A DNA stretch of 52,394 bases from a virus, in the IMG/VR virus record IMGVR_UViG_3300037189_013052, positions 1 to 52,394 of that record, one strand, 5' to 3'. The translations under genes were made by a program, and so were the position numbers. Within the stretch, counting starts at the first letter, position 1; each line of letters begins with the position of its first letter. Below the pieces are notes generated by a model. It ran no database searches, was not told where the DNA came from, and worked only from the letters and a program-made list of their open reading frames with translations. This document shows positions 1-52,394 of the stretch, one piece after another.

Positions 1-1
1 G

Positions 2-700
2 CAACTGCTCACCGGCGTGCATCTGCGCCTCGATGACGACGGCCTGGAGTGCGCCGCCACCGACGGCCATCGCCTGGCGGTGCTGCGCTTGGCGAACATC
101 ACCGAACAGCCGGCGGCGACAGCCGTTGAGCCGGTGGAAGGAGAACCCTTCGCTGTGACGGTGCCGGCCCGCTCGCTGCGGGAGCTGGAGCGGCTGCTCA
201 CGGGTCGTCCCAGCAGTGAACCCCTCAACCTGTTCTGTGATCGGGGCCAGGTGGTGGTGCTCTGGGCCGATCAGGTGCTGACCAGCCGCACCCTCGATGG
301 CACCTATCCCAACTACCGCCAGCTGATCCCGGAGTCGTTCAATCGCCGCATCGTTCTCGATCGCCGTGGTTTCGTCTCCGCCCTGGAGCGGGTGGCGGTG
401 CTGGCTGATCAGCACAACAACGTGATCAAGATCAGCAGTGATCCGGCGGCCGGCAAGGTGATGATCCGTGCGGATGCTCAGGACGTGGGCAGCGGTTCCG
501 AGTCGCTGGCGGCCGAGATCAGCGGCGAAGAGATCGAGATCGCCTTCAACGTCCGCTACCTGCTCGACGGTGTCAAGGCGATGAACGCCGATCAGGTGGT
601 GCTGCAGTGCAATGCCCCCACCACCCCGGCGGTGCTGGCGCCTGTTGGGGAAGCGAACCCGCTGACGTACTTGATCATGCCAATCCAGATCCGAGGCTGA
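2..700 (+). CDS. dnaN: DNA polymerase III beta sliding clamp, 5' truncated
   Basis: The reading frame is open from the window edge and lacks its N-terminal part. About 232 residues remain, covering the second and third clamp domains of a protein normally near 370 residues. Recognisable clamp signatures are the ATDGHRLA stretch near the start, the TRxLDGTYPNYRQLIP block in the middle, and the C-terminal YLIMPIQIR, which matches the usual Y(V/L)xMPxxL ending. The clamp holds the replicative polymerase on DNA. The gene is followed three bases later by small phage-type genes and Gp157, so it is probably phage-borne rather than the host copy; this is inference from context. Confidence 0.9.
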   Translation, partial: QLLTGVHLRLDDDGLECAATDGHRLAVLRLANITEQPAATAVEPVEGEPFAVTVPARSLRELERLLTGRPSSEPLNLFCDRGQVVVLWADQVLTSRTLDGTYPNYRQLIPESFNRRIVLDRRGFVSALERVAVLADQHNNVIKISSDPAAGKVMIRADAQDVGSGSESLAAEISGEEIEIAFNVRYLLDGVKAMNADQVVLQCNAPTTPAVLAPVGEANPLTYLIMPIQIRG

Positions 701-703
701 ACC

Positions 704-1084
704 ATGACCACCGAGCTACAGCTGTACCGGGTCCGTGTGCGCCAATATTGGAGCGCCGAAGCCACCGCGATGGTGTGGGCCCCCGATGCAGAGACGGCCG
801 AGATGTTGGCGGAACGGGAGGTGGAGATGAGCGCTCATGACGCCAAAGAGATCGGCCCGTTGGCATTCGCCAAGCCCGAGCCGATTGACGATGGCGTGCT
901 GGATCGCATGGATGATGACGACCTATGGCTGATCCTGCCGGATGGTGAGCTTTGCGACAACGACCGGGCCGGCCTGGCCCGGTTCCGATCGTTCATCACG
1001 CCTGAGCAGCTGGAGGCTATGCGACTGGCCCGAATCGAGGCCGGTAACGGCCAGCTGTCATTGATGGGGGCCCTCAATGACTGA
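704..1084 (+). CDS. hypothetical protein in dnaN operon
   Basis: A 126-residue acidic protein that starts three bases after the dnaN stop. The N-terminus (YRVRVRQYW, then AxDAETAEMLA) resembles small phage proteins with a short beta-alpha unit, and the middle is Asp-rich. No family recognised. The last codons overlap the start of the next gene by 8 bases, so the two are probably translationally coupled. Confidence 0.7.
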   Translation: MTTELQLYRVRVRQYWSAEATAMVWAPDAETAEMLAEREVEMSAHDAKEIGPLAFAKPEPIDDGVLDRMDDDDLWLILPDGELCDNDRAGLARFRSFITPEQLEAMRLARIEAGNGQLSLMGALND

Positions 1085-1316
1085 CTTCCGCGCCCTGTGC
1101 GCTGAGCTTGTCAAGGAGCTTCACAAGCACACATCTTTACACGACGGCCACGAAAGCGCCATGGTAACCCGCGCCCGCGCCGCCCTGGCTGAGCAGCCGG
1201 TGGGGCCAACGGCAAGCGACGTGACTGAACTGTTCTATCGCCACTTGGGCGAAGGCTCTGAAGTCGGTTTTGAGAGCGCCATTGCGGAAGCACTCGCCCG
1301 CTGGGGGCAGGCATGA
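1077..1316 (+). CDS. small hypothetical protein, paralogue A
   Basis: A 79-residue protein. It shares an N-terminal DFRALCAELV block, a central RARAALA block and a C-terminal xLARWG ending with the 174-residue protein encoded at 1399-1923. The pair therefore looks like a duplication followed by insertion or loss of the middle. Function unknown. It overlaps both the upstream and downstream genes, typical of a compact phage early operon. Confidence 0.7.
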   Translation: MTDFRALCAELVKELHKHTSLHDGHESAMVTRARAALAEQPVGPTASDVTELFYRHLGEGSEVGFESAIAEALARWGQA

Positions 1317-1402
1317 AATCGAATGCCTGGGCAGTGTTTTGGATCTGCCTCTTTCTTTACGAAATCGCCAATCAACTTTATCCACACGGAATTAACCCAT
1401 GA
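1313..1402 (+). CDS. 29-residue single-pass membrane peptide
   Basis: This short frame starts at ATG 1313 inside the stop of the previous gene (ATGA overlap) and ends inside the start of the next gene (again ATGA). It encodes MKSNAWAVFWICLFLYEIAN followed by a short polar tail. The hydrophobic, aromatic-rich stretch at residues 5-20 could span a membrane. The exact double ATGA coupling is the main argument that it is translated. Function unknown. Confidence 0.5.
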   Translation: MKSNAWAVFWICLFLYEIANQLYPHGINP

Positions 1403-1923
1403 CCACCGACTTCCGCGCTCTGTGCGCTGAGCTGGTTGACATTGCTACCGCGCATTGCCACCCCGACGATGATGCCGTTGGTTACTGCGCTGCTGTTCTT
1501 GGCCGCGCCCGCGCCGCCCTGGCCAAGCCGGAGCCGCCCGTCGATGGGGAAGTGGCGGAGCTGGTGGCGAAGTTGCGTGAGACGGCAACCAATCTGGACA
1601 ATGATTGGTATCACGCTAGTGCTCGCATCATGCGCAGCGCTGCCGACCTCCTGGAGCGCCTGACCGAGCCGGAGCCGGAAGGGCCGGCTGTGCCTGCTGG
1701 CAGGGAACCGGCCTCCGTCATCGAAGATCCTACCGATCAAGAGATCGAAGACTGGGCGGACGCCTCCGACGACGTACCAGGCGTGTTCCTTGATCCCGAC
1801 TCGGGCCGCTGGGAGCGCTGTTTTTCATCGGAGGAGTTTGGCGCGACTGCTCGCGCTGTCCTCGCCCGCTGGGGCCGGCAACCTGCCTCAGACGCCCCAG
1901 CTTCATGCCCGCCTGGTGGGTGA
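1399..1923 (+). CDS. hypothetical protein, paralogue B
   Basis: A 174-residue acidic protein with the same start (TDFRALCAELV), RARAALA block and ARAVLARWG ending as the shorter neighbour at 1077-1316. The extra middle part contains a helical stretch (GEVAELVAKLRETATNLDND) and an acidic DQEIEDWADASDD region. No domain recognised. The start is coupled to the preceding 29-residue peptide by an ATGA overlap. Confidence 0.7.
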   Translation: MTTDFRALCAELVDIATAHCHPDDDAVGYCAAVLGRARAALAKPEPPVDGEVAELVAKLRETATNLDNDWYHASARIMRSAADLLERLTEPEPEGPAVPAGREPASVIEDPTDQEIEDWADASDDVPGVFLDPDSGRWERCFSSEEFGATARAVLARWGRQPASDAPASCPPGG

Positions 1924-2054
1924 CGATCCGCCTTGATCCCTGCCGCACTCGGGATGAGCTGATCACCGCACGCTCTCAGTGGTCGGCCGGCTGGCTTTAC
2001 CGGCAGCTGCACCCCACCATCGAGGTGCTCATGGTGCGGCCAGTGTCGCGGTGA
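1905..2054 (+). CDS. 49-residue Trp-rich hypothetical protein
   Basis: A short frame starting at ATG 1905, overlapping the end of the previous gene by 19 bases. It encodes a compact protein beginning MPAWWVTIRLDP and ending in a VLMVRPVSR strand, with five tryptophans or aromatics near the N-terminus and middle. The beta-strand-like periodicity and operon overlap support it, but no family was recognised. Confidence 0.5.
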   Translation: MPAWWVTIRLDPCRTRDELITARSQWSAGWLYRQLHPTIEVLMVRPVSR

Positions 2055-2056
2055 GT

Positions 2057-2072
2057 GGGGCCCGAAGGCCCC
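2057..2072. other. GC-rich hairpin after small-gene operon
   Basis: A perfect six-base stem, GGGGCC (2057-2062) and GGCCCC (2067-2072), with a CGAA loop lies immediately after the stop at 2054. No T-run follows, so it is a terminator-like or RNA-stabilising hairpin rather than a canonical intrinsic terminator. A near-identical hairpin occurs at 12727-12743. Confidence 0.5.
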
Positions 2073-2220
2073 TACCACCACGCACGACGCGAAGTCGCAG
2101 CGCCGACGCAGGAACACCACATCCCTGCGCTGGCATCACCCTACTGCCCGCTGCTATGGTGTGCAGGTCAGCTGGCGTGCCCTGAGAGGCCCGGCCGACA
2201 CCACCACAGCATTCTCACCA

Positions 2221-2406
2221 ATGACCACCACCTGCCTTGCGGCATGGGCGCTTGCGCTTGTGCTGCTACCCATTCTGTTCCTGGCCTGGCTCACGGAGTC
2301 CCGCATCGATCGCGCCCGTCGCTGGCGGCGAGACGGCTGGACCCAGCAGCGCATCGCGGATCGCCTGGGCTGCAGCCGCACCACCGTGCGCCGGTTGCTC
2401 GCTTGA
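2221..2406 (+). CDS. membrane-anchored helix-turn-helix protein
   Basis: A 61-residue protein from ATG 2221. Residues about 6-24 form a strongly hydrophobic helix (LALVLLPILFLAWL), followed by a basic linker and a homeodomain-like HTH (WTQQRIADRLGCSRTTVRRL, about residues 41-60). A GTG at 2161 would extend the frame, but the extension looks non-coding. It could be a membrane-tethered DNA-binding protein; target unknown. Confidence 0.6.
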   Translation: MTTTCLAAWALALVLLPILFLAWLTESRIDRARRWRRDGWTQQRIADRLGCSRTTVRRLLA

Positions 2407-2410
2407 CACA

Positions 2411-2441
2411 AAAAAAATCCCCCCGGCGCAGCACCGGAGGG
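2411..2441 (-). terminator. possible minus-strand terminator
   Basis: An A-run (2411-2418) precedes an imperfect GC stem, CCCCCCGG with CCGGAGGG around 2421-2440. Read on the minus strand this is a stem followed by a U-run. No minus-strand gene ends nearby, so its role is unclear. Confidence 0.3.
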
Positions 2442-2492
2442 ACGGTACCCACCGCTGCAGGCTGCCGATTCATTGCAAGCCGTCTTAAAGCG

Positions 2493-2521
2493 CTGCGGTT
2501 TTGCAATCTATGCGCTATGGT
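2493..2521 (+). promoter_or_regulatory. early promoter with CTGYRRTTTYRCAA motif
   Basis: -35 CTGCGG (2493-2498), a 17-base spacer and -10 TATGGT (2516-2521). The 14-mer CTGCGGTTTTGCAA (2493-2506) recurs with small changes upstream of other genes in the window and covers the -35 element. Drives the acidic gene at 2565 and Gp157. Confidence 0.6.
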
Positions 2522-2564
2522 TTTAACAGCGAGGCGACTCGCGACCACCACGCCACCACCTGCC

Positions 2565-2696
2565 ATGCCTGACGACGATGACGACTGGGATCCCAGCGAT
2601 GAGCTGCCGCCCGATGACGGCGAAGACGACTGCTACGACTACGGCCATGAGTGCCTGACCGCCGCCGAACGCAACCCATCGCTGTGCCGCCGATGA
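2565..2696 (+). CDS. small acidic protein before Gp157
   Basis: A 43-residue, very acidic protein (MPDDDDDWDPSDELPPDDGE...) with two cysteines. An in-frame ATG at 2517 lies inside the predicted -10 element, so the start at 2565 is preferred. The stop overlaps the next start (ATGA at 2693). Acidic mini-proteins of this kind in phages are often DNA mimics or host inhibitors, but nothing here proves that. Confidence 0.5.
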   Translation: MPDDDDDWDPSDELPPDDGEDDCYDYGHECLTAAERNPSLCRR

Positions 2697-3244
2697 CCAC
2701 TTCACTGTTTGCTCTCACCTCCGAGGCCACCCTGCTGGCCGCCCGGATTGACAACACCGCCGAGCGGCTGTTCAGCGAAGATCCCGCCGACGTGGCTGCC
2801 GCCACCGAAGCGCTAGAGCAGCTGATCACCGCAGAGGCCAGCAACCGCTCTGCCCTCACCGCCAAGGCTGACGCCTGGTGCTGGGTTGTTGATCAGCTGC
2901 GGGCCAGGGCCACCGCCCAACGCGAACACGCCAAGCGGCTAGCCACCCTGGCGGAGCAGGCTGAGCACCGCGCCGAGACACTGCAGGATCAGCTGATCGC
3001 CGCCCTGTGCCGCGTCGATCCTGACGCCACGAAATGGGAGCTGCCGGCCCACAAGATCACCAGCCGTCGCAGCGCAGCCGTCGAGCTAGATCCTGATCTG
3101 CTGCCCGAGGATCTACCCGAGCAGTTCCGCCGGGTGAAGGTCACCACCAGCGCCGATCGCACCGCCCTTGCCGCCGCCCTCAAGGCTGGCGCCACCGTCG
3201 AAGGTGCCCAGCTGATCGAGCGCCGCAGCTGGAAGATCAGCTGA
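2693..3244 (+). CDS. Siphovirus Gp157 family protein
   Basis: A 183-residue protein. The N-terminal two thirds is helical and coiled-coil-like (AKADAWCWVVDQLRARATA, then KRLATLAEQAEHRAETLQDQL). The C-terminus is the Gp157 hallmark: a strand pair ending KITSRRSAAVELD, the phrase LPEQFRRVKV, and a final GATVEGAQLIERRSWKIS. Gp157 proteins are found beside phage recombination and replication genes; one member gave phage resistance in Streptococcus thermophilus. The start is coupled by ATGA to the upstream acidic gene. Confidence 0.85.
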   Translation: MTTSLFALTSEATLLAARIDNTAERLFSEDPADVAAATEALEQLITAEASNRSALTAKADAWCWVVDQLRARATAQREHAKRLATLAEQAEHRAETLQDQLIAALCRVDPDATKWELPAHKITSRRSAAVELDPDLLPEDLPEQFRRVKVTTSADRTALAAALKAGATVEGAQLIERRSWKIS

Positions 3245-3262
3245 TCGTTGCACCTTGTTTCG

Positions 3263-3276
3263 CTGTAGTTTCACAA
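3263..3276 (+). promoter_or_regulatory. CTGYRRTTTYRCAA motif copy
   Basis: CTGTAGTTTCACAA, 26 bases before the ATG at 3303. The following ACCGACAACC is nearly shared with the copy upstream of ssb at 52165. No convincing -10 follows at the usual distance, so it may act as an operator or leader element rather than a promoter. Confidence 0.4.
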
Positions 3277-3288
3277 CCGACAACCTGC
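3277..3288 (+). repeat. start-associated 12-mer, degenerate copy (gene at 3303)
   Basis: CCGACAACCTGC matches 10 of 12 positions of CCGGMAACCTRA and lies 14 bases before ATG 3303. It is the only candidate copy in the early operon. Confidence 0.35.
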
Positions 3289-3302
3289 GGAGCTACAGCA
3301 CC

Positions 3303-3668
3303 ATGATGACCACCGACCACCACCACCACACCATGACCATCACCCTTCCCGCTCCCACCATCGAGGCCGAAGGCGCCCTCGCCGATGACGTGCTTCAGGC
3401 CGCTCGCCAGGTTGTCGAGCGCTACAGCGCCCAGTTTCCCGTCTACAGCTGCGATCCCTGGCAGGGCTGCGGTGTCAAAAACCCACCGCTGCTGACCCTG
3501 CTGGATCAGCTGATCGGTGCTGCCGAACCGGTCGCTGCCGCCATCGCCGACAACAGCTGGGATGACTGCCTGCCGGTCCCAGCCGCAATGGCCAAGGGCA
3601 TGGCCGAAGCGCTGCACCGGCTTGCCGACACCATCACCGCCGCGGCGGCTGCTCCTGAACGCATTTGA
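3303..3668 (+). CDS. hypothetical protein with His-rich N-terminus
   Basis: A 121-residue protein starting MMTTDHHHHTMTITLP; a start at ATG 3333 (MTITLP) is equally possible. The body contains VVERYSAQFPVYSCDPWQGC and an alanine-rich helical C-terminus (MAKGMAEALHRLADTITAAAA). No family recognised. It stands alone after Gp157 behind its own leader with the CTGYRRTTTYRCAA motif. Confidence 0.55.
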   Translation: MMTTDHHHHTMTITLPAPTIEAEGALADDVLQAARQVVERYSAQFPVYSCDPWQGCGVKNPPLLTLLDQLIGAAEPVAAAIADNSWDDCLPVPAAMAKGMAEALHRLADTITAAAAAPERI

Positions 3669-3670
3669 CC

Positions 3671-3835
3671 ATGCCCGTCTTTCTCATCGCTTACACCTCT
3701 ACCCACCAGCATCATGCAATCCGCCACGAAACCGAATGGGTCTGCAGCATCGGCTACGACCGCGATCGTGCTCGCCAGACGTTCCAAGATCGTTTCCCCA
3801 CAGCTGCCGTCGTTCATTGCCAACCGGTCAAATGA
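3671..3835 (+). CDS. 54-residue hypothetical protein
   Basis: Starts two bases after the preceding stop. It encodes a small alpha/beta protein (MPVFLIAYTSTH... then WVCSIGYDRDRARQTFQDRFP) of the kind often found in phage early operons. Its stop overlaps ATG 3832 of the next frame. Function unknown. Confidence 0.5.
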   Translation: MPVFLIAYTSTHQHHAIRHETEWVCSIGYDRDRARQTFQDRFPTAAVVHCQPVK

Positions 3836-4061
3836 TGCCTGCCACCATATTCACGCTGGCGTTGCTCGTAAGTGGTGCCCTGATCAGGCACGCGATCAAG
3901 CTGAGGCCCGCCGAGCTGCAGCTGTTGCCAAGGCCGAGGCCCGTCGCGGAGCCCTAGGCAACCTGGCAGTGATCGCCCTGGCGGTGATGGCCATCGTGAT
4001 GGCGCAATACGCGCTACAGGTCAACGCTGAGCAGCAGCTGATTCAGGAGCGGATCCACTGA
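3714..4061 (+). CDS. putative membrane protein, start uncertain
   Basis: The C-terminal half is convincing: an Ala/Arg/Lys-rich amphipathic helix (AEARRAAAVAKAEARR) followed by a transmembrane helix (LAVIALAVMAIVMAQYAL) and a short polar tail. The only ATG in this frame is at 3714, which lies inside the gene at 3671-3835. An alternative 41-residue frame from ATG 3832 to 3957 also has a hydrophobic helix and an ATGA coupling. One of the two, or a shorter version using a non-ATG start, is probably real. Confidence 0.45.
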   Translation: MQSATKPNGSAASATTAIVLARRSKIVSPQLPSFIANRSNDACHHIHAGVARKWCPDQARDQAEARRAAAVAKAEARRGALGNLAVIALAVMAIVMAQYALQVNAEQQLIQERIH

Positions 4062-4291
4062 TGCCGACCCGTTACAAGGCGCTCACCGAAGAGCCGATCC
4101 AGTGCGGCGAAGGTATCACTCGAACATCAGATGTAAGCGCCAGATTGTGGCCGGTTGAGGTCACCTTTGGCGCCGATACCCGGCCACTGCGCACCACGAT
4201 CAGGGCCACCAGCATCAAGCAGGCGGAACAGTTCGCCCGCAATCGCCATCCTCATGCTCGCACTGTTGTTGTGGGAAAAAAGCTGAAATGA
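4061..4291 (+). CDS. 76-residue hypothetical protein
   Basis: A basic small protein whose ATG overlaps the stop of the upstream frame (TGATG). The C-terminus (TIRATSIKQAEQFARNRHPHARTVVV) has the look of a short beta-alpha-beta phage protein. No family recognised. Its stop overlaps the next start at 4288. Confidence 0.55.
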   Translation: MPTRYKALTEEPIQCGEGITRTSDVSARLWPVEVTFGADTRPLRTTIRATSIKQAEQFARNRHPHARTVVVGKKLK

Positions 4292-4452
4292 ACCCATCTG
4301 ATGCAGAGATTGAAGTTTTATTCCGCTCATGGCGGGGCGCCTCATACCCCGGCGCCCCGCCAGGTCCGCATGCACTGGCTACCCACATCGGATGGGGCCA
4401 GTGGTTGCTGCAGCGCACGCGAGAGCAGTTGGAAAGCGGATTGAAACCGTAA
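4288..4452 (+). CDS. 54-residue hypothetical protein containing a strong hairpin
   Basis: Coupled to the previous gene by ATGA. The protein has a central Pro/Gly segment (GASYPGAPPGPHALA) and an amphipathic C-terminus (WGQWLLQRTREQLESGLKP). The Pro/Gly segment is encoded by the arms of an 11-base perfect inverted repeat at 4331-4361. Function unknown. Confidence 0.5.
   Translation: MNPSDAEIEVLFRSWRGASYPGAPPGPHALATHIGWGQWLLQRTREQLESGLKP
4331..4361. repeat. perfect 11-base inverted repeat
   Basis: Arms GGCGGGGCGCC (4331-4341) and GGCGCCCCGCC (4351-4361) are separated by nine bases. The stem is almost entirely G-C and lies inside a short coding frame. No T-run follows. Confidence 0.7.
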
Positions 4453-4479
4453 CCCCATCACATCAGGAGTACACCACTA

Positions 4480-4659
4480 ATGCTTATCGGTACTTGCATT
4501 CTCTCCGTCGTTGTCGGCATCTGGCTGGTTCACTTCCTGCATGAAGTGGAGCACGGCTACAGCCGGAGCGAGATTGATCGTCAGCTTGATTCCTATCGGG
4601 CAACTGATGATGAACTGATCGACTGGGATCATCACACCAGCGGAGGGCGCCGTGGCTGA
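4480..4659 (+). CDS. 59-residue single-pass membrane protein
   Basis: Starts at ATG 4480 with an AGGAG-type ribosome binding site about nine bases upstream. Residues 2-20 (LIGTCILSVVVGIWLVHFL) form a membrane helix. The remaining 39 residues are polar and acidic with several histidines. Function unknown. The following gene begins with GTG 4652 inside its last codons. Confidence 0.55.
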   Translation: MLIGTCILSVVVGIWLVHFLHEVEHGYSRSEIDRQLDSYRATDDELIDWDHHTSGGRRG

Positions 4660-4837
4660 TCTTTCTCCGGCAGCAGAATCCGTCTGGGAAGCCTTCAACC
4701 TGGACAAGCCTGGGGTGCTGGTTGATTACGGCGAGTGCTTGGCTGCGGCACTCAAGGCTGCTGCTCTTTATTGCCCTCACAACCGGCACGTTCTGCTCAT
4801 GATCGCTTCGGAGCTGGAGGGACATGGCCCGCTCTGA
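4652..4837 (+). CDS. small cyanobacterial-type hypothetical protein
   Basis: A 61-residue protein from GTG 4652. It shows the pattern LSPAAxxVxxAF ... LAAALKAAA ... LLxIASELE, which recurs in small uncharacterised proteins of picocyanobacteria and their phages. This resemblance is from memory of the pattern, not a search. It overlaps both neighbours. Confidence 0.6.
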   Translation: MADLSPAAESVWEAFNLDKPGVLVDYGECLAAALKAAALYCPHNRHVLLMIASELEGHGPL

Positions 4838-5048
4838 GCATTTCCAAGCCGCCACGCTTCGCATCGAGGCGCAGCGCGACGGTGATCAGTGGTCATTCAC
4901 CGCCTGGCGCCCTCACGTCAGCCAAGGCTTCACCGATAGCCGCTCCCTGCTGCGGTGGGCGAAATGGCCGATCAAGACACCAACCGGCGACGCCCTTCGC
5001 CAGTGGCTTGCTGCTTTGGAATCTGCGCCGGTGGCGATCGATGGCTAA
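4824..5048 (+). CDS. 74-residue hypothetical protein
   Basis: Starts inside the preceding gene and ends inside the following one. It contains a short strand-rich core (QWSFTAWRPHVSQGF) and a Trp-rich helix (LLRWAKWPIKTPTGDALRQWL). No family recognised; conserved operon overlaps are the support. Confidence 0.55.
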   Translation: MARSEHFQAATLRIEAQRDGDQWSFTAWRPHVSQGFTDSRSLLRWAKWPIKTPTGDALRQWLAALESAPVAIDG

Positions 5049-5334
5049 GCATCCGCTCACCGAAGACGCAATCCGGGACATCCTGACCAGCGAAGAACCT
5101 CGCGACACGCTGGCCCGGCGCTACGGCTGTCACCGCTCCGCGATCTATCAAATCCTGGACGGCAAGAGCCATGCCGCCATCGCGCCAGAGCTGCCCCGCC
5201 GGCAGCCGGCCCGTAGCTGCAGCGATTGCCAGCACTGGCAGCACGGCAGCGAGTGCGACCTGGGGTTCCCGGATCCTCGGCTGGAGGGGATCCAGTTCGC
5301 CCGCGACTGCTCCACCTATGTGGCGCGGACCTGA
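5041..5334 (+). CDS. HTH protein with C-terminal cysteine motif
   Basis: A 97-residue protein. Residues about 6-40 form a helix-turn-helix (RDTLARRYGCHRSAIYQILD). The C-terminal half carries CSDCQHW, then SECDLGFPDPR and RDCSTY, four cysteines and a histidine that could hold a zinc or a small disulfide-like cluster. This architecture suggests a small phage DNA-binding regulator acting near the integration genes. The stop overlaps the start of the excisionase-like gene. Confidence 0.65.
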   Translation: MAKHPLTEDAIRDILTSEEPRDTLARRYGCHRSAIYQILDGKSHAAIAPELPRRQPARSCSDCQHWQHGSECDLGFPDPRLEGIQFARDCSTYVART

Positions 5335-5624
5335 TGGCCCGCTACCTGCTGACCGTGACCGAAGCTGCCGCCGCCCTCGGGGTGAGCCCCAGCCACATCA
5401 AACGACTCATCGCCGAGGCGGACGCCAACCGGAAGAGCCGCTGGCGCTGGGGCCGCGAGCTGATCGACCTGGCGCCCGTCGGGGCTACCCGGCGGACGGT
5501 GCGGGTGAATCTGGCGATGGTGGTGCCGGGGCTGCCAGCGCCCGCTCCGCAGCCTCTGCCACCGCATGCGGCTGAATGTGCGCCCGGTACGTCTTCGCGT
5601 GCTGCGTCGGCGTGTGCCCCATGA
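5334..5624 (+). CDS. excisionase-like winged-helix protein
   Basis: A 96-residue protein that begins with a MerR/excisionase-type HTH (LTVTEAAAALGVSPSHIKRLI, residues 5-25) followed by a short wing (RWRWGRELIDL). The C-terminus is Pro/Ala-rich. It sits next to, and overlaps antisense by 140 bases, the 3' end of the integrase gene. Position and fold suggest a recombination directionality factor, though a general regulator is possible. Confidence 0.6.
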   Translation: MARYLLTVTEAAAALGVSPSHIKRLIAEADANRKSRWRWGRELIDLAPVGATRRTVRVNLAMVVPGLPAPAPQPLPPHAAECAPGTSSRAASACAP

Positions 5625-6528
5625 GCCGCGCCGCGGTGTAGATGTCCAGCCGGCTCCCGCCCTCTCGCCACAGCCGGCCCGCGTAGGCATGGCGCAAGGC
5701 GTACGGCCGCCAGGGCAGGCTTTGCTTTGCCAGCTCCTTGGACAGCCATTTCGCCACCATGTCCGGCCGATCATGCGCCGCACCTTGGAGGGTGGGCCGC
5801 AGCCGCCGATCATGCAGCCGGAACCGCTCGACCCACTCGCGGGGTAGAGGCACCACCGTGCGGAAGCCGGTCTTGCTCTGCTCCTGAACCTGGCAGTAGT
5901 CCCGGTCGATCAGCGCCGCCCCCTCGATTTCATGCGGCCGCAGGCCGTAGGTAGCCATCATCCCGAAGTACCAGCTGGCGGGCCCGCTGCCCTCCACCCA
6001 GCTGATGATCTCGGCATCCGTGGGCACGGCCACCAGCTCAGCCTGTGAATAGGTAGGCAGCGGCACCTCCGGGAACGGCACCGCCACCAGCCGCGAAAGG
6101 TGCCGCAGCAGGTAGAACAGCTCCTTGTAGGAGCAGCTGCTCCGGTCGTACCGCCCCAGCGCTGCCGCCATGCTGTCGGAAGTGCAGGCGCTGGCCGGGT
6201 TGATCTGTCTGAGCCGGCCCAGGTAGTTGATCTCCCAGGTGCTCTCCGACGTTCGGCCCAGCAGCACCCTGGCCCGGTGCAGCCGGCTGATCGCCTCCCG
6301 CCAGGTGATGCCCTGCTCCTGCTCATCCTGCCAATAGGCCCACCCGAAGGTGCCCTGCTCCAGCTGCCGCTCCAGGGTCTGCAACTGCTTGGCCGCCACC
6401 CGGCGGTTCACCGCGGTGTCATCCAGCCGCAGCGCGATCCGGGTCTGCGCTAGGCCCGGCTTTCCATCGCGCCGGGGCACCTTGGCCAGCAGGTACAGGC
6501 GGCCTCTCTGGGCGGTGACTGAGGCCAT
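5485..6528 (-). CDS. int: tyrosine recombinase / phage integrase
   Basis: A 347-residue protein with an N-terminal arm/core-binding region (to about residue 165) and a C-terminal catalytic domain. Visible catalytic residues are Arg197 (TYGLRPHE), Lys219, Arg279-His280 (PYALRHAYA), His305 (LMGHTP) and the nucleophile Tyr314 (KTYRAH). The histidine that usually begins the HxxR box is Tyr276 here. It would integrate and excise the phage at attP/attB. It is transcribed toward the early operon and overlaps the excisionase-like gene. Confidence 0.9.
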   Translation of the reverse strand: MASVTAQRGRLYLLAKVPRRDGKPGLAQTRIALRLDDTAVNRRVAAKQLQTLERQLEQGTFGWAYWQDEQEQGITWREAISRLHRARVLLGRTSESTWEINYLGRLRQINPASACTSDSMAAALGRYDRSSCSYKELFYLLRHLSRLVAVPFPEVPLPTYSQAELVAVPTDAEIISWVEGSGPASWYFGMMATYGLRPHEIEGAALIDRDYCQVQEQSKTGFRTVVPLPREWVERFRLHDRRLRPTLQGAAHDRPDMVAKWLSKELAKQSLPWRPYALRHAYAGRLWREGGSRLDIYTAARLMGHTPTQHAKTYRAHIQPHAVAEAAERALAAPAPPSPDSPAPSAG

Positions 6529-6825
6529 AGGTCGGAATACGACTTTGACGGGCGGGACGGTTGAGCCCGATGCACGGGCCGTGCATATCTAGCCGATTTC
6601 CTGGCCTTTCCTGATCCTTGCTGCACCCTGCAGCGGATCGCATCAGGTGGCCAAACCGCCTGCCCCGCCGTCACTTTCCGCTCTACGACAGGCCAGCACC
6701 GCCAGGTACAAAGGCTCTGGTATTTCGCGAATATCGTATTCCCTGCCCAGTTGCCGCAGGGGATCTCAGCCCCCGTGCATATCCGGTGCGTAGGATGCCC
6801 CGGTTAATACCCGGCAACTTAGGGC
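6529..6825. promoter_or_regulatory. integrase-upstream palindrome region (possible attP or switch)
   Basis: This 297-base gap between divergent genes has no convincing coding frame but several dyads: GTCGGAATACGAC (6531-6543), ATGCACGG-G-CCGTGCAT (6570-6586), a hairpin built from GATCC/GGATC and GCTGCA/TGCAGC (6613-6639), TTCGCGAA (6724-6731) and GAATATCGTATTC (6729-6741). CCGTGCATATC occurs twice (6579, 6773). A TAGGAT -10-like hexamer lies at 6791-6796. Integrase arm and core sites, or operators for divergent promoters, are both plausible. No tRNA fragment was seen. Confidence 0.5.
6811..6822 (+). repeat. start-associated 12-mer (gene at 6826)
   Basis: CCGGCAACTTAG, 10 of 12 positions, three bases before ATG 6826. 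Confidence 0.5.
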
Positions 6826-7041
6826 ATGACTGATCTGCCGACCTGGGAAGTGGTGCCGCGTGGCGGCCAGCTGGTCTGGCGGGTCTGCGGCCCTGATGGC
6901 TTGTGCGTAGAGGATTGCTCCGGGAAGCGGGCGCAGGCTCGCTTTGATGCCGAGTGCCGCAGCCGCGGGATCCACCTACCTCGCGGTGGACCGTCGCAAC
7001 CGATGCGCGGGCCCTGCGAAGTGGATGAACCTGGCACCTGA
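6826..7041 (+). CDS. 71-residue hypothetical protein
   Basis: A small protein with strand-rich N-terminal part (TWEVVPRGGQLVWRVCGPDG) and three cysteines. It is the first gene to the right of the integrase-upstream region and precedes the dCTP deaminase by six bases. Function unknown; position could fit a small regulator or a DNA-mimic, but no motif supports either. Confidence 0.55.
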   Translation: MTDLPTWEVVPRGGQLVWRVCGPDGLCVEDCSGKRAQARFDAECRSRGIHLPRGGPSQPMRGPCEVDEPGT

Positions 7042-7047
7042 CGCACC

Positions 7048-7560
7048 GTGATTCTTCCTGACCATCAGATCCGTGCCTTCTGCGAAGAGGGCATGGTCAC
7101 TCCGTTTGAGCCGTCCCTGATCAATCCGGCCAGCCTGGACGTGCGGCTAGGCGGCAGCCTGCTGATCGAATCCGCCCAAGGGCCCAGAATGGTGCGCTAC
7201 CCGCTGGAGGGCCACACAGAGGGCCGGCCGTACCTGCTGCAGCCCGGACAGTTCGTGCTGGCGCAGACCGTGGAGGTGTTCCACCTGCCGCCGACCGTGG
7301 CTGCCCAGTTCATGCTCAAGAGCAGCCGGGCCCGCGAGGGGCTTGAGCACCTGATGGCCGGCTACTGCGATCCAGGCTGGAGCGGTTCGGTGCTGACCCT
7401 AGAGCTCCACAACAGCCGCCAGCTGCATCCGGTCGGCCTCTGGCCTGGCATGAAGATCGGGCAGATGGTGTTCCATCAGATGGCCGCTGCACCCGATCGC
7501 GACTACCGCGAAACCGGCCGCTACAACGGGGACGCCACCGTGATGGCCAGCAAGGGCTAG
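7048..7560 (+). CDS. dcd: dCTP deaminase (Dcd/dUTPase superfamily)
   Basis: A 170-residue protein from GTG 7048. Family motifs are present: INPASLDVRLG (25-35), KSSRAREG (91-98), AGYCDPGWSGSVLTLELHN (104-122), GMKIGQMVF and the C-terminal YRETGRYNGD. By alignment to the E. coli enzyme, Ser92, Arg96 and Glu119 correspond to the catalytic Ser111, Arg115 and Glu138. It converts dCTP to dUTP (some members to dUMP), supplying thymidylate precursors. Its stop overlaps the stop of the convergent HNH gene. Confidence 0.9.
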   Translation: MILPDHQIRAFCEEGMVTPFEPSLINPASLDVRLGGSLLIESAQGPRMVRYPLEGHTEGRPYLLQPGQFVLAQTVEVFHLPPTVAAQFMLKSSRAREGLEHLMAGYCDPGWSGSVLTLELHNSRQLHPVGLWPGMKIGQMVFHQMAAAPDRDYRETGRYNGDATVMASKG

Positions 7561-7916
7561 GCCGCGATCCAGTCCATCAGCCGCTGCTCCCTGATCGGGT
7601 TCCAGCCGTGATGCGCCCGGAACCAGTCCAGCGCATCAGCGTGGCCTTTGCCCAGGTTGCAGGTTGAGCATGCCGGGACCAGGTTCTCCCGTGCTGTGAC
7701 GCCACCTCTGGCCAATGGGCGGACGTGGTCGAGGGTTTCGGCCACATCACCGCAATATGCGCAATCTGGCCCCCAGTCCGCGAAGATCCCGCGGCGGAGC
7801 CTGGCCTTGCCCTCGCGTTTTGTCACCAGTTCAGCTCCGTCGATGCAGTGGCGAAGATTCACCGAGAAGGCGGCAGGGTTAGCTGAAGGTCCATCCCCAG
7901 CCGGATGCCGGGCCAT
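7557..7916 (-). CDS. HNH endonuclease
   Basis: A 119-residue protein whose C-terminal half is a compact HNH domain: zinc cysteines Cys52, Cys55, Cys83, Cys86, the catalytic DH pair at 63-64 (TLDHVRPLARGG), Asn78 and the ACSTCNLGK box. In many phages an HNH protein works with terminase during packaging, but here it lies at the far end of the lysis module, so it may instead be a free-standing homing-type nuclease. Its start overlaps the end of the C39 peptidase gene by 38 bases. Confidence 0.85.
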   Translation of the reverse strand: MARHPAGDGPSANPAAFSVNLRHCIDGAELVTKREGKARLRRGIFADWGPDCAYCGDVAETLDHVRPLARGGVTARENLVPACSTCNLGKGHADALDWFRAHHGWNPIREQRLMDWIAA

Positions 7917-8589
7917 CGGCCAACCAGCGGGGGTTCATGTTGCGGAAGCTGTAGCGCTGGCTCTGCCCTGCCCGTCCGCCCTGCTGAACCCAGGTGCCAT
8001 GGATCAGGTCGAGGTCCCCGTAGGGGTCATGGACGATCCAGGAAGAGGCATCAGCCGTGAAGCCGATCACGGTGACGTAATGCCCGCCACCGCTCGGGCT
8101 GCTCACCGGCCCATTGTGCAGGAGGCCGATCGCGCAGGGTCGGCCGCCCCTGATCTCGGCCATCAGCTCGCCAGGCGTCATGTTCTGCCGGAACCGGGCA
8201 CGGACGCCGAGGGCCTTCAGTGCCAGCGCATGCGCCTGCTGGCTGGTGGTATCTCCGTAGCGCTGCACCACCGCCAGGTAGTCGAGATCATCCTTGATCC
8301 CCTTGACGCCCATGTACGCCAGGCACATCGCAATGCTGCTCGTTTGGCACTGTCGCCAGCCTTCCGGCCCGTTGTCCGTCTGGGCGAAGAACGGCACCTT
8401 CAGCGGATTGCTCACCCGGCTAGGCGTGGGCGATGCTTCCGGCTTCACCGGCGGATCGGCCCGCCACATCTCGGAGAACTGGGCCAGGGTTGCCGATGGC
8501 ACCTGCTCATTCAGCCAGTTCAGCGCCGCGATCTGATGCGACAAGCCCTTGAAGCTCCTGGCAACACTGGTGAGCCTGATGTCTGCCAT
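7879..8589 (-). CDS. C39-like cysteine peptidase, candidate endolysin
   Basis: A 236-residue protein. The N-terminal 60 residues are a helical, Pro-rich region that may bind the wall or virion. The rest is a papain-like C39 fold: PFFAQTDN (66-73) before the Cys81 segment WRQCQTSS, then GGGHYVTVIGF with His170, and WIVHDPYGD with Asp188. Such proteins close phage lysis cassettes in cyanophages and probably cut peptide bonds in peptidoglycan. It lies just downstream of two holin-like genes on the same strand. No signal peptide is visible. Confidence 0.75.
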   Translation of the reverse strand: MADIRLTSVARSFKGLSHQIAALNWLNEQVPSATLAQFSEMWRADPPVKPEASPTPSRVSNPLKVPFFAQTDNGPEGWRQCQTSSIAMCLAYMGVKGIKDDLDYLAVVQRYGDTTSQQAHALALKALGVRARFRQNMTPGELMAEIRGGRPCAIGLLHNGPVSSPSGGGHYVTVIGFTADASSWIVHDPYGDLDLIHGTWVQQGGRAGQSQRYSFRNMNPRWLADGPASGWGWTFS

Positions 8590-8607
8590 GCTGCCGGCGC
8601 TGCTGCC

Positions 8608-8619
8608 TCAGGTTTCCGG
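8608..8619 (-). repeat. start-associated 12-mer (C39 peptidase)
   Basis: CCGGAAACCTGA, perfect match to the consensus, 18 bases before the start at 8589. It shares its CCGG core with an opposite copy serving the + strand gene. Confidence 0.7.
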
Positions 8620-8627
8620 CAACCTCA
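8616..8627 (+). repeat. start-associated 12-mer (gene at 8646)
   Basis: CCGGCAACCTCA, 11 of 12 positions, 18 bases before ATG 8646. It forms a back-to-back dyad with the minus-strand copy. Confidence 0.65.
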
Positions 8628-8645
8628 GGCAATCGCTCTGCGGTG

Positions 8646-8954
8646 ATGGCAGCGCCGACACTGGCATGGGGCGAGTCCAATCTGTTCCGGCTGCCCGACG
8701 ACAGCCACCTATGGGGCAGGGAGTTTGAGCTACTGCCGGCCGGCACAATGTTTGCCGCCGGTTCGATCCTCCACGGCTTGATCGGCATCGAGGCGGAACC
8801 ACTGGACGGCAGTCGCTGCCAGATCAGCGATGGTGCGCTGCTGGTGATCATCGGGCTAGGCAAGACTGAGACCGACGAGCTGGAGGGCTATCGCGATGAT
8901 GTGATCAGCGGTTTCAAGGCAAGGCAGCTGCAGGATGTTGACGCTCAGGGCTGA
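8646..8954 (+). CDS. hypothetical protein, plus-strand insert in late operon
   Basis: A 102-residue protein; GTG 8643 is an alternative start. The sequence alternates short strands (FELLPAGTMFAAGSIL, then ALLVIIGLGKTETDELEGY) and looks like a small beta-barrel. It is divergent from the C39 peptidase and its last ten bases overlap the convergent membrane protein gene. Function unknown. Confidence 0.6.
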   Translation: MAAPTLAWGESNLFRLPDDSHLWGREFELLPAGTMFAAGSILHGLIGIEAEPLDGSRCQISDGALLVIIGLGKTETDELEGYRDDVISGFKARQLQDVDAQG

Positions 8955-9241
8955 CGCCGCTTGAACCGGCCTGATTCATCCCGCTCAGCGCCAGGCTGAT
9001 CCTGGGCCCGCAGGGCAGGGTTGAACGTGCCATAGCCGAGGGTGAACCCGCCCCTGCCGGCGGCTCCGATGCCCATGATCGGCAACGCGGTCATCCAGCA
9101 GCGGTCCATGCCCTCGGGGCCCCGGTTGCTGAGGCGGCAGTCGATCAGGTAGATCGAACCAACGGCAAGGGCCATGCTGGAGGCGGCCTTAAACACCGAG
9201 CTAGCGGCGCCGATGGTGCCGAGGATGCTGCTGAGCTTCAT
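8945..9241 (-). CDS. small membrane protein of lysis region
   Basis: A 98-residue protein with a hydrophobic N-terminus (about residues 8-33, IGAASSVFKAASSMALAVGS...) and a charged C-terminus ending ESGRFKRRQP. Size, topology and position between the coiled-coil membrane protein and the C39 peptidase fit a holin or antiholin partner. Start overlaps the stop of the upstream gene. Confidence 0.55.
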   Translation of the reverse strand: MKLSSILGTIGAASSVFKAASSMALAVGSIYLIDCRLSNRGPEGMDRCWMTALPIMGIGAAGRGGFTLGYGTFNPALRAQDQPGAERDESGRFKRRQP

Positions 9242-9642
9242 GGTTGCTGCTCCTGTCGTGGAAGGTCCTGCTGCTGGATCCGCTCACGGTTGATGCCGAC
9301 ACCCACCAGGGCAAGCAGGGCAATAGCGACAGCCGCCCAGCTAGCAGCGGTGCCAACTGACCATGAGGCAAGGGAGGTGCCACCGCGGCGGGAGGCGTCA
9401 GAGGTGACCAGCTGATCGACCTTGGCCGCCAGGCTGGCAATATCAGCACTGGTGACCATGTGGCGCTCCAGTTCCACCTGCCGCTGCTCCAGCCGCTCAA
9501 TCCGTGACAGGAACGCTGCGGTACTGGCCTGGCTTTGCGTGATGGTGGCCTGTAACCCGCAGATCAGGCCGTCCAGCTTGCCGAGCCGGTCAACGATCGC
9601 GAGCAGGTTATCGTTTTCGTTCACGGGATCCGGCACATCCAT
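9238..9642 (-). CDS. XhlA/holin-like coiled-coil membrane protein
   Basis: A 134-residue protein: an acidic N-terminus, a coiled coil (about residues 30-80, LSRIERLEQRQVELERHM) and one C-terminal membrane helix (about 99-117, AASWAAVAIALLALVGVGI) followed by a short charged tail. This layout matches XhlA-type haemolysin/holin accessory proteins that act with an endolysin. It is the first gene of the lysis group. Confidence 0.6.
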   Translation of the reverse strand: MDVPDPVNENDNLLAIVDRLGKLDGLICGLQATITQSQASTAAFLSRIERLEQRQVELERHMVTSADIASLAAKVDQLVTSDASRRGGTSLASWSVGTAASWAAVAIALLALVGVGINRERIQQQDLPRQEQQP

Positions 9643-9643
9643 A

Positions 9644-9655
9644 TCAGGTTTCCGG
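9644..9655 (-). repeat. start-associated 12-mer (holin-like gene)
   Basis: CCGGAAACCTGA, perfect copy, one base before the start codon at 9642. Its last three bases are the stop codon of the upstream gene. Confidence 0.7.
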
Positions 9656-10168
9656 CATCACCGGCTGCAGCGCCGCCACAAACTCCGCCGGCAGATTGCA
9701 GGCCGTGGCCGTGCTCACCAGCTGAGCAATCAGCTCGGGTGATGCAGCGCCGTCACGCGCGACCAGCGCCCAGCAGGCAGCGAAGTCGCCAGCATCGCCG
9801 GACTGCGCTTTCTCCAACGCAACCGGCAAAGCCGTGACGGCAGGCTCGCAGCCGGATTCGCGGGCGTTCCCCATCAGCGCGGCGACCTCGGGGAAGATCA
9901 ACAAGCCGCCTCGGAACGTGGCCCAGTCGGGGGTGGGGGCGGGCACTGGCAGCAGTGCAATCTGCCAGCCACGGGTGACGGCGCGGGCGTCGGTGTCAAT
10001 CGCCTCGGTGGGGATGAGCTGTTGCGTGGTGGGGTCGTAGGTGGGTTGTCCCTGTTGGATGACGGACATCTCCAGGTAGCGGGGATCCAGGCCCACCACG
10101 GGTTCGTCGTCCTGCCGGGGGTAGGGGTGCAGGGTGGAAGTGGTGGTGTCGTAGAGGATGCGGGGCAT
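9644..10168 (-). CDS. tail fibre-associated hypothetical protein
   Basis: A 174-residue protein downstream of the fibre genes. The first 80 residues (YDTTTSTLHPYPRQDDEPVVGLDPRYLEM...) resemble the N-terminus of small phage proteins found just after tail fibres, some of which are fibre-assembly factors. The C-terminal half is helical and Ala-rich. Its start codon overlaps the stop of the lectin-like fibre gene. Function is inferred from position only. Confidence 0.5.
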   Translation of the reverse strand: MPRILYDTTTSTLHPYPRQDDEPVVGLDPRYLEMSVIQQGQPTYDPTTQQLIPTEAIDTDARAVTRGWQIALLPVPAPTPDWATFRGGLLIFPEVAALMGNARESGCEPAVTALPVALEKAQSGDAGDFAACWALVARDGAASPELIAQLVSTATACNLPAEFVAALQPVMPET

Positions 10169-10896
10169 TAGATCGTGGGAGCAATGGATCTGTAAGGGTG
10201 ACCGCTAGGGAGGTTGGCGTTTAAGTTCCATTTGTGGGCCAGATAGCCCTCCATCTGCTGTCGATCAGCAGTTGACAAGGCTGATGAAGTTATGACAATT
10301 TCATTTATGCTGCCATTGTAGACGGTAGTACCAGCGCCGCCATCGCCTCTAGCTAGATATTGAGTTCCTCCATAATTTATTGCGCCATTTGCTAGCGTGC
10401 TCCCTGTGGTTGCTGTTCCGTTTGCCCAAGTGCTAAATGTAGTGCTTGAATGGACGGCGCTAACAATGCTGGACGAAGAGCTTGTTATGTTCCAGTTGGC
10501 AACGTTGTTTGACACGCCATTGCCTAGCCTAATTTGAATGACAGCACCTCTAAAAGTCCAGTTAGTTACGTCAGCAGTGCCGAGAATCATGAAGTTGCCA
10601 GGTGCTGCACTTACAGCAAAAAATGAAAGCGCTAATTGGCTTGTACTTCCATAGGCACTGGCAAGCGCTAAAAAATCATTTACGCCATCAAATGTAATAG
10701 TGTTGTTGGAGTAACTGGGCCTGTTGCCCGCCGTTCCTTGAGTTGCATGTCGGGCATTGCCGCTTTTATCGTTCCATTGGCTGACGGCGCCACTCACTGT
10801 GGTAACGGTTGCCGCATCCGCAGCATCCAACCAAAGCGCAGTGGTGATCTGCAATGGTGTCCAGGGGATGCCGAAGCGGTAGGAGTTAATCAGCAT
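10168..10896 (-). CDS. LamG/concanavalin-like tail fibre protein
   Basis: A 242-residue protein from ATG 10896, two bases after the stop of the collagen-like fibre gene. It has the concanavalin/LamG-type pattern ALWLDAADAATVTT, VSQWNDKSGNARHA, NTITFDGVNDFLAL and a C-terminal INEIVITSSALSTADRQQMEGYLAHKW. Such lectin folds bind carbohydrate and would contact the cell surface. The gene is markedly richer in A+T than its neighbours, a sign of recent acquisition of a host-range module. Confidence 0.75.
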   Translation of the reverse strand: MLINSYRFGIPWTPLQITTALWLDAADAATVTTVSGAVSQWNDKSGNARHATQGTAGNRPSYSNNTITFDGVNDFLALASAYGSTSQLALSFFAVSAAPGNFMILGTADVTNWTFRGAVIQIRLGNGVSNNVANWNITSSSSSIVSAVHSSTTFSTWANGTATTGSTLANGAINYGGTQYLARGDGGAGTTVYNGSINEIVITSSALSTADRQQMEGYLAHKWNLNANLPSGHPYRSIAPTI

Positions 10897-10897
10897 T

Positions 10898-12148
10898 TCA
10901 AGTCCTTGTCCCAATCAGCCAGACCTTTAACCCCTTGCCTGCAATCGTGCTGCCGATCTGATCAATGTCAATCGTGATCTCAGCATCACTGGCCAGGCTG
11001 CTATCACTGATCACCGCAGGCGTGCCGCTGCCGACTGAGGTCTTGGCGCTGACATCAATCTGCGGCTTCGTGGAGAAGACCGTCGTGCCGCCTTCCTTGA
11101 TGTTGACCACCAAGGCGCTGCCAGTCGGCGCCGTGTTGACGTTGAGCCGCACCGCCGTCAGCGTCATCGCCACCGGCATTCTGAAGGTCACCTTGGCCGT
11201 GCCGGTGGTGAGCGAGGTTGTCTCATCGCTGCAGGCAATGCCGATCTCAATCGGCGCCCCGGTGAGCGTGTTGAACGCTTGGGTGCCGGTGTGTGTGGAG
11301 CGGTCCCGGAGCTGGGCATCTGCGGCGTTCGCCGTGGCCCCGGTTGCCACGCCATCGAGCTTGGTCTTGTCCGCGCTCGACATCGAACCAGCCGCGCTGG
11401 TGGTGGCTGCGGTGATCCCCACCGTCTGCGTGCCGGCGTTGTAGGTGATCGGCGCCGTGGAAGCGACCACACCAGCAGGTCCAGTGGCTCCAGTTGCTCC
11501 GGTCGGCCCGGTAGATCCCTGCGGACCCGTTGCGCCGGCGAGGCCGGTTGCGCCCGTTGCCCCAGCAGGGCCCTGCGCCCCGGTGTCGCCGGTGTCACCC
11601 TTAGCGCCTTGCGGGCCGGTGGCGCCGGTAGCTCCGGCGGCACCTTGGGTGCCGGTCGGGCCAGTCGGTCCAGAGGGGCCGGTCGGCCCGGTTGCGCCTG
11701 TTGCTCCAGTGGGCCCCACCATGCTCACGCCAGTAGGCCATGCCCCGCCGGCCTTGGGCCCGTAGATGATCGAGGCGGTGGTGTTGATGAAGAAGTCGCC
11801 GTTGGCCCCGGTGCCGCTGCTCGGAGCACTGGTGCCGCTCAGCAGCGTCCGGCCATCAGCGCCTGCAGCACCGGCTGCACCAGTGGCGCCTGTGCTGCCC
11901 TGCGGGCCAGCTGGCCCCTGCTGCCCCTCGGCAATGTTGAAGATCACCGATCCCCAAGCACCGGCTGTCTTCGGCCCGTAGATGTCGCCGTTGGTGGTGT
12001 TCAGGTAGAAGTCGCCATTGCTGCCCACACCAGAGCCGGGCGCTCCGCTGCCCTGTCGCCACGACGCTCCAACGCCTGCAGGGCCGGTCGGACCAGCGGG
12101 GCCCGGTGGCCCAGGGGTGATGACCTTGATTACAGCGGGACAGCTCAT
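10898..12148 (-). CDS. collagen-like tail fibre protein
   Basis: A 416-residue protein. Two long Gly-X-Y tracts (rich in [14 protein letters not shown]-type triplets, roughly residues 12-25 and 75-230) are separated by two related globular units that share GxNGDFxxNTT and IYGPKxxGAW. The C-terminal 150 residues are a non-collagenous strand-rich domain. Collagen-like phage fibres form trimers and project receptor-binding tips. The two GxNGDF units look like an internal duplication. The start overlaps the stop of the preceding baseplate-like gene. Confidence 0.85.
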
Positions 12149-12504
12149 GGATCCCTCCGAGTAGTGCGTAGCGAGACGGATACAGAGCCGGCCGCCAGGT
12201 GGTGATCATCGGCTGCGGTGCTGCCAGGCGCCACCATGAGGCAGTCGTAGCGGTAGACCTTGCCAACCTTCAATGTGTTCACCGTCGCCTCTGGCAAGAT
12301 CAGCCGCACCACGCCAGTCGAGGCGTTGGCGTTCACCGTCACCGGATAGATCGTCCGTCCTTTCTCATCGCTGACGGTCGCATTCACGTCCCACCCGGTA
12401 AAAGTCCACGGCGTGGTGCCGGCAGTGTTGCTGTACAGCTGCAGCTCCAGCAGCGCGTCAATGCCCTGCTCCATCGCCCAGGTTTCGCTTTCCACCCACG
12501 CCAC
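12145..12504 (-). CDS. baseplate/upper fibre-like protein
   Basis: A 119-residue beta-rich protein from GTG 12504. It contains [32 protein letters not shown] and [10 protein letters not shown], a pattern like the N-terminal domain of BppU-type baseplate proteins that anchor receptor-binding proteins. A strong AAGGAGGT ribosome binding site lies about eight bases upstream. It is followed by the collagen-like fibre, consistent with an anchoring role. Confidence 0.55.
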
Positions 12505-12526
12505 AGGTCAGAACCTCCTTGCTGCT

Positions 12527-12538
12527 TCAGGTTTCCGG
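12527..12538 (-). repeat. start-associated 12-mer (baseplate-like gene)
   Basis: CCGGAAACCTGA, perfect copy, 22 bases before the start at 12504; its TGA is the stop codon of the upstream gene. The ribosome binding site lies between element and start. Confidence 0.7.
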
Positions 12539-12718
12539 TTCCCAGGCTTCGTCCACTGCAGGCGTGGCCGGGTCATCCGCCTTGAACTTGCCGCCAACGC
12601 GGGCCCGCTTGGCTGGTGCTACTGGATCCGGTGTTGCCGGCTCCGGTTGCGCCGGCTCCCGCCCCAGTGCCTGCAGCATCCGCTCAACGCTGGTGCCAGG
12701 CGAGATTGCAAAGCTCAT
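12527..12718 (-). CDS. 63-residue structural-region protein
   Basis: A small protein with a helical start (GTSVERMLQALG), a Pro/Ala linker and a C-terminal KFKADDPATPAVDEAWEP motif. Similar short KADDPxTPxxxEAW peptides occur near head or tail genes of other phages, from memory. It may be a small virion or chaperone component. Confidence 0.6.
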   Translation of the reverse strand: MSFAISPGTSVERMLQALGREPAQPEPATPDPVAPAKRARVGGKFKADDPATPAVDEAWEPET

Positions 12719-12726
12719 AGTGTGAA

Positions 12727-12743
12727 GGGGCCCAAAGGGCCCC
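12727..12743 (-). terminator. hairpin after decoration gene
   Basis: Perfect seven-base stem GGGGCCC/GGGCCCC with an AAA loop in the 50-base gap after the gene ending at 12769. No clear U-run follows on the minus strand, so it may be a processing or stability hairpin. It resembles the hairpin at 2057-2072. Confidence 0.45.
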
Positions 12744-12768
12744 CAAGAAGTGAACCGCAGACGATCGA

Positions 12769-13221
12769 TCAGGCGTATTGAACGCTGATCGTGTTGACGC
12801 CTGCCGGGGCATCGGCGGAAGTGCCAGCCACCGCCCTGATGGCGATCACGCGAACATCGCCGGTGAGGTCCGTAGCAGGTGCAGTCCGGGCGATCTCGCG
12901 CACCGCAGCGCCAGAGAGGGCGATCTCCTGGATGCCGGGGGCGAGGGTCACCACGGCGATGGTGCCGTAGGTGTCGGGAGTGGTGCTCCCTTCGGGCACA
13001 TGAGCCACCTGGATGGTGTATTGACCGGCGGCGCTTGCGTTGCCGTGGACCACGAGCTTGAACACATCCTGGGATTCCAGGCGGGTGTTCAGCAGCAGCG
13101 CGGTGCCGGTGCGGGTGGCAGCGGCGCGGCCACGGGCGCCAGCAGCGACAGCACCGACCAGAACGGTCAGTGCATCGAGCGAGTAGCCCCTGCGAGGGGC
13201 GAGACCAGTAGAGCGAGACAT
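12769..13221 (-). CDS. putative capsid decoration protein
   Basis: A 150-residue beta-rich protein directly downstream of the major capsid gene. It contains long alternating hydrophobic strands (SLDALTVLVGAVAAG, AGQYTIQVAHVPEGST, VRVIAIRAVAGTS). No specific family recognised; the call as a cement or head-fibre protein rests on position, size and composition. Confidence 0.5.
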   Translation of the reverse strand: MSRSTGLAPRRGYSLDALTVLVGAVAAGARGRAAATRTGTALLLNTRLESQDVFKLVVHGNASAAGQYTIQVAHVPEGSTTPDTYGTIAVVTLAPGIQEIALSGAAVREIARTAPATDLTGDVRVIAIRAVAGTSADAPAGVNTISVQYA

Positions 13222-13251
13222 TGGGTGTACCTCAGGGGATCAGGAAGGGAA

Positions 13252-14172
13252 TCAGGCCACCACGGCCGCATCGGTCACGCCGAACAGGCGACTGGCAGAA
13301 CGACCGTTGTAGATCGCCATGCCGCAATACCATTCGATCCGGGTGCGATCGACAGGCGCATCAGGCACTTCGCCCATAGCCCGCACCGAGATGCCGAACT
13401 GCCCGCGGCAGCGGCCCTGGATGGCAGTGGTGAGCAGGTCACCCATCGCCACGCAGTAGATGCTGGTGCTGGAGCTGGCTTCGGTGAACGGCTGAACCGT
13501 TTGGTTCTGAGCATTCACATCCGTCACGATGATCGGAATGTCGCCGTACTGCGTCACCCGACGACCGAAGGTGTCCTGCTCATAGTTGATGAATCCACCG
13601 ATGGAGGTGGCACGGCTGGCGGTATTCAACCGGCGGCGCATCTTTTTGTTCATGATCAGCACCTTCTGGCCGCCCATGGCGTCCACGGCATCGATCAGCT
13701 CATCGAGGGCCGACAGCGACAGGGCGCCGCCCATCGAGATCGCCTGGGAGCTACCGGAAACGATCCGGCGCTTCAGGCCATCAAAAGCGCGAGGGTTGGC
13801 CGATTCATCACCGTTGATGAACTGATCCTCGAACGTCATCCGCATCGAGGTGACCTTCATCCGCACCTGATCACCCACGGCATCAGGGCCGCGCATGTCG
13901 ATGATGGAAGTGTCAACATCAACCTCAGCGCCAAGCACCTTAAGGCGCTCAGATTGGGGGTTGAGCACGCCGTAGGAGGCATCGAGAGTTTCGTTGATGC
14001 CACGGAAGCCCACGGAGGGCAGCTCCTGCTCAACGTCATAGAACACGCCTTCGCCTTCCACATCCTGGAAGGGGATCACGCGCATCAGTTCGCCTTCGGC
14101 GAGTTCACGAATAACAGCGAGGCGAGCCGGATCCCTTTCGGATTTGGCAGCCTCCAACAGGGTTAAGCCCAT
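13252..14172 (-). CDS. major capsid protein
   Basis: A 306-residue protein. Features typical of HK97-fold capsid subunits are an N-terminal helical arm (LLEAAKSERDPARLAVIREL), a strand-rich E-loop-like part (MRVIPFQDVEGEGVFYDVEQ), a helical spine with ALDELIDAVDAMGG and a final WYCGMAIYNGRSASRL segment. It assembles the icosahedral shell. It follows the scaffold-like gene and precedes the putative decoration gene, the standard capsid trio, but the trio is far from portal and terminase. Confidence 0.75.
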   Translation of the reverse strand: MGLTLLEAAKSERDPARLAVIRELAEGELMRVIPFQDVEGEGVFYDVEQELPSVGFRGINETLDASYGVLNPQSERLKVLGAEVDVDTSIIDMRGPDAVGDQVRMKVTSMRMTFEDQFINGDESANPRAFDGLKRRIVSGSSQAISMGGALSLSALDELIDAVDAMGGQKVLIMNKKMRRRLNTASRATSIGGFINYEQDTFGRRVTQYGDIPIIVTDVNAQNQTVQPFTEASSSTSIYCVAMGDLLTTAIQGRCRGQFGISVRAMGEVPDAPVDRTRIEWYCGMAIYNGRSASRLFGVTDAAVVA

Positions 14173-14219
14173 GGGAGATGATTGGAATGAACGACGGGTT
14201 GCGGCATCACGCCAGGGGT

Positions 14220-14238
14220 GGGAGGCATCACGCCTCCC
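14220..14238. other. hairpin upstream of major capsid gene
   Basis: Stem GGGAGGC (14220-14226) and GCCTCCC (14232-14238) with loop ATCAC, in the 92-base gap before the capsid start. GGCATCACGCC occurs three times nearby (14203, 14224, 15066). It may stabilise the capsid mRNA. Confidence 0.5.
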
Positions 14239-14264
14239 GCGTTACTGCAAACTGCCAGCAGTGC

Positions 14265-15062
14265 TTAAGCCGTTTTCCGGCGAGCACCGAAGGATTCGCG
14301 GAACAGCTGCCCAGTCGGCACCTTGCTCAGGTCTGCCGAGTTGTTGACGCGGCCATCGCGGCCAGAGCGAGCACCACTACCAGAGCCGTATTCCGGCTGA
14401 AAGTGCATCCCGTGAACGGCGTCCTTCCGCAGCTTGGTGAAGAACTCAGTCGGCGTGATCCGCTTGCCGGTCTCTTCGTCCAGCCTGGGTGAGCCGTCCG
14501 CATCCATCAGGTAAAGGCCGTTGCGGTCTTCGGCGAACTGATTGCCGTACAGCTGCCAGATGTAGTCGAACGGTGTGCGGCCATCGATGCTGGAGGCTTC
14601 CTGCAGGCCCTTGGCCGCCAGGAACTCGCGCTCGGTCTTGATCCGCAGCGCTTCCCGCTCGGCCGCGGTCTTCTGCTGCTGCAGCTCACCGGTGATCCGT
14701 TCCAGCTGTTCCTGATACTTGCGCTCTTGATCCTGCAGGCGGATGGTGGTCTGCTGCTCGATCATCTGCCGCTGCTGATCCGCTTCACGGGCTCGCTGGC
14801 GAGCTTCATCGAGCAGCTTCGGATCTACTTGTCCGACTTCCCGCAGCTGGGCATCGAGCTGGGCGGCGCGAGAGGTTTCCTGGCGCCTGAGGTCACGTTC
14901 CGCCTTGAGGGCTTTCTTCAGGCCAGCCAGGTCATCGATGTTGTCGCCGCCAGTGCCGGGATCCTGATCGGTGATCTCAGCCGGTGCCGGGGAACCGGTG
15001 GCCGTACCGCCAGCAGGGTCTCCGTCGGGCGATTGCAGCAGATGGTGGGGGATGGAACGCAT
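14265..15062 (-). CDS. capsid scaffolding-like protein
   Basis: A 265-residue protein. After a disordered, Asp/Gly-rich N-terminus it has a long coiled coil (about residues 50-150, LKKALKAERDLRRQETSRAA, then EQQTTIRLQDQERKYQEQLE) and a C-terminal part with PFDYIWQLYGNQ and a basic Ser/Gly/Arg-rich tail. Coiled coil plus basic tail immediately before the major capsid gene is the usual scaffold arrangement. No protease gene is visible, so the scaffold may leave intact. Confidence 0.7.
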   Translation of the reverse strand: MRSIPHHLLQSPDGDPAGGTATGSPAPAEITDQDPGTGGDNIDDLAGLKKALKAERDLRRQETSRAAQLDAQLREVGQVDPKLLDEARQRAREADQQRQMIEQQTTIRLQDQERKYQEQLERITGELQQQKTAAEREALRIKTEREFLAAKGLQEASSIDGRTPFDYIWQLYGNQFAEDRNGLYLMDADGSPRLDEETGKRITPTEFFTKLRKDAVHGMHFQPEYGSGSGARSGRDGRVNNSADLSKVPTGQLFRESFGARRKTA

Positions 15063-15069
15063 GTGGGCA

Positions 15070-15201
15070 TCACGCCGAAGTGCGCTGTAGCTTTCCGGCC
15101 TGCTGCTGCTGGCTGAGCTTGATGCGTTGCAACGCGATCCGCAGCTGCGCCGTTTCCACCAGGGCGGCTTCGGCTTCGGTGAGCCGCTGCTGCTGGGTCA
15201 T
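15070..15201 (-). CDS. 43-residue coiled-coil protein
   Basis: A short frame with ATG 15201 overlapping the stop of the upstream gene (ATGA). It encodes a Gln/Ala-rich helix (RLTEAEAALVETAQLRIALQ) and a basic tail. Its stop lies eight bases before the scaffold start. Tight packing supports translation. It could be a small head-assembly helper. Confidence 0.55.
   Translation of the reverse strand: MTQQQRLTEAEAALVETAQLRIALQRIKLSQQQQAGKLQRTSA
15087..15098 (-). repeat. start-associated 12-mer (scaffold gene)
   Basis: CCGGAAAGCTAC, 10 of 12 positions, 24 bases before the start at 15062, inside the preceding small gene. Confidence 0.45.
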
Positions 15202-16448
15202 GGGGTCAGATCGGATGTGGTGAAGCCAAGCGCTAGGAGCTGCTCACGGCAGTAGTCAGGGTTGCCCCAGTCCCAGTAGAAATACGGTGCTAGCCAGGTT
15301 GCAGCCTGAGCAGCATATTGTGGCGCTGGCGGCTTTTGGGCTATCAGCGGATTCCTTGGTAGCCGCTTCCAGCGTGGATCATCCTGGCCGTTAACATCTG
15401 AGAAAGTGACAACTGTAGGGGGTAGGTCGGATGCGTATCGCAGCGCAGTTGCAAAAGTTGGATCAAGCCTAGAAACCGCGAGCCATTTATCTTGATACTT
15501 GTCTGGTAAGTTATCTGAAAATGCAGCGTACATGCTACCTCTTGAACTTGGCGGATAATAATAAGACTGATAGTCTTCACCGCCTAAGCTATTACCCAAG
15601 GCGAAAAGTGCTGTTTCCCATTGTGAAACATTGTTTAAGATCTTAAATGCTGCTGGGGTAACGTAAGAAACTCCAGACAAAGTACGCAGCCAATTTTCAA
15701 TATAGAAGTTGCCACCTATACCGACTAAACCTTCTGAAAAGCCGTTTTGCAATGAAACAAAATTATCTAAATAGGTATCGTTTTCATTTTCAATTTCATT
15801 TCCTTTTCTGACTGGAGTTGCCAGTAAATCGCCGAATCTTACACAAGAAACATATTCAGAAATGCGATTCGTAACAGGTCCATAGCGCTCAAACTTGAAC
15901 AGGCTTTTTATTTTATTTGGCACATTTGATAATTGCCTGACAGATGAGCGTCCTACAATGAAAGCCTTGTGAGTCGTGGGGCCTATCGGGCCAATAAAGC
16001 CACCGCCGGATGTGACGTAGTAAAGGAGCGCAATGCAGGTAGTGCCATCAAGCGGCAAGCACGCAAATTGTGTATACGTGCCATACTGACCAGCATAGTC
16101 CAATCCGCGATCAAACTCAATGGTTAAAGATTTAGAAAGATCACCAGAATAAAGTTTAAGTACGGTGTCATTTCCTGGGTTGCCGACAAACCTGATTCCT
16201 ATCGAATACCAAAGCATATTGTGCGGGCTAATATCCCCCCCGCTAGTAGCCGCCGGCTCCGGCCTCCGGTAGTTCTTACTGCTAGCGCCAAACTTCCGCA
16301 GCTGCGGCCGTGGCTTCAGTGATGGCGGCGGCTTCTGCTGTTCCTGCCCTGTCCCCAGCCGGCGGCGATTGGCCAGGATGCGAGCCTTGACTACCTCCAG
16401 GATGGCAAACGGTACTTCCTGCAGATCCAGGTTGACCGACGGGCTCAC
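15198..16448 (-). CDS. unidentified tail-region protein, AT-rich
   Basis: A 416-residue protein. The first 65 residues are GC-rich, basic and helical (ILEVVKARILANRRRL, then KFGASSKNYRRP). The large middle part, roughly residues 70-350, is encoded by visibly AT-rich DNA and is strand-rich with many Tyr and Phe (LLYYVTSGGGFIGPIGP). The last 60 residues return to the local composition and end in a Trp/Tyr-rich segment. This looks like a conserved frame carrying a swapped-in domain, possibly for receptor contact. No family recognised. Confidence 0.65.
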   Translation of the reverse strand: MSPSVNLDLQEVPFAILEVVKARILANRRRLGTGQEQQKPPPSLKPRPQLRKFGASSKNYRRPEPAATSGGDISPHNMLWYSIGIRFVGNPGNDTVLKLYSGDLSKSLTIEFDRGLDYAGQYGTYTQFACLPLDGTTCIALLYYVTSGGGFIGPIGPTTHKAFIVGRSSVRQLSNVPNKIKSLFKFERYGPVTNRISEYVSCVRFGDLLATPVRKGNEIENENDTYLDNFVSLQNGFSEGLVGIGGNFYIENWLRTLSGVSYVTPAAFKILNNVSQWETALFALGNSLGGEDYQSYYYPPSSRGSMYAAFSDNLPDKYQDKWLAVSRLDPTFATALRYASDLPPTVVTFSDVNGQDDPRWKRLPRNPLIAQKPPAPQYAAQAATWLAPYFYWDWGNPDYCREQLLALGFTTSDLTP

Positions 16449-16843
16449 GGCTTGACGCCGAGGGTGATGCTGAACGCTCGACTCTGGCCTGCTGCGAGCG
16501 TGATCGGGCTGCTGTAGAGATTGACCGCATAGGGTTTGGTGCGTGATGGCAGCTTGATCACCATCGCATCAAACGTGAACCCTGCCCCAGTCGCGGGGCC
16601 GAACTGCCCGGTGATCACCGGCGCTTCAAAGCGGCCGGTCGTGGCGTTGTAGCTGCCGGTGCCGACTGTGCCAGTGACGGCCGCATACCCGGCGCTAGTG
16701 GCCAGCTCAGCTGCCTCCCAGGCGGTGAGCGTGCTGGTAACGGTCAGGCTGCCGGTGGTGGCGAGAAACACCTTGTACGCCTTGCCGGTCAACACCAGAC
16801 CTGCTTCGTACTCAAGCTCGCCTTGGGTGATAACGAACGGCAT
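16445..16843 (-). CDS. small tail structural protein
   Basis: A 132-residue beta-rich protein (YEAGLVLTGKAYKVFLA, GSLTVTSTLTAWEAAEL, GFTFDAMVIKLPSRTKPY) with a jelly-roll-like strand pattern. It is translated just after the large calcium-repeat tail protein and overlaps the start of the next gene. Probably a tail tip or fibre attachment component. Confidence 0.6.
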   Translation of the reverse strand: MPFVITQGELEYEAGLVLTGKAYKVFLATTGSLTVTSTLTAWEAAELATSAGYAAVTGTVGTGSYNATTGRFEAPVITGQFGPATGAGFTFDAMVIKLPSRTKPYAVNLYSSPITLAAGQSRAFSITLGVKP

Positions 16844-16861
16844 AGGGGCACCGGAACTGCC

Positions 16862-16873
16862 TTAGCTTTCCGG
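16862..16873 (-). repeat. start-associated 12-mer (gene at 16843)
   Basis: CCGGAAAGCTAA, 11 of 12 positions, 18 bases before the start at 16843; it overlaps the stop codon region of the upstream gene. Confidence 0.6.
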
Positions 16874-19831
16874 TCAGCTCAGCTCTACATGCTGGCCCGT
16901 GTAAGCCGTCCAGCTGGTGCCGTCGCTGTTGCCCTCAAACACCCAGCTCTCCAGTTCATCAAAGGTTGCCGATGCGAGGGCCGTCGATGCCGTGGCCAGC
17001 ATGAGCGGCATGTAAGGACTGGGAGTGTCAACGGAGCCGGCACGCACCTCAATGAAGCGGGTGCCGTTGAGCTTGGCCTTGTAGAAGTTGATTTCTATGA
17101 ACCGGTCTGCAGTGGTTGCCGAATAGGACGTGCTGCCCTCCCATCTGATGCTGACAGAGTTGGTCCCAATCTTTTTGTAGACAGATTGATAGGCGTAGTC
17201 TCCTGCGCCAAAATGTAGCTTTGGCACTGCAGGCCCGCTGGCGCTCAATCCTTGATAGGTGACAGCCACAAACTCAAACATCAAGTAGCCATTAGATGTC
17301 ACCCAGCAGGATGTGTACGGCACCCCGTTAACAACAACATTGAACGGGAATCCTGTTACTTGAACACTCCCCTCATCATTTGCACCATTAAAGATCCGCG
17401 TCCAGCCCGCAGCTTCTGCAGTGCTCAGCGTCGTGCCAGTGTTGCCCAGCAGCGGCTCAGCGGTGCCGGTGACACGCGCTACGGGCGTCTCGATGAGGTT
17501 ATCGTCCAGGGCCGCGAACGGAGCCGTGTAGAGATCAGCCTGATCCAGCTCTGGCTCATAGACAAACGGCCCACTGGCGACGGCCGCCGTCTCCGCCTCC
17601 AGCGTGAACGCATATTCAAACTCCCGGCTGCTCAGATACGGGCCAGTGAACGCTGTGAGCAGCTCTACCGTCAGGGTTGGGCCGATGATGTTTGCACCCT
17701 GCCGCCATTCAGCGAACACGTCGCTGCCGTTGGTGGGCAGCTGCGCCAGCGTTGGCGCCGGTGTGGCACCTGAGAAGTTGTTGGGGATCGCGATACTGTT
17801 CGCCTTCACCGGATATGCTTCCGTGGTGGTGGCGCCTGCAGCCGTTAGCCCCGTGCTCGCCACCGGCAATCGCAACCAGCTGGTAGCCGGTGCGCTGCTG
17901 CCGTAGTACCCGGTCACACCGATCAGCATCAGGTCTGAGCTGACCACCATGCCCTCGGGCCCCCAGGCGTAGCTGATCGAATCACAGAGAAACGCACCTT
18001 CGATGCCAGCGATCCGCAGGTAGAGCGGCGACAGGTCATCTGATGGGATCTCATTGAACCCTGAGACGATGTTCTGCCCGTAGGCGTGGCCAATGTCAAG
18101 GGCCGATTCAGTGCGACCGAAGGCTTCCGCAGCGGCAAGCGCGCCGCCAGGGGTCAGCACCCGCTGGCCTTTTAGGATCTGGAAAAAGCTATCCGGCGCA
18201 TACGGCATCTCATAGGTCGCCGTGGTGGTGTCGTCGGTGCTGTCATAAGCACTGCCATCAAAGCGAACCACACCGGTAACGGTCTTTGTGTTGTCAACAG
18301 TTACGGTATCTGTGGTGTAGTCGGTATCCTTGGTGTCGAAGTCTTCCCAACCAGTCGGCACATAAGGCGCCCAGTCTGGCGTGCCATCATTGTTGGTGTC
18401 GGTGTCATAATCCTGCCACTGCGTCGGGATATAAGGTGACCAGTCGGGTACGCCATCGCCGTTGCTATCCTGATTGAAGTCCTGCCATTGTGTCGGCACA
18501 TAGACGGCCCAATCTGGCGTGCCATCGTTGTTAGTGTCCTGATCAAAGTCTTGCCAGCCGGTCGGGACGTAAGTCGCCCAGTCTGGAACTCCATCACCGT
18601 TAGTGTCTTGATTAAGGTCTTGCCAGTTTCCCGGCACAAAAGGCGCCCAATCCGGGACACCATCATTGTTGGCATCACCGCGATAATCCTGCCAAACTTG
18701 CGGCACATACGGCGCCCAATCAGGGACGCCATTATTGTTGCTGTCCTGATCGTAGTCTTGCCATTGTGTTGGCACAAACGGCGCCCAGTCTGGGACGCCG
18801 TTGCCGTTGGAATCCTGATTCAGATCCTCCCATGATGTTGGCACATACGGGGCCCAGTCTGGTGTGCCGTCACTGTTGCTGTCCTGATCGTAATCGGTGT
18901 AATCCTGCGGCACATAAGGTGCCCAATCGGGTACGCCATCGCCGTTGCTGTCGCCTTGAAGAGTCTTAGGATCTATACCCGGCGGGACGTATGAGGTCCA
19001 GGCACCATTGCCATATTTCTCTTCTGGTGTAATGGTGGTGTCATCAGCATTAGTGTCGCCGTTGGTGACTTCATCCTTGATTGAATCCTGCTCAGACGGG
19101 CGCGAGGGTACTGGCTCGCGGCCGGTGCTGGTTTGAACTTCGGTGCCTTCAAAGATCAGCGGGATATAGGTTTGGATGACATCATCGAACAAAGCAGGAT
19201 TGCCTGCAGTGCCATTCAGTCCGTCAACAAGTGCAAGAACATCTTTAGCACTTTGCTGCCCCTCTTGAGATAGCCCCTGAGCGATCCAGCGGCTGGTTTT
19301 AGTGCGGGTCATATCGCGACCTGACGCCGTCCTGACATTCTCGTATTCAACAACGGTCTTATTGGCTATCACTAGGTAAGTGCCAGGCCTGAACCCCTCA
19401 TAGCTTGGCACCGAAAGGCTGCCAACAAACTGCACATAGGAGATTTGCTCAACTGTTGTATCCTTAATCTTTACCGGTCCTTCTGTGGTGATGGCGTATT
19501 CCGTGGTCGTTTCGCTAACGTTTTCCGCGTTACCTAGCGGCAACCCAAGAGCATTTTGAACCCTGTAGGTGACATAAGCTGAGTTGACTGAAGCGATCGT
19601 TGCCGTCTTAACGTCCCGCTTGAAAACGGCAACATCCTGAGTCTGCGGCTTGCCCTCAGCATCGTTATAGGCAAAGGTTTGATACTCGGTCCTGCTGGTG
19701 CTCGATGTGGTGCTTTGCAGCGGAACGCTTTTATCGACTACGCTGTTTGACCCGGCCGGCTTCACCTTCCATGTGATCTTGATCTGATCCGGCGGTGAGA
19801 TCGTCTCACTTGAAGTCCAGTCGTTTGGCAT
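16874..19831 (-). CDS. large tail protein with nine calcium-type repeats
   Basis: A 985-residue protein. Residues 1-290 are strand-rich. Residues 294-500 are nine tandem 23-residue units of the form DSNGDGVPDWAPYVPTQWQD plus a short acidic end. The DxNxDGxxD core is that of thrombospondin type 3 and dockerin calcium loops. The C-terminal 480 residues include a segment with QNIVSGFNEIPSDDLSPLYL and a late beta-rich domain. The gene follows the two distal tail genes, so a central fibre or tip protein that is stiffened by calcium is likely. The repeat copies differ by several bases each, so the array is not newly expanded. Confidence 0.75.
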   Translation of the reverse strand: MPNDWTSSETISPPDQIKITWKVKPAGSNSVVDKSVPLQSTTSSTSRTEYQTFAYNDAEGKPQTQDVAVFKRDVKTATIASVNSAYVTYRVQNALGLPLGNAENVSETTTEYAITTEGPVKIKDTTVEQISYVQFVGSLSVPSYEGFRPGTYLVIANKTVVEYENVRTASGRDMTRTKTSRWIAQGLSQEGQQSAKDVLALVDGLNGTAGNPALFDDVIQTYIPLIFEGTEVQTSTGREPVPSRPSEQDSIKDEVTNGDTNADDTTITPEEKYGNGAWTSYVPPGIDPKTLQGDSNGDGVPDWAPYVPQDYTDYDQDSNSDGTPDWAPYVPTSWEDLNQDSNGNGVPDWAPFVPTQWQDYDQDSNNNGVPDWAPYVPQVWQDYRGDANNDGVPDWAPFVPGNWQDLNQDTNGDGVPDWATYVPTGWQDFDQDTNNDGTPDWAVYVPTQWQDFNQDSNGDGVPDWSPYIPTQWQDYDTDTNNDGTPDWAPYVPTGWEDFDTKDTDYTTDTVTVDNTKTVTGVVRFDGSAYDSTDDTTTATYEMPYAPDSFFQILKGQRVLTPGGALAAAEAFGRTESALDIGHAYGQNIVSGFNEIPSDDLSPLYLRIAGIEGAFLCDSISYAWGPEGMVVSSDLMLIGVTGYYGSSAPATSWLRLPVASTGLTAAGATTTEAYPVKANSIAIPNNFSGATPAPTLAQLPTNGSDVFAEWRQGANIIGPTLTVELLTAFTGPYLSSREFEYAFTLEAETAAVASGPFVYEPELDQADLYTAPFAALDDNLIETPVARVTGTAEPLLGNTGTTLSTAEAAGWTRIFNGANDEGSVQVTGFPFNVVVNGVPYTSCWVTSNGYLMFEFVAVTYQGLSASGPAVPKLHFGAGDYAYQSVYKKIGTNSVSIRWEGSTSYSATTADRFIEINFYKAKLNGTRFIEVRAGSVDTPSPYMPLMLATASTALASATFDELESWVFEGNSDGTSWTAYTGQHVELS
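18332..18952 (-). repeat. nine tandem 69-base coding repeats
   Basis: Exactly 9 x 69 bases. Each unit encodes D-(S/T)-N-x-(D/N)-G-x-P-D-W followed by a YVPxxWQD-type spacer. A tenth, decayed unit may follow at lower coordinates (KDTDYTTDT). Confidence 0.85.
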
Positions 19832-19834
19832 CGC

Positions 19835-20554
19835 TTATCGCTCCACTGCGTTATAGGTCACCAGATAGTTATCCGCTGGCTCGCTTCCCACGGAAATCGG
19901 TTCCAAGCTCACTAAGTTTTCCTGCCGCAGTACCGGGCCTTTGCCGCTTTCGGTCAGCTCCAGCGGTCGCACCTCGAACGTCTCATCTGCTTTCAGCCTG
20001 CCGTAGCAGCATTCCGAACGGATCAGGTCACCGATCAGGCTGACATAGCCAACCGACAGGTCGATGTCATTGCGCAGAAAGGCGAACCGCAGCTCATAGC
20101 TACTGGCCGCCAGGGTTAGCCCCATCTGCGAGAGGCAATAGCGCAACACATCCTGCGCATAGATCGGCTTTGCCGCGACCTTCTGCTCTGCATCATTCAG
20201 CTTGTCGTACCAAGCCTTGCTTGTCGAATCAGCGCGGAACACCTGCTTGTCCTTGCGATCCTTCATCAGCGTCAGCTTGCAACCCACCTCCACCTCGGAA
20301 CGCCGCTCCAGCGGGTACGACATGGACCGGATCACCCGCAGGGGCTTCGGGAACCGGCTCACCTTGCCGGTCTGCGGGCAGGCCACTAGGAAGCTCACCG
20401 CCGTGCCACGAACGGGTGTCACAAACCCGTCAAACTGCAGCCGGCCCTGCGTCATGATCAACCCAGAGCGATCGCTGATGTGGTTGGTGCCCACATCACC
20501 CGAGACGCAAACCCCCAGGTCGGTAGCAACAATGGCGCGAAGGTCTACCGTCAT
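19835..20554 (-). CDS. distal tail / hub-like protein
   Basis: A 239-residue protein between the distal tail gene and the large tail protein. It contains strand-rich segments (TPVRGTAVSFLVACPQTGK, EVEVGCKLTLM) and a C-terminal YGRLKADETFEVRPLEL. Position suggests a hub or tail-tip subunit. No specific family recognised. Confidence 0.6.
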   Translation of the reverse strand: MTVDLRAIVATDLGVCVSGDVGTNHISDRSGLIMTQGRLQFDGFVTPVRGTAVSFLVACPQTGKVSRFPKPLRVIRSMSYPLERRSEVEVGCKLTLMKDRKDKQVFRADSTSKAWYDKLNDAEQKVAAKPIYAQDVLRYCLSQMGLTLAASSYELRFAFLRNDIDLSVGYVSLIGDLIRSECCYGRLKADETFEVRPLELTESGKGPVLRQENLVSLEPISVGSEPADNYLVTYNAVER

Positions 20555-21297
20555 CGCACCTGCTGCAGCTCCAGGCTGATCAGGAACCGGGTCACCCGTG
20601 CGCCGGCAACGATCACCGGGGTCTGCTCCACCTGTGGTGGCGTCACCGGGAACCAGGCGCCGACCGCCGGCTTCGTCGCGATCGTGGTCTCAAACCAGCT
20701 GCGGATCGTGTCATCGGCGCCGGCAGTATGCGTCCAGCCTTGCACCCGCCGCACCTTGGTGGCCAGCAGCGGCCCGCGGATCACATGGGTGCCGGTGGCG
20801 GCTAGGTCCATCGTGGGCCCACCATCGAAGCCGGGCGCCTCTGCGGTGAGGTTCAACGTCAGCCCGCCGACTGACAGGGTGCCATAGGTGCTGTCGTTGT
20901 CGGCCACCTGGGTGCCGATCTCCATCTCCCGCAGCATGATCGCCAGCTGTTGCGCCGCATCGACCAGCTCGAAGCTCACGCCCACCATGGATCCAGCTGG
21001 TGCCGGTGTTGGTGGCGCTGAGAACCAGGCGGCAACACTGCTCCAGCTCATCCCGCGAGCGGTGCCACTGGTGCTGACGGTGCTGCCCACTGCCAGGCTC
21101 ACCAGGGTGTCCTGATCGGCCAGTCGTGCCGTCCGCCAGGTTGAGTAGATGCCGTCGAGCGTGAGCCAATCGGCAGGGGTCAGGATCGCCTTCACCGGCC
21201 AGCGGCGCACCGTGCGACCTGACAGGCTGTCGCCGCTATAGGCAAAGGGAAACTCCTGCAGGGCGCGAATGGTCAAGCCGCCGACGGTGATCGCCAT
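20551..21297 (-). CDS. distal tail protein
   Basis: A 248-residue protein immediately after the tape measure gene, the usual place for the distal tail protein. The N-terminus (VGGLTIRALQEFPFAYSG, RTVRRWPVKAILTPADW) and an internal repeat-like VGGLTLNLT segment suggest two related beta domains. The C-terminus ends in a strand (TRFLISLELQQVR). The start lies five bases after the tape measure stop. Confidence 0.65.
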   Translation of the reverse strand: MAITVGGLTIRALQEFPFAYSGDSLSGRTVRRWPVKAILTPADWLTLDGIYSTWRTARLADQDTLVSLAVGSTVSTSGTARGMSWSSVAAWFSAPPTPAPAGSMVGVSFELVDAAQQLAIMLREMEIGTQVADNDSTYGTLSVGGLTLNLTAEAPGFDGGPTMDLAATGTHVIRGPLLATKVRRVQGWTHTAGADDTIRSWFETTIATKPAVGAWFPVTPPQVEQTPVIVAGARVTRFLISLELQQVR

Positions 21298-21301
21298 CAG
21301 G

Positions 21302-24300
21302 TCACCTCAGCTGCTGCAGGGTGCGTAGCACCTGGCTGCCCGTGGGGCCGGTTCGCTGCGTGACGGAGATATTCCACTGCTTGCGTGCCAGCTCGCCTAC
21401 TTCCTGTCTCAGTTTGCCGATTTCGATCGCCAGTTCTGCATTCCCGCCGACTGCCGCGATACCGCCAGGGCTAGGTAAGGCGCCGGCATCCTGCAGCCGG
21501 GCGGTGATACCAGCCGGGATCACGACACCAGAGCTAGGGGCTCGCCAGATGGAGTTAGCGGGCGCCTGGATCAGCGACAGCCGGCCGCCGGCTAGCAGCG
21601 CCTCCTGGCCCAGCTCGTTGACCTTGTACGCCTCACCGGCATCCACCGGGCCGCCAGACCATCGGGAACCGGGCAGGCCGGAGGCTTTGAGCAGCCACTC
21701 ATAGAAAGTCCTCGCCTGCGTTGCCGCATCTCGGGTGGCATCGCGCACACTGGCCATGCGATCACCGAGGTTCAAGCTGGCGATCCTCTCGGCAAAGGTC
21801 TTTGCGCTGCTCAGGTAAGCGGCAAAGTCCCTGGCGCCTTGGGCTGCGGCTGGGGCACTCTTGCCGGTGGACGTGAAAGCGCTAGCGATCGCACCGGCCG
21901 GGGTCTTGCCAGCATCCAGGCTCTTGCCCAGTCCATCAGCAGCGCCCTTCGCGGCGCCAGCCGCTTTAGCGCCGTCGCCGATGCCATCAGAAAGGTCGCC
22001 TGCCTCAGCGCCAGCATTCTTCAACGCCTGCTCAATCTGCTGGGTTGCCGTCTTGGTGCCGCCAGCCGCCTTGCCAGCATTGTCGTAACCGCCCTTGGTG
22101 CCGCCAAGTTGCCGGTTCATCTCCGTCACCGCCTTGTTCACCTCCTGCTGCGTCCGGCCCAGCACCACCGAACCATCAGCGGCCTTACCGATCGCCAGAC
22201 CGGACTGCTCCGCAATGCGCCGGTAGCGCTCCTGCTCCGTGGCCGAGTTTCCGGCATACACCGCGACATTCTTCATGCTGTTGGCGAGGCCCTGCGTTCT
22301 GACCAGGGAGCCATCCGCGGCGATGCGGTAGCCTTCGGCGGCAGCTTGCGCCTGCAGGCCATTGCGGGCGGTTTCGGCTGTGGCAGCGGCAATGGCACGC
22401 TCTAGGGGTTGAGTCTTCGCAAGCGTGCCAGCCTTCTCTTCCACGACGCCAAGGATCTGATTCTGCAGGTTGATCTGTGCCTGAGCGGCGGCCCTTTCCT
22501 CGTCGGTGGCGGCCTTAGCAAAATCAGCCTGCGCTTTCAGGATGTTGGCCTTCTGCTCCAAGACCTGCAGATTGGCCTCTATCCGCGCCTTCTCCTGGCT
22601 CAGCTGCAGCATCGCCTGCTCCAGTGCCTGCTGCTGCGTCAGTGCCTGATAGCGAGCCGACAGCGCCGCACGATCGGCCTGATCGATCTCTGCTTTCTTC
22701 GCTGCGATGATCGATTCCCCAGCGCCGCGATCCTGCAGCGCCTTCAGCTCAAACTGCAGGCCAGCTTTCGCCACACTGAACCGCGATTGCTCCAGATCGC
22801 CTACGGCCTTGGTTAGCCCCAGCAGTTGCTGCCCTACGGTAAGTTGAGCCTCCAGGTTACGGACTGGGGCACTGGCTAGAATCTTGTTAAGTTCATCTTC
22901 CGCTTTGGTTCGCTCTTGAACAGCTTTCTTCTGCTCTTCGGTTAGAACAGCTTGCTGAGCAGTCGCGGCACCTGTTTCCCTTGATCGGTTGATCTGTACG
23001 GTTAATGCTGCCGAAAGTCCGCTAGATGCTGCGGCTTCACTGTCAAGCGTGCGAGCCGCTTGGAGATACTGGGCCGCAAGCTGAGGATCACCCGCACGCT
23101 GGGCGGCTTCAGCCTTGACCCGCAAGCTCTGCGCCGTAGTTTGCGCCGCTGAAGCGATCTGCTTCAGGGATTCAACGTATTTCAGCGCTTCAGTAGCCTG
23201 GGCAGCCGTGACAGTTGCACCCGCTTTCAGTGTGTTCAGGAATGCCAGTGCTGGCATCTGAACCTGCGTAAAGCTATCTTGCAGCGCGGTAAGGCCCTTG
23301 GCCGCCGCCAGTTGCGCCATCTGCTCACGGGCATCCTGAAAGTATCCGATCAGGAACGGTCGGCCGGCTACCGCCTTCGCGCCTGTCTTCTCGATCTGTT
23401 CGCCGAGCTTGGCTACTGCTTTGTCTGCTACACCTTGCGCATCGGCAAATGAATCTGCGCCTTCCTTTGATCCGCCAAGTACATACTGCCAAGCAACTAC
23501 GGCAGCAGTGACAGCGGCTAAGGCGAGAACAAGCGGAGCTAGTGCAACGATTGCGCTCTGAACACCAGCAACAAATGAACCAAACTGAACCGATGTAAGG
23601 TAAGTACCAAAGGCAACAACAGCTTGTGATGCGGCAGTAAAGCCACCGACCAGCACCGTTTTTAGTGTTGTCGCCAATGCTGAGATTGCCGTTCCAGCAT
23701 TGACGCTACCGATCAGGCTTAGCTGCGTCAGCAACCCTGGGATAATCGCAGCAACACCCTTGATTGCACCTCCTAGAGTTGTGATCATCGTTGATGCCAG
23801 GCTGCTGATCTCAGCCGCGGCGGTCTGCACCACCGTCACCTGCATTGCCCGCTGAAAGATCACCATCGCTGCTGTTGCTGCTGCAGATGCACCTGCCAGC
23901 AGAATGAAAGCAGCAACGGCTGTCTTCACCGGTGCTGGCAGGCCAGCGATGACGCCAACGACCTGATTCGCCAGGGCAACCAAGGGCGCGAATGCTGCAG
24001 CGGCAACACCTCCTAAGGTCTTGCCGAGAGAATCGAGCGTACCGCCTAGCTGATTCATGGCCATCTGAAAGCCCTGCATCGCATTGCGGGCCGTATCTGT
24101 TGCTCCCTTGGTGTTGGCCATGGTGGCCGTCATCTTCTTAATATCTTCTTCGCTTTGATTCAGCAGTGCCAGCCATTTTGTACCGTCGTCTTCGCCACCA
24201 AATAGGTTGGCAGCAAGGCGGATCTTGCTAGATGGCCCCAGCTGATCAAAAGCGCCTTTCAACTTCAGCAGGGTGGTCCCCATCGGCTGCAGTGTGCCAT

Positions 24301-25471
24301 CTGCGTTATAGATGTTGATCCCGAGCGTCTTCATCGAATCGGCCGCCATCTTGGCCTGACCGGTCAGTTTTTGCATTGAGCCGCCCGTCTGCGGTGCGGC
24401 GCTGGCCAGCTTGGATAGGCCATTTCGCAGGGTGACGCCAGCCTCTGAAGCATCGATGCCCGCATTGGTCAGCAGGCCCACGGCAACGCCTAGCTCTTCG
24501 ACTGATACACCCATGATCCTGGCAACAGGCGCCGCATATTTGAATGCCATGCCCATACCTTCCACGCTGGTGGCGCTGGCATTAGCGCCGGTCACCAGGG
24601 CATCAACCACGCGATTGGCATCTTCGGCCTGCAGGCCAAACCCTTTGAGTGAAGATGACACCACCGATCCCATCTGCGCAAAGCCCGTACCGGTCGCCTC
24701 AGCACCGCGGACGATGGCCCCCAGGCTGGCATTCATCTGCTCCACGGTCATGCCACCGCGAATCAGCTCGGTGGCGAGCTTGGCCACCTCCATCTGCGTA
24801 CCGGCTGCCTCGATGCCGACCTGATCAATCGTCCGGGCGATCTTGTCGTAGGCGCCGGCTTCCCCAGATGCAGCAGCTGCCTGGCGGATCTCCGTGTCAA
24901 GCTCGGCAAAGCCGGTGATCAATCCACCGATCGCCCGCAGGGCAGAACCGGCTGCATTGGTGACCGTATTGGTCAGCGAGAATGCCAGGCCCTGGATAGC
25001 ACCATCGATCAGGTTGAACCCATCAGCCGACTGTCCGGCTTTGGCCAGTTCACGCTCAGTGGACTGGATCGCGGTCTGCAGTTCCCTGAACCGCTGCGAG
25101 CCGATCGCTACCCTGCCAAGCTCTGCTTGTAAATCAGTCAGCTTCTGATTCAGTCCGTCAATGCTGCGCGAATCAACCTGCAAGGCAACGCGGGCCGACC
25201 TGAGAGTATCGATCTGCTTCTGAACGGCGGTGATCTGTTGCGTCAGGCCAGCAACCTGGCTGCCGTCAACACTGACCGACGCCTTCTGCGCTTTCAGCCG
25301 GCCCAGGTCCGCCAGCAGGGCGTCAATGCTGCGGTTAACAGCACCTTGGATCCCGCCGCCCAGTGCCTGGCCCGCCGCTTGCCCTGACTGCTGCGCCGTG
25401 CGCTCGACCTGCTTGAACCCACTGAGCAGCTCGGAAAAATCACCGCCAACTGTTACCGAAAAATCGCTCAT
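21302..25471 (-). CDS. tape measure protein
   Basis: A 1389-residue protein, the longest in the window. It begins with coiled coil (to about 180), then a TP901-type PhageMin_Tail domain (about 180-420, e.g. TELIRGGMTVEQMNASLGAI and GVAVGLLTNAGIDASEAGVT). Hydrophobic membrane-like segments follow between about 490 and 670, then long Gln/Ala-rich coiled coils. The length would correspond to a tail of about 200 nm by the usual 0.15 nm per residue rule. It sets tail length and may pass into the cell during injection. Codons around 23.4-23.8 kb are more AT-rich. Confidence 0.9.
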   Translation of the reverse strand: MSDFSVTVGGDFSELLSGFKQVERTAQQSGQAAGQALGGGIQGAVNRSIDALLADLGRLKAQKASVSVDGSQVAGLTQQITAVQKQIDTLRSARVALQVDSRSIDGLNQKLTDLQAELGRVAIGSQRFRELQTAIQSTERELAKAGQSADGFNLIDGAIQGLAFSLTNTVTNAAGSALRAIGGLITGFAELDTEIRQAAAASGEAGAYDKIARTIDQVGIEAAGTQMEVAKLATELIRGGMTVEQMNASLGAIVRGAEATGTGFAQMGSVVSSSLKGFGLQAEDANRVVDALVTGANASATSVEGMGMAFKYAAPVARIMGVSVEELGVAVGLLTNAGIDASEAGVTLRNGLSKLASAAPQTGGSMQKLTGQAKMAADSMKTLGINIYNADGTLQPMGTTLLKLKGAFDQLGPSSKIRLAANLFGGEDDGTKWLALLNQSEEDIKKMTATMANTKGATDTARNAMQGFQMAMNQLGGTLDSLGKTLGGVAAAAFAPLVALANQVVGVIAGLPAPVKTAVAAFILLAGASAAATAAMVIFQRAMQVTVVQTAAAEISSLASTMITTLGGAIKGVAAIIPGLLTQLSLIGSVNAGTAISALATTLKTVLVGGFTAASQAVVAFGTYLTSVQFGSFVAGVQSAIVALAPLVLALAAVTAAVVAWQYVLGGSKEGADSFADAQGVADKAVAKLGEQIEKTGAKAVAGRPFLIGYFQDAREQMAQLAAAKGLTALQDSFTQVQMPALAFLNTLKAGATVTAAQATEALKYVESLKQIASAAQTTAQSLRVKAEAAQRAGDPQLAAQYLQAARTLDSEAAASSGLSAALTVQINRSRETGAATAQQAVLTEEQKKAVQERTKAEDELNKILASAPVRNLEAQLTVGQQLLGLTKAVGDLEQSRFSVAKAGLQFELKALQDRGAGESIIAAKKAEIDQADRAALSARYQALTQQQALEQAMLQLSQEKARIEANLQVLEQKANILKAQADFAKAATDEERAAAQAQINLQNQILGVVEEKAGTLAKTQPLERAIAAATAETARNGLQAQAAAEGYRIAADGSLVRTQGLANSMKNVAVYAGNSATEQERYRRIAEQSGLAIGKAADGSVVLGRTQQEVNKAVTEMNRQLGGTKGGYDNAGKAAGGTKTATQQIEQALKNAGAEAGDLSDGIGDGAKAAGAAKGAADGLGKSLDAGKTPAGAIASAFTSTGKSAPAAAQGARDFAAYLSSAKTFAERIASLNLGDRMASVRDATRDAATQARTFYEWLLKASGLPGSRWSGGPVDAGEAYKVNELGQEALLAGGRLSLIQAPANSIWRAPSSGVVIPAGITARLQDAGALPSPGGIAAVGGNAELAIEIGKLRQEVGELARKQWNISVTQRTGPTGSQVLRTLQQLR

Positions 25472-25896
25472 GCGTTAACCACCGCGCAGGGATTCGTCCA
25501 GGTGATGACCGTCTGCTCAATCACGCCAAGCCCTTCTCCTGGCGGATCAGCCCGTGGCATGCTGCTGGTGGCACCGGGCAGCAGGGCGATCGTCCGCTCT
25601 GTCACCGTCTGCATGGCGCCCAGCTGCCCCCAGGCGAGCAGGTAGATGCGCCAGGTCGGATTGGTCAGCGTCTCATTGCTCAGAAGCAGCTGCGGCGCAT
25701 AGCCGGGCAGTGCCGTGATCGTGATCTCGATGCCATTGGCCACGGTGCCACTCGGCAGGCTGGCGCCCTTGGCCAGCACGCTGATCGCCGGCAGGCTGCT
25801 GCCACCCGCCAGGGTGTAAGTGCCCAGCGCAGCGGCGATCACCTGATCCGCGATCAGCAGGTCATAGATGCCCTGTGCCGTGGTGGGAGTCGCCAT
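25468..25896 (-). CDS. minor tail protein upstream of tape measure
   Basis: A 142-residue protein between the major tail protein and the tape measure. It resembles tail-completion-type proteins in layout: helical start (AQGIYDLLIADQVIAAALG), then strands (NGIEITITALPGY, TWRIYLLAWGQ) and a C-terminal VIEQTVITWTNP. Identity uncertain. Its stop overlaps the start of the tape measure gene. Confidence 0.55.
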   Translation of the reverse strand: MATPTTAQGIYDLLIADQVIAAALGTYTLAGGSSLPAISVLAKGASLPSGTVANGIEITITALPGYAPQLLLSNETLTNPTWRIYLLAWGQLGAMQTVTERTIALLPGATSSMPRADPPGEGLGVIEQTVITWTNPCAVVNA

Positions 25897-25899
25897 GTC

Positions 25900-25911
25900 T
25901 CAGCTTTCCAG
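25900..25911 (-). repeat. start-associated 12-mer (gene at 25896)
   Basis: CTGGAAAGCTGA, 10 of 12 positions, three bases before ATG 25896. Confidence 0.5.
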
Positions 25912-25922
25912 CCCACAGCAAA

Positions 25923-25948
25923 GCCCCAGCATCCGCGGATGCCGGGGC
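25923..25948 (-). terminator. strong hairpin after major tail protein gene
   Basis: Stem GCCCC-A-GCATCC with GGATGC-C-GGGGC, a two-base loop and one mismatch, in the 69-base gap after the major tail protein. On the minus strand it is followed by TTTGCTG, a weak U-run. It probably lowers read-through into the tape measure region, so the abundant tail tube protein is made in excess. Confidence 0.6.
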
Positions 25949-25965
25949 CGCCGTTAGCTCAGGGT

Positions 25966-26826
25966 TCAGGCCAGGTCGAGCTCATAGGGCCCATAAGCCT
26001 TGATGCCGGAACTCCACTTGACGATGCCACCTGCAGGAGGGGTTTCCTCGAAGCCGGTGAAGCGGCCGTAGCCGTAGGTGGCCTCAGCGAAACCGGTCGG
26101 GCCGACGCGGGCGTACTTGATCATCAGCTTCTCACGCACCGACTCCTTCGAGCAGATGCGGAGCAGCTGGTAGGCCGCATCCATGTGATCGGTCACGCCT
26201 TCGAGCGACCAGCTGAAACCCTTTTTGGTTCCGATGCTGATCTCATAGCTCTTGGCCTCATCGTCGTAGGTATCGATGGTTTCATCGCTCTCGGTTTCCG
26301 AGGGCGCTGCATTCATCAGACCCAGCAGGCGGATCGGCTTGGCGGTGCCATCCAGGGCGATGACGCCGGTAGCAGCAGTGCCAGCGGCGACCGTGGCTTC
26401 AGTGATGTTCGCAGCGGTGAGCGCAAAGGTCAGCGTGAACGGCGCCGAGGTGGTGACGCCCGTGATGGTGCGCGTGCCATTGAGAGCAGCGAACGGCGCG
26501 GGCAGATCAGCAACCGAGATCACCGCACCGCTGGTGAAGCCATGGGCAGCGGCAAACGTCAAGGTTGCCACATTGGTGGCGATGGCAGCCTTGGTGATCG
26601 TCTTCGACACCTTGTCAGCGAACAGGCGGAAGGTGCTACCGGTGCCAGCCTTGCTGATCAGGGCATCATTGCTGATCAGGGTGCTGTCATCGATGAACTT
26701 ACCGGCGCCAAGCCCGCCGAGGTTGAGCTGGGTGAGATCAACAGCCGTTGACAGCACCGGCACGAAGTAAAACTTGTAACCGTAGGCGTTGGAGTAGTTC
26801 TGAGCCACAGTAGGGGTGTGGAACAC
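25966..26826 (-). CDS. major tail tube protein
   Basis: A 286-residue protein from GTG 26826. N-terminal part (YGYKFYFVPVLSTAVDLTQL) and C-terminal part (EISIGTKKGFSWSLEGVTDH ... GFAEATYGYGRFTGFEETPP) fit tube proteins. In between, roughly residues 80-165, lies an inserted beta domain (ITKAAIATNVATLTFAAAHG ...) resembling Ig-like or surface-exposed add-on domains of tail tubes. It is followed by a hairpin and then the tape measure block. Confidence 0.75.
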   Translation of the reverse strand: MFHTPTVAQNYSNAYGYKFYFVPVLSTAVDLTQLNLGGLGAGKFIDDSTLISNDALISKAGTGSTFRLFADKVSKTITKAAIATNVATLTFAAAHGFTSGAVISVADLPAPFAALNGTRTITGVTTSAPFTLTFALTAANITEATVAAGTAATGVIALDGTAKPIRLLGLMNAAPSETESDETIDTYDDEAKSYEISIGTKKGFSWSLEGVTDHMDAAYQLLRICSKESVREKLMIKYARVGPTGFAEATYGYGRFTGFEETPPAGGIVKWSSGIKAYGPYELDLA

Positions 26827-26844
26827 GTCTCTAGCAGTGGTCCC

Positions 26845-26878
26845 GATCCCTGCAAGCCGCCGGAACGGCTTAGGGATC
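26845..26878. other. 13-base bulged hairpin upstream of major tail gene
   Basis: Arms GATCCCT-GC-AAGCCG and CGGCTT-AGGGATC around a six-base loop, with a two-base bulge. It lies 19 bases upstream of the major tail start on the minus strand and also 5' of the plus-strand AP2 gene. No U-run; likely an mRNA stability or processing hairpin. Confidence 0.55.
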
Positions 26879-26880
26879 AG

Positions 26881-26892
26881 CTGGAAACCTTG
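26881..26892 (+). repeat. start-associated 12-mer, degenerate (AP2 gene)
   Basis: CTGGAAACCTTG, 9 of 12 positions, 22 bases before GTG 26915. Confidence 0.35.
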
Positions 26893-26914
26893 CAGCAGCC
26901 TGTATCGGTATGCC

Positions 26915-27220
26915 GTGGCCTCCTGTTACCCGAAAGGGGTCTGCTATTGCCCGCACGTCAAGCGGCGCCCCTTTCAAGCTCGGGTGTGGTGGGGCGGTCG
27001 CTACTGGAGTTTGGGCTATTTCGCCAGCATCACGGAAGCGGAGATGGCAGCAGCGAGGATGCGATCAGAGATTCGCGAATGGGCAGACATGCGCCTTCCT
27101 CCGCCCACACTGCAGCCGCTCCTGCAGCAGGCGGCGCGACGGCAAGCGACACCACCGGCTCCGGCTGCTCCGGCCAGCGAAACGCCCGCACCTGATCCGC
27201 TGCTGAATGCTCCGCAATGA
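26915..27220 (+). CDS. AP2 DNA-binding domain protein
   Basis: A 101-residue protein if GTG 26915 is used; an upstream GTG at 26816 would add 33 residues that look non-coding. Residues about 6-50 match the AP2/ERF fold: KGVCYCPHVKRRPF, QARVWWGGRYWSLGYF, then a helix ITEAEMAAARMRSEI. In cyanobacteria and phages AP2 domains usually accompany HNH homing nucleases. Here no nuclease domain remains and the C-terminus is a Pro/Ala tail. The gene lies in opposite sense to the late operon, and its 3' part is antisense to the T frame of the tail chaperone. Confidence 0.65.
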   Translation: MASCYPKGVCYCPHVKRRPFQARVWWGGRYWSLGYFASITEAEMAAARMRSEIREWADMRLPPPTLQPLLQQAARRQATPPAPAAPASETPAPDPLLNAPQ

Positions 27221-28267
27221 GGAAACCGGTCCAGCTGTCGCCCGTGCGCCGCGGTGCCAGCAGGATCGCATCATCGGCCACCAGGGCCAGCGGTGAGGGT
27301 GGCGGCTGCCCCTGCCCGGCTTGCAGCAGGTGCTCATAGAAGGTGAGCGCGAAGCCTGGAAACTGCCGGGCGGCGATCAGCGCGATCATCGCGGCGCCAG
27401 CTTCGGCTGGCGGCTGCTCGCCAGGCTCCCGCTGCCGGAACATGCAGAAGTCCGCCAGCGGCGGGATGGTGGCGGATTTGTCGGCTTTGATCTCCAGGGT
27501 GAGCCGTGCCAGCGCCGCGATCGGCAGCTCTGCCCAGTGCAGGTTCTGATTCAGCCAGCGCTCGCCTTCTTCGATCGCTTGGCAGATGTAGTCGAGGGTG
27601 AGCTCTCCGAAGTTGCTGGGTCCGAACTCAGCAGCATGGGGCCAGAGCTGACGGCATCGCCAGTAGAGGGCTCCCCAGTCGGTGGGCTCGGGGAGGGATC
27701 CGGCCCGAGCTTTCCCAACGTCTCGACCATCTCTTCCACCAGCTCATCAGGACTGCGTTCCGGCTGGCTGCCGGCCTGCTCTTCACCAGCAAAGGCGAAG
27801 ATCGCATCCTGCACCGGGCCAGGCAGGTCGCCGCTATCGCTTTCGGTCCATGCCTCGCAGCCGGGCAGCCGGTAGGCGATCAGTGCGGTGATCGTCCGCA
27901 GGCGCTGCTGATCGAACGCATCCTGCAGGGCGCAGGAGATCTCGGCCACCAGGGGCGCATGGTGCAGCATCGCCCGCTGCTCCGTGGCATCGAGGGCAAC
28001 GGGAATCCCCATCCGGGTGGAGATCACGCGAATCGCCAGCCGTTGCGCTTCGGTCTCTTCGCTGCCGGCTTCGACCAGGGCATCAGCAAACCGGCTGCTC
28101 TCGCGGTAGACGGCCGCCTGATACTCATGTTCCCGAATGGCGATGCGCTCCTTACCTTTGAGCGCCTTGTAGACCGGAAACTCCAGGCTGCATTCCTGAT
28201 CATCAACGGTGGCTGTGATCGTGCGCGTGCGGATCGTCGGCGCAACAACGAACGGAAGCTGTGGCAT
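27030..28267 (-). CDS. tail assembly chaperone GT (-1 frameshift product)
   Basis: The G frame can shift by -1 at GGGAAAG (27710-27716) into a second frame that is open without a stop down to 27030. The fusion would be about 412 residues. After the slip the protein continues ARAGSLPEPTDWGALYWRCR and includes TLEIKADKSATIPPLADF. G and GT chaperones keep the tape measure soluble and load tail tube subunits. The T frame has no good independent start near its beginning, which supports the frameshift model. The site is described separately. Confidence 0.75.
27551..28267 (-). CDS. tail assembly chaperone G
   Basis: A 238-residue protein from ATG 28267; an in-frame extension to 28318 is less likely because the start-associated element and the upstream stop lie there. 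The body is helical (YKALKGKERIAIREHEYQAA, ATEQRAMLHHAPLVAEISCA) and the C-terminus is a Ser/Pro/Lys-rich tail typical of the zero-frame end of G proteins. Encoded just before the major tail and tape measure genes. Confidence 0.7.
   Translation of the reverse strand: MPQLPFVVAPTIRTRTITATVDDQECSLEFPVYKALKGKERIAIREHEYQAAVYRESSRFADALVEAGSEETEAQRLAIRVISTRMGIPVALDATEQRAMLHHAPLVAEISCALQDAFDQQRLRTITALIAYRLPGCEAWTESDSGDLPGPVQDAIFAFAGEEQAGSQPERSPDELVEEMVETLGKLGPDPSPSPPTGEPSTGDAVSSGPMLLSSDPATSESSPSTTSAKRSKKASAG
27710..27716 (-). other. GGGAAAG ribosomal slippery site
   Basis: On the minus strand the heptamer reads G GGA AAG in the G frame, identical to the phage lambda G/GT site. It is followed at once by a seven-base stem GCTCGGG/CCCGAGC with an 11-base loop, and by a competing CTCCCC/GGGGAG pairing. 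Confidence 0.8.
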
Positions 28268-28290
28268 GGCTGCCGATGGGTGGGGGTGGC

Positions 28291-28302
28291 TTAGGTTGCC
28301 TT
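28291..28302 (-). repeat. start-associated 12-mer (tail chaperone)
   Basis: AAGGCAACCTAA, 10 of 12 positions, 23 bases before ATG 28267; its TAA is the stop of the upstream gene. The following GCCACCCCC resembles the sequence after the copies at 31138 and 35942. Confidence 0.55.
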
Positions 28303-28803
28303 GAACTTCGCGATCCACACCTCTCGCAGCCGCTTCTCAAGCGGGAAGGGTTTGATCGCGCTCACCTGCTCCTGTCCCAGCACGGCGCGGGTCCAGGGGC
28401 GGGCGGGAAGGATGACGCGGGCAGCGCTGCGGTTACCCCATGGGTAGATCGCGGCGCCTTCATGCACGGCGGTGGCATAGCTGGCAGACCACTTGTAAGT
28501 GGCCTGATACTTGCCTTTCAGCTGGAAGCTGCCGGTCTGGCGCAGGTTGCCGAAGTCGATCAGGTTGCGAGGGCTGCCGCCCGTGACACCTTGGCCGGCG
28601 CGATAGCTGCGGGCTTTCTCGCCAACGGTGGCGCCGCTGAGCTTCCGGGTCGGCAGGTTGCGGGGCCAGTCCCAAGCGTTGGCCGTGAACGACTGCTGAA
28701 ATGCTGCGTAGAGCTCCCCCATCACGACTTCAATCGCCCGCTCTGCCGCCTGCTCTGCCCGCCGGGCCAGGTCGCCGCTGTCCACCTTGACCTTGATGCT
28801 CAT
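28291..28803 (-). CDS. HK97 gp10-like neck / tail completion protein
   Basis: A 170-residue protein. It shows the HK97 gp10-type features: an N-terminal helix (AEQAAERAIEVVMGELYAAF), a central TGSFQLKGKYQATYKWSASY followed by ATAVHEGA, and a C-terminal ILPARPWTRAVLG. These proteins join head and tail. It is the third of three overlapping connector genes. Confidence 0.65.
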   Translation of the reverse strand: MSIKVKVDSGDLARRAEQAAERAIEVVMGELYAAFQQSFTANAWDWPRNLPTRKLSGATVGEKARSYRAGQGVTGGSPRNLIDFGNLRQTGSFQLKGKYQATYKWSASYATAVHEGAAIYPWGNRSAARVILPARPWTRAVLGQEQVSAIKPFPLEKRLREVWIAKFKAT

Positions 28804-29273
28804 GCCGGCACCTCCAGGCTCAGGCTGATCGCATCACCGAGGGCAGCACGAAGCTCTGCACCGATCCCGCCGACTCCGAACACACCGGCGACGCTGATCA
28901 CTGTCACCTCACCCCGCTGCCCGGCGGTGGTGGCTGGCAGGGCCTCCAGGTAGCCGAGGAACCCACGGGCCTTGGTGCCCGGCAGCAGGCCAGCAGGGGC
29001 CAGGCCGGTGCTATCCCAGCTGAAGGCAGACTGCGCCGCGAGCCAGTCGGTCTGCGCTGGCACCGTGGCGAACGCGGTGATGTAGCCCGACAACACCCGC
29101 GGCGCGGCGCCGATGCTGGGCAGGTCGATCGCGGTGCCGGTCTCACCCTTGACGAACGCCTCGATCACGATCGGATCGCCAGCGGCTGGCACACCAGCGC
29201 GGAAGTTGGCGATGGTGCCCGGCGGTGTCCAGAGGATGCGGACGTTGGCGTAGGGGGCGAAGTCGGTGGCCAT
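28800..29273 (-). CDS. neck/head closure protein
   Basis: A 157-residue beta-rich protein (VRILWTPPGTIANFRAG, VIEAFVKGETG, EVTVISVAGVFGVGG). It overlaps both flanking connector genes by one to four bases. No family recognised; role inferred from being the middle gene of the connector set. Confidence 0.55.
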   Translation of the reverse strand: MATDFAPYANVRILWTPPGTIANFRAGVPAAGDPIVIEAFVKGETGTAIDLPSIGAAPRVLSGYITAFATVPAQTDWLAAQSAFSWDSTGLAPAGLLPGTKARGFLGYLEALPATTAGQRGEVTVISVAGVFGVGGIGAELRAALGDAISLSLEVPA

Positions 29274-29782
29274 CAGGAGCGCAGCAGGGCAGCAGCACCG
29301 CCGCCATCCTCGAAGGGTTTGATGCCGAGGGTCTGGAAGATCCGGCCTTTCAGCTGCTGGATCCTGGCGGCCAGCACTCCGCCAGCGGTGGAGTCAGAGC
29401 GGTTGCCGCTGTCGTACTTCACCTGCAGCAGCGAGGTATCCCACTCCAGAACATCGGCCCGCTTCTTCAGGTCATCCCGGCTGAGCGTGGTGCCTGGCGC
29501 CGGGCCCTGATAGCTGGCGACATTGCCGAGATGGGCGGTGCCATCGGCCACCTGATCGGCCCAGGTCTCTTCGAGGTCTTCGATCGCATCAATCCACGCC
29601 TGCACCTGCGTCACCGTGGCTGCTGAGGTATCCGCCGCCCGGTTGAGCACGCTGGTGAGCTGCGTCAGGTTGTAGGCCGAGACGGGCCAGCCGGCATAGG
29701 AGCGGATCAGCTCGCGATCATCCCGCGTGCTGCTACCCGTCGGCCGCCAGAGGGCATTGAGGGTGGGGATCGGGGCGGGCAT
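29273..29782 (-). CDS. head-tail connector protein
   Basis: A 169-residue helical protein (AYNLTQLTSVLNRAADTSAA, TQVQAWIDAIEDLEETWADQ) with a C-terminal LAARIQQLKGRIFQTLGIKP. Helical architecture and place at the head of the connector group fit an adaptor that docks on the portal ring. Confidence 0.6.
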   Translation of the reverse strand: MPAPIPTLNALWRPTGSSTRDDRELIRSYAGWPVSAYNLTQLTSVLNRAADTSAATVTQVQAWIDAIEDLEETWADQVADGTAHLGNVASYQGPAPGTTLSRDDLKKRADVLEWDTSLLQVKYDSGNRSDSTAGGVLAARIQQLKGRIFQTLGIKPFEDGGGAAALLRS

Positions 29783-29801
29783 GGCGGGCTAGGGAGTTGG
29801 T

Positions 29802-29813
29802 AGAGGTTGCCGG
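29802..29813 (-). repeat. start-associated 12-mer (connector gene)
   Basis: CCGGCAACCTCT, 10 of 12 positions, 19 bases before ATG 29782 and directly after the stop of the basic protein gene. Confidence 0.5.
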
Positions 29814-30635
29814 TTACTTGCTGCGGGATCGGGCAGGCTTAGTGAGAGTGTTATCCCGCATCTTGGCCATGCGCTTGCGCAGTTGCTCTGGATCCCTTGT
29901 TCGAGTCAGTCGCGATTTTGTTTTAACCTTTGGATCAATCTTCCCATTGTAAATATCTTTCGCTCGCTTGGCAACTGAAGCGCTACGACTTGCCTTGCTT
30001 CCGGGCCCATCGCTTTCTTTCTTCATTGCTTCAGTATAGTTGGCGCTCGCTCGCTTCGATCTGTCTATTTCTCTAATCCTCTGCCTTGTTCGAGGTGAGT
30101 CGCTAGGTGCCTTTGGTAACTTCGTTGATCTATTCCTTTCCATGAGCCGAACTTTGGCGGCTGCGCTGTTCGCCTTCCGCTTAACATCTGCATCCGCACC
30201 TCTAAGATCGTCTTTGCCGTATCTCATTGCCTTTGCGTCCTTATATCGCTGCTTTGCCGGATTGACAGGTGCCTTAGATGTCTTTGCTACTGGTGCCGAA
30301 CCTTTGCCCGAGCTCTTGATCCTCCCAGCCGCCGCCAACTTCGCGCCAGCTGTTGGGTTACGGGTCACCCTGCCCTTGATGGTGCCGGCCCGGCTGCCGC
30401 CGATTGCCCTGGCGGTTTGCGTAGCACGCTGCTTGCCGCTTGCGGTCTTGAGGCGACCACCACGGGCAGTGGCGCCATTGCCGCCGACTGACGTGATCTT
30501 GCCAGCGTTATCGCGAGTGAGGCGGTTTGCGCCACGGCTGACGGCCTTAGCCGCGGGACGTTTTCCGCCACCGCCCGATCCGCCACCTCCGCCAGCGAAG
30601 CGACCGTTCGCATCACGTTTGTAGGAGCGGGCCAT
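29814..30635 (-). CDS. highly basic protein with MARSYKRD/GRFAGGGG N-terminus
   Basis: A 273-residue protein, very rich in Lys, Arg, Ala and Ser and predicted to be largely disordered. It starts MARSYKRDANGRFAGGGG, almost the same as the divergent protein at 30722. The rest carries repeated short basic motifs (AKRAKDIYNGKIDPKVKTKS, TRTRDPEQLRKRMAKM). It lies between MuF and the connectors. A virion-internal DNA-binding or ejected protein is plausible. The DNA of the middle part is more AT-rich than its neighbours. Confidence 0.65.
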   Translation of the reverse strand: MARSYKRDANGRFAGGGGGSGGGGKRPAAKAVSRGANRLTRDNAGKITSVGGNGATARGGRLKTASGKQRATQTARAIGGSRAGTIKGRVTRNPTAGAKLAAAGRIKSSGKGSAPVAKTSKAPVNPAKQRYKDAKAMRYGKDDLRGADADVKRKANSAAAKVRLMERNRSTKLPKAPSDSPRTRQRIREIDRSKRASANYTEAMKKESDGPGSKASRSASVAKRAKDIYNGKIDPKVKTKSRLTRTRDPEQLRKRMAKMRDNTLTKPARSRSK

Positions 30636-30655
30636 GTGCTAGGGGCAGCGATGCC

Positions 30656-30667
30656 ACAGGTTTCCGG
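30656..30667 (-). repeat. start-associated 12-mer (basic protein)
   Basis: CCGGAAACCTGT, 11 of 12 positions, 20 bases before ATG 30635. Confidence 0.6.
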
Positions 30668-30689
30668 TATCACCACGGTCCAAGTGATC

Positions 30690-30701
30690 CCGGAACACTG
30701 A
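30690..30701 (+). repeat. start-associated 12-mer (divergent basic protein)
   Basis: CCGGAACACTGA, 10 of 12 positions, 20 bases before ATG 30722, the same spacing as the opposite copy at 30656. Confidence 0.5.
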
Positions 30702-30721
30702 GCCGAACCCAGGTAGCAGTC

Positions 30722-31099
30722 ATGGCCAGGTCGTATAAGCGTGATGGCAGCGGCCGCTTCGCCGGGGGCGGTGGCGGTGGTGGTGGTGGCAAGGGCGGTG
30801 GTGGTGGCAGCAAGGGCAAGGGCAGCGCCAAGCCCAAGGCGGCCGCCAAGCCCGCAGCACCTAAGGCTGCACCAAGGACCAGCTCCACTAAGGGGCAATA
30901 CAAGGCTGCCATGAGCAATGCTCGGAACATGCTGCGGGCGGACGTAAAAACATCTCGCGCCAACATTGAAAAGGGCTCCGCTTCCTACCAGGGGCCTTTG
31001 CGTTCTGCGCTGGCCGCCAACTACAGACAGCGTCGCAGCGTGATCAGAGAGGCAGCCACGGCACTAGGTGTTGCACGCGGCGGCAAGAAGCGGAAGTAA
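30722..31099 (+). CDS. divergent basic protein sharing the MARSYKRD N-terminus
   Basis: A 125-residue basic protein. Residues 1-18 (MARSYKRDGSGRFAGGGG) are nearly identical to those of the minus-strand neighbour, and a long Gly/Lys/Ala linker follows. The C-terminal 60 residues (YKAAMSNARNMLRADVKTSR, YRQRRSVIREAATALGVARG) are helical and unrelated to the neighbour. The shared N-terminus looks like a common tag, perhaps for packaging into the virion. + strand within the late region. Confidence 0.7.
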   Translation: MARSYKRDGSGRFAGGGGGGGGGKGGGGGSKGKGSAKPKAAAKPAAPKAAPRTSSTKGQYKAAMSNARNMLRADVKTSRANIEKGSASYQGPLRSALAANYRQRRSVIREAATALGVARGGKKRK

Positions 31100-31137
31100 G
31101 CCAATCAGGCGATGGCGCGCAGGGGCCGCCGCCGCTG

Positions 31138-31149
31138 ACGGAAACCTAA
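31138..31149 (+). repeat. start-associated 12-mer (gene at 31171)
   Basis: ACGGAAACCTAA, 11 of 12 positions, 21 bases before ATG 31171. The next eight bases (GCCGCCCC) are the same as after the minus-strand copy at 35942. Confidence 0.6.
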
Positions 31150-31170
31150 GCCGCCCCCACCACCAACCCC

Positions 31171-31338
31171 ATGACCAGCCCTGTCACCGCTGTCGGCCGC
31201 CTACTTCAGCCCAAGCATGGTGAGCCACGCATCCTGCATCGGATCGCGATCAGCAAGGATGGCCGAGTGCGCACCATCCAGCGCCGTGAGCTGCCGGCTA
31301 CGCCATCCGCGACAGCCACAGGCGGCCGCCGCCGCTGA
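31171..31338 (+). CDS. 55-residue basic hypothetical protein
   Basis: A short + strand frame (MTSPVTAVGRLLQPKHGEPR, then ILHRIAISKDGRVRTIQRRE) with an Arg-rich end. It is below the usual size cut-off, but the start-associated element in front of it and the beta-rich basic pattern support it. Its 3' end overlaps the convergent gene at 31298. Function unknown. Confidence 0.5.
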   Translation: MTSPVTAVGRLLQPKHGEPRILHRIAISKDGRVRTIQRRELPATPSATATGGRRR

Positions 31339-31507
31339 TCGAGGCGTGAAGCACGGACGCGACCTTGTGCGCCTGGCCCTGCGGCAGATTCACCGCCGCA
31401 TCGCGCAGCGCCTGCCGGGTCGCGTCTTCATCGCGGGCGCTGACCGAAGCGTGGAGCAGCAGGAACGCCTGCAGGTCTTGCGGAAGTGCAGTGTTGTGGT
31501 TGGGCAT
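31298..31507 (-). CDS. 69-residue hypothetical protein divergent to cyAbrB
   Basis: From ATG 31507: MPNHNTALPQDLQAFLLLHA, then an Arg/Ala helical part and ASISGGGRLWLSRMA. The codon use and helix pattern look genuine. The start lies inside the promoter of the cyAbrB gene, so the two could be co-regulated. Longer minus-strand extensions are antisense to cyAbrB and were not accepted. Confidence 0.45.
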   Translation of the reverse strand: MPNHNTALPQDLQAFLLLHASVSARDEDATRQALRDAAVNLPQGQAHKVASVLHASISGGGRLWLSRMA

Positions 31508-31522
31508 CTGCAGCGGTAGAAT
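31494..31522 (+). promoter_or_regulatory. promoter of cyAbrB gene
   Basis: -35 TTGTGG (31494-31499), 17-base spacer, -10 TAGAAT (31517-31522). One of the clearest sigma-70-type promoters in the window. It sits 25 bases before ATG 31547. Confidence 0.7.
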
Positions 31523-31546
31523 CGGTGCTCCCCCACTCTGCAGCAA

Positions 31547-31939
31547 ATGCTCACCGGATCGGAACTGCTGGCCAAGGTCAAGGAACTCGGCCAAGCACCC
31601 CGCGATCAGATCGCCATCGCCTGCGGCTACGTCAACAAAGCCGGCAAGCCTGCCTTCACCGCCTTCTTTGAAGCGCTGAATGCTGCCCATGGCCTGGCCC
31701 TCGCGCCTGCCACCAGCACCCGCAAGCCTCGCGCTGGCAAGCCCCTGTCCTGGAATGTCGCGGTCAGCAAAACCGGTGTCATCCCGATCAGCGCCGGCTA
31801 CTCCGCCCTGCTGGGCCTCGCTGCCGGTGATCGGGTGGACATCCGTCACGATGGCGACAGCATCGTGCTGACCAAATCGACCGCGCCTGTGGTTGTCACT
31901 GCGGCGCCTGAGGTGGTTCGCGAACTGGTCGCTGCCTGA
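31547..31939 (+). CDS. cyAbrB-family transcriptional regulator
   Basis: A 130-residue protein. The N-terminal part (MLTGSELLAKVKELGQAPRD, QIAIACGYVNKAGKPAFTAF) is the cyanobacterial AbrB-like domain. Residues about 70-112 (VIPISAGYSALLGLAAGDRV DIRHDG) fit the swapped-hairpin AbrB DNA-binding fold. In cyanobacteria cyAbrB proteins are global regulators of nitrogen and carbon genes and act opposite to NtcA. A phage copy could reset host metabolism or take part in lysogeny control. It has its own promoter and lies in opposite sense to the late operon. Confidence 0.85.
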   Translation: MLTGSELLAKVKELGQAPRDQIAIACGYVNKAGKPAFTAFFEALNAAHGLALAPATSTRKPRAGKPLSWNVAVSKTGVIPISAGYSALLGLAAGDRVDIRHDGDSIVLTKSTAPVVVTAAPEVVRELVAA

Positions 31940-32209
31940 TCACGGCTGCGCTGATCCTTCCCCGGTTCCGACCCGGTCACCCAGAAGGATCAGCGATTGC
32001 CGAACTTCATCCGCGATCCGCCGGTCCTTGTCGCTCATGGGCCGGCCGATCATTTCCGTCGTCACCTCTGCCGCCTGTCCAAGGTTGTCGCAGTTCTCGA
32101 TTCGATGGTGCCAGCGCACCATGTCTTGTGGCTGCAGATAGGTGCTGGCAGCTTCAAGCATCGCGTCGAAGCTCTCGCGTATTGCTTTGTCGGTTAGGTC
32201 AATGGCCAT
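31940..32209 (-). CDS. 89-residue helical hypothetical protein
   Basis: A helical protein (AIRESFDAMLEAASTYLQPQ, HRIENCDNLGQAAEVTTEMI) placed downstream of the MuF gene but with its own -10 element. It is exactly convergent with cyAbrB, with no gap between the two stops. Function unknown. Confidence 0.6.
   Translation of the reverse strand: MAIDLTDKAIRESFDAMLEAASTYLQPQDMVRWHHRIENCDNLGQAAEVTTEMIGRPMSDKDRRIADEVRQSLILLGDRVGTGEGSAQP
31949..31995. terminator. inverted repeat between convergent genes
   Basis: Perfect arms CGCTGATCCTT (31949-31959) and AAGGATCAGCG (31985-31995) enclose a GC-rich loop of 25 bases. It starts ten bases after the cyAbrB stop, within the 3' end of the convergent gene. 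Bidirectional termination is possible; there is no U-run. Confidence 0.45.
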
Positions 32210-32238
32210 GGCGTGGTGGTTGGAGCGAGTGCTTACAC

Positions 32239-32244
32239 ATCATA
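32239..32244 (-). promoter_or_regulatory. -10 element for gene at 32209
   Basis: TATGAT on the minus strand in an AT-rich stretch, 29 bases before the start. The matching -35 is weak. Confidence 0.35.
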
Positions 32245-32246
32245 CC

Positions 32247-35200
32247 TCATCCGAATAAAGATTCCTGCCCTGGCGCTTCAGGTGGCAGTGTAGGTGGCGC
32301 ACCGGGAATCACGCTCAACACTTCACGCACAGCATCAGAGATTTCACCGCGTAGTTGCTGCTGAATCTGTTGTCGCTCCTGGGCCGATTTCGCATCCATG
32401 ATGGCCCTTGCGCCGCGGTCAAGGGCCTGGCTAACAGGGCTGGAGAGATTCTTCATCTGATCAAACACAGCTAGCACTCGCTCAACCTCGGCAGACGCCT
32501 CGCGATTAGCCGCGGTATCCACCTGGCTGCCGGCTTTCCGAAGTGCCTGCTCTGCCCTACTGGTCGAGAGCGTCTTGAATAGGGACTTGTCCTCCAGTAG
32601 CTCATCCCGCATGGACCTGGTGACGTCTGCGCGACTGAGCTTAAATCGCTCCGCGTCCGGGTCGTTGAACAGCTCCAAGGTCGAACCCTGCTGCATCGAT
32701 GCTTTCTCAGCGGCTACCAACTCGCGCACAACGTCAGCGCTTGCCGTTGGACGCCTGGCCAGGATGCTGGCAACGTTGCGCATGCCCTGCGAGTCCAAGC
32801 CGGCTCCACCAATCTGCGAAGCCTTCTCGATCCCAATCGTTTCATTCACGACAGCCGACCAGAGATCATCTGGCAGGCTGGCAAGGTTGGCACCATCGCG
32901 TGCCGCGGCTTTCTTTAAGGGGATACCCATCGCCTGCATGTCCGCAGCGGTGTAACCCTTCTCACGCATGAACTTTGCCGCATCGATAGCCGTGCCTTGA
33001 CCTTCGGCGATGTTGGCCAATGCGCCCATGGCCCTGGCTTCTGCCGCATCGGATGCGTTGATGTAGCGAACGCTCACCGCGTCAGCGCCAAGGCGACTTG
33101 CAGCCGCCAGTCTATTGTGACCGTTGATGACATAGGTCTGACCATTGGCCGGATCCTTCCAGACGCTGATCACGCCGGCTAAGGTCGGGTCGTATCTGCT
33201 GACCCCCTCCAGGCTGCCGACTTCCCCAGTCTTGGCATCGGTGGCTGCTTTGTACTGGAAGCGCTCCGCATCAGCTCGCACCTGATCGGGCCGCAGTGAT
33301 CCAATGGATCCAGCCTTTGCGGTTGTCGGATCCAGTAGCCGGGTCGGCAGCTTGCTGAGTGTCAGGTCTGCCGGCTTGGCCGCCAGCTCCAGTTCAGGCG
33401 GTTCAGCCAGCTGCCCGGCACGCTTGGCTTTCAGGTCGGCAACACTGCGCAGCATGCCCTTACTGCTGCCGGCCATTCGCGCCACTTCGCGATCAATGGC
33501 AGCATTCACCAGAGCATTGCCGTCCTTAGTGGCCTGCGCCTTAGCTGATCGGGTCGGCGCATCTTGAACAGCGGCAGCTGCATCGTTCATTGCCTTCGCA
33601 ATGGCGCTGCTGGGTTGATTCTTGAGCAGATCAAACACATCGGACCGTGAGCGAGCCTCAGCCGCCTTGATCTGCGCCTGCTGCACGTCGATCTTGTTAC
33701 CCTTTGCCGCCAGCACATCGGCTTTGCCCGCCGCCTTATCTAGAACGCGAATCTCTCGGTTCTGCTCGGCTCGCAGCTTGGCCGCAAGCTCAGCCCTTTC
33801 GATCATGGTTGAGGTTTCAACCTGGCTAGTACCGAATAGGGTTGACTCTTCCCGCACTCGCGCCTTGCTGGCTCGCGCTGCCTGCAGAACTTCATCCAAG
33901 GTTGCGGAGCTCATGGACGGCTTACCCTGCAGCACCTTGTAGGCATCGGCCATCTGACCTTGCGTCAGGCCGCTGCGACCAATCGCGGCACCGTGCTCAA
34001 TCGAGAGGCGACCTTCTGCCGCCGCCGAGAATATGAAATCGGGAAGTTCCGCAAGTGCTGCACCGTTTCGCGCTACAGAGCCCTTGAGGTTCAAGCCCTG
34101 AGCAAGCATGTCCTTTGCCCGTTGGCCGGTGTCCCGCATGAACTTTGCCGCATCGATTGCGGTGCCATCTCCATTGGCGATGTTCTGCTTAGCGCCAATC
34201 GCTCTTGCTTCGGCAGCGGTTTTAGCCTCGATGTTCAGCACCGGCACCTGGCCGGCACCTAGCTTGTTCGCTAACGCCAGCCGGTTATGGCCATTGATGA
34301 CATAGGTCTGGCCGTTCGCCGGATCCTTCCAGACTGACAGGACGCCAGCTAGATCCTCGTTCCACTTCTGCACGCCGCGCAGACTGCCAACCTCACCGGT
34401 TTCGCTGTTGGCGCCGACCTTGTACTGAAAGCGGGCCGGGTCAGCCTTGATGTCAGAGGTTTTCATCCGCGAAACCCGGTCAATCATCGGCGGGCCCTGC
34501 TGATCTCGCGGCGCCGTAGGCGTAGGCGGCATGGCGCCCATTGGGGACTCTCCTTTGCCGAACAGCGGCACCGACTCCCCCAGCGATTGCGGATTCTTCG
34601 GATACAGCCGCTTCTCTGATGCTGTTGGTGTTCGCAAGGCTCGGGCCAGATCAGCTCGGGCCTTTGCCATGTCTGGCCCCTGCTGCTGCAGCTTGAGGAT
34701 CTTTGCGTCCATCGCATCGATCAGGTCAGGATCCTTTAGCCGGGCCCGTTGCGCCTGCAGGCCCTCCAGTTGGGAGCGGTGCTGGCCCTCGGCGAAGGCT
34801 TCAACGCCACGCTCATGCTCCGCCTGCCAGCGCTCGTTGTCGAGCAGCACGGCGCGGCTATCCGGGTCTCTTTCCTGCACCGCTTCATCGGCGACAGGAA
34901 CCACGACGCAGCGGCAGCGAGGATGCCACGGCACCGGCACCCGATCGATCGGATACACCCGCCCATTGCGGCTCGCGCAGGTCGGGCAGGTCCGCTCATC
35001 ATTGCTGGCCAGCACCCGGACGTAGCTGTAGCCCTGCTGCCGGCTGCGGGTCAGTGTGCCCTGTGTGTAGGCGGTGGCCAGCTCAGAGCGGGCGATCAGC
35101 GCTGCCCGCTGCTCCAGGCCCAACCTCTGGGTGATGCCGTTCGGATCCTTGGCACCGCGGAGTGCCTGGCGGATCGAGGTTTCCAGCCGGCTCGGGCCCC

Positions 35201-35741
35201 AGCCGCGAGTCGCACCTTCGCCCACGATCTGCGCCAGCTGATCACGAAACCGGGCCGTCTCGCCCTGGATGTAAGCGCTGGTGGTGGTTGCCGCGGCACG
35301 GATCGCCAAGGGATCAGCGCCAGCAAACGGCACCTCTGCCGGCGGCCGGCCGACCATGGTCATCAGCTGCTGGCCCAGATCACCGCCAAGCTGGGCGGCT
35401 TCGCGCAGGTCGCGCTCGTAGGCCACCGTCCATTGGCGCAGTTCTTCCTCGCCCATGAACTGCTGAGCGTCCAAGGTGATCGCCCGGAACTTCGCCGTCG
35501 CTTCGGCTGCCGAGTAGGCGCCAGGCCGGCGGATCGGGTTACGGGCCGGGTCGTAGCCCTGCGGACCCAGCACGTCGATGTAGCTGGCGTAGTGGCGCTT
35601 CAGGTCAACCAGGACGTTCTGAAGAGAGCGCCGCAGCATGAGCACGGTATTTCGTGCGCTGCGGCGCTCCAGCAGGTCCAGGGCTTTGGCGTAATCGTCA
35701 GCGACACCAACCAGTCGCCGTGGCCCTGGAGTCTGCGTCAC
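32247..35741 (-). CDS. MuF-type head morphogenesis protein fused to two ParB-like domains
   Basis: A 1164-residue protein. Residues about 130-285 are the SPP1 gp7/Mu F minor head domain, ending in the zinc-like motif Cys252-Cys255-His273-Cys276-Cys278. Then come two related units of about 250 residues (from about 426 and about 816). Both start FQYK...TGEVGSLxGV and contain the identical VWKDPANGQTYVINGHNRLA, a ParB/Srx-type nucleotide-binding motif, followed by IDAAKFMR and a helical tail. This matches the phage polyvalent protein pattern, in which MuF proteins carry effector domains into the host with the DNA. Partner of the portal. Confidence 0.85.
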   Translation of the reverse strand: MTQTPGPRRLVGVADDYAKALDLLERRSARNTVLMLRRSLQNVLVDLKRHYASYIDVLGPQGYDPARNPIRRPGAYSAAEATAKFRAITLDAQQFMGEEELRQWTVAYERDLREAAQLGGDLGQQLMTMVGRPPAEVPFAGADPLAIRAAATTTSAYIQGETARFRDQLAQIVGEGATRGWGPSRLETSIRQALRGAKDPNGITQRLGLEQRAALIARSELATAYTQGTLTRSRQQGYSYVRVLASNDERTCPTCASRNGRVYPIDRVPVPWHPRCRCVVVPVADEAVQERDPDSRAVLLDNERWQAEHERGVEAFAEGQHRSQLEGLQAQRARLKDPDLIDAMDAKILKLQQQGPDMAKARADLARALRTPTASEKRLYPKNPQSLGESVPLFGKGESPMGAMPPTPTAPRDQQGPPMIDRVSRMKTSDIKADPARFQYKVGANSETGEVGSLRGVQKWNEDLAGVLSVWKDPANGQTYVINGHNRLALANKLGAGQVPVLNIEAKTAAEARAIGAKQNIANGDGTAIDAAKFMRDTGQRAKDMLAQGLNLKGSVARNGAALAELPDFIFSAAAEGRLSIEHGAAIGRSGLTQGQMADAYKVLQGKPSMSSATLDEVLQAARASKARVREESTLFGTSQVETSTMIERAELAAKLRAEQNREIRVLDKAAGKADVLAAKGNKIDVQQAQIKAAEARSRSDVFDLLKNQPSSAIAKAMNDAAAAVQDAPTRSAKAQATKDGNALVNAAIDREVARMAGSSKGMLRSVADLKAKRAGQLAEPPELELAAKPADLTLSKLPTRLLDPTTAKAGSIGSLRPDQVRADAERFQYKAATDAKTGEVGSLEGVSRYDPTLAGVISVWKDPANGQTYVINGHNRLAAASRLGADAVSVRYINASDAAEARAMGALANIAEGQGTAIDAAKFMREKGYTAADMQAMGIPLKKAAARDGANLASLPDDLWSAVVNETIGIEKASQIGGAGLDSQGMRNVASILARRPTASADVVRELVAAEKASMQQGSTLELFNDPDAERFKLSRADVTRSMRDELLEDKSLFKTLSTSRAEQALRKAGSQVDTAANREASAEVERVLAVFDQMKNLSSPVSQALDRGARAIMDAKSAQERQQIQQQLRGEISDAVREVLSVIPGAPPTLPPEAPGQESLFG

Positions 35742-35920
35742 TCGGCTTCAGCCTCTTCGTCTTCGTCTTCGTCTTCATCACCTTCGAGGGCTTCGGCAAG
35801 CAGGCCAGCTTCAACCAACCGGACGGCGCCGATCAGCTCGAACACGGACAGCTCATCGTCAAGGCTCGATTGATCAGCGATCGTGTCGAGCAGCGCTTCG
35901 TAAACGGATTCAGCAGACAT
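35738..35920 (-). CDS. 60-residue acidic protein
   Basis: Helical start (SAESVYEALLDTIADQSSLD, ELIGAVRLVEAGLLAEALEG) and a polyacidic end (EDEDEDEEAEAE). It lies between portal and MuF, and its stop overlaps the MuF start. Possibly a chaperone for one of these or a DNA mimic. Confidence 0.65.
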   Translation of the reverse strand: MSAESVYEALLDTIADQSSLDDELSVFELIGAVRLVEAGLLAEALEGDEDEDEDEEAEAE

Positions 35921-35941
35921 GGTGGAGATGCCAGGGGCGGC

Positions 35942-35953
35942 TTAGGTTTCCGG
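35942..35953 (-). repeat. start-associated 12-mer (acidic gene)
   Basis: CCGGAAACCTAA, perfect copy, 21 bases before ATG 35920; its TAA is the stop codon of the portal gene. Confidence 0.7.
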
Positions 35954-37423
35954 GTCCAGCGGCAATGGCGGCAGGCCGCCCAGGTCATTCAGCCCTATCG
36001 GATCCGCCGGCTCGGGTCGCTCCTGTTGGATCCGCTCCAGCTCATCGTCCACGCTGGTGGTTCCCTTGACCACACCGGCCCGCTGCAGCTCTTCGATTGC
36101 GGAGCGCTGGCTGATCAGCTCCGCACCACCGGCCAGCTGCTGCAGTTGCGCAATATCGGCCGGCTCCAGGGGCCGCTCATAGAGGCTGGCATTCATCTGC
36201 AGGCCAGCGCCAGCCTGCAGAGTCTCACCGGTGAACAGCACCCAAATCGCCATGAGCGATTGCATGGCCGAGGCTTTGCGTTGCGCGATGCGGATGATCG
36301 TGCTCTCGGTCTGCGCCGACTCCAGCCCCGCCTGTGTGGCCGTCTTGGTGGCCTGGCCATCGCCGTAGAGAAAGCCCAACGTCTGGCGGCTGATCAGCTT
36401 CTCCACCTCTGCGATCTGCGCCCGCTGCTCCGCCAGGCTGGACGCTGAGGGTTCGGCAAAGGTGAAGGAACCGCCGGGCTCCAGATCCACCACGCTGTTG
36501 GGCCCCAGAACCAACGGTCGCCGTGCTTCACCTGGCGCCGGTGGTGCGGCACCAATCCGCACCGGCACTGGCAGAGCACAGCGGTGGGTTTTCTCGCGCA
36601 GATCGGAGCGCTGCTGGAAGTGCTCGATTGAATGCTCCACCACCTGGCGCAGGGGCAGATCGCCTTGCCCGAAGCCGCTTTGATCGCTGCTGTACCAAAC
36701 CACCGGCACGATCGGCAGCGGCTGGCCATTGGCACCTAGGTACTGGCCTTGATCCACCATCACGGCGGTCAGGTCATTGGAGGCGTTGCGCTCAATCTCA
36801 AACAGCATCCATTCCCCGCGGCCGATCACCCGGTAGCGAGGCGTCATCTTGGTGCCGAAGTCGCCGTCCGGTTCTTCGCTCAGCTCCAGCAGCGTCACCC
36901 GCTCCAGGCTCTCGACACCATCGGTGACCGACACGCGCCAGTTCAAAACCTTGGATCGCGCCCGGGCCAGCAGGTAAGGCCGGCGGCCCATGGCGGTCTC
37001 TTCGGCGGCGCTACCGGGCAGGCCATCAGGCATCTCGACGCAGAGCGCTACGCCACCATCGCGCAGCATCCACGCATCGATCTGCTGCCACCAGGCGGTC
37101 AGGCTGTTGCCCTCTAGGTCGATGTTATCGGCGGCGGCTTCCAGGCTGTCGGGCGGATCCTTGAGGCTGAACTTCGACAGCACACCAGCGAAGGCGTGAA
37201 CGGAAGCGCGAAAGAAGTCGGCAAAGGTCGAGCGCGACAGCCGGGCCTTGTAGGCATCATCCGGCTCCTTCGCTTCCTGCGGCAGATACCGATCCTTGCA
37301 ACCCCGCAAGCAGTGGAACGCATCATGCGCCCGCGTCAGATCTTCGGCCAGCTCCCGTAGCGCCGGATGCCGGTAGCTGGGCAGCGAGGCATCGTTATCA
37401 GGTGCGTCAATCTCCAGCTTCAC
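35942..37423 (-). CDS. portal protein (DUF4055 type)
   Basis: A 493-residue protein from GTG 37423. It fits DUF4055 portals: N-terminal LPSYRHPALRELAEDLTRAH, wing region with SLTAWWQQIDAWMLRDGG, strand-rich stem with IVPVVWYSSDQSGFGQGDLP and a helical crown with SRQTLGFLYGDGQATKTATQ. Forms the dodecameric DNA gate at one vertex. Encoded between sigma and MuF. Confidence 0.85.
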   Translation of the reverse strand: MKLEIDAPDNDASLPSYRHPALRELAEDLTRAHDAFHCLRGCKDRYLPQEAKEPDDAYKARLSRSTFADFFRASVHAFAGVLSKFSLKDPPDSLEAAADNIDLEGNSLTAWWQQIDAWMLRDGGVALCVEMPDGLPGSAAEETAMGRRPYLLARARSKVLNWRVSVTDGVESLERVTLLELSEEPDGDFGTKMTPRYRVIGRGEWMLFEIERNASNDLTAVMVDQGQYLGANGQPLPIVPVVWYSSDQSGFGQGDLPLRQVVEHSIEHFQQRSDLREKTHRCALPVPVRIGAAPPAPGEARRPLVLGPNSVVDLEPGGSFTFAEPSASSLAEQRAQIAEVEKLISRQTLGFLYGDGQATKTATQAGLESAQTESTIIRIAQRKASAMQSLMAIWVLFTGETLQAGAGLQMNASLYERPLEPADIAQLQQLAGGAELISQRSAIEELQRAGVVKGTTSVDDELERIQQERPEPADPIGLNDLGGLPPLPLDPET

Positions 37424-37447
37424 CGGGCCTGCTGCGGGCTTCTGGTT

Positions 37448-37459
37448 TCAGGTTGCCGG
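37448..37459 (-). repeat. start-associated 12-mer (portal gene)
   Basis: CCGGCAACCTGA, perfect copy, 24 bases before the GTG at 37423, between the sigma stop and the portal start. Confidence 0.7.
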
Positions 37460-37461
37460 AA

Positions 37462-38307
37462 TCAACTCACCAACAGTCCCAGCTGCACCGCCGCCTGATC
37501 CAGCTCCCGCCTGCTGCGCTTCACCCGGACCTTCGGCTCTACCGGCACCGATTGCACCTCCAGCAGGGCCAGCTGCAGGATCTCCGACAGCCGGCGGCCC
37601 TGCAATAGGGCTTTCAATCGGCCGTGATACTGCAGGATCGGCCCCTGCGGGAATGCCAGCCGCCGAGGCTGGGCCCACCAGTTGAGTAGCAGGCCGCGAT
37701 CGGCAGGGTGCATGTTCTCCCATGCGTTGGCTACCAGCTGCTGCAGCGGGGCCAGCCGGTCGATCTCCAGCTCCGGCATATCGCACGCATCGGCGCCGTG
37801 CAGGTCATCGAGGCAGCTGACGCCGGTCATGGCACCCAGCATCTCGGCCAGCTCGGTGATGCTCATCCCCGCCTGCTCTGCGACCTGCTCTGCGCTCACG
37901 TCCGGGTCAGCCATGAGGCGTTGAACCTTGCCCCACTGCTCCCTCCATTTCGTGGGGAACTTGATCGTGTGGCCCTTATCCCGGAACCAGTGCAGGATCT
38001 CACCGGTGACGAATGGGCAGATCACCGTGGAGATCGCATAGGGCTTGCCATTGGCCGGGTTCACCCGCTCCGGGTCATACCGCCGGCAGCCGCGGATCAG
38101 CCCCACATAGGCGACTGCTTCCAGGTCGTCGTAGGGCTGGCCGGTCTTGCGATGGAACCGCCAAGCTGCCTGCCGGGCCAGGCCAAGGTTCGCCGCGATC
38201 AGATCCTCTGAGCCAGCCGTAGGCGCCGGGAACCCGGTCACAGTGTCAGCCATCGCCTGCGGCTCAGCGCGAGGCTTGCGGCGGCGCGTGGGGGTTGTGG
38301 TGGTCAT
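37462..38307 (-). CDS. sigma-70 family RNA polymerase sigma factor
   Basis: A 281-residue protein. Region 2 is clear: DLIAANLGLARQAAWRFHRK, DDLEAVAYVGLIRGCRRYDP and FVTGEILHWFRDKG. Region 3 follows (TIKFPTKWREQWGKVQRLMA and SAEQVAEQAGMSITELAEML), as in group 3 (SigF/SigB-like) factors. Canonical region 4 is not obvious; the last 90 residues are helical and end in a basic segment. It lies between large terminase and portal, so it would be made with the first late genes and could direct the rest. Start overlaps the terminase stop. Confidence 0.8.
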   Translation of the reverse strand: MTTTTPTRRRKPRAEPQAMADTVTGFPAPTAGSEDLIAANLGLARQAAWRFHRKTGQPYDDLEAVAYVGLIRGCRRYDPERVNPANGKPYAISTVICPFVTGEILHWFRDKGHTIKFPTKWREQWGKVQRLMADPDVSAEQVAEQAGMSITELAEMLGAMTGVSCLDDLHGADACDMPELEIDRLAPLQQLVANAWENMHPADRGLLLNWWAQPRRLAFPQGPILQYHGRLKALLQGRRLSEILQLALLEVQSVPVEPKVRVKRSRRELDQAAVQLGLLVS

Positions 38308-39833
38308 CGGAACCCCGGCACAGCCGCCAGTGGCCGGGCAGGCTTGCGGAAGGTGTCGGCATCAGCGAACGGATCCATCGCAGCGGTGTCGCTGCTGTGG
38401 CCGTAGTGAGCGGTGCTGACGCGCATAGGGCCGGTGCCGGCGATGTAGTTGATCGCTTGGGTGGTGCTGTCCACCAGATCATCGTGCGCAGCGCTGGGGA
38501 ATGCCAGCAGCTGATCAACGTAGGTGCGCAGCCATGGCGCACCCTGCGGCAGCCAGACCCGGCCCTGCTCGAACTGTGGCGCCGCGGCATTGGCCCGGGC
38601 CGCCTTGCCCCCGAGGGGCCGCACAGCGCGGATGCTGTAGCCGGCCGCCGTGCGCTTCAGGGTGTCGATCACGGCCGGGCCGTTGGCGGCATCCTCCACC
38701 AGCAGCTCCGCAAAGCGCCAGCGCTGCCAGGCGCCTTCGATCGCGGTGACGGTGGCCGTGAACCCCATCCGCCGGTGCGTGATGTCAAGCAGGTAGAGCC
38801 CCTCGGGCCGCTGTCCCCAGATCGTGAGCGCGACGAAGTCGCTGTTGCTCGCGTCCTTGAACGTGCAGTCGATCGATGCCAGTAGCCGGGTCCAGCCGGT
38901 CGGCGGCAGCTTCTCAGGGTCGAAGTACCGCAACCATTCGCGGGTGAAGATCGCGCCACCGGCCAGGGTTGGCCGCTGCTGATAGAGCGCTTGCCACCAG
39001 CGGGAAGCGGATGAGGCGCGGATCTGCTCCAGCCGGTCGAGGGGGAAGCGTTCCGGGCATAGCGGCTCACCAGCCTGCCGCCAGTCGGGGATCACGCTGC
39101 AGGAGGTCGGCAGCGCCAGCGACTGCTCACCGGCGATGGCCGGCAGGTCCACCACGGTCCAGGCTTCAGGCCGCTCGGTGGTGGCCTCGCGCTCCAGCAG
39201 AAAGCCGGTCAGGTCGTCGAGGTGCCAACGGGTCTGGATCACCACCTGCGCCGCGCCAGGTTCCGCCCGTGTGGCGAACACCGAATCCCACCAGTCTTGG
39301 GCCCGTTGCCGGTATGTCGGGCTGTCGGCCTCCTGCGCATCCTTCACCGGGTCATCGACGATGCCCAGGCTGTAGCCCCGGCCGGTGGCACCACCGCCGA
39401 CACCCACTGCCCACATGCCACCACCGCCGGTGGTGTTCCAGCGGTTGGTGGCTCGGCTGGCCGCATCGAGGGTGCCGCCGTTCGCCTGGTAGTAGGCGCG
39501 GGCTTCGCGGCTGAAACCTTCGGCCAGCTCAGCGCCGTAGCTGGCCAGGCCCACCCAGCTGGTTGGATGCCGGCGCAGGTAGTAGGCAGGGAACAGGCGA
39601 GAGGCGAGCAGGCTCTTGGTGTGCCGCGGGGGCAACATGATCACCAGCCGGGTCAGGGTGCCGTCTGCCACCTGCTGCAGCAGATCCACCAACACATCAA
39701 CGTGCCGGTAGAACTCAAACGTCGGCGCGACGATGCGGATGAAGTCGCGGAAACTGCCGACGATGCCGCCAGAGGGGCTAGCCATGGCTGCCAACTGCTG
39801 CCGGCAGGCCGCGGCAGCAAAGGCGGTGCTCAT
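38304..39833 (-). CDS. terminase large subunit
   Basis: A 509-residue protein. ATPase motifs are Walker A LPPRHTKS (67-74) and Walker B LGIVDD (156-161). The RNase H-like nuclease domain has Asp322 (LLASIDCTFKD) and the HDD triplet 450-452 (AHDDLVD). It pumps DNA into the procapsid and cuts it. The C-terminal 45 residues are a flexible tail. Overlaps small terminase at the start and sigma at the end. Confidence 0.92.
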   Translation of the reverse strand: MSTAFAAAACRQQLAAMASPSGGIVGSFRDFIRIVAPTFEFYRHVDVLVDLLQQVADGTLTRLVIMLPPRHTKSLLASRLFPAYYLRRHPTSWVGLASYGAELAEGFSREARAYYQANGGTLDAASRATNRWNTTGGGGMWAVGVGGGATGRGYSLGIVDDPVKDAQEADSPTYRQRAQDWWDSVFATRAEPGAAQVVIQTRWHLDDLTGFLLEREATTERPEAWTVVDLPAIAGEQSLALPTSCSVIPDWRQAGEPLCPERFPLDRLEQIRASSASRWWQALYQQRPTLAGGAIFTREWLRYFDPEKLPPTGWTRLLASIDCTFKDASNSDFVALTIWGQRPEGLYLLDITHRRMGFTATVTAIEGAWQRWRFAELLVEDAANGPAVIDTLKRTAAGYSIRAVRPLGGKAARANAAAPQFEQGRVWLPQGAPWLRTYVDQLLAFPSAAHDDLVDSTTQAINYIAGTGPMRVSTAHYGHSSDTAAMDPFADADTFRKPARPLAAVPGFR

Positions 39834-40309
39834 GCGATGGTTTCAGGCTCTGGATGCTCGCCGACTGATGCGAGCCGAAGCATGAGCTCACGCTTCTGTT
39901 CAGGCGTCAGGGTGGACTGCTCGATCGTGGTCACCGTGCGCTCCTGACTGCGCTGCACTGCCCGGCGCTCAGCGGCAGCATCGGACCACACTTCACGCAA
40001 CTTGGGGTGATGGGTGAGATACCAAGTGATGGCGTTGACGTTGCCGTTTTCGGCTTGTTCGTGCAGGTAACCGAGATAACGGCTGTTGACTTTTGCAACG
40101 CCTGATTGCGTGATCCGGCGAAACCGATAGTGCAGAGAATCGGGTTCGGCAGTTTCTGCAGCTTCCAGCCAGCGCTTCCAGGTGCGATCTGACACGTCAG
40201 CAACGGCCCTCACCATGCAGTCGGGCAGGCCGCGACTGCAGAGCTTCTCAACCTCAACCAGGAGGTCTTCGGTCAGCTTGGTCGGCCGGCCACCAGCCAC
40301 GGGGATCAC
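39830..40309 (-). CDS. terminase small subunit
   Basis: A 159-residue protein from GTG 40309. N-terminal HTH-like DNA-binding region (GRPTKLTEDLLVEVEKLCSR, DVSDRTWKRWLEAAETAE) and a helical oligomerisation part (AITWYLTHHPKLREVWSDAA). It recognises phage DNA for packaging and hands it to the large subunit. First gene of the late operon, 15 bases after a predicted promoter's -10. Confidence 0.75.
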   Translation of the reverse strand: MIPVAGGRPTKLTEDLLVEVEKLCSRGLPDCMVRAVADVSDRTWKRWLEAAETAEPDSLHYRFRRITQSGVAKVNSRYLGYLHEQAENGNVNAITWYLTHHPKLREVWSDAAAERRAVQRSQERTVTTIEQSTLTPEQKRELMLRLASVGEHPEPETIA

Positions 40310-40324
40310 GGATGCAATGCAGGC

Positions 40325-40354
40325 AGCTTAGCCCATGCGGTTGTGAAAGCACAG
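40325..40354 (-). promoter_or_regulatory. late operon promoter with CTGYRRTTTYRCAA-like motif
   Basis: On the minus strand: -35 CTGTGC, 18-base spacer, -10 TAAGCT. The 14-mer CTGTGCTTTCACAA (40341-40354) differs from the motif at one position. Expected to drive terminase and the structural genes. Confidence 0.55.
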
Positions 40355-40363
40355 TGCTGCGGA

Positions 40364-41233
40364 TCACACGGCCGGTTCGAGGCTCACATCCACGCCTTCT
40401 TCCGATGGGTTGAGCCGCAACCAGACGCCGCCGAGGGACTTAGGCATCACGATCTTCTCGACCGCCCAGCCGGCACCATCGCGGAACTCTTCCTTGTAGG
40501 TGCCGGTCTGAACGTGCCAGCGCTGCGCGATCCGTTGGCGGCCGGTGCTGGTGACGCGATAGCAGGGGTGAGCGACGATGCTGCGCTCATGGTTGTGGCC
40601 ATTGACCAGGATCGAGGCATCAGGAGCGATGCCGGCATAGCGACCACCACCGAGGGTGCCTTTGGTGATGATGCCGCCCCAGGCGCCGTGATGGAAGAAC
40701 AGGGCCAGCCGGCGGGTGCCGGATGAGCGATGTTCGCCGGGTCTGTGGAAGGTGAACCAGATCCAACCTTGATAGCGCATGTGCTCGGTGACGGCCTTGT
40801 AGCGATCACGAAGCACGCGGGTGACGTTACCGAGCGGGTCGATTTCCTGATTGTTGATCACGGCCGTTTCATGGTTGCCATCGGAGACCATGAGCAACGT
40901 CTTACCGAATGGCGCCAACCACTCGGCAGCTTCACTGAAGACCAGATCGAAGTAGTTACTACCGAGATGCTCGGGCATGATGCCGCCCTTGCTGCCACGC
41001 CGATCGCGTTTGCCTTGCATCAGGCAAAGCACATCACCGAAAAACAGCGCATGACCACCAGTGCCTTGAACCTGTTTCAGATGCTTGCGTAGCAGATCGC
41101 GATCACAGTGCGGGTTATCGAGGTGAATATCGGAAGCGAGCAGAAACTGATGCGGTGTGCGTTTGGAGTATGGGATCCGAATCTCCAGCAGCTCGGGGCT
41201 GTGACGGAGTAGCTGCAGCTTTGAACTCGTCAC
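40364..41233 (-). CDS. calcineurin-like metallophosphatase
   Basis: A 289-residue protein with all metallophosphatase motifs: Asp35-x-His37 (ASDIHLD), Asp67 (FFGDVLC), Asn120-His121 (DGNHE), His181-His182 (FFHHGAW) and GHNH with His213 and His215. These enzymes hydrolyse phosphomono- or diesters using two metal ions. In phages they often act in DNA processing or as phosphodiesterases; the substrate cannot be told here. It lies between the origin-like iteron region and the late promoter. Confidence 0.85.
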   Translation of the reverse strand: MTSSKLQLLRHSPELLEIRIPYSKRTPHQFLLASDIHLDNPHCDRDLLRKHLKQVQGTGGHALFFGDVLCLMQGKRDRRGSKGGIMPEHLGSNYFDLVFSEAAEWLAPFGKTLLMVSDGNHETAVINNQEIDPLGNVTRVLRDRYKAVTEHMRYQGWIWFTFHRPGEHRSSGTRRLALFFHHGAWGGIITKGTLGGGRYAGIAPDASILVNGHNHERSIVAHPCYRVTSTGRQRIAQRWHVQTGTYKEEFRDGAGWAVEKIVMPKSLGGVWLRLNPSEEGVDVSLEPAV

Positions 41234-41251
41234 GCCGTTGTAGCGGTTGCC

Positions 41252-41263
41252 GCAGTTTGCCGG
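41252..41263 (-). repeat. start-associated 12-mer (metallophosphatase)
   Basis: CCGGCAAACTGC, 10 of 12 positions, 18 bases before the start at 41233. Confidence 0.4.
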
Positions 41264-41283
41264 AAAGCCGGCGCTGCAGTGCT

Positions 41284-41547
41284 GTTACGGCTGTTACGCC
41301 ACTGTTACGCCGGGCGTAACGCCGGGATCCACTGCGCCCCAGCGGCTCTGCCCCCCTTGTTACGTTTGTTACACCTATAAAGGTAGAGATAGTAGTAGTA
41401 GAGCGTTTCCCCTTTCGTAACCAGGCGCATGGGTTCACATGCCTACGCGCACGTCTAGGGGGCTATGTTCCGCTGAGAAACCGTAACAACGTAACAACCC
41501 AGTCCCTGACTGCGATCTGCTGCGTTACGCCGGCCGTTACGGTTACG
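41284..41547. repeat. GTTACG iteron array, probable replication origin
   Basis: Twelve copies of GTTAC(G/A) or its complement in 264 bases. Direct: 41284, 41293, 41303, 41359, 41368, 41524, 41536, 41542. Inverted: 41315, 41416, 41482, 41490. Several are spaced 8-10 bases apart. A purine/AT-rich stretch (41374-41403) and a GCATG/CATGC dyad (41427-41442) lie inside. No convincing gene occupies 41234-41542. The array adjoins the primase-helicase gene, fitting an origin bound by an initiator. Confidence 0.7.
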
Positions 41548-44050
41548 ATCCGGCCGCTGGAATCGGCACTGAAACTGCCCGGCTGGCACCAGCGAGGCCA
41601 CGGAAGCGCATCACACCGGCCCGCTTGGCGCCTGGCAGCCTGCTGAGCACCGTCGCCCAGCTCTCGGTCCATGGCGTGCCGTCGAGGATGCGCCGAAGCC
41701 CCTTGGCGGTGTTGCTGATCAGGAGCAGGTCACCTTCGACCTTGATGCCGGTGCGGCCGAGGTGCGCTTCGGCGCTGTTGCTGCCGATCTCCATGCTGGT
41801 TGCGCTGCCGCGGGCGAGCTCCACCAGCTCCCAGGTGGTGCGCATGTAGCCGTTACCGCGATCACCTTCGACCCGTAGCTGATGCTGCAGGATGTGCTGC
41901 AGGCAGCGATCCTCATCCGGCTGCTCGGCTGCTTCGCGGTAATGGCTCCAGTCGTTGCCATCGATGAGATCAAAGGCGTCGGCTTCGGTAGCGGGTCTGG
42001 TGTTCATCAACGACCAGGCGCCAGCTAGCAGGGTGCCGTATTGATCACCTTGACGCTGGCTATCGAAGCGATCGGCAGCAGCGCGGCGGAAGATGGCGAT
42101 GCTGTCGCGGATGACAGGAATCAACGCGACTGATCGCAGCATCATGCGATGGCCGATCTCGGGCGTGATCAGTGTGGTCAGGTCTTTATCGAGATCGGTC
42201 CAGTGCGCGGCGCGTTGATCTTTCGGCAGAAATGATGGGTTACGCAGGGTGAGCTGCGCAAAGCGGCTGGAATCGGCGCCCTGCTTCAGTGCGGTGGAGA
42301 TAGAGCACAGCAGGAACATCGAGCGGATCACGAAGCGCTGCGCGGCGCCATCGGCACCACCACGACCGACGAAACCGCGACCGGAGCTGCTGGCGACGCG
42401 GGCGAGGGCCAGGATGTCTTGGATCCGTTTGCGGTCGGCCTGCTCGTTGGATTCGGCCTCATCCATGATCACGGGCAGGGCATCGGCGCGGAGCTCCTGC
42501 CGGATACTGGCTTCGCTGGTGCTGCCCTCGGGCCAGAGCGCGAGGCTATCGAGCAGGGTGCCTAGGAAGCGGCTCAACAGCGCCGACTTGCCGGAGCCGG
42601 CGCTGGCCGTGAGCCAGATGTGTGGCCGCCAGGCCAGGCTGCCGCAGATTGGCGCCAGGGCCGCCCAGCCGGCAATCAGCAGACCGGATGCGGGCACTTC
42701 CCACAGGAACCGAGAGGCGATGTCGAGGATCTCGGCACCTTGATGATCGGTGAGCGGTTCGAGGTCTTCGGGCAGGTCGATCGATACCAGCCGCTGGTAG
42801 TTGAACCGCGACGGCGGCGGCTTCATCACGCTGTGGGTGATGCCATCAACGATCAACCGATCACCGAGGTGCAGCACGGAGCGACCGTCATCCCACCAGG
42901 CGCCACGACCGCGGATGCGATCGGGCGAGAAGATGCCGGCACGGGCCTGATCCATGAACAGCGACGCCTTGGCCGAGGTCCAGTTGACGCCACCGCTCCT
43001 GCCGGCTGGATAGAGCGCTTCCCAGTAGCCGGTTACAGGGTGCAGCGCCAGCAGGTGGGTTTCGGTGTGGTTGCCGCGGCTGATTCTGGTGATCTGACCG
43101 GTGCTGCTGGGCTGGTAGTAATAGCTGCCATCATCAAAGCCGAGGCAAACGAAAGGCCGCTCCCCCACCGGCGGCATGGCAGCCGCAGGCGCATCAGGTG
43201 CAGCAGCAGGCGGCTGCGCTGGAGCTTCGATCCCCTTCGCCCGATCCAGGGCCTTAGCCGCCTTGACCGGCGACCAGCCTTCAGCGAGCGCATCGGCAAG
43301 ATCCCAACCCTCCGCCAGGGAAACCGGCGGATCCAGCACGCGCACCGTGCAGCCAAGGATGAGCAGCCGGCTGGCGAGCTTGGCCATCGCCTCACGGCCG
43401 ACGGCATCTGCATCAGGCCAGAGGGCAACGGATCGCCCCCGCAACGGCTGCCAGTCGGCTTTATCGAGTGCCTTGCAACCCGATGGCCAGGTAGCGACCG
43501 CATGTGCAGGGAACAGGGCAGCCGCAGCATCGGCGGCTTTCTCACCCTCCACCACCAGCACCTCAGCGCTGGCATCCCGCCGGGCCCAGTACAGCGGCCG
43601 TGGTGATGGCGGCGCCTTCCAGCGCCAGGCGGTGCCATCCCACCAGAGCGGGCGGATGCGCTTGCCACCGACAGGATCCGGGAACCGGCAGACGATGAAG
43701 TCGGCTGAGTACCGCCAGAAGCTCTCAGCACCAGCCGTCGGCGGTGCAGGCCGCTCGACCGCATGACCCAGGTGCCGCTCGACGGCAGCGCAGGCTTGCT
43801 TCAGGTCCCAGCCCTTGACCCGCATCAGCAGGTCAACGCCGGAGCCACCACCACCACGGCCGTCCTTACCGCCGCACTGGTTGCAGTACCAGCCGCCGGG
43901 CCCGTCGTCGTTGTCCCAGCGGTAGCGATCGGTGCCCTCGCAGGCCGGGCAAGGCTGGTGCTTATCGGTGAGCTGCTCAGCAGAAAGCCCGCCAAGCTCC
44001 ATCAGCAGCGAGGGCCAGCGCCCGGCTGCTGCATCAAGGATGGATGCCAT
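41543..44050 (-). CDS. bifunctional primase-helicase
   Basis: An 835-residue protein. Residues 34-59 are a T7/DnaG-type zinc finger (Cys34, Cys37, Cys56, Cys59). A TOPRIM-like primase core follows with VLVVEGEKAAD (Glu168/Glu170) and LWPDADAVGRE (Asp213, Asp215). After a linker there is an SF3/RecA-like ATPase with P-loop TASAGSGKS (481-489) and VIMDEAESNE as Walker B. It should prime and unwind the phage genome. Its gene ends inside the iteron array. Confidence 0.88.
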   Translation of the reverse strand: MASILDAAAGRWPSLLMELGGLSAEQLTDKHQPCPACEGTDRYRWDNDDGPGGWYCNQCGGKDGRGGGGSGVDLLMRVKGWDLKQACAAVERHLGHAVERPAPPTAGAESFWRYSADFIVCRFPDPVGGKRIRPLWWDGTAWRWKAPPSPRPLYWARRDASAEVLVVEGEKAADAAAALFPAHAVATWPSGCKALDKADWQPLRGRSVALWPDADAVGREAMAKLASRLLILGCTVRVLDPPVSLAEGWDLADALAEGWSPVKAAKALDRAKGIEAPAQPPAAAPDAPAAAMPPVGERPFVCLGFDDGSYYYQPSSTGQITRISRGNHTETHLLALHPVTGYWEALYPAGRSGGVNWTSAKASLFMDQARAGIFSPDRIRGRGAWWDDGRSVLHLGDRLIVDGITHSVMKPPPSRFNYQRLVSIDLPEDLEPLTDHQGAEILDIASRFLWEVPASGLLIAGWAALAPICGSLAWRPHIWLTASAGSGKSALLSRFLGTLLDSLALWPEGSTSEASIRQELRADALPVIMDEAESNEQADRKRIQDILALARVASSSGRGFVGRGGADGAAQRFVIRSMFLLCSISTALKQGADSSRFAQLTLRNPSFLPKDQRAAHWTDLDKDLTTLITPEIGHRMMLRSVALIPVIRDSIAIFRRAAADRFDSQRQGDQYGTLLAGAWSLMNTRPATEADAFDLIDGNDWSHYREAAEQPDEDRCLQHILQHQLRVEGDRGNGYMRTTWELVELARGSATSMEIGSNSAEAHLGRTGIKVEGDLLLISNTAKGLRRILDGTPWTESWATVLSRLPGAKRAGVMRFRGLAGASRAVSVPIPAAGS

Positions 44051-44052
44051 GC

Positions 44053-44217
44053 TCAGGCTGCCGCGGTGGCCTGCCGGTCAGCGAGGATGAGCTGCCGCAC
44101 CATGGCGGCTCTGCTGATCGTGGCGTCCGTGGCGCGGCGATCGAGGTGAGCGATCAGCTCAGCCGGTAGCTGCAGGGTGATGATCCGATGCCCTTCGGGC
44201 GGGCGGCGATACGCCAT
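44053..44217 (-). CDS. ribbon-helix-helix regulator
   Basis: A 54-residue protein from ATG 44217. It has the RHH pattern: strand HRIITLQLPAEL, helix IAHLDRRATDA, turn, helix SRAAMVRQLILAD. A GTG at 44247 would extend it but lies right after the -10. CopG/Arc-like dimers bind short palindromes and repress their own gene; a 14-base palindrome sits in its promoter. Confidence 0.75.
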   Translation of the reverse strand: MAYRRPPEGHRIITLQLPAELIAHLDRRATDATISRAAMVRQLILADRQATAAA

Positions 44218-44247
44218 GCGTTGGCAGTGCTGCGGAAGGTCAGCCAC

Positions 44248-44279
44248 ACCCTACCGCCTGCAGCGCTGCAGATGTGCAA
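44248..44279 (-). promoter_or_regulatory. RHH gene promoter with central palindrome
   Basis: -10 TAGGGT (44248-44253 on minus) and a possible -35 TTGCAC (44274-44279) with a long 20-base spacer. The perfect palindrome CTGCAGCGCTGCAG (44258-44271) fills the spacer and is a likely operator. Confidence 0.5.
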
Positions 44280-44417
44280 CAACAGCGCTACAGTATCCAC
44301 GGAGCCCCCACCCGCTCCCTGCCGCATCGCGGCCGGGTCTGATCGCGGACTGCCAGCGGCTCTCCAGCCGGCAGCAAGCGGGGACGGTTCCACCCCATGC
44401 GCTGCGGATCAGCAGGG

Positions 44418-44447
44418 TTGCGGTTTTGCAGCGGCAGGCGTTAGGGT
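44418..44447 (+). promoter_or_regulatory. promoter of methyltransferase-like / ParB-DUF5131 operon
   Basis: -35 TTGCGG (44418-44423), 18-base spacer, -10 TAGGGT (44442-44447). It contains TTGCGGTTTTGCAG, a copy of the CTGYRRTTTYRCAA motif, and its -10 region resembles that of the divergent RHH promoter. Confidence 0.6.
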
Positions 44448-44453
44448 TGAGCA

Positions 44454-44544
44454 ATGCGGAACAAGGCCGGTCGCCACCGGCCCGCTCCTGGCCACTGCCA
44501 GTCCTTGCGGTCACCACTCGACCGGCCTGGTTGCCGGTATTTTT
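44454..44544 (+). ncRNA. structured leader or ~90-base small RNA
   Basis: Starting near 44454, the transcript would contain hairpin 1, GGCCGGT/ACCGGCC (44465-44482, tetraloop CGCC), and hairpin 2, ACCGGC/GCCGGT (44521-44538) followed by ATTTTT. The same arms can pair in an alternative way (44465 arm with 44521 arm, 44476 arm with 44533 arm). This is the layout of an attenuator, or of a small RNA with its own terminator. Confidence 0.5.
44521..44544 (+). terminator. intrinsic terminator before methyltransferase-like gene
   Basis: Six-base GC stem ACCGGC/GCCGGT with loop CTGGTT, followed by ATTTTT. It lies between the promoter at 44418 and ATG 44547. Confidence 0.6.
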
Positions 44545-44546
44545 CC

Positions 44547-45467
44547 ATGCTTAGCGCACCAACGCGCAAAAAAGGCGAGCGACCCGGAAAGTCAGGGATT
44601 ACGCCATGCAAGCACTTCCTGCTCAATCGATTGCTGGGCAGGGAAATGGGCGTCCTCAGTCGCGGCATGCCTCCAGTGAAAGAGGCACTCCTGTATGACC
44701 TGACAGCCGGCGATGGCGTGCCCTATGTCTCTGTAGAGCAGGGCGAACTTTTACTCGAGGCAGCCTTTGGCGACGGCTGCTCTCCTGGGATCTTCCTGCG
44801 TCATGCGGACTGGTTGGTGCAGCGCGGCAGGCTACCTGTTCGGCTGACTGGCTGTGAAAAGCAGGTCATCACCCACTCTGAGCTTGTAAAGAACACGTCG
44901 CGATGGCTTGCGGCCAATGACTGGAAAGAGTATGCCCGAGGGGTGCATGCCAAGGGATTTGGAGAAGTGCGCTACTTACATGCCAATGCACAAGAGCTAC
45001 AGCCTCCGCTAATCAGTCGAGATGCAACCTGCTTTATCTACAACGATCCCAACCACATTGAAGATTGGAGTCTAACACCTGATTTTGTGCGTAACTGCCC
45101 AAAGTTCACCACGTCGCTTTCAACGCTTGGCTGCAATGTCGGCGGATTAAAGCGTATTGATGAGGAAAAGCGTCGTGAGTGGTTCATGCGAGTTGAAGTG
45201 CTGTGCGAGTCGCTGTTGCAGAACTGGCACGATGCCTGCCTGTTCTCTGTTGGCGGCGCTGACCAGTGGGCTTACCTGATCACGGCGCCCGCCAAATGGC
45301 GAGACGAGATCACTAGCGAGTGCCTGCAAGCGGCGCGGAAGCTGAAGAAAAAGATCACAGCGCCGCCGCAAGTGGTATGGCGCAAGCAGGATCCAGGCGC
45401 GTTTTATGAGCTGCAACGGTTCCTGTTCCTGACGCGCGATGAATTTAACCGTGGAGTGGAGCTGTGA
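44547..45467 (+). CDS. methyltransferase-fold partner of DUF5131 (TcmP-like)
   Basis: A 306-residue protein from ATG 44547; an in-frame ATG at 44454 would place the start at the predicted transcript end and add a segment that looks non-coding. LLYDLTAGDG resembles the SAM-binding motif I of Rossmann methyltransferases, and FIYNDPNH resembles motif IV. GITPCKHFLLNRLL near the start recalls three-Cys-motif partner (TcmP) proteins, which sit beside DUF5131 genes. The stop overlaps the start of the ParB-DUF5131 gene, as expected for such a pair. Assignment to TcmP itself is tentative. Confidence 0.55.
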   Translation: MLSAPTRKKGERPGKSGITPCKHFLLNRLLGREMGVLSRGMPPVKEALLYDLTAGDGVPYVSVEQGELLLEAAFGDGCSPGIFLRHADWLVQRGRLPVRLTGCEKQVITHSELVKNTSRWLAANDWKEYARGVHAKGFGEVRYLHANAQELQPPLISRDATCFIYNDPNHIEDWSLTPDFVRNCPKFTTSLSTLGCNVGGLKRIDEEKRREWFMRVEVLCESLLQNWHDACLFSVGGADQWAYLITAPAKWRDEITSECLQAARKLKKKITAPPQVVWRKQDPGAFYELQRFLFLTRDEFNRGVEL

Positions 45468-46966
45468 TGGATTGGGCTGAGATTCTCAGGCACTACGACG
45501 AGATCACCGGCATCCATCCGGCGGCTGATCTGTTTCCAATGGTCGAGGGCGATGAACTGCGCGAGCTATGCGCCGACATCAAGGAACGCGGCCTGCAGCA
45601 GCCGATCGTCATCTGGCGTGACGGCACCGTGCTTGATGGCCGCAATCGCCTAATGGCCTGCTACCGCACCAATCAGGAGGTGGTGCTTGAAACTTACGCA
45701 GGCGACGACCCGGTGCAGTTCAGCCTTAGCGCGAATCTGTACCGGCGGCACTTGAACCCTGGCCAAGTTGCGGTTGTGGCGCTGAAGGTGCGTGAGCTGC
45801 TGCAGCCGGCGGCGAGGGAGAGGCACCGAGAGGCGGTGATTGAGAGCAATAGGGCCAGGGCAAATGCTCCAGTTAGCGCCGATCGGCGCTTTATGGATCC
45901 GACTCCTCCTGCCCCAGTCCTGATTGAGCAATCGGCAAAGCAAGCGGCATCTGAGCAGCGCAAAACAACAACTCAGGCGGCAAAGATTGTTGGCGCTGCG
46001 CCGCGCAACGTGGAAAAGGCCGCCCGTGTTGAACGGTCAGCACCCGACCTTCTGCCTCAAGTGCAGGCCGGCACCATAGCCCTGGACAGGGCGTACCGGG
46101 AAGCCCAGCAACGGGAAAGGCAGCAAGCCGCTAGCCAGCCCCAGCCCGAAACTCCCAAGGTCCAGGAAGACACCACCATCACTCTGCTGGATCACAAGGG
46201 TAACCCGTTTGAGTATCCGAAGCCGAAGGGGAAGGCCACCTTCAACCAACAGAAGGGCACCGAGATTGGATGGGCCATGTGGAGCTGGAATCCGGTCACT
46301 GGCTGCAATCACGGCTGTAGCTACTGCTATGCCAGGGCCATTGCCACCAGTCGTGATATGGCCGCCTATTACCCGGCAGGATTCACTCCATTATTTCACC
46401 ACGAACGACTAGAGGCCCCATCCAACACACCAGTCCCGGCCCGCGCCGAAGCGGACCCGGCGCATGGTCGCGTGTTTGTATGCAGCATGGCCGACTTGTT
46501 TGGTGCATGGGTGCCACAGGAGTGGATTGATCAGGTGGTAGCTGCAACAGTAGCCAATCCACAGTGGGAATACCTGTACCTAACGAAGTTCCCGCAGCGT
46601 TACGACCGCTTGCAACTTCCCGCTAGCGGCTGGATTGGTGCATCTGTAGATGAGCAGCACCGAGCAGAGCCGACACTGGCCGCCATGCGCAAGGTGTCGG
46701 GAGTCAAGGTCAAGTGGCTTTCGCTGGAGCCATTGCTGGAGCCGATAAAGTTCTCCACATTAGAGGGCATTGACATGATCGTGATCGGTGCTCAATCGGA
46801 GAACATTGGACAAAACCAATCGTTTGCCCCGCCGTTCGAGTGGGTGGCCGACTTGGTGGCTACCGCTCGCCGCGATGGCTGCAAGGTCTGGCTTAAGACC
46901 AACCTGCTTGGCCAGGTCAGTGGCCAGTGGCCCGGAATGCAGATGATTCAGGAGGTGCCGATATGA
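45467..46966 (+). CDS. ParB-like domain fused to DUF5131 (Gp37/Gp68, CxxxCxxC)
   Basis: A 499-residue protein from ATG 45467 (GTG 45464 possible). Residues about 18-115 are a ParB/Srx-like unit: IHPAADLFPMVEGDELRELC, then RDGTVLDGRNRLMAC and LSANLYRRHLNPGQ. A Gln/Ala-rich linker follows. Residues about 235-499 are a phage Gp37/Gp68 domain with a radical-SAM-like Cys280-x3-Cys284-x2-Cys287 (VTGCNHGCSYCYAR), VFVCSMADLFGAWVP, WEYLYLTKFPQR and VKWLSLEPLLEP. The cysteines probably bind a 4Fe-4S cluster. The reaction is unknown. Confidence 0.8.
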   Translation: MDWAEILRHYDEITGIHPAADLFPMVEGDELRELCADIKERGLQQPIVIWRDGTVLDGRNRLMACYRTNQEVVLETYAGDDPVQFSLSANLYRRHLNPGQVAVVALKVRELLQPAARERHREAVIESNRARANAPVSADRRFMDPTPPAPVLIEQSAKQAASEQRKTTTQAAKIVGAAPRNVEKAARVERSAPDLLPQVQAGTIALDRAYREAQQRERQQAASQPQPETPKVQEDTTITLLDHKGNPFEYPKPKGKATFNQQKGTEIGWAMWSWNPVTGCNHGCSYCYARAIATSRDMAAYYPAGFTPLFHHERLEAPSNTPVPARAEADPAHGRVFVCSMADLFGAWVPQEWIDQVVAATVANPQWEYLYLTKFPQRYDRLQLPASGWIGASVDEQHRAEPTLAAMRKVSGVKVKWLSLEPLLEPIKFSTLEGIDMIVIGAQSENIGQNQSFAPPFEWVADLVATARRDGCKVWLKTNLLGQVSGQWPGMQMIQEVPI

Positions 46967-47115
46967 CCACCCGCAAAGACGCAACACGTCGGTTACTGCA
47001 GATCACGATGAAGCCTGACTTCTATGAGGCAGTGCGGGAATACTGCTCTGGGCTAGATGTGCCGATGACAATCTGGGCCAGGGAGCTGATGAAGCGGGAG
47101 CTGAACCGTGATTGA
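46963..47115 (+). CDS. 50-residue RHH-like protein
   Basis: Starts at ATG 46963 overlapping the previous stop. LLQITMKPDFYEAVREYCSG, then MTIWARELMKREL fits a ribbon-helix-helix fold. Overlaps the helicase start by eight bases. Possibly an operon regulator. Confidence 0.6.
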   Translation: MTTRKDATRRLLQITMKPDFYEAVREYCSGLDVPMTIWARELMKRELNRD

Positions 47116-48499
47116 ACTCCGCCCCTACCAAACCACCGCCGTATCCAGCATCCGCGCCGCCCTGGCCGCCGGCCACCGCAGCGTCCTATTCGTGCTGCCC
47201 ACCGGCGGCGGCAAGACGGTGATCTTCAGCCACATCGCCCAGCAGGCGGCCAGCAAAGGCAACCGGATCTGCATCCTCGTTCACCGTGTCGAGCTGCTGG
47301 AGCAGGCCAGCGCCAGCCTGCAGGCACTCGGGGTGCGGCATGGCCTGATCGCTGCCGGCCGGTCCATGGACCTATCAGCACCGGTGCAGGTCGCATCCGT
47401 GGCGACTCTGGCGCGGCGATTGCACAAGCTGAGCCCTGAGCTGTTTCAACTGCTGGTGGTGGATGAGGCGCACCACAGCAATGCCGGCACCTGGGGCAAG
47501 GTGCTGGGCCACTTCCACCGCGCTCGGGTGCTGGGGGTGACCGCTACGCCCTGCCGCTGTGATGGCCGGGGCTTAGGCGAGTGGTACAGCGAGCTGATCT
47601 TGGGCCCCACAGCCCAAGAGCTGACCGATGGCGGCCACATCGCGCCGGCACGGGTGCTGGCCCCGCCGGGGATCAACTTCCAGGGCCTGCGCAAGCGGCT
47701 GGGTGACTTCGATCTGAAGCAGGCCGCCGATCTGCTCGGCACGGGCCAGGCGATGGGCAGCCCGCTGAGCCACTACCGGCAGCATCTGGAGGGCCAGACG
47801 GCGATCGCTTTCTGCTGCTCGGTGGCACATGCCGAGGCGGTGGCCCGGCTGTTCAGTGATCACGGCATCCCGGCGGCGAGCATCGACGGCACCATGGATC
47901 CAGCCACCAGGCGCCGGCTGCTGGAGCAGCTGGGCAGCGGTGAGATCCGGGTGCTGACCAGCTGCGCCCTGATCGGCGAAGGTGTGGATGTGCCCAGCGT
48001 GGCCGGCTGCATCCTGCTCCGGCCGACCCAGAGCCTGGCGCTGCATCTGCAGATGATCGGCCGCTGCCTGCGCCCCCAGCCGGGGAAGGTCGCGGTGATC
48101 CTCGATCACGTCGGCAACACCCTGCGCCATGGCCTACCGACTGATCCTCGCGACTGGAGCCTGGAGGGCGTCAGCAAGCGTCAGCGTGAGCAGGCCCCCA
48201 GCGTCAGGGTGTGCCCGGCATGCTTTGCCGCAATGTCAAGCCGCACGCAGCAGTGCCCCGAATGCGGCCATCAGTTCGTGCCCGAGCGGCGCGAGCTGGA
48301 GCATGTAGAGGGTGAGCTGCAGGAGGTGATCGCCCGCCAGCAGCGCCGCGCTGAGCAGTCAAGCGCCCAGTCCCTTGCCGACCTGATCGCCATCGGCCAC
48401 CGCCGCGGCATGGCCAAACCGCAAGCCTGGGCCCGGCACGTCATGGCTGCCAGGGAAGCGAAGCGAGTGCGCAGTGGTCCGGTGCGGGTGGTGGCGTGA
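47108..48499 (+). CDS. superfamily 2 DEAH-type helicase with zinc ribbon
   Basis: A 463-residue protein from GTG 47108. Motif I LPTGGGKT (30-37), DEAH (119-122), TATPCR (motif III) and a RecA-like second half with GEGVDVP and MIGRCLRP (motif VI). A CPAC...CPEC zinc ribbon lies at about 369-388 and a helical basic tail follows. Similar to phage RadD/YejH-type DNA helicases. Likely role in replication, recombination or transcription-linked remodelling of phage DNA. Confidence 0.85.
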   Translation: MIELRPYQTTAVSSIRAALAAGHRSVLFVLPTGGGKTVIFSHIAQQAASKGNRICILVHRVELLEQASASLQALGVRHGLIAAGRSMDLSAPVQVASVATLARRLHKLSPELFQLLVVDEAHHSNAGTWGKVLGHFHRARVLGVTATPCRCDGRGLGEWYSELILGPTAQELTDGGHIAPARVLAPPGINFQGLRKRLGDFDLKQAADLLGTGQAMGSPLSHYRQHLEGQTAIAFCCSVAHAEAVARLFSDHGIPAASIDGTMDPATRRRLLEQLGSGEIRVLTSCALIGEGVDVPSVAGCILLRPTQSLALHLQMIGRCLRPQPGKVAVILDHVGNTLRHGLPTDPRDWSLEGVSKRQREQAPSVRVCPACFAAMSSRTQQCPECGHQFVPERRELEHVEGELQEVIARQQRRAEQSSAQSLADLIAIGHRRGMAKPQAWARHVMAAREAKRVRSGPVRVVA

Positions 48500-49128
48500 C
48501 TCTCCGCCTGCTTGACACCTTCAGCGGCATCGGCGGCTTCTCATTGGCCGCCCGCTGGCTTGGTGGCTTTGAGACCGTCCAGTTCGTTGAGCGCGACCCC
48601 TACTGCCAGCGAGTGCTGGCGAAGCATTGGCCCACCGTTCCCATTCACGATGACATCTGCACCTTCAATCCAGAGCGCGGATCAGCTGACGTTGTTGTCG
48701 GTGGATTTCCTTGCCAGGACATCTCAACAGCAGGCAAGCAAGCCGGCATCAAAGAGGGCACCCGCTCCGGCCTCTTCTATGAACTCATCCGAGTCGTTCG
48801 CTTGGTGGAACCCCGCTACATCGAGCGCCGTGCCTGGCGGAAGCTGGCCCGTGAGATGCCACGAATGCTGGGCGGGTTCAGCGCGGACAACCTCTATGCC
48901 CTGCTGGAAGACCGGGAACTGGCCGAAGAGATCGCCAGCCGCTACAGCCAGCCGATTGGCGACTGGCGGGTGCGTTGTGTCGAGATCGGCGAGGTGTTCA
49001 GCAGCTGCGGTGCGGTAGCTGCCGCCCATCACGTCACGCAAGCCTGTATCAGCCTGGCGATCCGCCAGCGGCGAGCGGTAACGGCACTGGGGCTGACGTT
49101 TGAAGCGCTGCGGATCTCGGCAAACTGA
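48496..49128 (+). CDS. truncated C5 cytosine methyltransferase fused to helical domain
   Basis: A 210-residue protein from GTG 48496. Residues 1-100 hold motif I (LLDTFSGIGGFSLAARWL), the VERDPYCQRVL motif II and the catalytic PCQ of motif IV (VVVGGFPCQDISTAGKQAG). Where motif VI (ENV) and the recognition domain should follow, the sequence switches after VRLVEPRYIE to an unrelated helical part (about 110-210) with AHHVTQACISLAIRQRRA. Full C5 enzymes need motifs VI, VIII, IX and X, so this is probably inactive, or has been reshaped for another role. The junction is in frame. Confidence 0.75.
   Translation: MTLRLLDTFSGIGGFSLAARWLGGFETVQFVERDPYCQRVLAKHWPTVPIHDDICTFNPERGSADVVVGGFPCQDISTAGKQAGIKEGTRSGLFYELIRVVRLVEPRYIERRAWRKLAREMPRMLGGFSADNLYALLEDRELAEEIASRYSQPIGDWRVRCVEIGEVFSSCGAVAAAHHVTQACISLAIRQRRAVTALGLTFEALRISAN
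49117..49128 (+). repeat. start-associated 12-mer (gene at 49144)
   Basis: TCGGCAAACTGA, 10 of 12 positions; its TGA is the stop of the methyltransferase gene, 15-18 bases before the next start. Confidence 0.4.
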
Positions 49129-49146
49129 CCCAACCGCCGTGATGTG

Positions 49147-49371
49147 ATGGCCTGGGGCGAATGGATGTGCCCAACCCTCGGGCCCGAGCATCACCTGATG
49201 TTGGAACGCGAGCGCCGGGCAATCGAGGGGTATGACCTGCCAGAAGCTCGGGTGATGCTGCGCCACATGGCGGACCTGATGCTGCGCCAGGAGCTGATCA
49301 TCCGCGGTGCGACGCGGCGGATTGCCGAGCTGGAGTGCCGAGAAGCCCTGAGCGGCAACCTCCCTCAGTAG
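49147..49371 (+). CDS. 74-residue two-helix protein, faintly NblA-like
   Basis: From ATG 49147 (GTG 49144 possible). The core LGPEHHLMLERERRAIEGYD, then LPEARVMLRHMADLMLRQEL, is two amphipathic helices with the spacing of NblA-type phycobilisome degradation proteins, but identity is low and a general picocyanobacterial small-protein family is as likely. NblA genes do occur in freshwater cyanophages. Confidence 0.45.
   Translation: MAWGEWMCPTLGPEHHLMLERERRAIEGYDLPEARVMLRHMADLMLRQELIIRGATRRIAELECREALSGNLPQ
49352..49363 (+). repeat. start-associated 12-mer, degenerate (gene at 49382)
   Basis: GCGGCAACCTCC, 9 of 12 positions, 18 bases before ATG 49382. Confidence 0.3.
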
Positions 49372-49381
49372 CCACATCGCC

Positions 49382-49744
49382 ATGGCCCGCCGGGGCAAGG
49401 ATTTCTACCGGGGCATCGACTTCACCCCACCTACTGCTGCCGCGGTAGCCGCTCGCCGTGCCCTGGATCGCCGGCAGCAGGCGCCGCCCTCCCAGCGGGG
49501 GATGACGCCGGTCGGCCTGGCCCGTGCCCGGCAGCTGGCGAACCGGCAGCAGCTCAGCCCTGAGACGGTGGATCGCATGATCAGCTATTTCGCCCGCCAT
49601 CAGGTCGATAAGCAGGGCAGCAGCTGGGGCAGCTACGGCAAGGGCCGCCAGGCATGGGACGGCTGGGGCGGTGATCCCGCCGCCGCCTGGGCCCGTGGTG
49701 TCGCCCGGCGGATGGATGCAGCCGAGCGCAAGGCAGCAAAATGA
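49382..49744 (+). CDS. basic hypothetical protein
   Basis: A 120-residue basic protein. The C-terminal 75 residues contain GMTPVGLARARQLANRQQ, TVDRMISYFARHQVDKQG and GKGRQAWDGWGGDPAAAWAR. A similar SxExVxRMxxYFxRH...WGG pattern occurs in other cyanophage and proteobacterial phage proteins, from memory; its role is not known. Overlaps neither neighbour strongly. Confidence 0.6.
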   Translation: MARRGKDFYRGIDFTPPTAAAVAARRALDRRQQAPPSQRGMTPVGLARARQLANRQQLSPETVDRMISYFARHQVDKQGSSWGSYGKGRQAWDGWGGDPAAAWARGVARRMDAAERKAAK

Positions 49745-49747
49745 GCG

Positions 49748-49761
49748 CTGCAGTTGCGCAA
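49748..49761 (+). promoter_or_regulatory. CTGYRRTTTYRCAA motif copy
   Basis: CTGCAGTTGCGCAA, with an internal GTTGCGCAAC palindrome, five bases before ATG 49767. Probably an operator rather than a promoter because of its closeness to the start. Confidence 0.4.
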
Positions 49762-49766
49762 CCGCA

Positions 49767-50120
49767 ATGGCGAGTGAGCAGACGATCCAGCAGCAGATCC
49801 GCCTGGCCTGCAGCCGTGGCCCGATCCGGCTGTGGCGCAACAACGTCGGCCGCCTGCTCGATCAGCAGGGCCGCATGGTGACGTTCGGTCTCTGCCCTGG
49901 CTCAGCTGACCTGATCGGGTTCCGCACCGTCGTGATCACCCCCGCCATGGTCGGCCACCAACTGGCGGTGTTCGCCGCGGTGGAGGTCAAGGCACCCAAG
50001 GGCCGGCCCACCCCCCAGCAGAGCGCCTTCCTGGAGCATGTCACCGCCGCTGGCGGATTGGCCGGTATCGCCCGCAGTGTGGAAGAGGCAGAGGCGATTC
50101 TGCAGCAGCCGGAGCGCTAG
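49767..50120 (+). CDS. VRR-NUC nuclease
   Basis: A 117-residue protein. VRR-NUC signatures: LWRNNVGRLLD, GLCPGSADLIGF (with the catalytic Asp) and FAAVEVKAPKGRPTPQQSAF (the ExK pair), then a QxxF/LxxV end. It cuts branched DNA such as Holliday junctions or flaps. Standalone VRR-NUC proteins usually sit next to phage helicases, as here. Confidence 0.8.
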   Translation: MASEQTIQQQIRLACSRGPIRLWRNNVGRLLDQQGRMVTFGLCPGSADLIGFRTVVITPAMVGHQLAVFAAVEVKAPKGRPTPQQSAFLEHVTAAGGLAGIARSVEEAEAILQQPER

Positions 50121-50146
50121 CGAAACAGGGCCGGTACGCTGCCACA

Positions 50147-50992
50147 ATGAAAGTGTCCATTGGCTCGCATCCTGCTCTTCGCTTTGCATTCAGCAATGGG
50201 CCAGAAGAGCCGACACCACCGCCTATGGGACTGCCTGAAGCGCCGCGATTGATGGATCAACAACTGGTAAGCGGCTTCATGGCCATGGGGGCCTTATGCA
50301 GCTACTGGCGCGGCCGCAGCGAGCTCTCAGGTAGTCAGTTGTCAGCCATCGCCGCCTACGGGCTCGGGCAAGCCGGTTGGCTGGATTCGTCCATGGTCAG
50401 CCGCATCGAAAATGCCCGCCAGGCCAGAGGCTGCTCTCTCAAAAACCTGCTGGCGTTCGATGCAGCCAATCAGGTGATCTGGACCTGGCAAACCAAAGGG
50501 CAGCAGGCAGCATGGGCCCGATGGGGGCCCCATACCGTCTGGGCCGTGCGCGATCAGTGGCTGCAGGAGGCGATCTGGCTGCCGGTGGCCGATCAGCCGG
50601 AGCATCCGCTGGAGTTCGAGGATTTCGCCGCGGTACTGGTCGGCCGCTCCGAGCTGCCCTATCTGGGCACCGTGTCACTGGGCCAGGGTGACGCCGCAGC
50701 AATGAGCGACCGGTTGAGCGACCTGCTCAATGCCCTGCTCACCGCCACCGGACTGGGCCCGCGAGAGGCCCTTAAGGCGCTGCTGCTCGCCTACCCCACC
50801 AAGGATCCCGACCGCCAGTCACGCCTGATGGCCCTGGTAATGGGCAGCGGCCAGCTGAGCCGCGATGAGCTGGAAGCGGAGCTCTACGCCCTGGCGGAAG
50901 CGATCAGGTCGCTGCGCGATCTATCGCCAGGCGGCTATGGGCCGGGTGATCTAGCAAGAGAGTTGTCAGCAGGCCAGCTGCCGAGCGGCTAG
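50147..50992 (+). CDS. HTH transcriptional regulator
   Basis: A 281-residue protein. The region LSGSQLSAIAAYGLGQAGWL DSSMVSRIEN (about residues 60-90) is an XRE-like HTH with an unusually long first part, followed by LKNLLAFDAANQVIWTWQTK. The C-terminus is helical. Likely a phage repressor or activator; it may bind the TTGCG-rich region at 51.1-51.2 kb. A TACGCT -10-like element precedes the start, without a clear -35. Confidence 0.6.
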   Translation: MKVSIGSHPALRFAFSNGPEEPTPPPMGLPEAPRLMDQQLVSGFMAMGALCSYWRGRSELSGSQLSAIAAYGLGQAGWLDSSMVSRIENARQARGCSLKNLLAFDAANQVIWTWQTKGQQAAWARWGPHTVWAVRDQWLQEAIWLPVADQPEHPLEFEDFAAVLVGRSELPYLGTVSLGQGDAAAMSDRLSDLLNALLTATGLGPREALKALLLAYPTKDPDRQSRLMALVMGSGQLSRDELEAELYALAEAIRSLRDLSPGGYGPGDLARELSAGQLPSG

Positions 50993-51116
50993 CGACCCAC
51001 TGCAGGGTGTCACCGATCCATAGCTCGCAAGGCAGCAGGCCATCATCGGCGAGGCACAGCAGCCGCCAGACGGTATCCGCCTGCTCAGCGTTGGCAACGA
51101 AGATGCGGGTTGCCAT
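50904..51116 (-). CDS. 70-residue hypothetical protein
   Basis: Minus strand, convergent with and overlapping the regulator's 3' end by 89 bases. MATRIFVANAEQADTVWRLL, then CELWIGDTLQWVASRSAAGL, looks like a compact alpha/beta protein. A TACTAT -10-like element lies upstream (about 51141-51146). No family recognised. Confidence 0.5.
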   Translation of the reverse strand: MATRIFVANAEQADTVWRLLCLADDGLLPCELWIGDTLQWVASRSAAGLLTTLLLDHPAHSRLAIDRAAT

Positions 51117-51205
51117 AGCTCCCGAGAGGGGTAAGGGGTAGATAGTACAGGCGTACGCAAGCTGCGCCGATCCGCCTTGCGCAAATCATGCCATGCCCTG
51201 ATGCG

Positions 51206-51234
51206 CTGCGGTTTCGCAATTGCTACGCTAGGAT
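51206..51234 (+). promoter_or_regulatory. promoter of recT-like gene with CTGYRRTTTYRCAA motif
   Basis: -35 CTGCGG (51206-51211), 17-base spacer, -10 TAGGAT (51229-51234). Includes CTGCGGTTTCGCAA, the best copy of the motif. TTGCGCAA (51177-51184) and TACGCAAGCTGCG just upstream suggest clustered operator half-sites. Confidence 0.6.
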
Positions 51235-51257
51235 TCTGCAAGCCACCACCACCACCA

Positions 51258-52154
51258 ATGGCAACCACCACGATCCCGCCAGGCTCAGCGCTGGCGACCG
51301 CTACCGCTGGGACCAGTCTCAGCCTGCAGGTCAGCTCTCCTGATGATCTGCAGCGCCTGGCCCGCTTGTTTGCTGCATCCGGCCTCTTCGGCCGCGGTGC
51401 CAACCCTGACGCCTTGATGGCCGAGTGCGCCATCAAGATCCTCGCCGGCATGGAGGCAGGCTTCGGGCCCTTCGCCAGCGCCGCAGGGGTCAGCGTGATC
51501 AACGGCCGCCCCGGCTTCGGTGCCAACCTGCTGGCGCAGGCGATCAAGCGCCACCCCATTTACGACTATCGGGTGCTGGAGAAGACCGATCAGGTCTGCC
51601 GGATCCGGTTCCTTTCCGGCAAAGAAGAGCTGGGCATCGAGACCTTCACCATGGCGATGGCCGAACGGGCCGGGCTGATCAAGGCCGGGCCCTGGCGCCA
51701 GTATCCCGAAGCGATGTTGTTCGCCCGTTGCCTGTCAGCCGGCATGCGCACCCACTGCCCCGATGCCCTCGGTGGTGCGCCCGCCTACACCCCGGAAGAG
51801 CTGGGCGCACAGGGCCAGATCGATGAGAACGGCGTTGTGATCGCCACCGTCATCGAAGAGCCCCGGCACGCCTCACCCATGCTGACCACCGTGGAGCAGC
51901 TGGCCCCGGCTGCCGAGAAAGCCGCCTTTGCCCGCGGCCTGACTCCCGGCGGCCTTGCTGCCTTTGTGCAGGAGGTCAGCAACGGCGAGAGCACCGACCT
52001 GGCGGAGCTGCCACTGAACCACCTAGCCCGGCTGGCCAAATCTGGTGTCAGCCCCGAGACGGTCGAGCGCTGCAATGCCGCTGCTGAGGCTCTGACCGAA
52101 GTGCCACTCGAAGATCCCGACGACCTACCCGCAGCCTGGGCCGCCTCTGCGTGA
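51258..52154 (+). CDS. RecT-like single-strand annealing protein
   Basis: A 298-residue protein from ATG 51258. It shows the RecT-type core: AECAIKILAGMEAGFGPFAS, INGRPGFGANLLAQAI, FTMAMAERAGLI and YPEAMLFARCLSAGMRTHCP followed by GAPAYTPEELG. Such proteins anneal single strands during phage recombination. The neighbours ssb, clamp and VRR-NUC fit a recombination-dependent replication module. The C-terminal helical tail is variable. Confidence 0.7.
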   Translation: MATTTIPPGSALATATAGTSLSLQVSSPDDLQRLARLFAASGLFGRGANPDALMAECAIKILAGMEAGFGPFASAAGVSVINGRPGFGANLLAQAIKRHPIYDYRVLEKTDQVCRIRFLSGKEELGIETFTMAMAERAGLIKAGPWRQYPEAMLFARCLSAGMRTHCPDALGGAPAYTPEELGAQGQIDENGVVIATVIEEPRHASPMLTTVEQLAPAAEKAAFARGLTPGGLAAFVQEVSNGESTDLAELPLNHLARLAKSGVSPETVERCNAAAEALTEVPLEDPDDLPAAWAASA

Positions 52155-52164
52155 CCCTGGCTGC

Positions 52165-52178
52165 TGCGATTTCACAAC
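52165..52178 (+). promoter_or_regulatory. CTGYRRTTTYRCAA motif copy before ssb
   Basis: CTGCGATTTCACAA, 14 bases before ATG 52193, followed by CCACAACAC as in the copy at 3263. No good -10 follows. Confidence 0.4.
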
Positions 52179-52192
52179 CACAACACTTCAGA

Positions 52193-52394
52193 TGAACGAA
52201 CTGATCGCCCAACTGCTCCGCTCCAGTGTCCACCGCTTCATCGGCCGCCTCGGTGCCGACCCGGAGGTGCGCTACTTCGAGTCCGGTTCTGCAGTTGCAA
52301 ACGCCAACATCGCCATCAACAGACCCGGCGCCAAAAAGAACGATGGCCAGCCCCCCGACTGGATTCGCGTGGAAGTCTGGGGCGAGCAGGCGCA
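52193..52394 (+). CDS. ssb: single-stranded DNA-binding protein, 3' truncated by window
   Basis: The first 67 residues of an SSB: HRFIGRLGADPEVRYFESGS, then VANANIAINRP and DWIRVEVWGEQA, the standard OB-fold start. Coats single-stranded DNA during replication and recombination. The gene continues beyond the window. Confidence 0.9.

Follow-up and report, generated by a model that had tools for sequence, protein, structure and literature searches.

We have found that two head-to-head genes of a virus encode proteins with the same short N-terminal tag, and that this tag recurs, nearly invariant and followed by very different tails, in 214 of the 223 distinct ORFs listed from uncultured phages. 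The tag has the consensus MAR-x-Y-x-R-D-x-x-G-R-F-[A/S/T], in most cases followed by a Gly-rich stretch. We estimate at about one half the probability that it is a virion-loading N-terminal signal for a swappable set of cargo proteins. The window, i.e. the whole stretch of DNA that was analyzed (52,394 nt; IMG/VR record IMGVR_UViG_3300037189_013052), is viral.

A divergent pair of tagged genes

The gene for P0001, a tagged mosaic basic protein of 273 aa, is located at 29814..30635 on the minus strand; the gene for P0002, a tagged basic protein of 125 aa, is located at 30722..31099 on the plus strand, opposite to that of the surrounding structural genes. The initial annotation had proposed that both proteins begin with MARSYKRDxxGRFAGGGG. 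Translation gives MARSYKRDANGRFAGGGGGSGGGG and MARSYKRDGSGRFAGGGGGGGGGK, in agreement with this proposal, and the tag takes the form MARSYKRDxxGRFAGGGGG; the tags are MARSYKRDANGRFAGGGG in P0001 (30582..30635, minus strand; N-terminus MARSYKRDANGRFAGGGGG) and MARSYKRDGSGRFAGGGG in P0002 (30722..30775, plus strand; N-terminus MARSYKRDGSGRFAGGGGG). The genes are indeed separated by 86 bases from start codon to start codon, and both products are very basic, as had been claimed; they belong to the 214 tagged ORFs, all of which have pI >10. The two proteins were also said to be unrelated past the tag, and a BLASTP comparison finds nothing (best E 2.8); the iterated searches show no similarity either, and homology of P0001 and P0002 beyond the tag was rejected on these grounds. 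P0001 carries a second tag-like stretch, NRLTRDNAGKITSVGG. Pfam has no family for P0001 or P0002 at E 1. The possibility that the genes are free-standing homing endonuclease genes was rejected, as no nuclease family was detected in P0001, P0002 or nine tagged relatives.

The imperfect inverted repeat noticed earlier in this region is present at the DNA level (30567..30790), with 70-nt arms (30567-30636 and 30721-30790) that are 76% complementary. It is a by-product of two facing tag-coding stretches and has no separate meaning; a role as a regulatory device was rejected because the arms are the coding sequence of both tags.

On one side of the pair is the minus-strand gene of a conserved 169-aa protein (29273..29782), which in relatives adjoins the slot of the tagged genes. 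On the other side are the gene of an AbrB-like regulator (PF14250; 31547..31939, plus strand) and, on the minus strand, those of a MuF head protein with ParB-like matches (32247..35741) and the portal protein (phrog_145, DUF4055; 35942..37423). The MuF protein is 1164 aa long and has two similar ParB-like stretches, with matches near residues 470-520 and 865-950. The gene of the major capsid protein (GP7/SU10-like; 13252-14172, minus strand) lies ∼16 kb from the tagged pair and ∼22 kb from the portal gene, past the tape-measure gene.

Recurrence and conservation of the tag

Recurrence elsewhere in related phages had been set as a test of the tag, and the tag proved to be widespread and nearly invariant there; it is confirmed that the recurrence is real and larger than the initial annotation had reported. 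An ATG-anchored pattern of the tag identified at least 120 stretches. An un-anchored DNA pattern for YKRDxxGRFAGG, with no start codon required, identified 88 stretches in viral contigs, and a start codon was situated at most 12 codons away in 90 of the 93 pattern matches in these stretches; the exceptions to N-terminal placing are two loci with the tag deep in an ORF (L047 and L060) and one where the tag is cut at the locus edge (L088). With nine of the 223 listed ORFs excluded by a fixed pattern, the set of 214 tagged ORFs, ten of them cut by locus ends, has the exact MARxYxRDxxGRF sequence in 200 cases and contains 211 different tails. For the first 93 tagged ORFs (out of 100, seven having been dropped by eye) pI has a median of 12, and the net charge of the last 15 residues one of +6. 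In 34 whole records, chosen for holding a tag, the RDxxGRF DNA pattern has from one to six matches per record, versus a single match of the reversed pattern in two of the 34.

Loci were also fetched independently of the tag, 27 by the portal and 31 by the 169-aa neighbour. Of these, 54 were new (partial contigs, several loci from one contig); the exact RDxxGRF tag is present in 23 and absent from 31. When the 36,694 start codons of these 54 loci were scanned under relaxed criteria, 22 distinct N-termini had at least seven of the eight core residues (20 exact, one with MAKKY and one with GKF), none had six, and six unrelated background matches had five; an earlier scan of tag-selected loci had produced one more partial match.

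The codons of the tag were compared within genomes. In the window pair 10 of the 12 tag positions compared have identical residues, and six of these 10 are encoded by different codons (5.9 expected for independent draws). For 55 within-genome tag pairs from 13 genomes, each with two to five N-terminal tags, different codons were observed at 306 of 537 identical residues. Codons that are nearly randomized, with the residues kept, indicate selection on the peptide; since they differ as in independent draws, the protein sequence is what has been kept, as opposed to DNA that was copied lately. The codon divergence likewise led us to reject a recent duplication of the 5′ ends.

In L047, a locus from another phage type, a Phage_portal protein carries the same tag after its portal domain, and L060 shares the residues that flank the tag; the association of portal and tag in L047 could be convergent. 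Searches of PDB with the tag produced no match. Among the matches listed in literature searches with the tag strings and related themes, no title or abstract opening contained a description of the tag.

Similar motifs were seen in other positions as well. A 98-aa ORF of the window (8945-9241, minus strand) has the C-terminus ERDESGRFKRRQP, an RDxxGRF motif placed at the end opposite to that of the tag, and a similar C-terminus, ERDESGRFKRRQS, is found near 8704 in L114. In L006, an ORF at 4560-5309 (minus strand), endonuclease-like as judged by eye, has the C-terminus HRRDPATGRYTRITR and is located opposite a 705-aa MuF ORF that looks intein-bearing. In L079, the string RDATGRFIKAG (3969, minus strand) is located close to the N-terminus of a ∼1300-aa ORF that may encode a tape measure protein.

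Composition of the tails

The absence of relationship after the tag is true of the pair itself; still, P0001 shares modules with other tagged proteins, whose tails are mosaics of shuffled modules. With E <0.1, 72 of the 203 ORFs listed, self included, match residues 25-75 of P0001 (NRLTRDNAGKITSVGG and GATARGGRLKTASG modules; 30411..30563, minus strand). Five rounds of searching traced residues 118-170 (30126..30284, minus strand) to 56 of 223 ORFs, and residues 201-273 (29817..30035, minus strand) have matches in five of 203, self included. The P0002 tail is found in only three of 223 listed ORFs.

Nine tagged relatives have at most one recognisable domain each. DnaJ (PF00226) was detected in two tagged relatives with E-values 5.8e-6 and 2.9e-5, the scores of 26.7 and 24.5 bits being under the curated 27.8; the HPD motif is situated inside the DnaJ-like domain, and the nine PDB matches are to eight DnaJ/dnj proteins and one RabJ. 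A crude HPD pattern also matched three untagged ORFs, set aside by eye as noise. Compared with annotated phages, one tagged J-domain protein produces matches by the J-domain alone, to Haloarcula californiae tailed virus 2 (two records).

The motif HExxH...EFxAE was found in seven ORFs, all of them tagged, though the tag had served to select most of the loci. In the alignment of these seven ORFs, selected by the motif, HExxH and a downstream conserved Glu are present in all seven, and there are 27 invariant columns overall. One tagged protein with this zincin motif has zero matches among annotated phages. A model of the protease domain (AF2, pLDDT 64.9) gave nothing significant in Foldseek (best E 1.1, an Hsp90). 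The best VIA match of the model is the ArdC metalloprotease 6sna (Z 4.6, rmsd 3.5, 73 aligned), with Hsp90 close behind, and the VIA rows are mainly Hsp90, clamp-loader and zincin, all with Z <5. A zincin fold of these tagged relatives is weakly supported and no more than putative.

Placement of tagged genes in related genomes

Synteny was analyzed in 11 records with genes of the window as markers and with gaps determined from aligned residues (records G003 and G006 are alike). The tagged genes are accessory; they are present or absent, occupy variable places on either strand among the portal, MuF, connector and tail genes, and split neighbours that touch or overlap in other records. A tagged gene is located upstream of the 169 gene in 10 of the 11 records (not in G020), between portal and MuF in G018, G019 and G020, and between 169 and 157 in G019, G020 and G027; the 169 and 157 genes overlap by 1 bp in the window, G018, G013 and G024. 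Other tagged genes follow gp10 (G003, G006, G004 and G027) or lie between tail and 142 (G018) and between 142 and TMP (G019). The remaining gaps are filled by untagged genes. In G003, G006 and G004 the slot of P0001 is taken by a tagged J-domain protein, the partner of an opposite-strand tagged gene. In L224/L255 (portion of one 32-kb contig) the 169|157 and gp10|255 junctions are closed up and the tag is absent, and in L221, with 81% portal identity, the place of P0002 has only a short opposite-strand ORF with GKF.

A conserved gene of ∼110 aa with KSHAVLAKEGEKVKLIRFGQQGVSG (6708-7040 in L006; homologues in L098, L099, L105, L262 and L269) also shifts its place among structural genes and is divergent from a tagged gene in L098 and L099.

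In a collection of annotated phages, neither tblastn with P0001 nor megablast with 12 kb produced a match; tblastn with the 24-aa tag gave one Nocardia phage with E 9, taken as noise.

An element upstream of start codons

Each gene of the pair was said to have its own start-associated 12-mer, read here as CCGGAAACCTGA. A copy is situated exactly 20 nt before either ATG: CCGGAAACCTGT, with one mismatch, for P0001 (30656..30667, minus strand) and CCGGAACACTGA, with two mismatches, for P0002 (30690..30701, plus strand). With up to two mismatches the window contains 16 sites versus 3.5 expected, a number reached in none of 100 shuffles. Eleven of the 16 sites precede an ORF no shorter than 50 aa, 17-24 nt ahead of its start; 300 sets of positions drawn at random had 1.9 such sites on average and 7 at most. 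The eleven sites account for 10 different starts, as two overlapping copies (37448-37459 and 37441-37452) precede the same start of the portal gene. A 55-aa ORF (31171-31338, plus strand) starts 21 nt after the element copy at 31138-31149.

In 173 sequences upstream of tagged genes, close relatives included, the element with up to two mismatches precedes 41 genes (0.4 in shuffles), opposite-strand tagged genes among them. The idea of shared regulation therefore stands for some structural genes, the portal gene included, which have a common upstream element, but does not extend to the 132 of 173 tagged genes without the element at this threshold. We infer that CCGGAAACCTGA would be a late promoter element.

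Probable hosts and closest cultured relatives

A search of a genome collection gave a single match to the tag pattern, located in a CRISPR array of Synechococcus sp. ATX 2A4 (L095; array 1-1150, spacer 777-810). A tag-bearing host protein was rejected, since this sole match is a CRISPR spacer. The spacer is 34 nt long and encodes YKRDKSGRFAG. The nearest protospacers among the loci examined are tags with seven mismatches (12 for the shuffled control), and no exact protospacer was found among these loci. Judging by the spacer, picocyanobacteria would be hosts of tagged phages, and the DNA of the tag would be a target of immunity.

The portal protein of the window has 36-40% identity to those of Synechococcus and Prochlorococcus siphoviruses; along with the AbrB-like regulator PF14250, which we take to be of cyanobacterial type, this similarity points to a cyanobacterial host. 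The tagged phages appear to infect Synechococcus cyanobacteria. The closest cultured relatives by portal at this level of identity, the siphoviruses S-CBS2, S-CRES1-3 and PSS2, have the same order of terminase, sigma factor and portal, with other genes between. The RDxxGRF tag is absent from the genome stretches (parts of genomes) of S-CBS2, S-CRES3, S-CRES1, PSS2, MED4-117 and KBS-S-2A. These six stretches and the 31 of 54 tag-independent loci without a tag argue that the signal does not belong to the core assembly machinery.

Comparison with known systems

The capsid targeting sequence (CTS) of phage T4 is N-terminal and ends with the T4-type protease site, [LI]xE. Glutamate is absent from tag and linker in both P0001 and P0002, which therefore lack a T4-type protease site there. 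Like the CTS proteins, the tagged proteins are diverse apart from a conserved signal at the N-terminus. They differ in that the tagged phages are tape-measure phages with MuF and that the tagged genes are dispersed over the structural cluster, with tails composed of shuffled modules; encapsidation of the tagged proteins is a prediction. In T-even phages the CTS is described as a short conserved sequence on diverse accessory proteins that otherwise share little (PMC3012670). The best reading by this analogy is that the tag would work like the T4 CTS, of whose family it is not a member.

Phage polyvalent proteins with zincin-like metallopeptidase and ParB-like domains are predicted to be packaged and delivered (Iyer et al. 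2017, PMC5512222); the word DnaJ is absent from that text. Zincin-like and ParB-like domains occur here too, with the ParB-like stretches located in the window MuF protein. The polyvalent proteins, however, combine many domains in one polypeptide, whereas here we see separate small proteins with a common N-terminal tag; neither P0001, P0002 nor the nine tagged relatives have the two or more effector or nucleic-acid domains per polypeptide that define the polyvalent class. In crAss001, as described in PMC10172136, virus-coded cargo is stored in the particle and one cargo protein is bound to the portal wing; the word ‘signal’ is absent from that text. Virus-coded cargo in the particle is what we propose, from genes, for the tagged set; the crAss001 cargo differs in consisting of few large proteins and in coming from a different phage group.

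Proposed function and alternatives

In our judgement, co-targeting to the procapsid or virion, suggested in the initial annotation, is the best-fitting mechanism, given the accessory basic proteins in a structural cluster, the J-domain and zincin-motif tails of relatives, and the T4 precedent; the location would follow from these features taken together. Virion loading is favoured by the basic accessory nature of the proteins, the near-invariant N-terminal address, the location in the structural cluster, effector-like domains in some proteins, and the tag behind the portal domain in L047; as counterpoints, some tagged genes adjoin tail genes, the major capsid protein gene of the window is ∼16 kb away, many relatives and the six cultured-phage stretches have no tag, most tagged genes have no copy of the upstream element, and P0001 and P0002 match no Pfam family. 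The tag would mark accessory proteins that are very basic and, as a set, variable and open to swapping, and one shared receptor of the assembling particle would take them into the virion; the portal, the MuF head protein and the scaffold are candidate receptors, none of them singled out. The cargo may accompany the DNA into the cell and act there at an early stage, in counter-defence or host take-over. Late expression, virion entry, receptor, injection and cargo role are what we infer from the genes.

Such a basic, Gly-rich tag could just as well be a nucleic-acid binder, with the RDxxGRF turn and the Gly/Lys/Arg-rich linker contacting DNA or RNA, the mosaic tails adding charge, and the proteins being nucleoid-associated or DNA-condensing. 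The pI values above 10 throughout the 214 ORFs and the charge of the tail ends fit such a role, as do the second similar stretch NRLTRDNAGKITSVGG in P0001 and the motifs HRRDPATGRYTRITR and ERDESGRFKRRQP at the ends of the L006 endonuclease-like ORF and the window ORF 8945-9241. We consider it unlikely, as a charge-based binder would need neither an eight-residue core with almost no intermediates, nor an N-terminal position, nor J-domain and zincin-motif partners.

A similarly doubtful alternative is that the tag docks to a host target (e.g. RNA polymerase or ribosome) and that the proteins are moron-like host-takeover factors which need not be present in the virion. Like morons, the tagged genes are accessory and variable, occur on both strands and have, in part, their own upstream element, and the J-domain and zincin-motif domains would suit host manipulation; set against this are the position of the genes inside the structural cluster, the upstream element common to the portal gene, and the occurrence of tagged genes with two different structural modules, the window type and the G001 type. 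Mosaic tails, different genes in the same slot and the shared upstream element would also be expected of a passenger, a promoter-start-tag segment that serves as a recombination joint and spreads by copying with no function of its own. This explanation is very improbable, since near-randomized synonymous codons with kept residues need selection on the peptide.

Returning to virion loading, we tentatively propose, with somewhat less confidence than in the signal itself, that the tag would be a loading code comparable to a signal peptide, that any protein gaining the promoter-tag cassette would become particle cargo in cyanobacterial siphoviruses, that J-domain, protease and other effectors would be swapped behind a fixed address, and that host CRISPR would target this address. 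If this is true, long-tailed phages, too, would own a simple transferable address for packing proteins, and a large family of unannotated basic proteins would become a predicted set of injected effectors, with phage effectors findable by one motif. A second tag of natural origin would then be at hand for bringing foreign proteins into phage heads, and the host immune system would be one that aims at such an address.

Follow-up and report, generated by a model that had tools for sequence, protein, structure and literature searches.

The alpha protein of phage P4 joins an AEP primase, a helicase and an origin-binding winged-helix C-terminal domain in one chain, its iterons are short, and besides ori P4 has a second, distant iteron site, crr. 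The C-terminal domain of SaPI Rep binds iterons directly 3' of the SaPI Rep gene, and the C-terminal domain of SCCmec Cch2 likewise binds repeats that immediately follow the Cch2 gene on its 3' side (PMC7581432). In E. coli PICIs, an AT-rich region lies between two iteron sets, and pri-ori supports plasmid maintenance (PMC6092414). Searching the literature for iteron-containing origins in cyanophages turned up nothing relevant.

We examined a locus of comparable organization in the window, that is, the whole 52,394-base stretch analyzed here, which comes from a virus record. Pfam and PHROG matches identify terminase, portal, tape-measure and tail-fibre genes in it, and it is therefore a full-size tailed phage, not a satellite. 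Twelve copies of GTTAC(G/A) occupy 264 bases (41284-41547), eight direct (plus strand) and four inverted (minus strand), GTTACG occurring 11 times and GTTACA once (41368-41373). These are the counts and orientations reported in a first-pass annotation, which had placed the start of the array at 41234; the first copy is actually at 41284. The array and its neighbourhood comprise the following features.

38304-40309: terminase small and large subunits (Pfam/PHROG matches), about 1 kb from the array
40364-41233, minus strand: next gene beyond the array
41284-41320: distal iteron group, three plus-strand copies (41284, 41293, 41304) and one minus-strand copy (41315)
41359-41373, plus strand: GTTACG-TTT-GTTACA, a tandem pair of iterons at a 9-bp step, directly adjoining the AT-rich tract
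41374-41409 (about): AT-rich tract (AT content 60-65%, that of the window about 37%), also found in relatives
41416-41421, minus strand: lone inverted iteron
41482-41487 and 41490-41495, minus strand: two inverted iterons, 8-bp step
41524-41529, 41536-41541 and 41542-41547, plus strand: three GTTACG iterons
41543-44050, minus strand: primase-helicase gene, 835 aa
44053-44247: RHH protein gene, upstream of the primase-helicase gene; phrog_4738 calls its product a repressor

The array is far denser than chance predicts. Local dinucleotide shuffles of 41250-41560 contain GTTAC 1.36 times on average and at most 6 times (n=2000), so that the expected number becomes about 1.4, the earlier figure of about 0.1 being an underestimate when 5- or 6-mers are sought on both strands of DNA with this base composition; the best 6-mer count in shuffles is at most 5 (n=1000) versus 11 observed in the array. 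Outside the array, GTTAC occurs 0.77 times per kb and no more than three times in any 264 bp of the window, which disposes of the objection, anticipated in the annotation, that other regions might be equally dense. No other 6-mer cluster anywhere in the 52-kb window exceeds six copies per 300 bp, and none has the density of the array. A second, crr-like GTTAC cluster is likewise absent from the 52 kb record, which may be incomplete.

Two iteron groups flank the AT-rich tract, an origin-like feature of the layout. The tract is pyrimidine-rich, TCTAT-like in the sense of the gene, and is a probable unwinding element, while the tandem pair is the most conserved element of the layout when compared with relatives. 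The array had also been described as reaching into the primase-helicase gene; its last copy (41542-41547) does so, including the TAA stop (41543-41545), but no other copy touches the gene. GC skew, proposed as a check, has its minimum at 37951 and not at the array; this signal is weak and confounded by gene direction, and hence was not used.

Scanning viral contigs with the primase-helicase returned 39 loci, and those with a complete gene carry a repeat array directly 3' of it, with a repeat that is not always GTTACG. Further scans with divergent members brought the set to 77 distinct genes to which an array could be assigned; in seven of these the array is mixed, five being of the GTAA[GT]A kind. 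The best 6-mer count in the 3' flank of the relatives has a median of 8 and is at least 6 in 78%; 6-mers counted at least six times are found in 1% of 5' flanks and in 3% of random 400-bp stretches of the same loci, with a median of 4 in both. Iterons keep their place with respect to the stop codon, but not their sequence. Relatives have a common layout of iterons, AT-rich tract, tandem iteron pair and more iterons, in which the AT-rich tract followed by the tandem pair is the common anchor, and all iterons of an array change in concert between relatives while the layout stays. The unmixed arrays have 15 6-mer cores (GTAACA, GTTACA, GTAATA, GTAAGA, GTGAGA, GTGACA, GTTAGA, GTTAGG, GTTAGT, GTATGA, GTATGG, GGGACA, GGAACA, GGTACA and GCAACA), their register having been set by hand for about a third of the loci, from the tandem pair and with the residues known to the assigner; a mechanical assignment agrees wherever its rule found an AT-flanked pair. 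Arrays of the L020 type were assigned GTAAC from the tandem-pair register, and L095 (GTAGACA, 14 copies, Arg) was excluded because its register is unclear.

Picocyanobacteria harbour relatives, and other phyla more distant ones: a scan of bacterial genomes added copies from Synechococcus, Cyanobium and Vulcanococcus as well as the remote ones. No clear array lies within about 400 bp of several genomic copies (e.g. L205, L211, L212 and L214). In Acinetobacter phage Acjo_20 (L049, 1350-2059), a TGTAACA array lies upstream of the primase gene, and in Serratia phage MQ-4 (L045, 6200-6700) a GGTAAC array lies 1.6 kb downstream of it; the array can therefore move relative to the gene. The 3' flanks of L194, L187, L196 and L197 have long alternating purine-pyrimidine runs (GCGCGTGTGTG) between iteron groups, which are possibly prone to unwinding or Z-DNA. 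The 3' flank of L096 combines GTGAGA and GTTACA iterons in one array, next to a protein with the Tyr residue, and is perhaps an intermediate of a specificity switch.

The position and layout kept in relatives, the AT-rich tract between the groups and the linkage to the primase-helicase gene all support the earlier proposal of a replication origin. Other roles fit these data poorly. Since the array lies between two co-directional genes, and RHH proteins bind short repeated sites with phrog_4738 being a repressor, it could be an operator at which a regulator such as the upstream RHH protein controls the downstream exonuclease-terminase genes. We regard this as very improbable: the array is retained although the RHH gene is present in only 28 of 69 relatives with upstream sequence and the exonuclease in only 2 of 76, two iteron groups around an AT-rich tract do not resemble an operator, and the repeat covaries with the primase-helicase C-terminus (below). 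A packaging (pac) or partition site is scarcely credible, despite the terminase genes about 1 kb away and the frequency of repeats at pac and centromere sites, as a terminase small subunit match is found in only 16 of 57 relatives with 2.5 kb of downstream sequence and the specificity of the array follows the primase-helicase.

The primase-helicase matches the phrog_35358 DNA primase (6e-138), and its full-length AF2 model has a pLDDT of 90. It is divided as follows.

residues 30-64: zinc ribbon (Pfam Zn_Ribbon_Prim, 4e-10)
residues about 100-278: TOPRIM primase (Pfam Toprim_3; DnaG and T7 gp4 fold matches at 98-278)
residues about 300-700: AAA+ helicase (PDB structure matches)
residues about 712-835 (41546-41917, minus strand): C-terminal winged-helix-like domain (model, structure match, covariation)
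41606-41614, minus strand: codons of Val813, Met814 and Arg815

The helicase part matches the folds of NrS-1, SaPI5 PriRep1, SaPIbov1 Rep and pox E5 (Foldseek E 1e-6 to 1e-4) as well as the MCM fold, and SCCmec Cch (5dgk) aligns with residues 298-835 (Z 14.4). Pfam DUF927 was not matched by the window protein at E 0.001, and a family-profile sequence search of the PDB gave no significant match. The isolated C-terminal domain is modelled well by AF2 (pLDDT 92.5, pTM 0.86); its best VIA-align match is SaPIbov1 Rep 452-556 with a weak Z of 4.2, Cch ranking fifth (Z 3.7), matches too weak to suffice alone, and Foldseek found none under E 0.001. We infer that this domain (712-835) binds the iterons, and the covariation described next points the same way.

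We compared windowed protein identity with iteron similarity in 28 distinct members, correcting for identity over the remainder of each protein. The resulting partial correlation is highest, with r 0.50, at residues 801-830 and is at most 0.27 elsewhere, except in the overlapping 791-820 window, indicating that changes in repeat sequence track the last 30 or so residues of the primase-helicase. When all alignment columns are scanned, residue 815 scores best for base 6, and residue 813 for base 3, of those that the window protein contains; some sparsely occupied gap columns score equally high. Base 6 is C with Arg at the 815 equivalent (40/40) and G or T with His, Tyr or Trp (36/36), so that residue 815 predicts base 6 in all 76 unambiguous cases; base 3 is G with Lys at the 813 equivalent (8/8). 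On a tree from which the last 120 residues were left out, base 6 and 815 agree in 7/7 phylogenetically independent contrasts (p 0.016), and base 3 and 813 in 4/4, too few for significance. In AlphaFold models, both residues lie on one strand (809-815) of the C-terminal hairpin, two apart and therefore on the same face. For N4 the scan gave no clear residue in the window frame. A link of N7 with Trp was rejected: G or T accompanies Trp in 8 of 9 cases, but only 3 of 4 contrasts agree.

Many loci from the genome scan fit the rule. His occurs with GTTAGA (L213, L217), Trp with GTTTGG (L222), Tyr with GTAAGA in Paraburkholderia (L248) and Pararobbsia (L251) and with GTCAGA (L257), Arg with GTTCC (L207, L215) and GTTACA (L231, L243, L255, L256), and in L258, an Elusimicrobia bin, GGGACA goes with Lys plus Arg. 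Three remote loci with Arg do not fit, having GTCATA (L250), GTGAGG (L264) and GTAGTA (L245); given these misfits and the genomic copies that show no clear array, the rule holds within the family and weakens outside it. Because domain and array are adjacent, joint inheritance alone could explain part of the correlation, an effect that the independent contrasts reduce without removing.

The covariation bears on what binds the array. A host initiator or another phage protein might bind the iterons and recruit the primase-helicase by protein contact, and DnaA-type origins do have repeats beside AT-rich tracts. We consider this very unlikely, as the array contains no DnaA box (the sole match in 52 kb is at 1378), fifteen repeat sequences are ill-suited to a conserved host protein and the covarying residues belong to the primase-helicase. 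Among the binders that the first-pass annotation had listed, the primase-helicase is thus favoured over the RHH protein and a host protein, its C-terminal end covarying with the repeat. The RHH protein, the exonuclease, the terminase and DnaA were each rejected as binder or partner, given the patchy presence of the first three in relatives, the lack of a DnaA box in the array and the covariation with the primase-helicase.

The window protein is itself mosaic. Over residues 1-300 and 301-700 its nearest match is L002, a locus with GGGAC iterons (73 and 87% identity), and over residues 751-830 it is L009 and L010 (80% versus 58-60% for L002), whose iterons are of the GTAAC kind. The origin DNA switches in the same way, so that the segment grouping with L009/L010 comprises C-terminal domain and origin (41284-41917). 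Since protein and origin DNA switch together, the last 80 or so residues and the array look exchanged en bloc, and sequence comparison thus suggests that C-terminal domain and origin were swapped together in the window. This linkage is also the chief reason for caution, as neighbouring elements tend to be inherited jointly.

On these sequence-level data, the array is very probably the replication origin of the phage and the adjacent primase-helicase its initiator. The best reading is that the protein would be a self-loading initiator helicase of the SaPI/PICI style, with a C-terminal domain that binds iterons 3' of its own gene. The winged-helix-like domain would bind each 7-8 bp iteron, residues 813 and 815 on one beta-hairpin strand reading bases 3 and 6, respectively. 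The two iteron groups would load helicase rings on both sides of the AT-rich tract, the ATPase would open the tract, and the fused TOPRIM primase would make the first primers. Domain and array may evolve, and sometimes be exchanged, as one specificity module. We lean toward the broader view that the family's self-loading initiator helicases carry a short, evolvable residue-to-base code in the C-terminal beta-hairpin, and that exchange of the domain-and-array cassette yields many mutually incompatible origin specificities.

As in SaPIbov1 Rep and SaPI5 PriRep1, the iteron origin lies immediately 3' of the initiator gene, an AT-rich region is flanked by two iteron groups, and a related helicase fold (SaPI Rep/Cch/D5 kind) is followed by a presumptive C-terminal DNA-binding domain; a primase is sometimes fused to the SaPI/PICI initiator, as in the window protein. 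Unlike these satellites, the carrier is a full-size tailed phage that itself encodes portal, terminase, tail and tape-measure proteins, and the primase consists of a zinc ribbon and TOPRIM rather than AEP. SCCmec Cch (DUF927, MCM-like helicase) resembles the window protein in fold over 298-835, but Cch and Cch2 differ from it in that the window protein has a fused TOPRIM primase. With P4 alpha it shares short iterons and the combination of primase, helicase and a winged-helix-like, presumptively origin-binding C-terminal domain in one chain, whereas the window has one array instead of ori and crr and a TOPRIM instead of an AEP primase. Synechococcus phage S-H1 has a primase-helicase of 52% identity followed by an array of different iteron sequence, and Bdellovibrio phage phi1422 one of 36% identity followed by a GGTAAC array; both genes are annotated as hypothetical protein or primase only, with no origin annotated.

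An origin organization described as exclusive to phage satellites is thereby extended to full-size phages, whose relatives occur in picocyanobacteria and, more distantly, in other phyla, the loci examined here being counter-examples at the level of sequence. In these loci nature has varied initiator residues and iteron bases in concert, which makes specificity testable by single substitutions, and they suggest that a switch of specificity may keep phages infecting the same cell from firing one another's origins.

Other genes of the window include a phage-encoded RNA polymerase sigma factor (37462-38307, minus strand; phrog_36098, 6e-28) adjoining the terminase and portal genes. A 500-aa protein (45464-46966, plus strand) has DUF5131 at 266-478 and a weakly ParB-like N-terminal part. 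A 1164-aa protein (32247-35741, minus strand) matches a portal family (414-740) and minor head protein families, and a second, portal-like gene lies separately at 35942-37423.

Follow-up and report, generated by a model that had tools for sequence, protein, structure and literature searches.

The phage genes pA and pB overlap, are inherited together, and encode two proteins with the predicted folds of SAM-dependent enzymes, and we propose that they form a DNA-targeted, two-component nucleobase-modification module that probably protects phage DNA, a tentative reading to which we give a little less than an even chance. The reading is drawn from the combination of two co-inherited SAM enzymes, one radical and one with a methyltransferase fold, with a ParB/HTH region and a place in a replication block. 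What was computed here comprises the reality of the genes, their linkage, their predicted folds, the conservation of their motifs and their context.

The window analyzed is the whole of IMG/VR virus contig IMGVR_UViG_3300037189_013052 (52,394 nt), and the locus occupies positions 44547-47115 of that contig. The gene for pA (44547..45467, plus strand, stop included; 306 aa), a class I SAM methyltransferase-fold protein that is RlmJ-like and a distant TcmP relative, starts at ATG 44547 and stops at TGA 45465-45467. One base of this stop codon is shared with the ATG (45467) of pB, giving the overlap TGATG; both the overlap and the coordinates had been given correctly in the initial annotation. 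The ParB-HTH-DUF5131 radical-SAM fusion pB (45467..46966, plus strand) has 499 aa from this ATG, and the alternative start chosen by the ORF finder is GTG 45464, from which (500 aa), and not from ATG 45467, residues of pB are numbered throughout. A small RHH-like ORF (46963..47115, plus strand, 50 aa) overlaps the pB stop by ATGA, and inside that ORF begins the gene that follows it in this series of overlapping genes, an SF2 helicase (47108..48499, plus strand; PF04851/PF00271). Of these two downstream genes, both named at the outset, the helicase is confirmed; the RHH identity of the small ORF is supported by where it lies and by its homologue at locus L003, whose RHH_1 match (E 5e-4) lies just under the cut-off, while in the profile search the copy at 46963-47115 matched no RHH model. 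On the opposite flank of the pair lies a gene for a primase-type protein (41543..44050, minus strand; phrog_35358, E 6e-138). Since the genes overlap in one run, co-expression of pA and pB is likely. Both are real, translationally coupled genes under purifying selection, with dN/dS values against four relatives of 0.05-0.15 for pA and 0.07-0.12 for pB (dS being near saturation).

The linkage of the two genes extends well beyond this phage. Relatives of pA were collected from 27 distinct sources besides the phage itself, 24 of them viral contigs and the other three actinobacterial genomes. A DUF5131 gene lies directly downstream of the pA homologue in 27/27, and it carries a ParB-type N-terminus in 26 of the 27; at L011 it is cut by the contig end, and the L058/L061 gene is split. 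At L024 (5686-6933) the pA homologue is followed by a DUF5131 protein with a non-ParB N-terminus, the targeting domain having been exchanged. The co-occurrence survey that had been suggested as a check was also run from the other side, seeded on DUF5131 alone (80 loci): a profile-detectable RlmJ/TcmP-like partner accompanies 18 of the 23 ParB-fused DUF5131 genes versus 4 of the 57 others (Fisher p 5e-10), and these profile counts are the only ones to be compared, because the eye search of the ParB-less set was confined to L131, where the partner is present. By eye, the partner was also seen in three more ParB-fused loci (L116, L127 and L136), and a further one (L132) is cut. At L133 (1990-3744) a ParB-fused DUF5131 gene has no recognizable methyltransferase-like partner upstream. 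Pairs of loci that are more alike in pA are also more alike in pB (Mantel r 0.88 between the two sets of pairwise identities, 0/2000 permutations). Within the cyanophage-like group, identity is 79-97% for DUF5131, 55-87% for ParB/HTH and 43-94% for pA; the DUF5131 core is thus conserved above both ParB/HTH and pA, a pattern to be expected if the chemistry stays the same while its targets change.

The methyltransferase-like character ascribed to pA in the initial annotation is upheld by predicted structure only. The AF2 model (pLDDT 83.7, pTM 0.85) aligns with RlmJ/DUF519 entries at Z 15.5-16.9, residues 12..282 matching 7..280, and the next families reach Z 12.1 at most. At the level of sequence, pA matched nothing in the family libraries (Pfam, NCBIfam, PHROGs, PADLOC), among PDB sequences or, by tblastn, among INPHARED phages; direct sequence/profile comparison with the single E. 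coli RlmJ sequence gave no signal, and the BFVD matches are to generic methyltransferases only. The active site of RlmJ, an rRNA m6A methyltransferase, resembles that of the DNA m6A methyltransferases; the enzyme requires Y4, H6, K18 and D164 and holds its cofactor by S100, E118, H19 and D143 (PMC3814359). By motif order and aligned ranges, and not by residue-level superposition, the equivalents in pA of RlmJ K18, H19, S100, E118 and D164 are K22, H23, S79, E104 and D167, all invariant or near-invariant among 25 homologues. K22-H23 (44610..44615, plus strand) matches K18-H19 of motif X, with K22 invariant and H23 near-invariant, and motif IV reads N166-D167-P168-N169-H170 (45042..45056, plus strand), with N166, D167 and N169 invariant in the same 25 homologues. 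pA therefore resembles RlmJ (23S rRNA m6A2030, DUF519) in its fold (Z 16), its K18/D164 dyad and its cofactor residues, but motif IV is DPPY in RlmJ, with the essential D164, and NDPNH in pA, and Y4, H6, W195 (the motif VI Trp) and the DPPY Tyr have no evident counterpart. Since the base-stacking residues (DPPY Tyr and motif VI Trp) are among those without a counterpart, together with Y4/H6, the acceptor may not be adenine, or there may be no methyl transfer at all. The altered motif IV suggests that the methyl group may go to an acceptor that is not adenine N6, or that pA may carry out another kind of alkyl transfer.

Profile comparisons place pA near TcmP, a kinship that had been anticipated. 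By hhalign, pA is joined to the ParB-linked partners of other phages (prob 99.9, E 5e-37), a link that is partly by construction because at least three intermediates were found with the pA profile. This caveat touches neither the link from these partners to TcmP (prob 98.8, E 1e-16) nor the matches to TcmP shown by the partners at L031 (E 2e-10, 41 bits) and L033 (E 5e-8, 33 bits). The direct comparison of pA with TcmP gave prob 91.1 (E 1e-6) and that of TcmP with RlmJ prob 91.9 (E 7e-7), so that the pA-RlmJ link has TcmP as well as structure behind it; controls (reversed, unrelated methyltransferase, DUF5131) stayed at or below 9%. The TcmP model TIGR04474 (cut-off 53 bits) did not match pA, and it matched the L031 and L033 partners below cut-off. 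On this profile evidence pA is related to TcmP, by way of profiles and intermediates rather than the TcmP model itself.

This kinship ties the phage genes to a pair found in cells. DUF5131 lies within 1.5 kb of TcmP in 27/28 loci sampled (cells, one phylum), and the likeness of TcmP (TIGR04474) plus DUF5131, or PDC-M41/PDC-M30, to the phage pair is that of a DUF5131 radical-SAM gene adjoining an RlmJ/TcmP-like methyltransferase-fold gene. The two types differ in that motif IV of TcmP is DP[FYC]G, whereas pA and most other ParB-linked partners have DPN; in that the phage DUF5131 is fused to ParB and an HTH and sits in phage replication modules; and in that the cellular DUF5131 partners sampled have CX6CX2C where pB has CX3CX2C. 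Both cluster spacings occur in DUF5131 (L065, L066, L105 and others), and CX3C is present in every readable DUF5131 of the phage survey. The initial annotation had called TcmP-DUF5131 a recurring phage pair. That pair is in fact mainly cellular, and the pairing in phages holds for the ParB-fused branch, which the description fits best because short stand-alone phage DUF5131 proteins were mostly without a detectable partner in the profile survey. Open-access literature yielded no paper naming “DUF5131” or “Gp37 Gp68”, which is weak evidence, and mentions TcmP in passing only. The TcmP-DUF5131 association is a widespread pair, already known as an uncharacterized association, flagged only as a defence candidate and with no characterized member in the literature searched. 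As far as databases and open-access papers show, the ParB-fused phage branch with its DPN-motif, RlmJ-fold partner appears to be undescribed.

The candidate status of the cellular pair makes prophage-borne defence the main rival, together with the co-regulation of the TcmP gene SMa2243 with the Hna phage-defence gene SMa2245 (PMC12445080). On this account the genes would be a phage version of PDC-M41/M30 that marks or attacks the DNA of competing phages during lysogeny and does not shield the DNA of its own phage, which we consider unlikely. The phage does encode an integrase, pB matches PDC-M41B (E 2e-32) and PDC-M30B (1e-31) in PADLOC, and a cellular TcmP matches PDC-M41A (E 1e-56); PDC-M30 was found in 32/100 P. 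aeruginosa strains, and 68.8% of carriers were phage-resistant (PMC10855318). However, pA falls outside all PDC models, A models included, the genes are in an overlapping run with replication and recombination genes and not among typical prophage accessory genes, and the PDC systems are candidates proposed by guilt-by-embedding, for which the literature consulted gives no validation.

The C-terminal half of pB is where the radical chemistry of the proposed modification would reside. DUF5131 (PF07505) matches residues 266-478 (E 4.8e-35, 121.7 bits against a gathering threshold of 28.9), and TIGR04471 and other SPL-like radical-SAM models match below their own cut-offs. The pB model has pLDDT 85.7 and pTM 0.56, so the orientation of its domains is uncertain; it matches the radical-SAM folds of SPL, RlmN, LIAS and viperin. 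The closest fold to the DUF5131 radical-SAM domain (residues 243-479; 46190..46900, plus strand) is that of spore photoproduct lyase, 4k9r (Z 14.2, 218 residues, rmsd 3.4), with RlmN next (Z 11.3) and no other radical-SAM fold above that value. Across 33 homologues neither the three cysteines nor the two tyrosines of the predicted [4Fe-4S]/SAM motif, C281xxxC285xY287C288Y289 (46304..46330, plus strand), vary. SPL has the motif C91xxxC95xY97C98Y99, in which both tyrosines matter for radical transfer, and acts on thymine in DNA (PMC3742179). C340 of pB, near-invariant among homologues, is a candidate for the place of the essential H-donor cysteine of SPL, C141 (Bs). By its model, pB holds a radical-SAM fold with a CxxxCxxC cluster motif, and the structure prediction and comparison proposed as a check thus found both the methyltransferase and the radical-SAM-like folds. 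The SPL-like domain suggests, on its modelled fold, radical chemistry on a pyrimidine or an adduct. Queuine lyase QueL might belong to this radical-SAM group, a possibility that plays no part in the reading given here.

The resemblance to SPL could be taken to mean that pB repairs DNA by undoing UV or alkyl damage, and that its ParB/HTH part and pA guide it to the lesion or deal with the lesion themselves. SPL is the closest solved fold, the Tyr pair flanks the cluster at the same spacing (CxxxCxYCY, as in SplB), and the likely cyanophage host (the phage being an S-LBS1 relative) is sunlit. Repair nevertheless seems quite improbable to us: SPL works without a methyltransferase partner, and close relatives occur in Streptomyces and Actinomadura. 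pB differs from SplB also in being fused to ParB/HTH and accompanied by a methyltransferase-fold protein, and comparisons at the level of sequence did not connect DUF5131 with SPL. RNA could be the substrate instead, pA methylating and pB modifying host or phage tRNA or rRNA in the manner of RlmJ and RlmN-type enzymes. The activity of RlmJ on rRNA and the rank of RlmN as second fold family for pB speak for this possibility, yet ParB and the KorB-type HTH are DNA-binding and the neighbouring genes belong to DNA replication and recombination, and we regard it as distinctly unlikely.

The N-terminal part of pB would supply the targeting. Residues 10-94 (45491..45745, plus strand) form a ParB N-terminal domain of the CTP-clamp type, which superimposes on ParB 7o0n with Z 11.1 and rmsd 1.9 A over 83 residues (24% id) and is matched by TIGR00180 (E 4e-4) and, with a family profile, by PDB ParB chains (E 3e-9); the fusion of a three-cysteine DUF5131 domain to a ParB-like domain, as first described, is therefore borne out. 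A KorB/ParB-like helix-turn-helix region follows (about residues 99-225; 45758..46138, plus strand), and KorB 8qa9 aligns to residues 10..225 (Z 10.0, 156 residues). pB resembles the CTP-binding proteins ParB, KorB and Noc in its N-domain fold, HTH and NLxR..LN motif and differs from them in that a radical-SAM enzyme replaces the C-terminus. It differs also in having GRNR for GERR: GxxR is kept in the ParB domain, and the Glu is absent (GRNR or GHTR), so the nucleotide hydrolysis allowed for in the initial annotation on the strength of the ParB family is not to be assumed. A ParB-led regulator or partition factor with degenerate catalytic domains, controlling replication or plasmid-like maintenance, would account for the ParB N-domain, the HTH and the adjoining small RHH-like gene. 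It is very improbable, as degenerate domains would not keep CxxxCxYCY in pB and the SAM-site residues in pA without change across 25-33 homologues, and the GERR Glu is missing.

The genomic context places the pair among genes that make and process DNA. The phage encodes an integrase, a terminase, a portal and a sigma-factor-like gene, its replication block is related to that of the temperate Synechococcus phage S-LBS1, and its hosts are probably freshwater cyanobacteria. The sigma-factor-like gene (37462-38307; phrog_36098) lies between the portal and terminase genes, and S-LBS1 likewise encodes a cyanobacterial RpoD-like sigma factor. The SF2 helicase at 47108-48499 is 71% identical to S-LBS1 A47. 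In S-LBS1 the primase-helicase slot is filled by a helicase, an N6/N4 DNA methylase and a small ORF (A48-A50), whereas in the phage studied here it holds pA, pB and the small RHH-like ORF, the enzymes being unrelated to those of S-LBS1. At L020 (1189-3572) an S-LBS1-type helicase and N6/N4 methylase cassette (39-41% identical) stands beside pA-pB; strict replacement of the methylase cassette by the pair is ruled out by this arrangement, which speaks for a shared functional neighbourhood. Elsewhere the neighbours of pA-pB loci include primases, helicases, DnaN, RecT, RusA, HNH nucleases and some DNA methyltransferases, and DUF5131 adjoins DNA methylases in Gordonia phage Bakery (gp63-gp64) and Dulem virus 34, which are instances and do not imply enrichment. 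In the window, the ORF at 48496-49128 is chimeric: residues 1-107 correspond to the N-terminal part of a C5 DNA methyltransferase and residues 107-206 to the C-terminal part of an S-LBS1 A46-like protein (60% identical), with a junction near 48816 that may be a deletion scar, a gene fusion or an assembly junction. A dCTP deaminase-type gene (7048-7560; phrog_1663, E 2.5e-52) may point to changes in the pyrimidine nucleotide pools.

For the nucleobase-modification reading we infer DNA as the substrate, the order of steps, the product and a protective, anti-restriction role. The ParB N-domain and HTH would bring pB to DNA, where, judging from fold and motif, a [4Fe-4S] cluster in the SPL-like domain would cleave SAM to give a 5'-deoxyadenosyl radical. 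This radical could attack a base or base adduct, either one already methylated by pA or one that pA goes on to alkylate using a second SAM, pA presumably working through an RlmJ-like site in which the Lys/Asp dyad is present and the DPPY pocket absent. In phage DNA synthesized by the neighbouring replication genes, the hypermodified base so formed would most likely act as a shield against host nucleases. Modules of this kind serve phages most often by guarding their DNA against restriction. The most specific form of the proposal, in which a ParB clamp carries the SPL-like radical-SAM enzyme to DNA, the RlmJ-like DPN-motif methyltransferase supplies a methyl or carbon unit and the base produced is new to phages, is doubtful. 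Against the modification reading stand the activity of RlmJ itself on RNA, the missing counterparts in pA of the RlmJ base-stacking residues and of Y4/H6, the presence of both cassettes at L020, the ParB-fused locus L133 with no partner, and the many phage DUF5131 proteins without a detectable partner.

The fold assignments and the ParB-fused branch give TcmP-DUF5131 a concrete chemical hypothesis. If a new DNA base is indeed made, radical-SAM chemistry would join the DNA-modification repertoire of phages, and the finding would inform the cellular pair as well.
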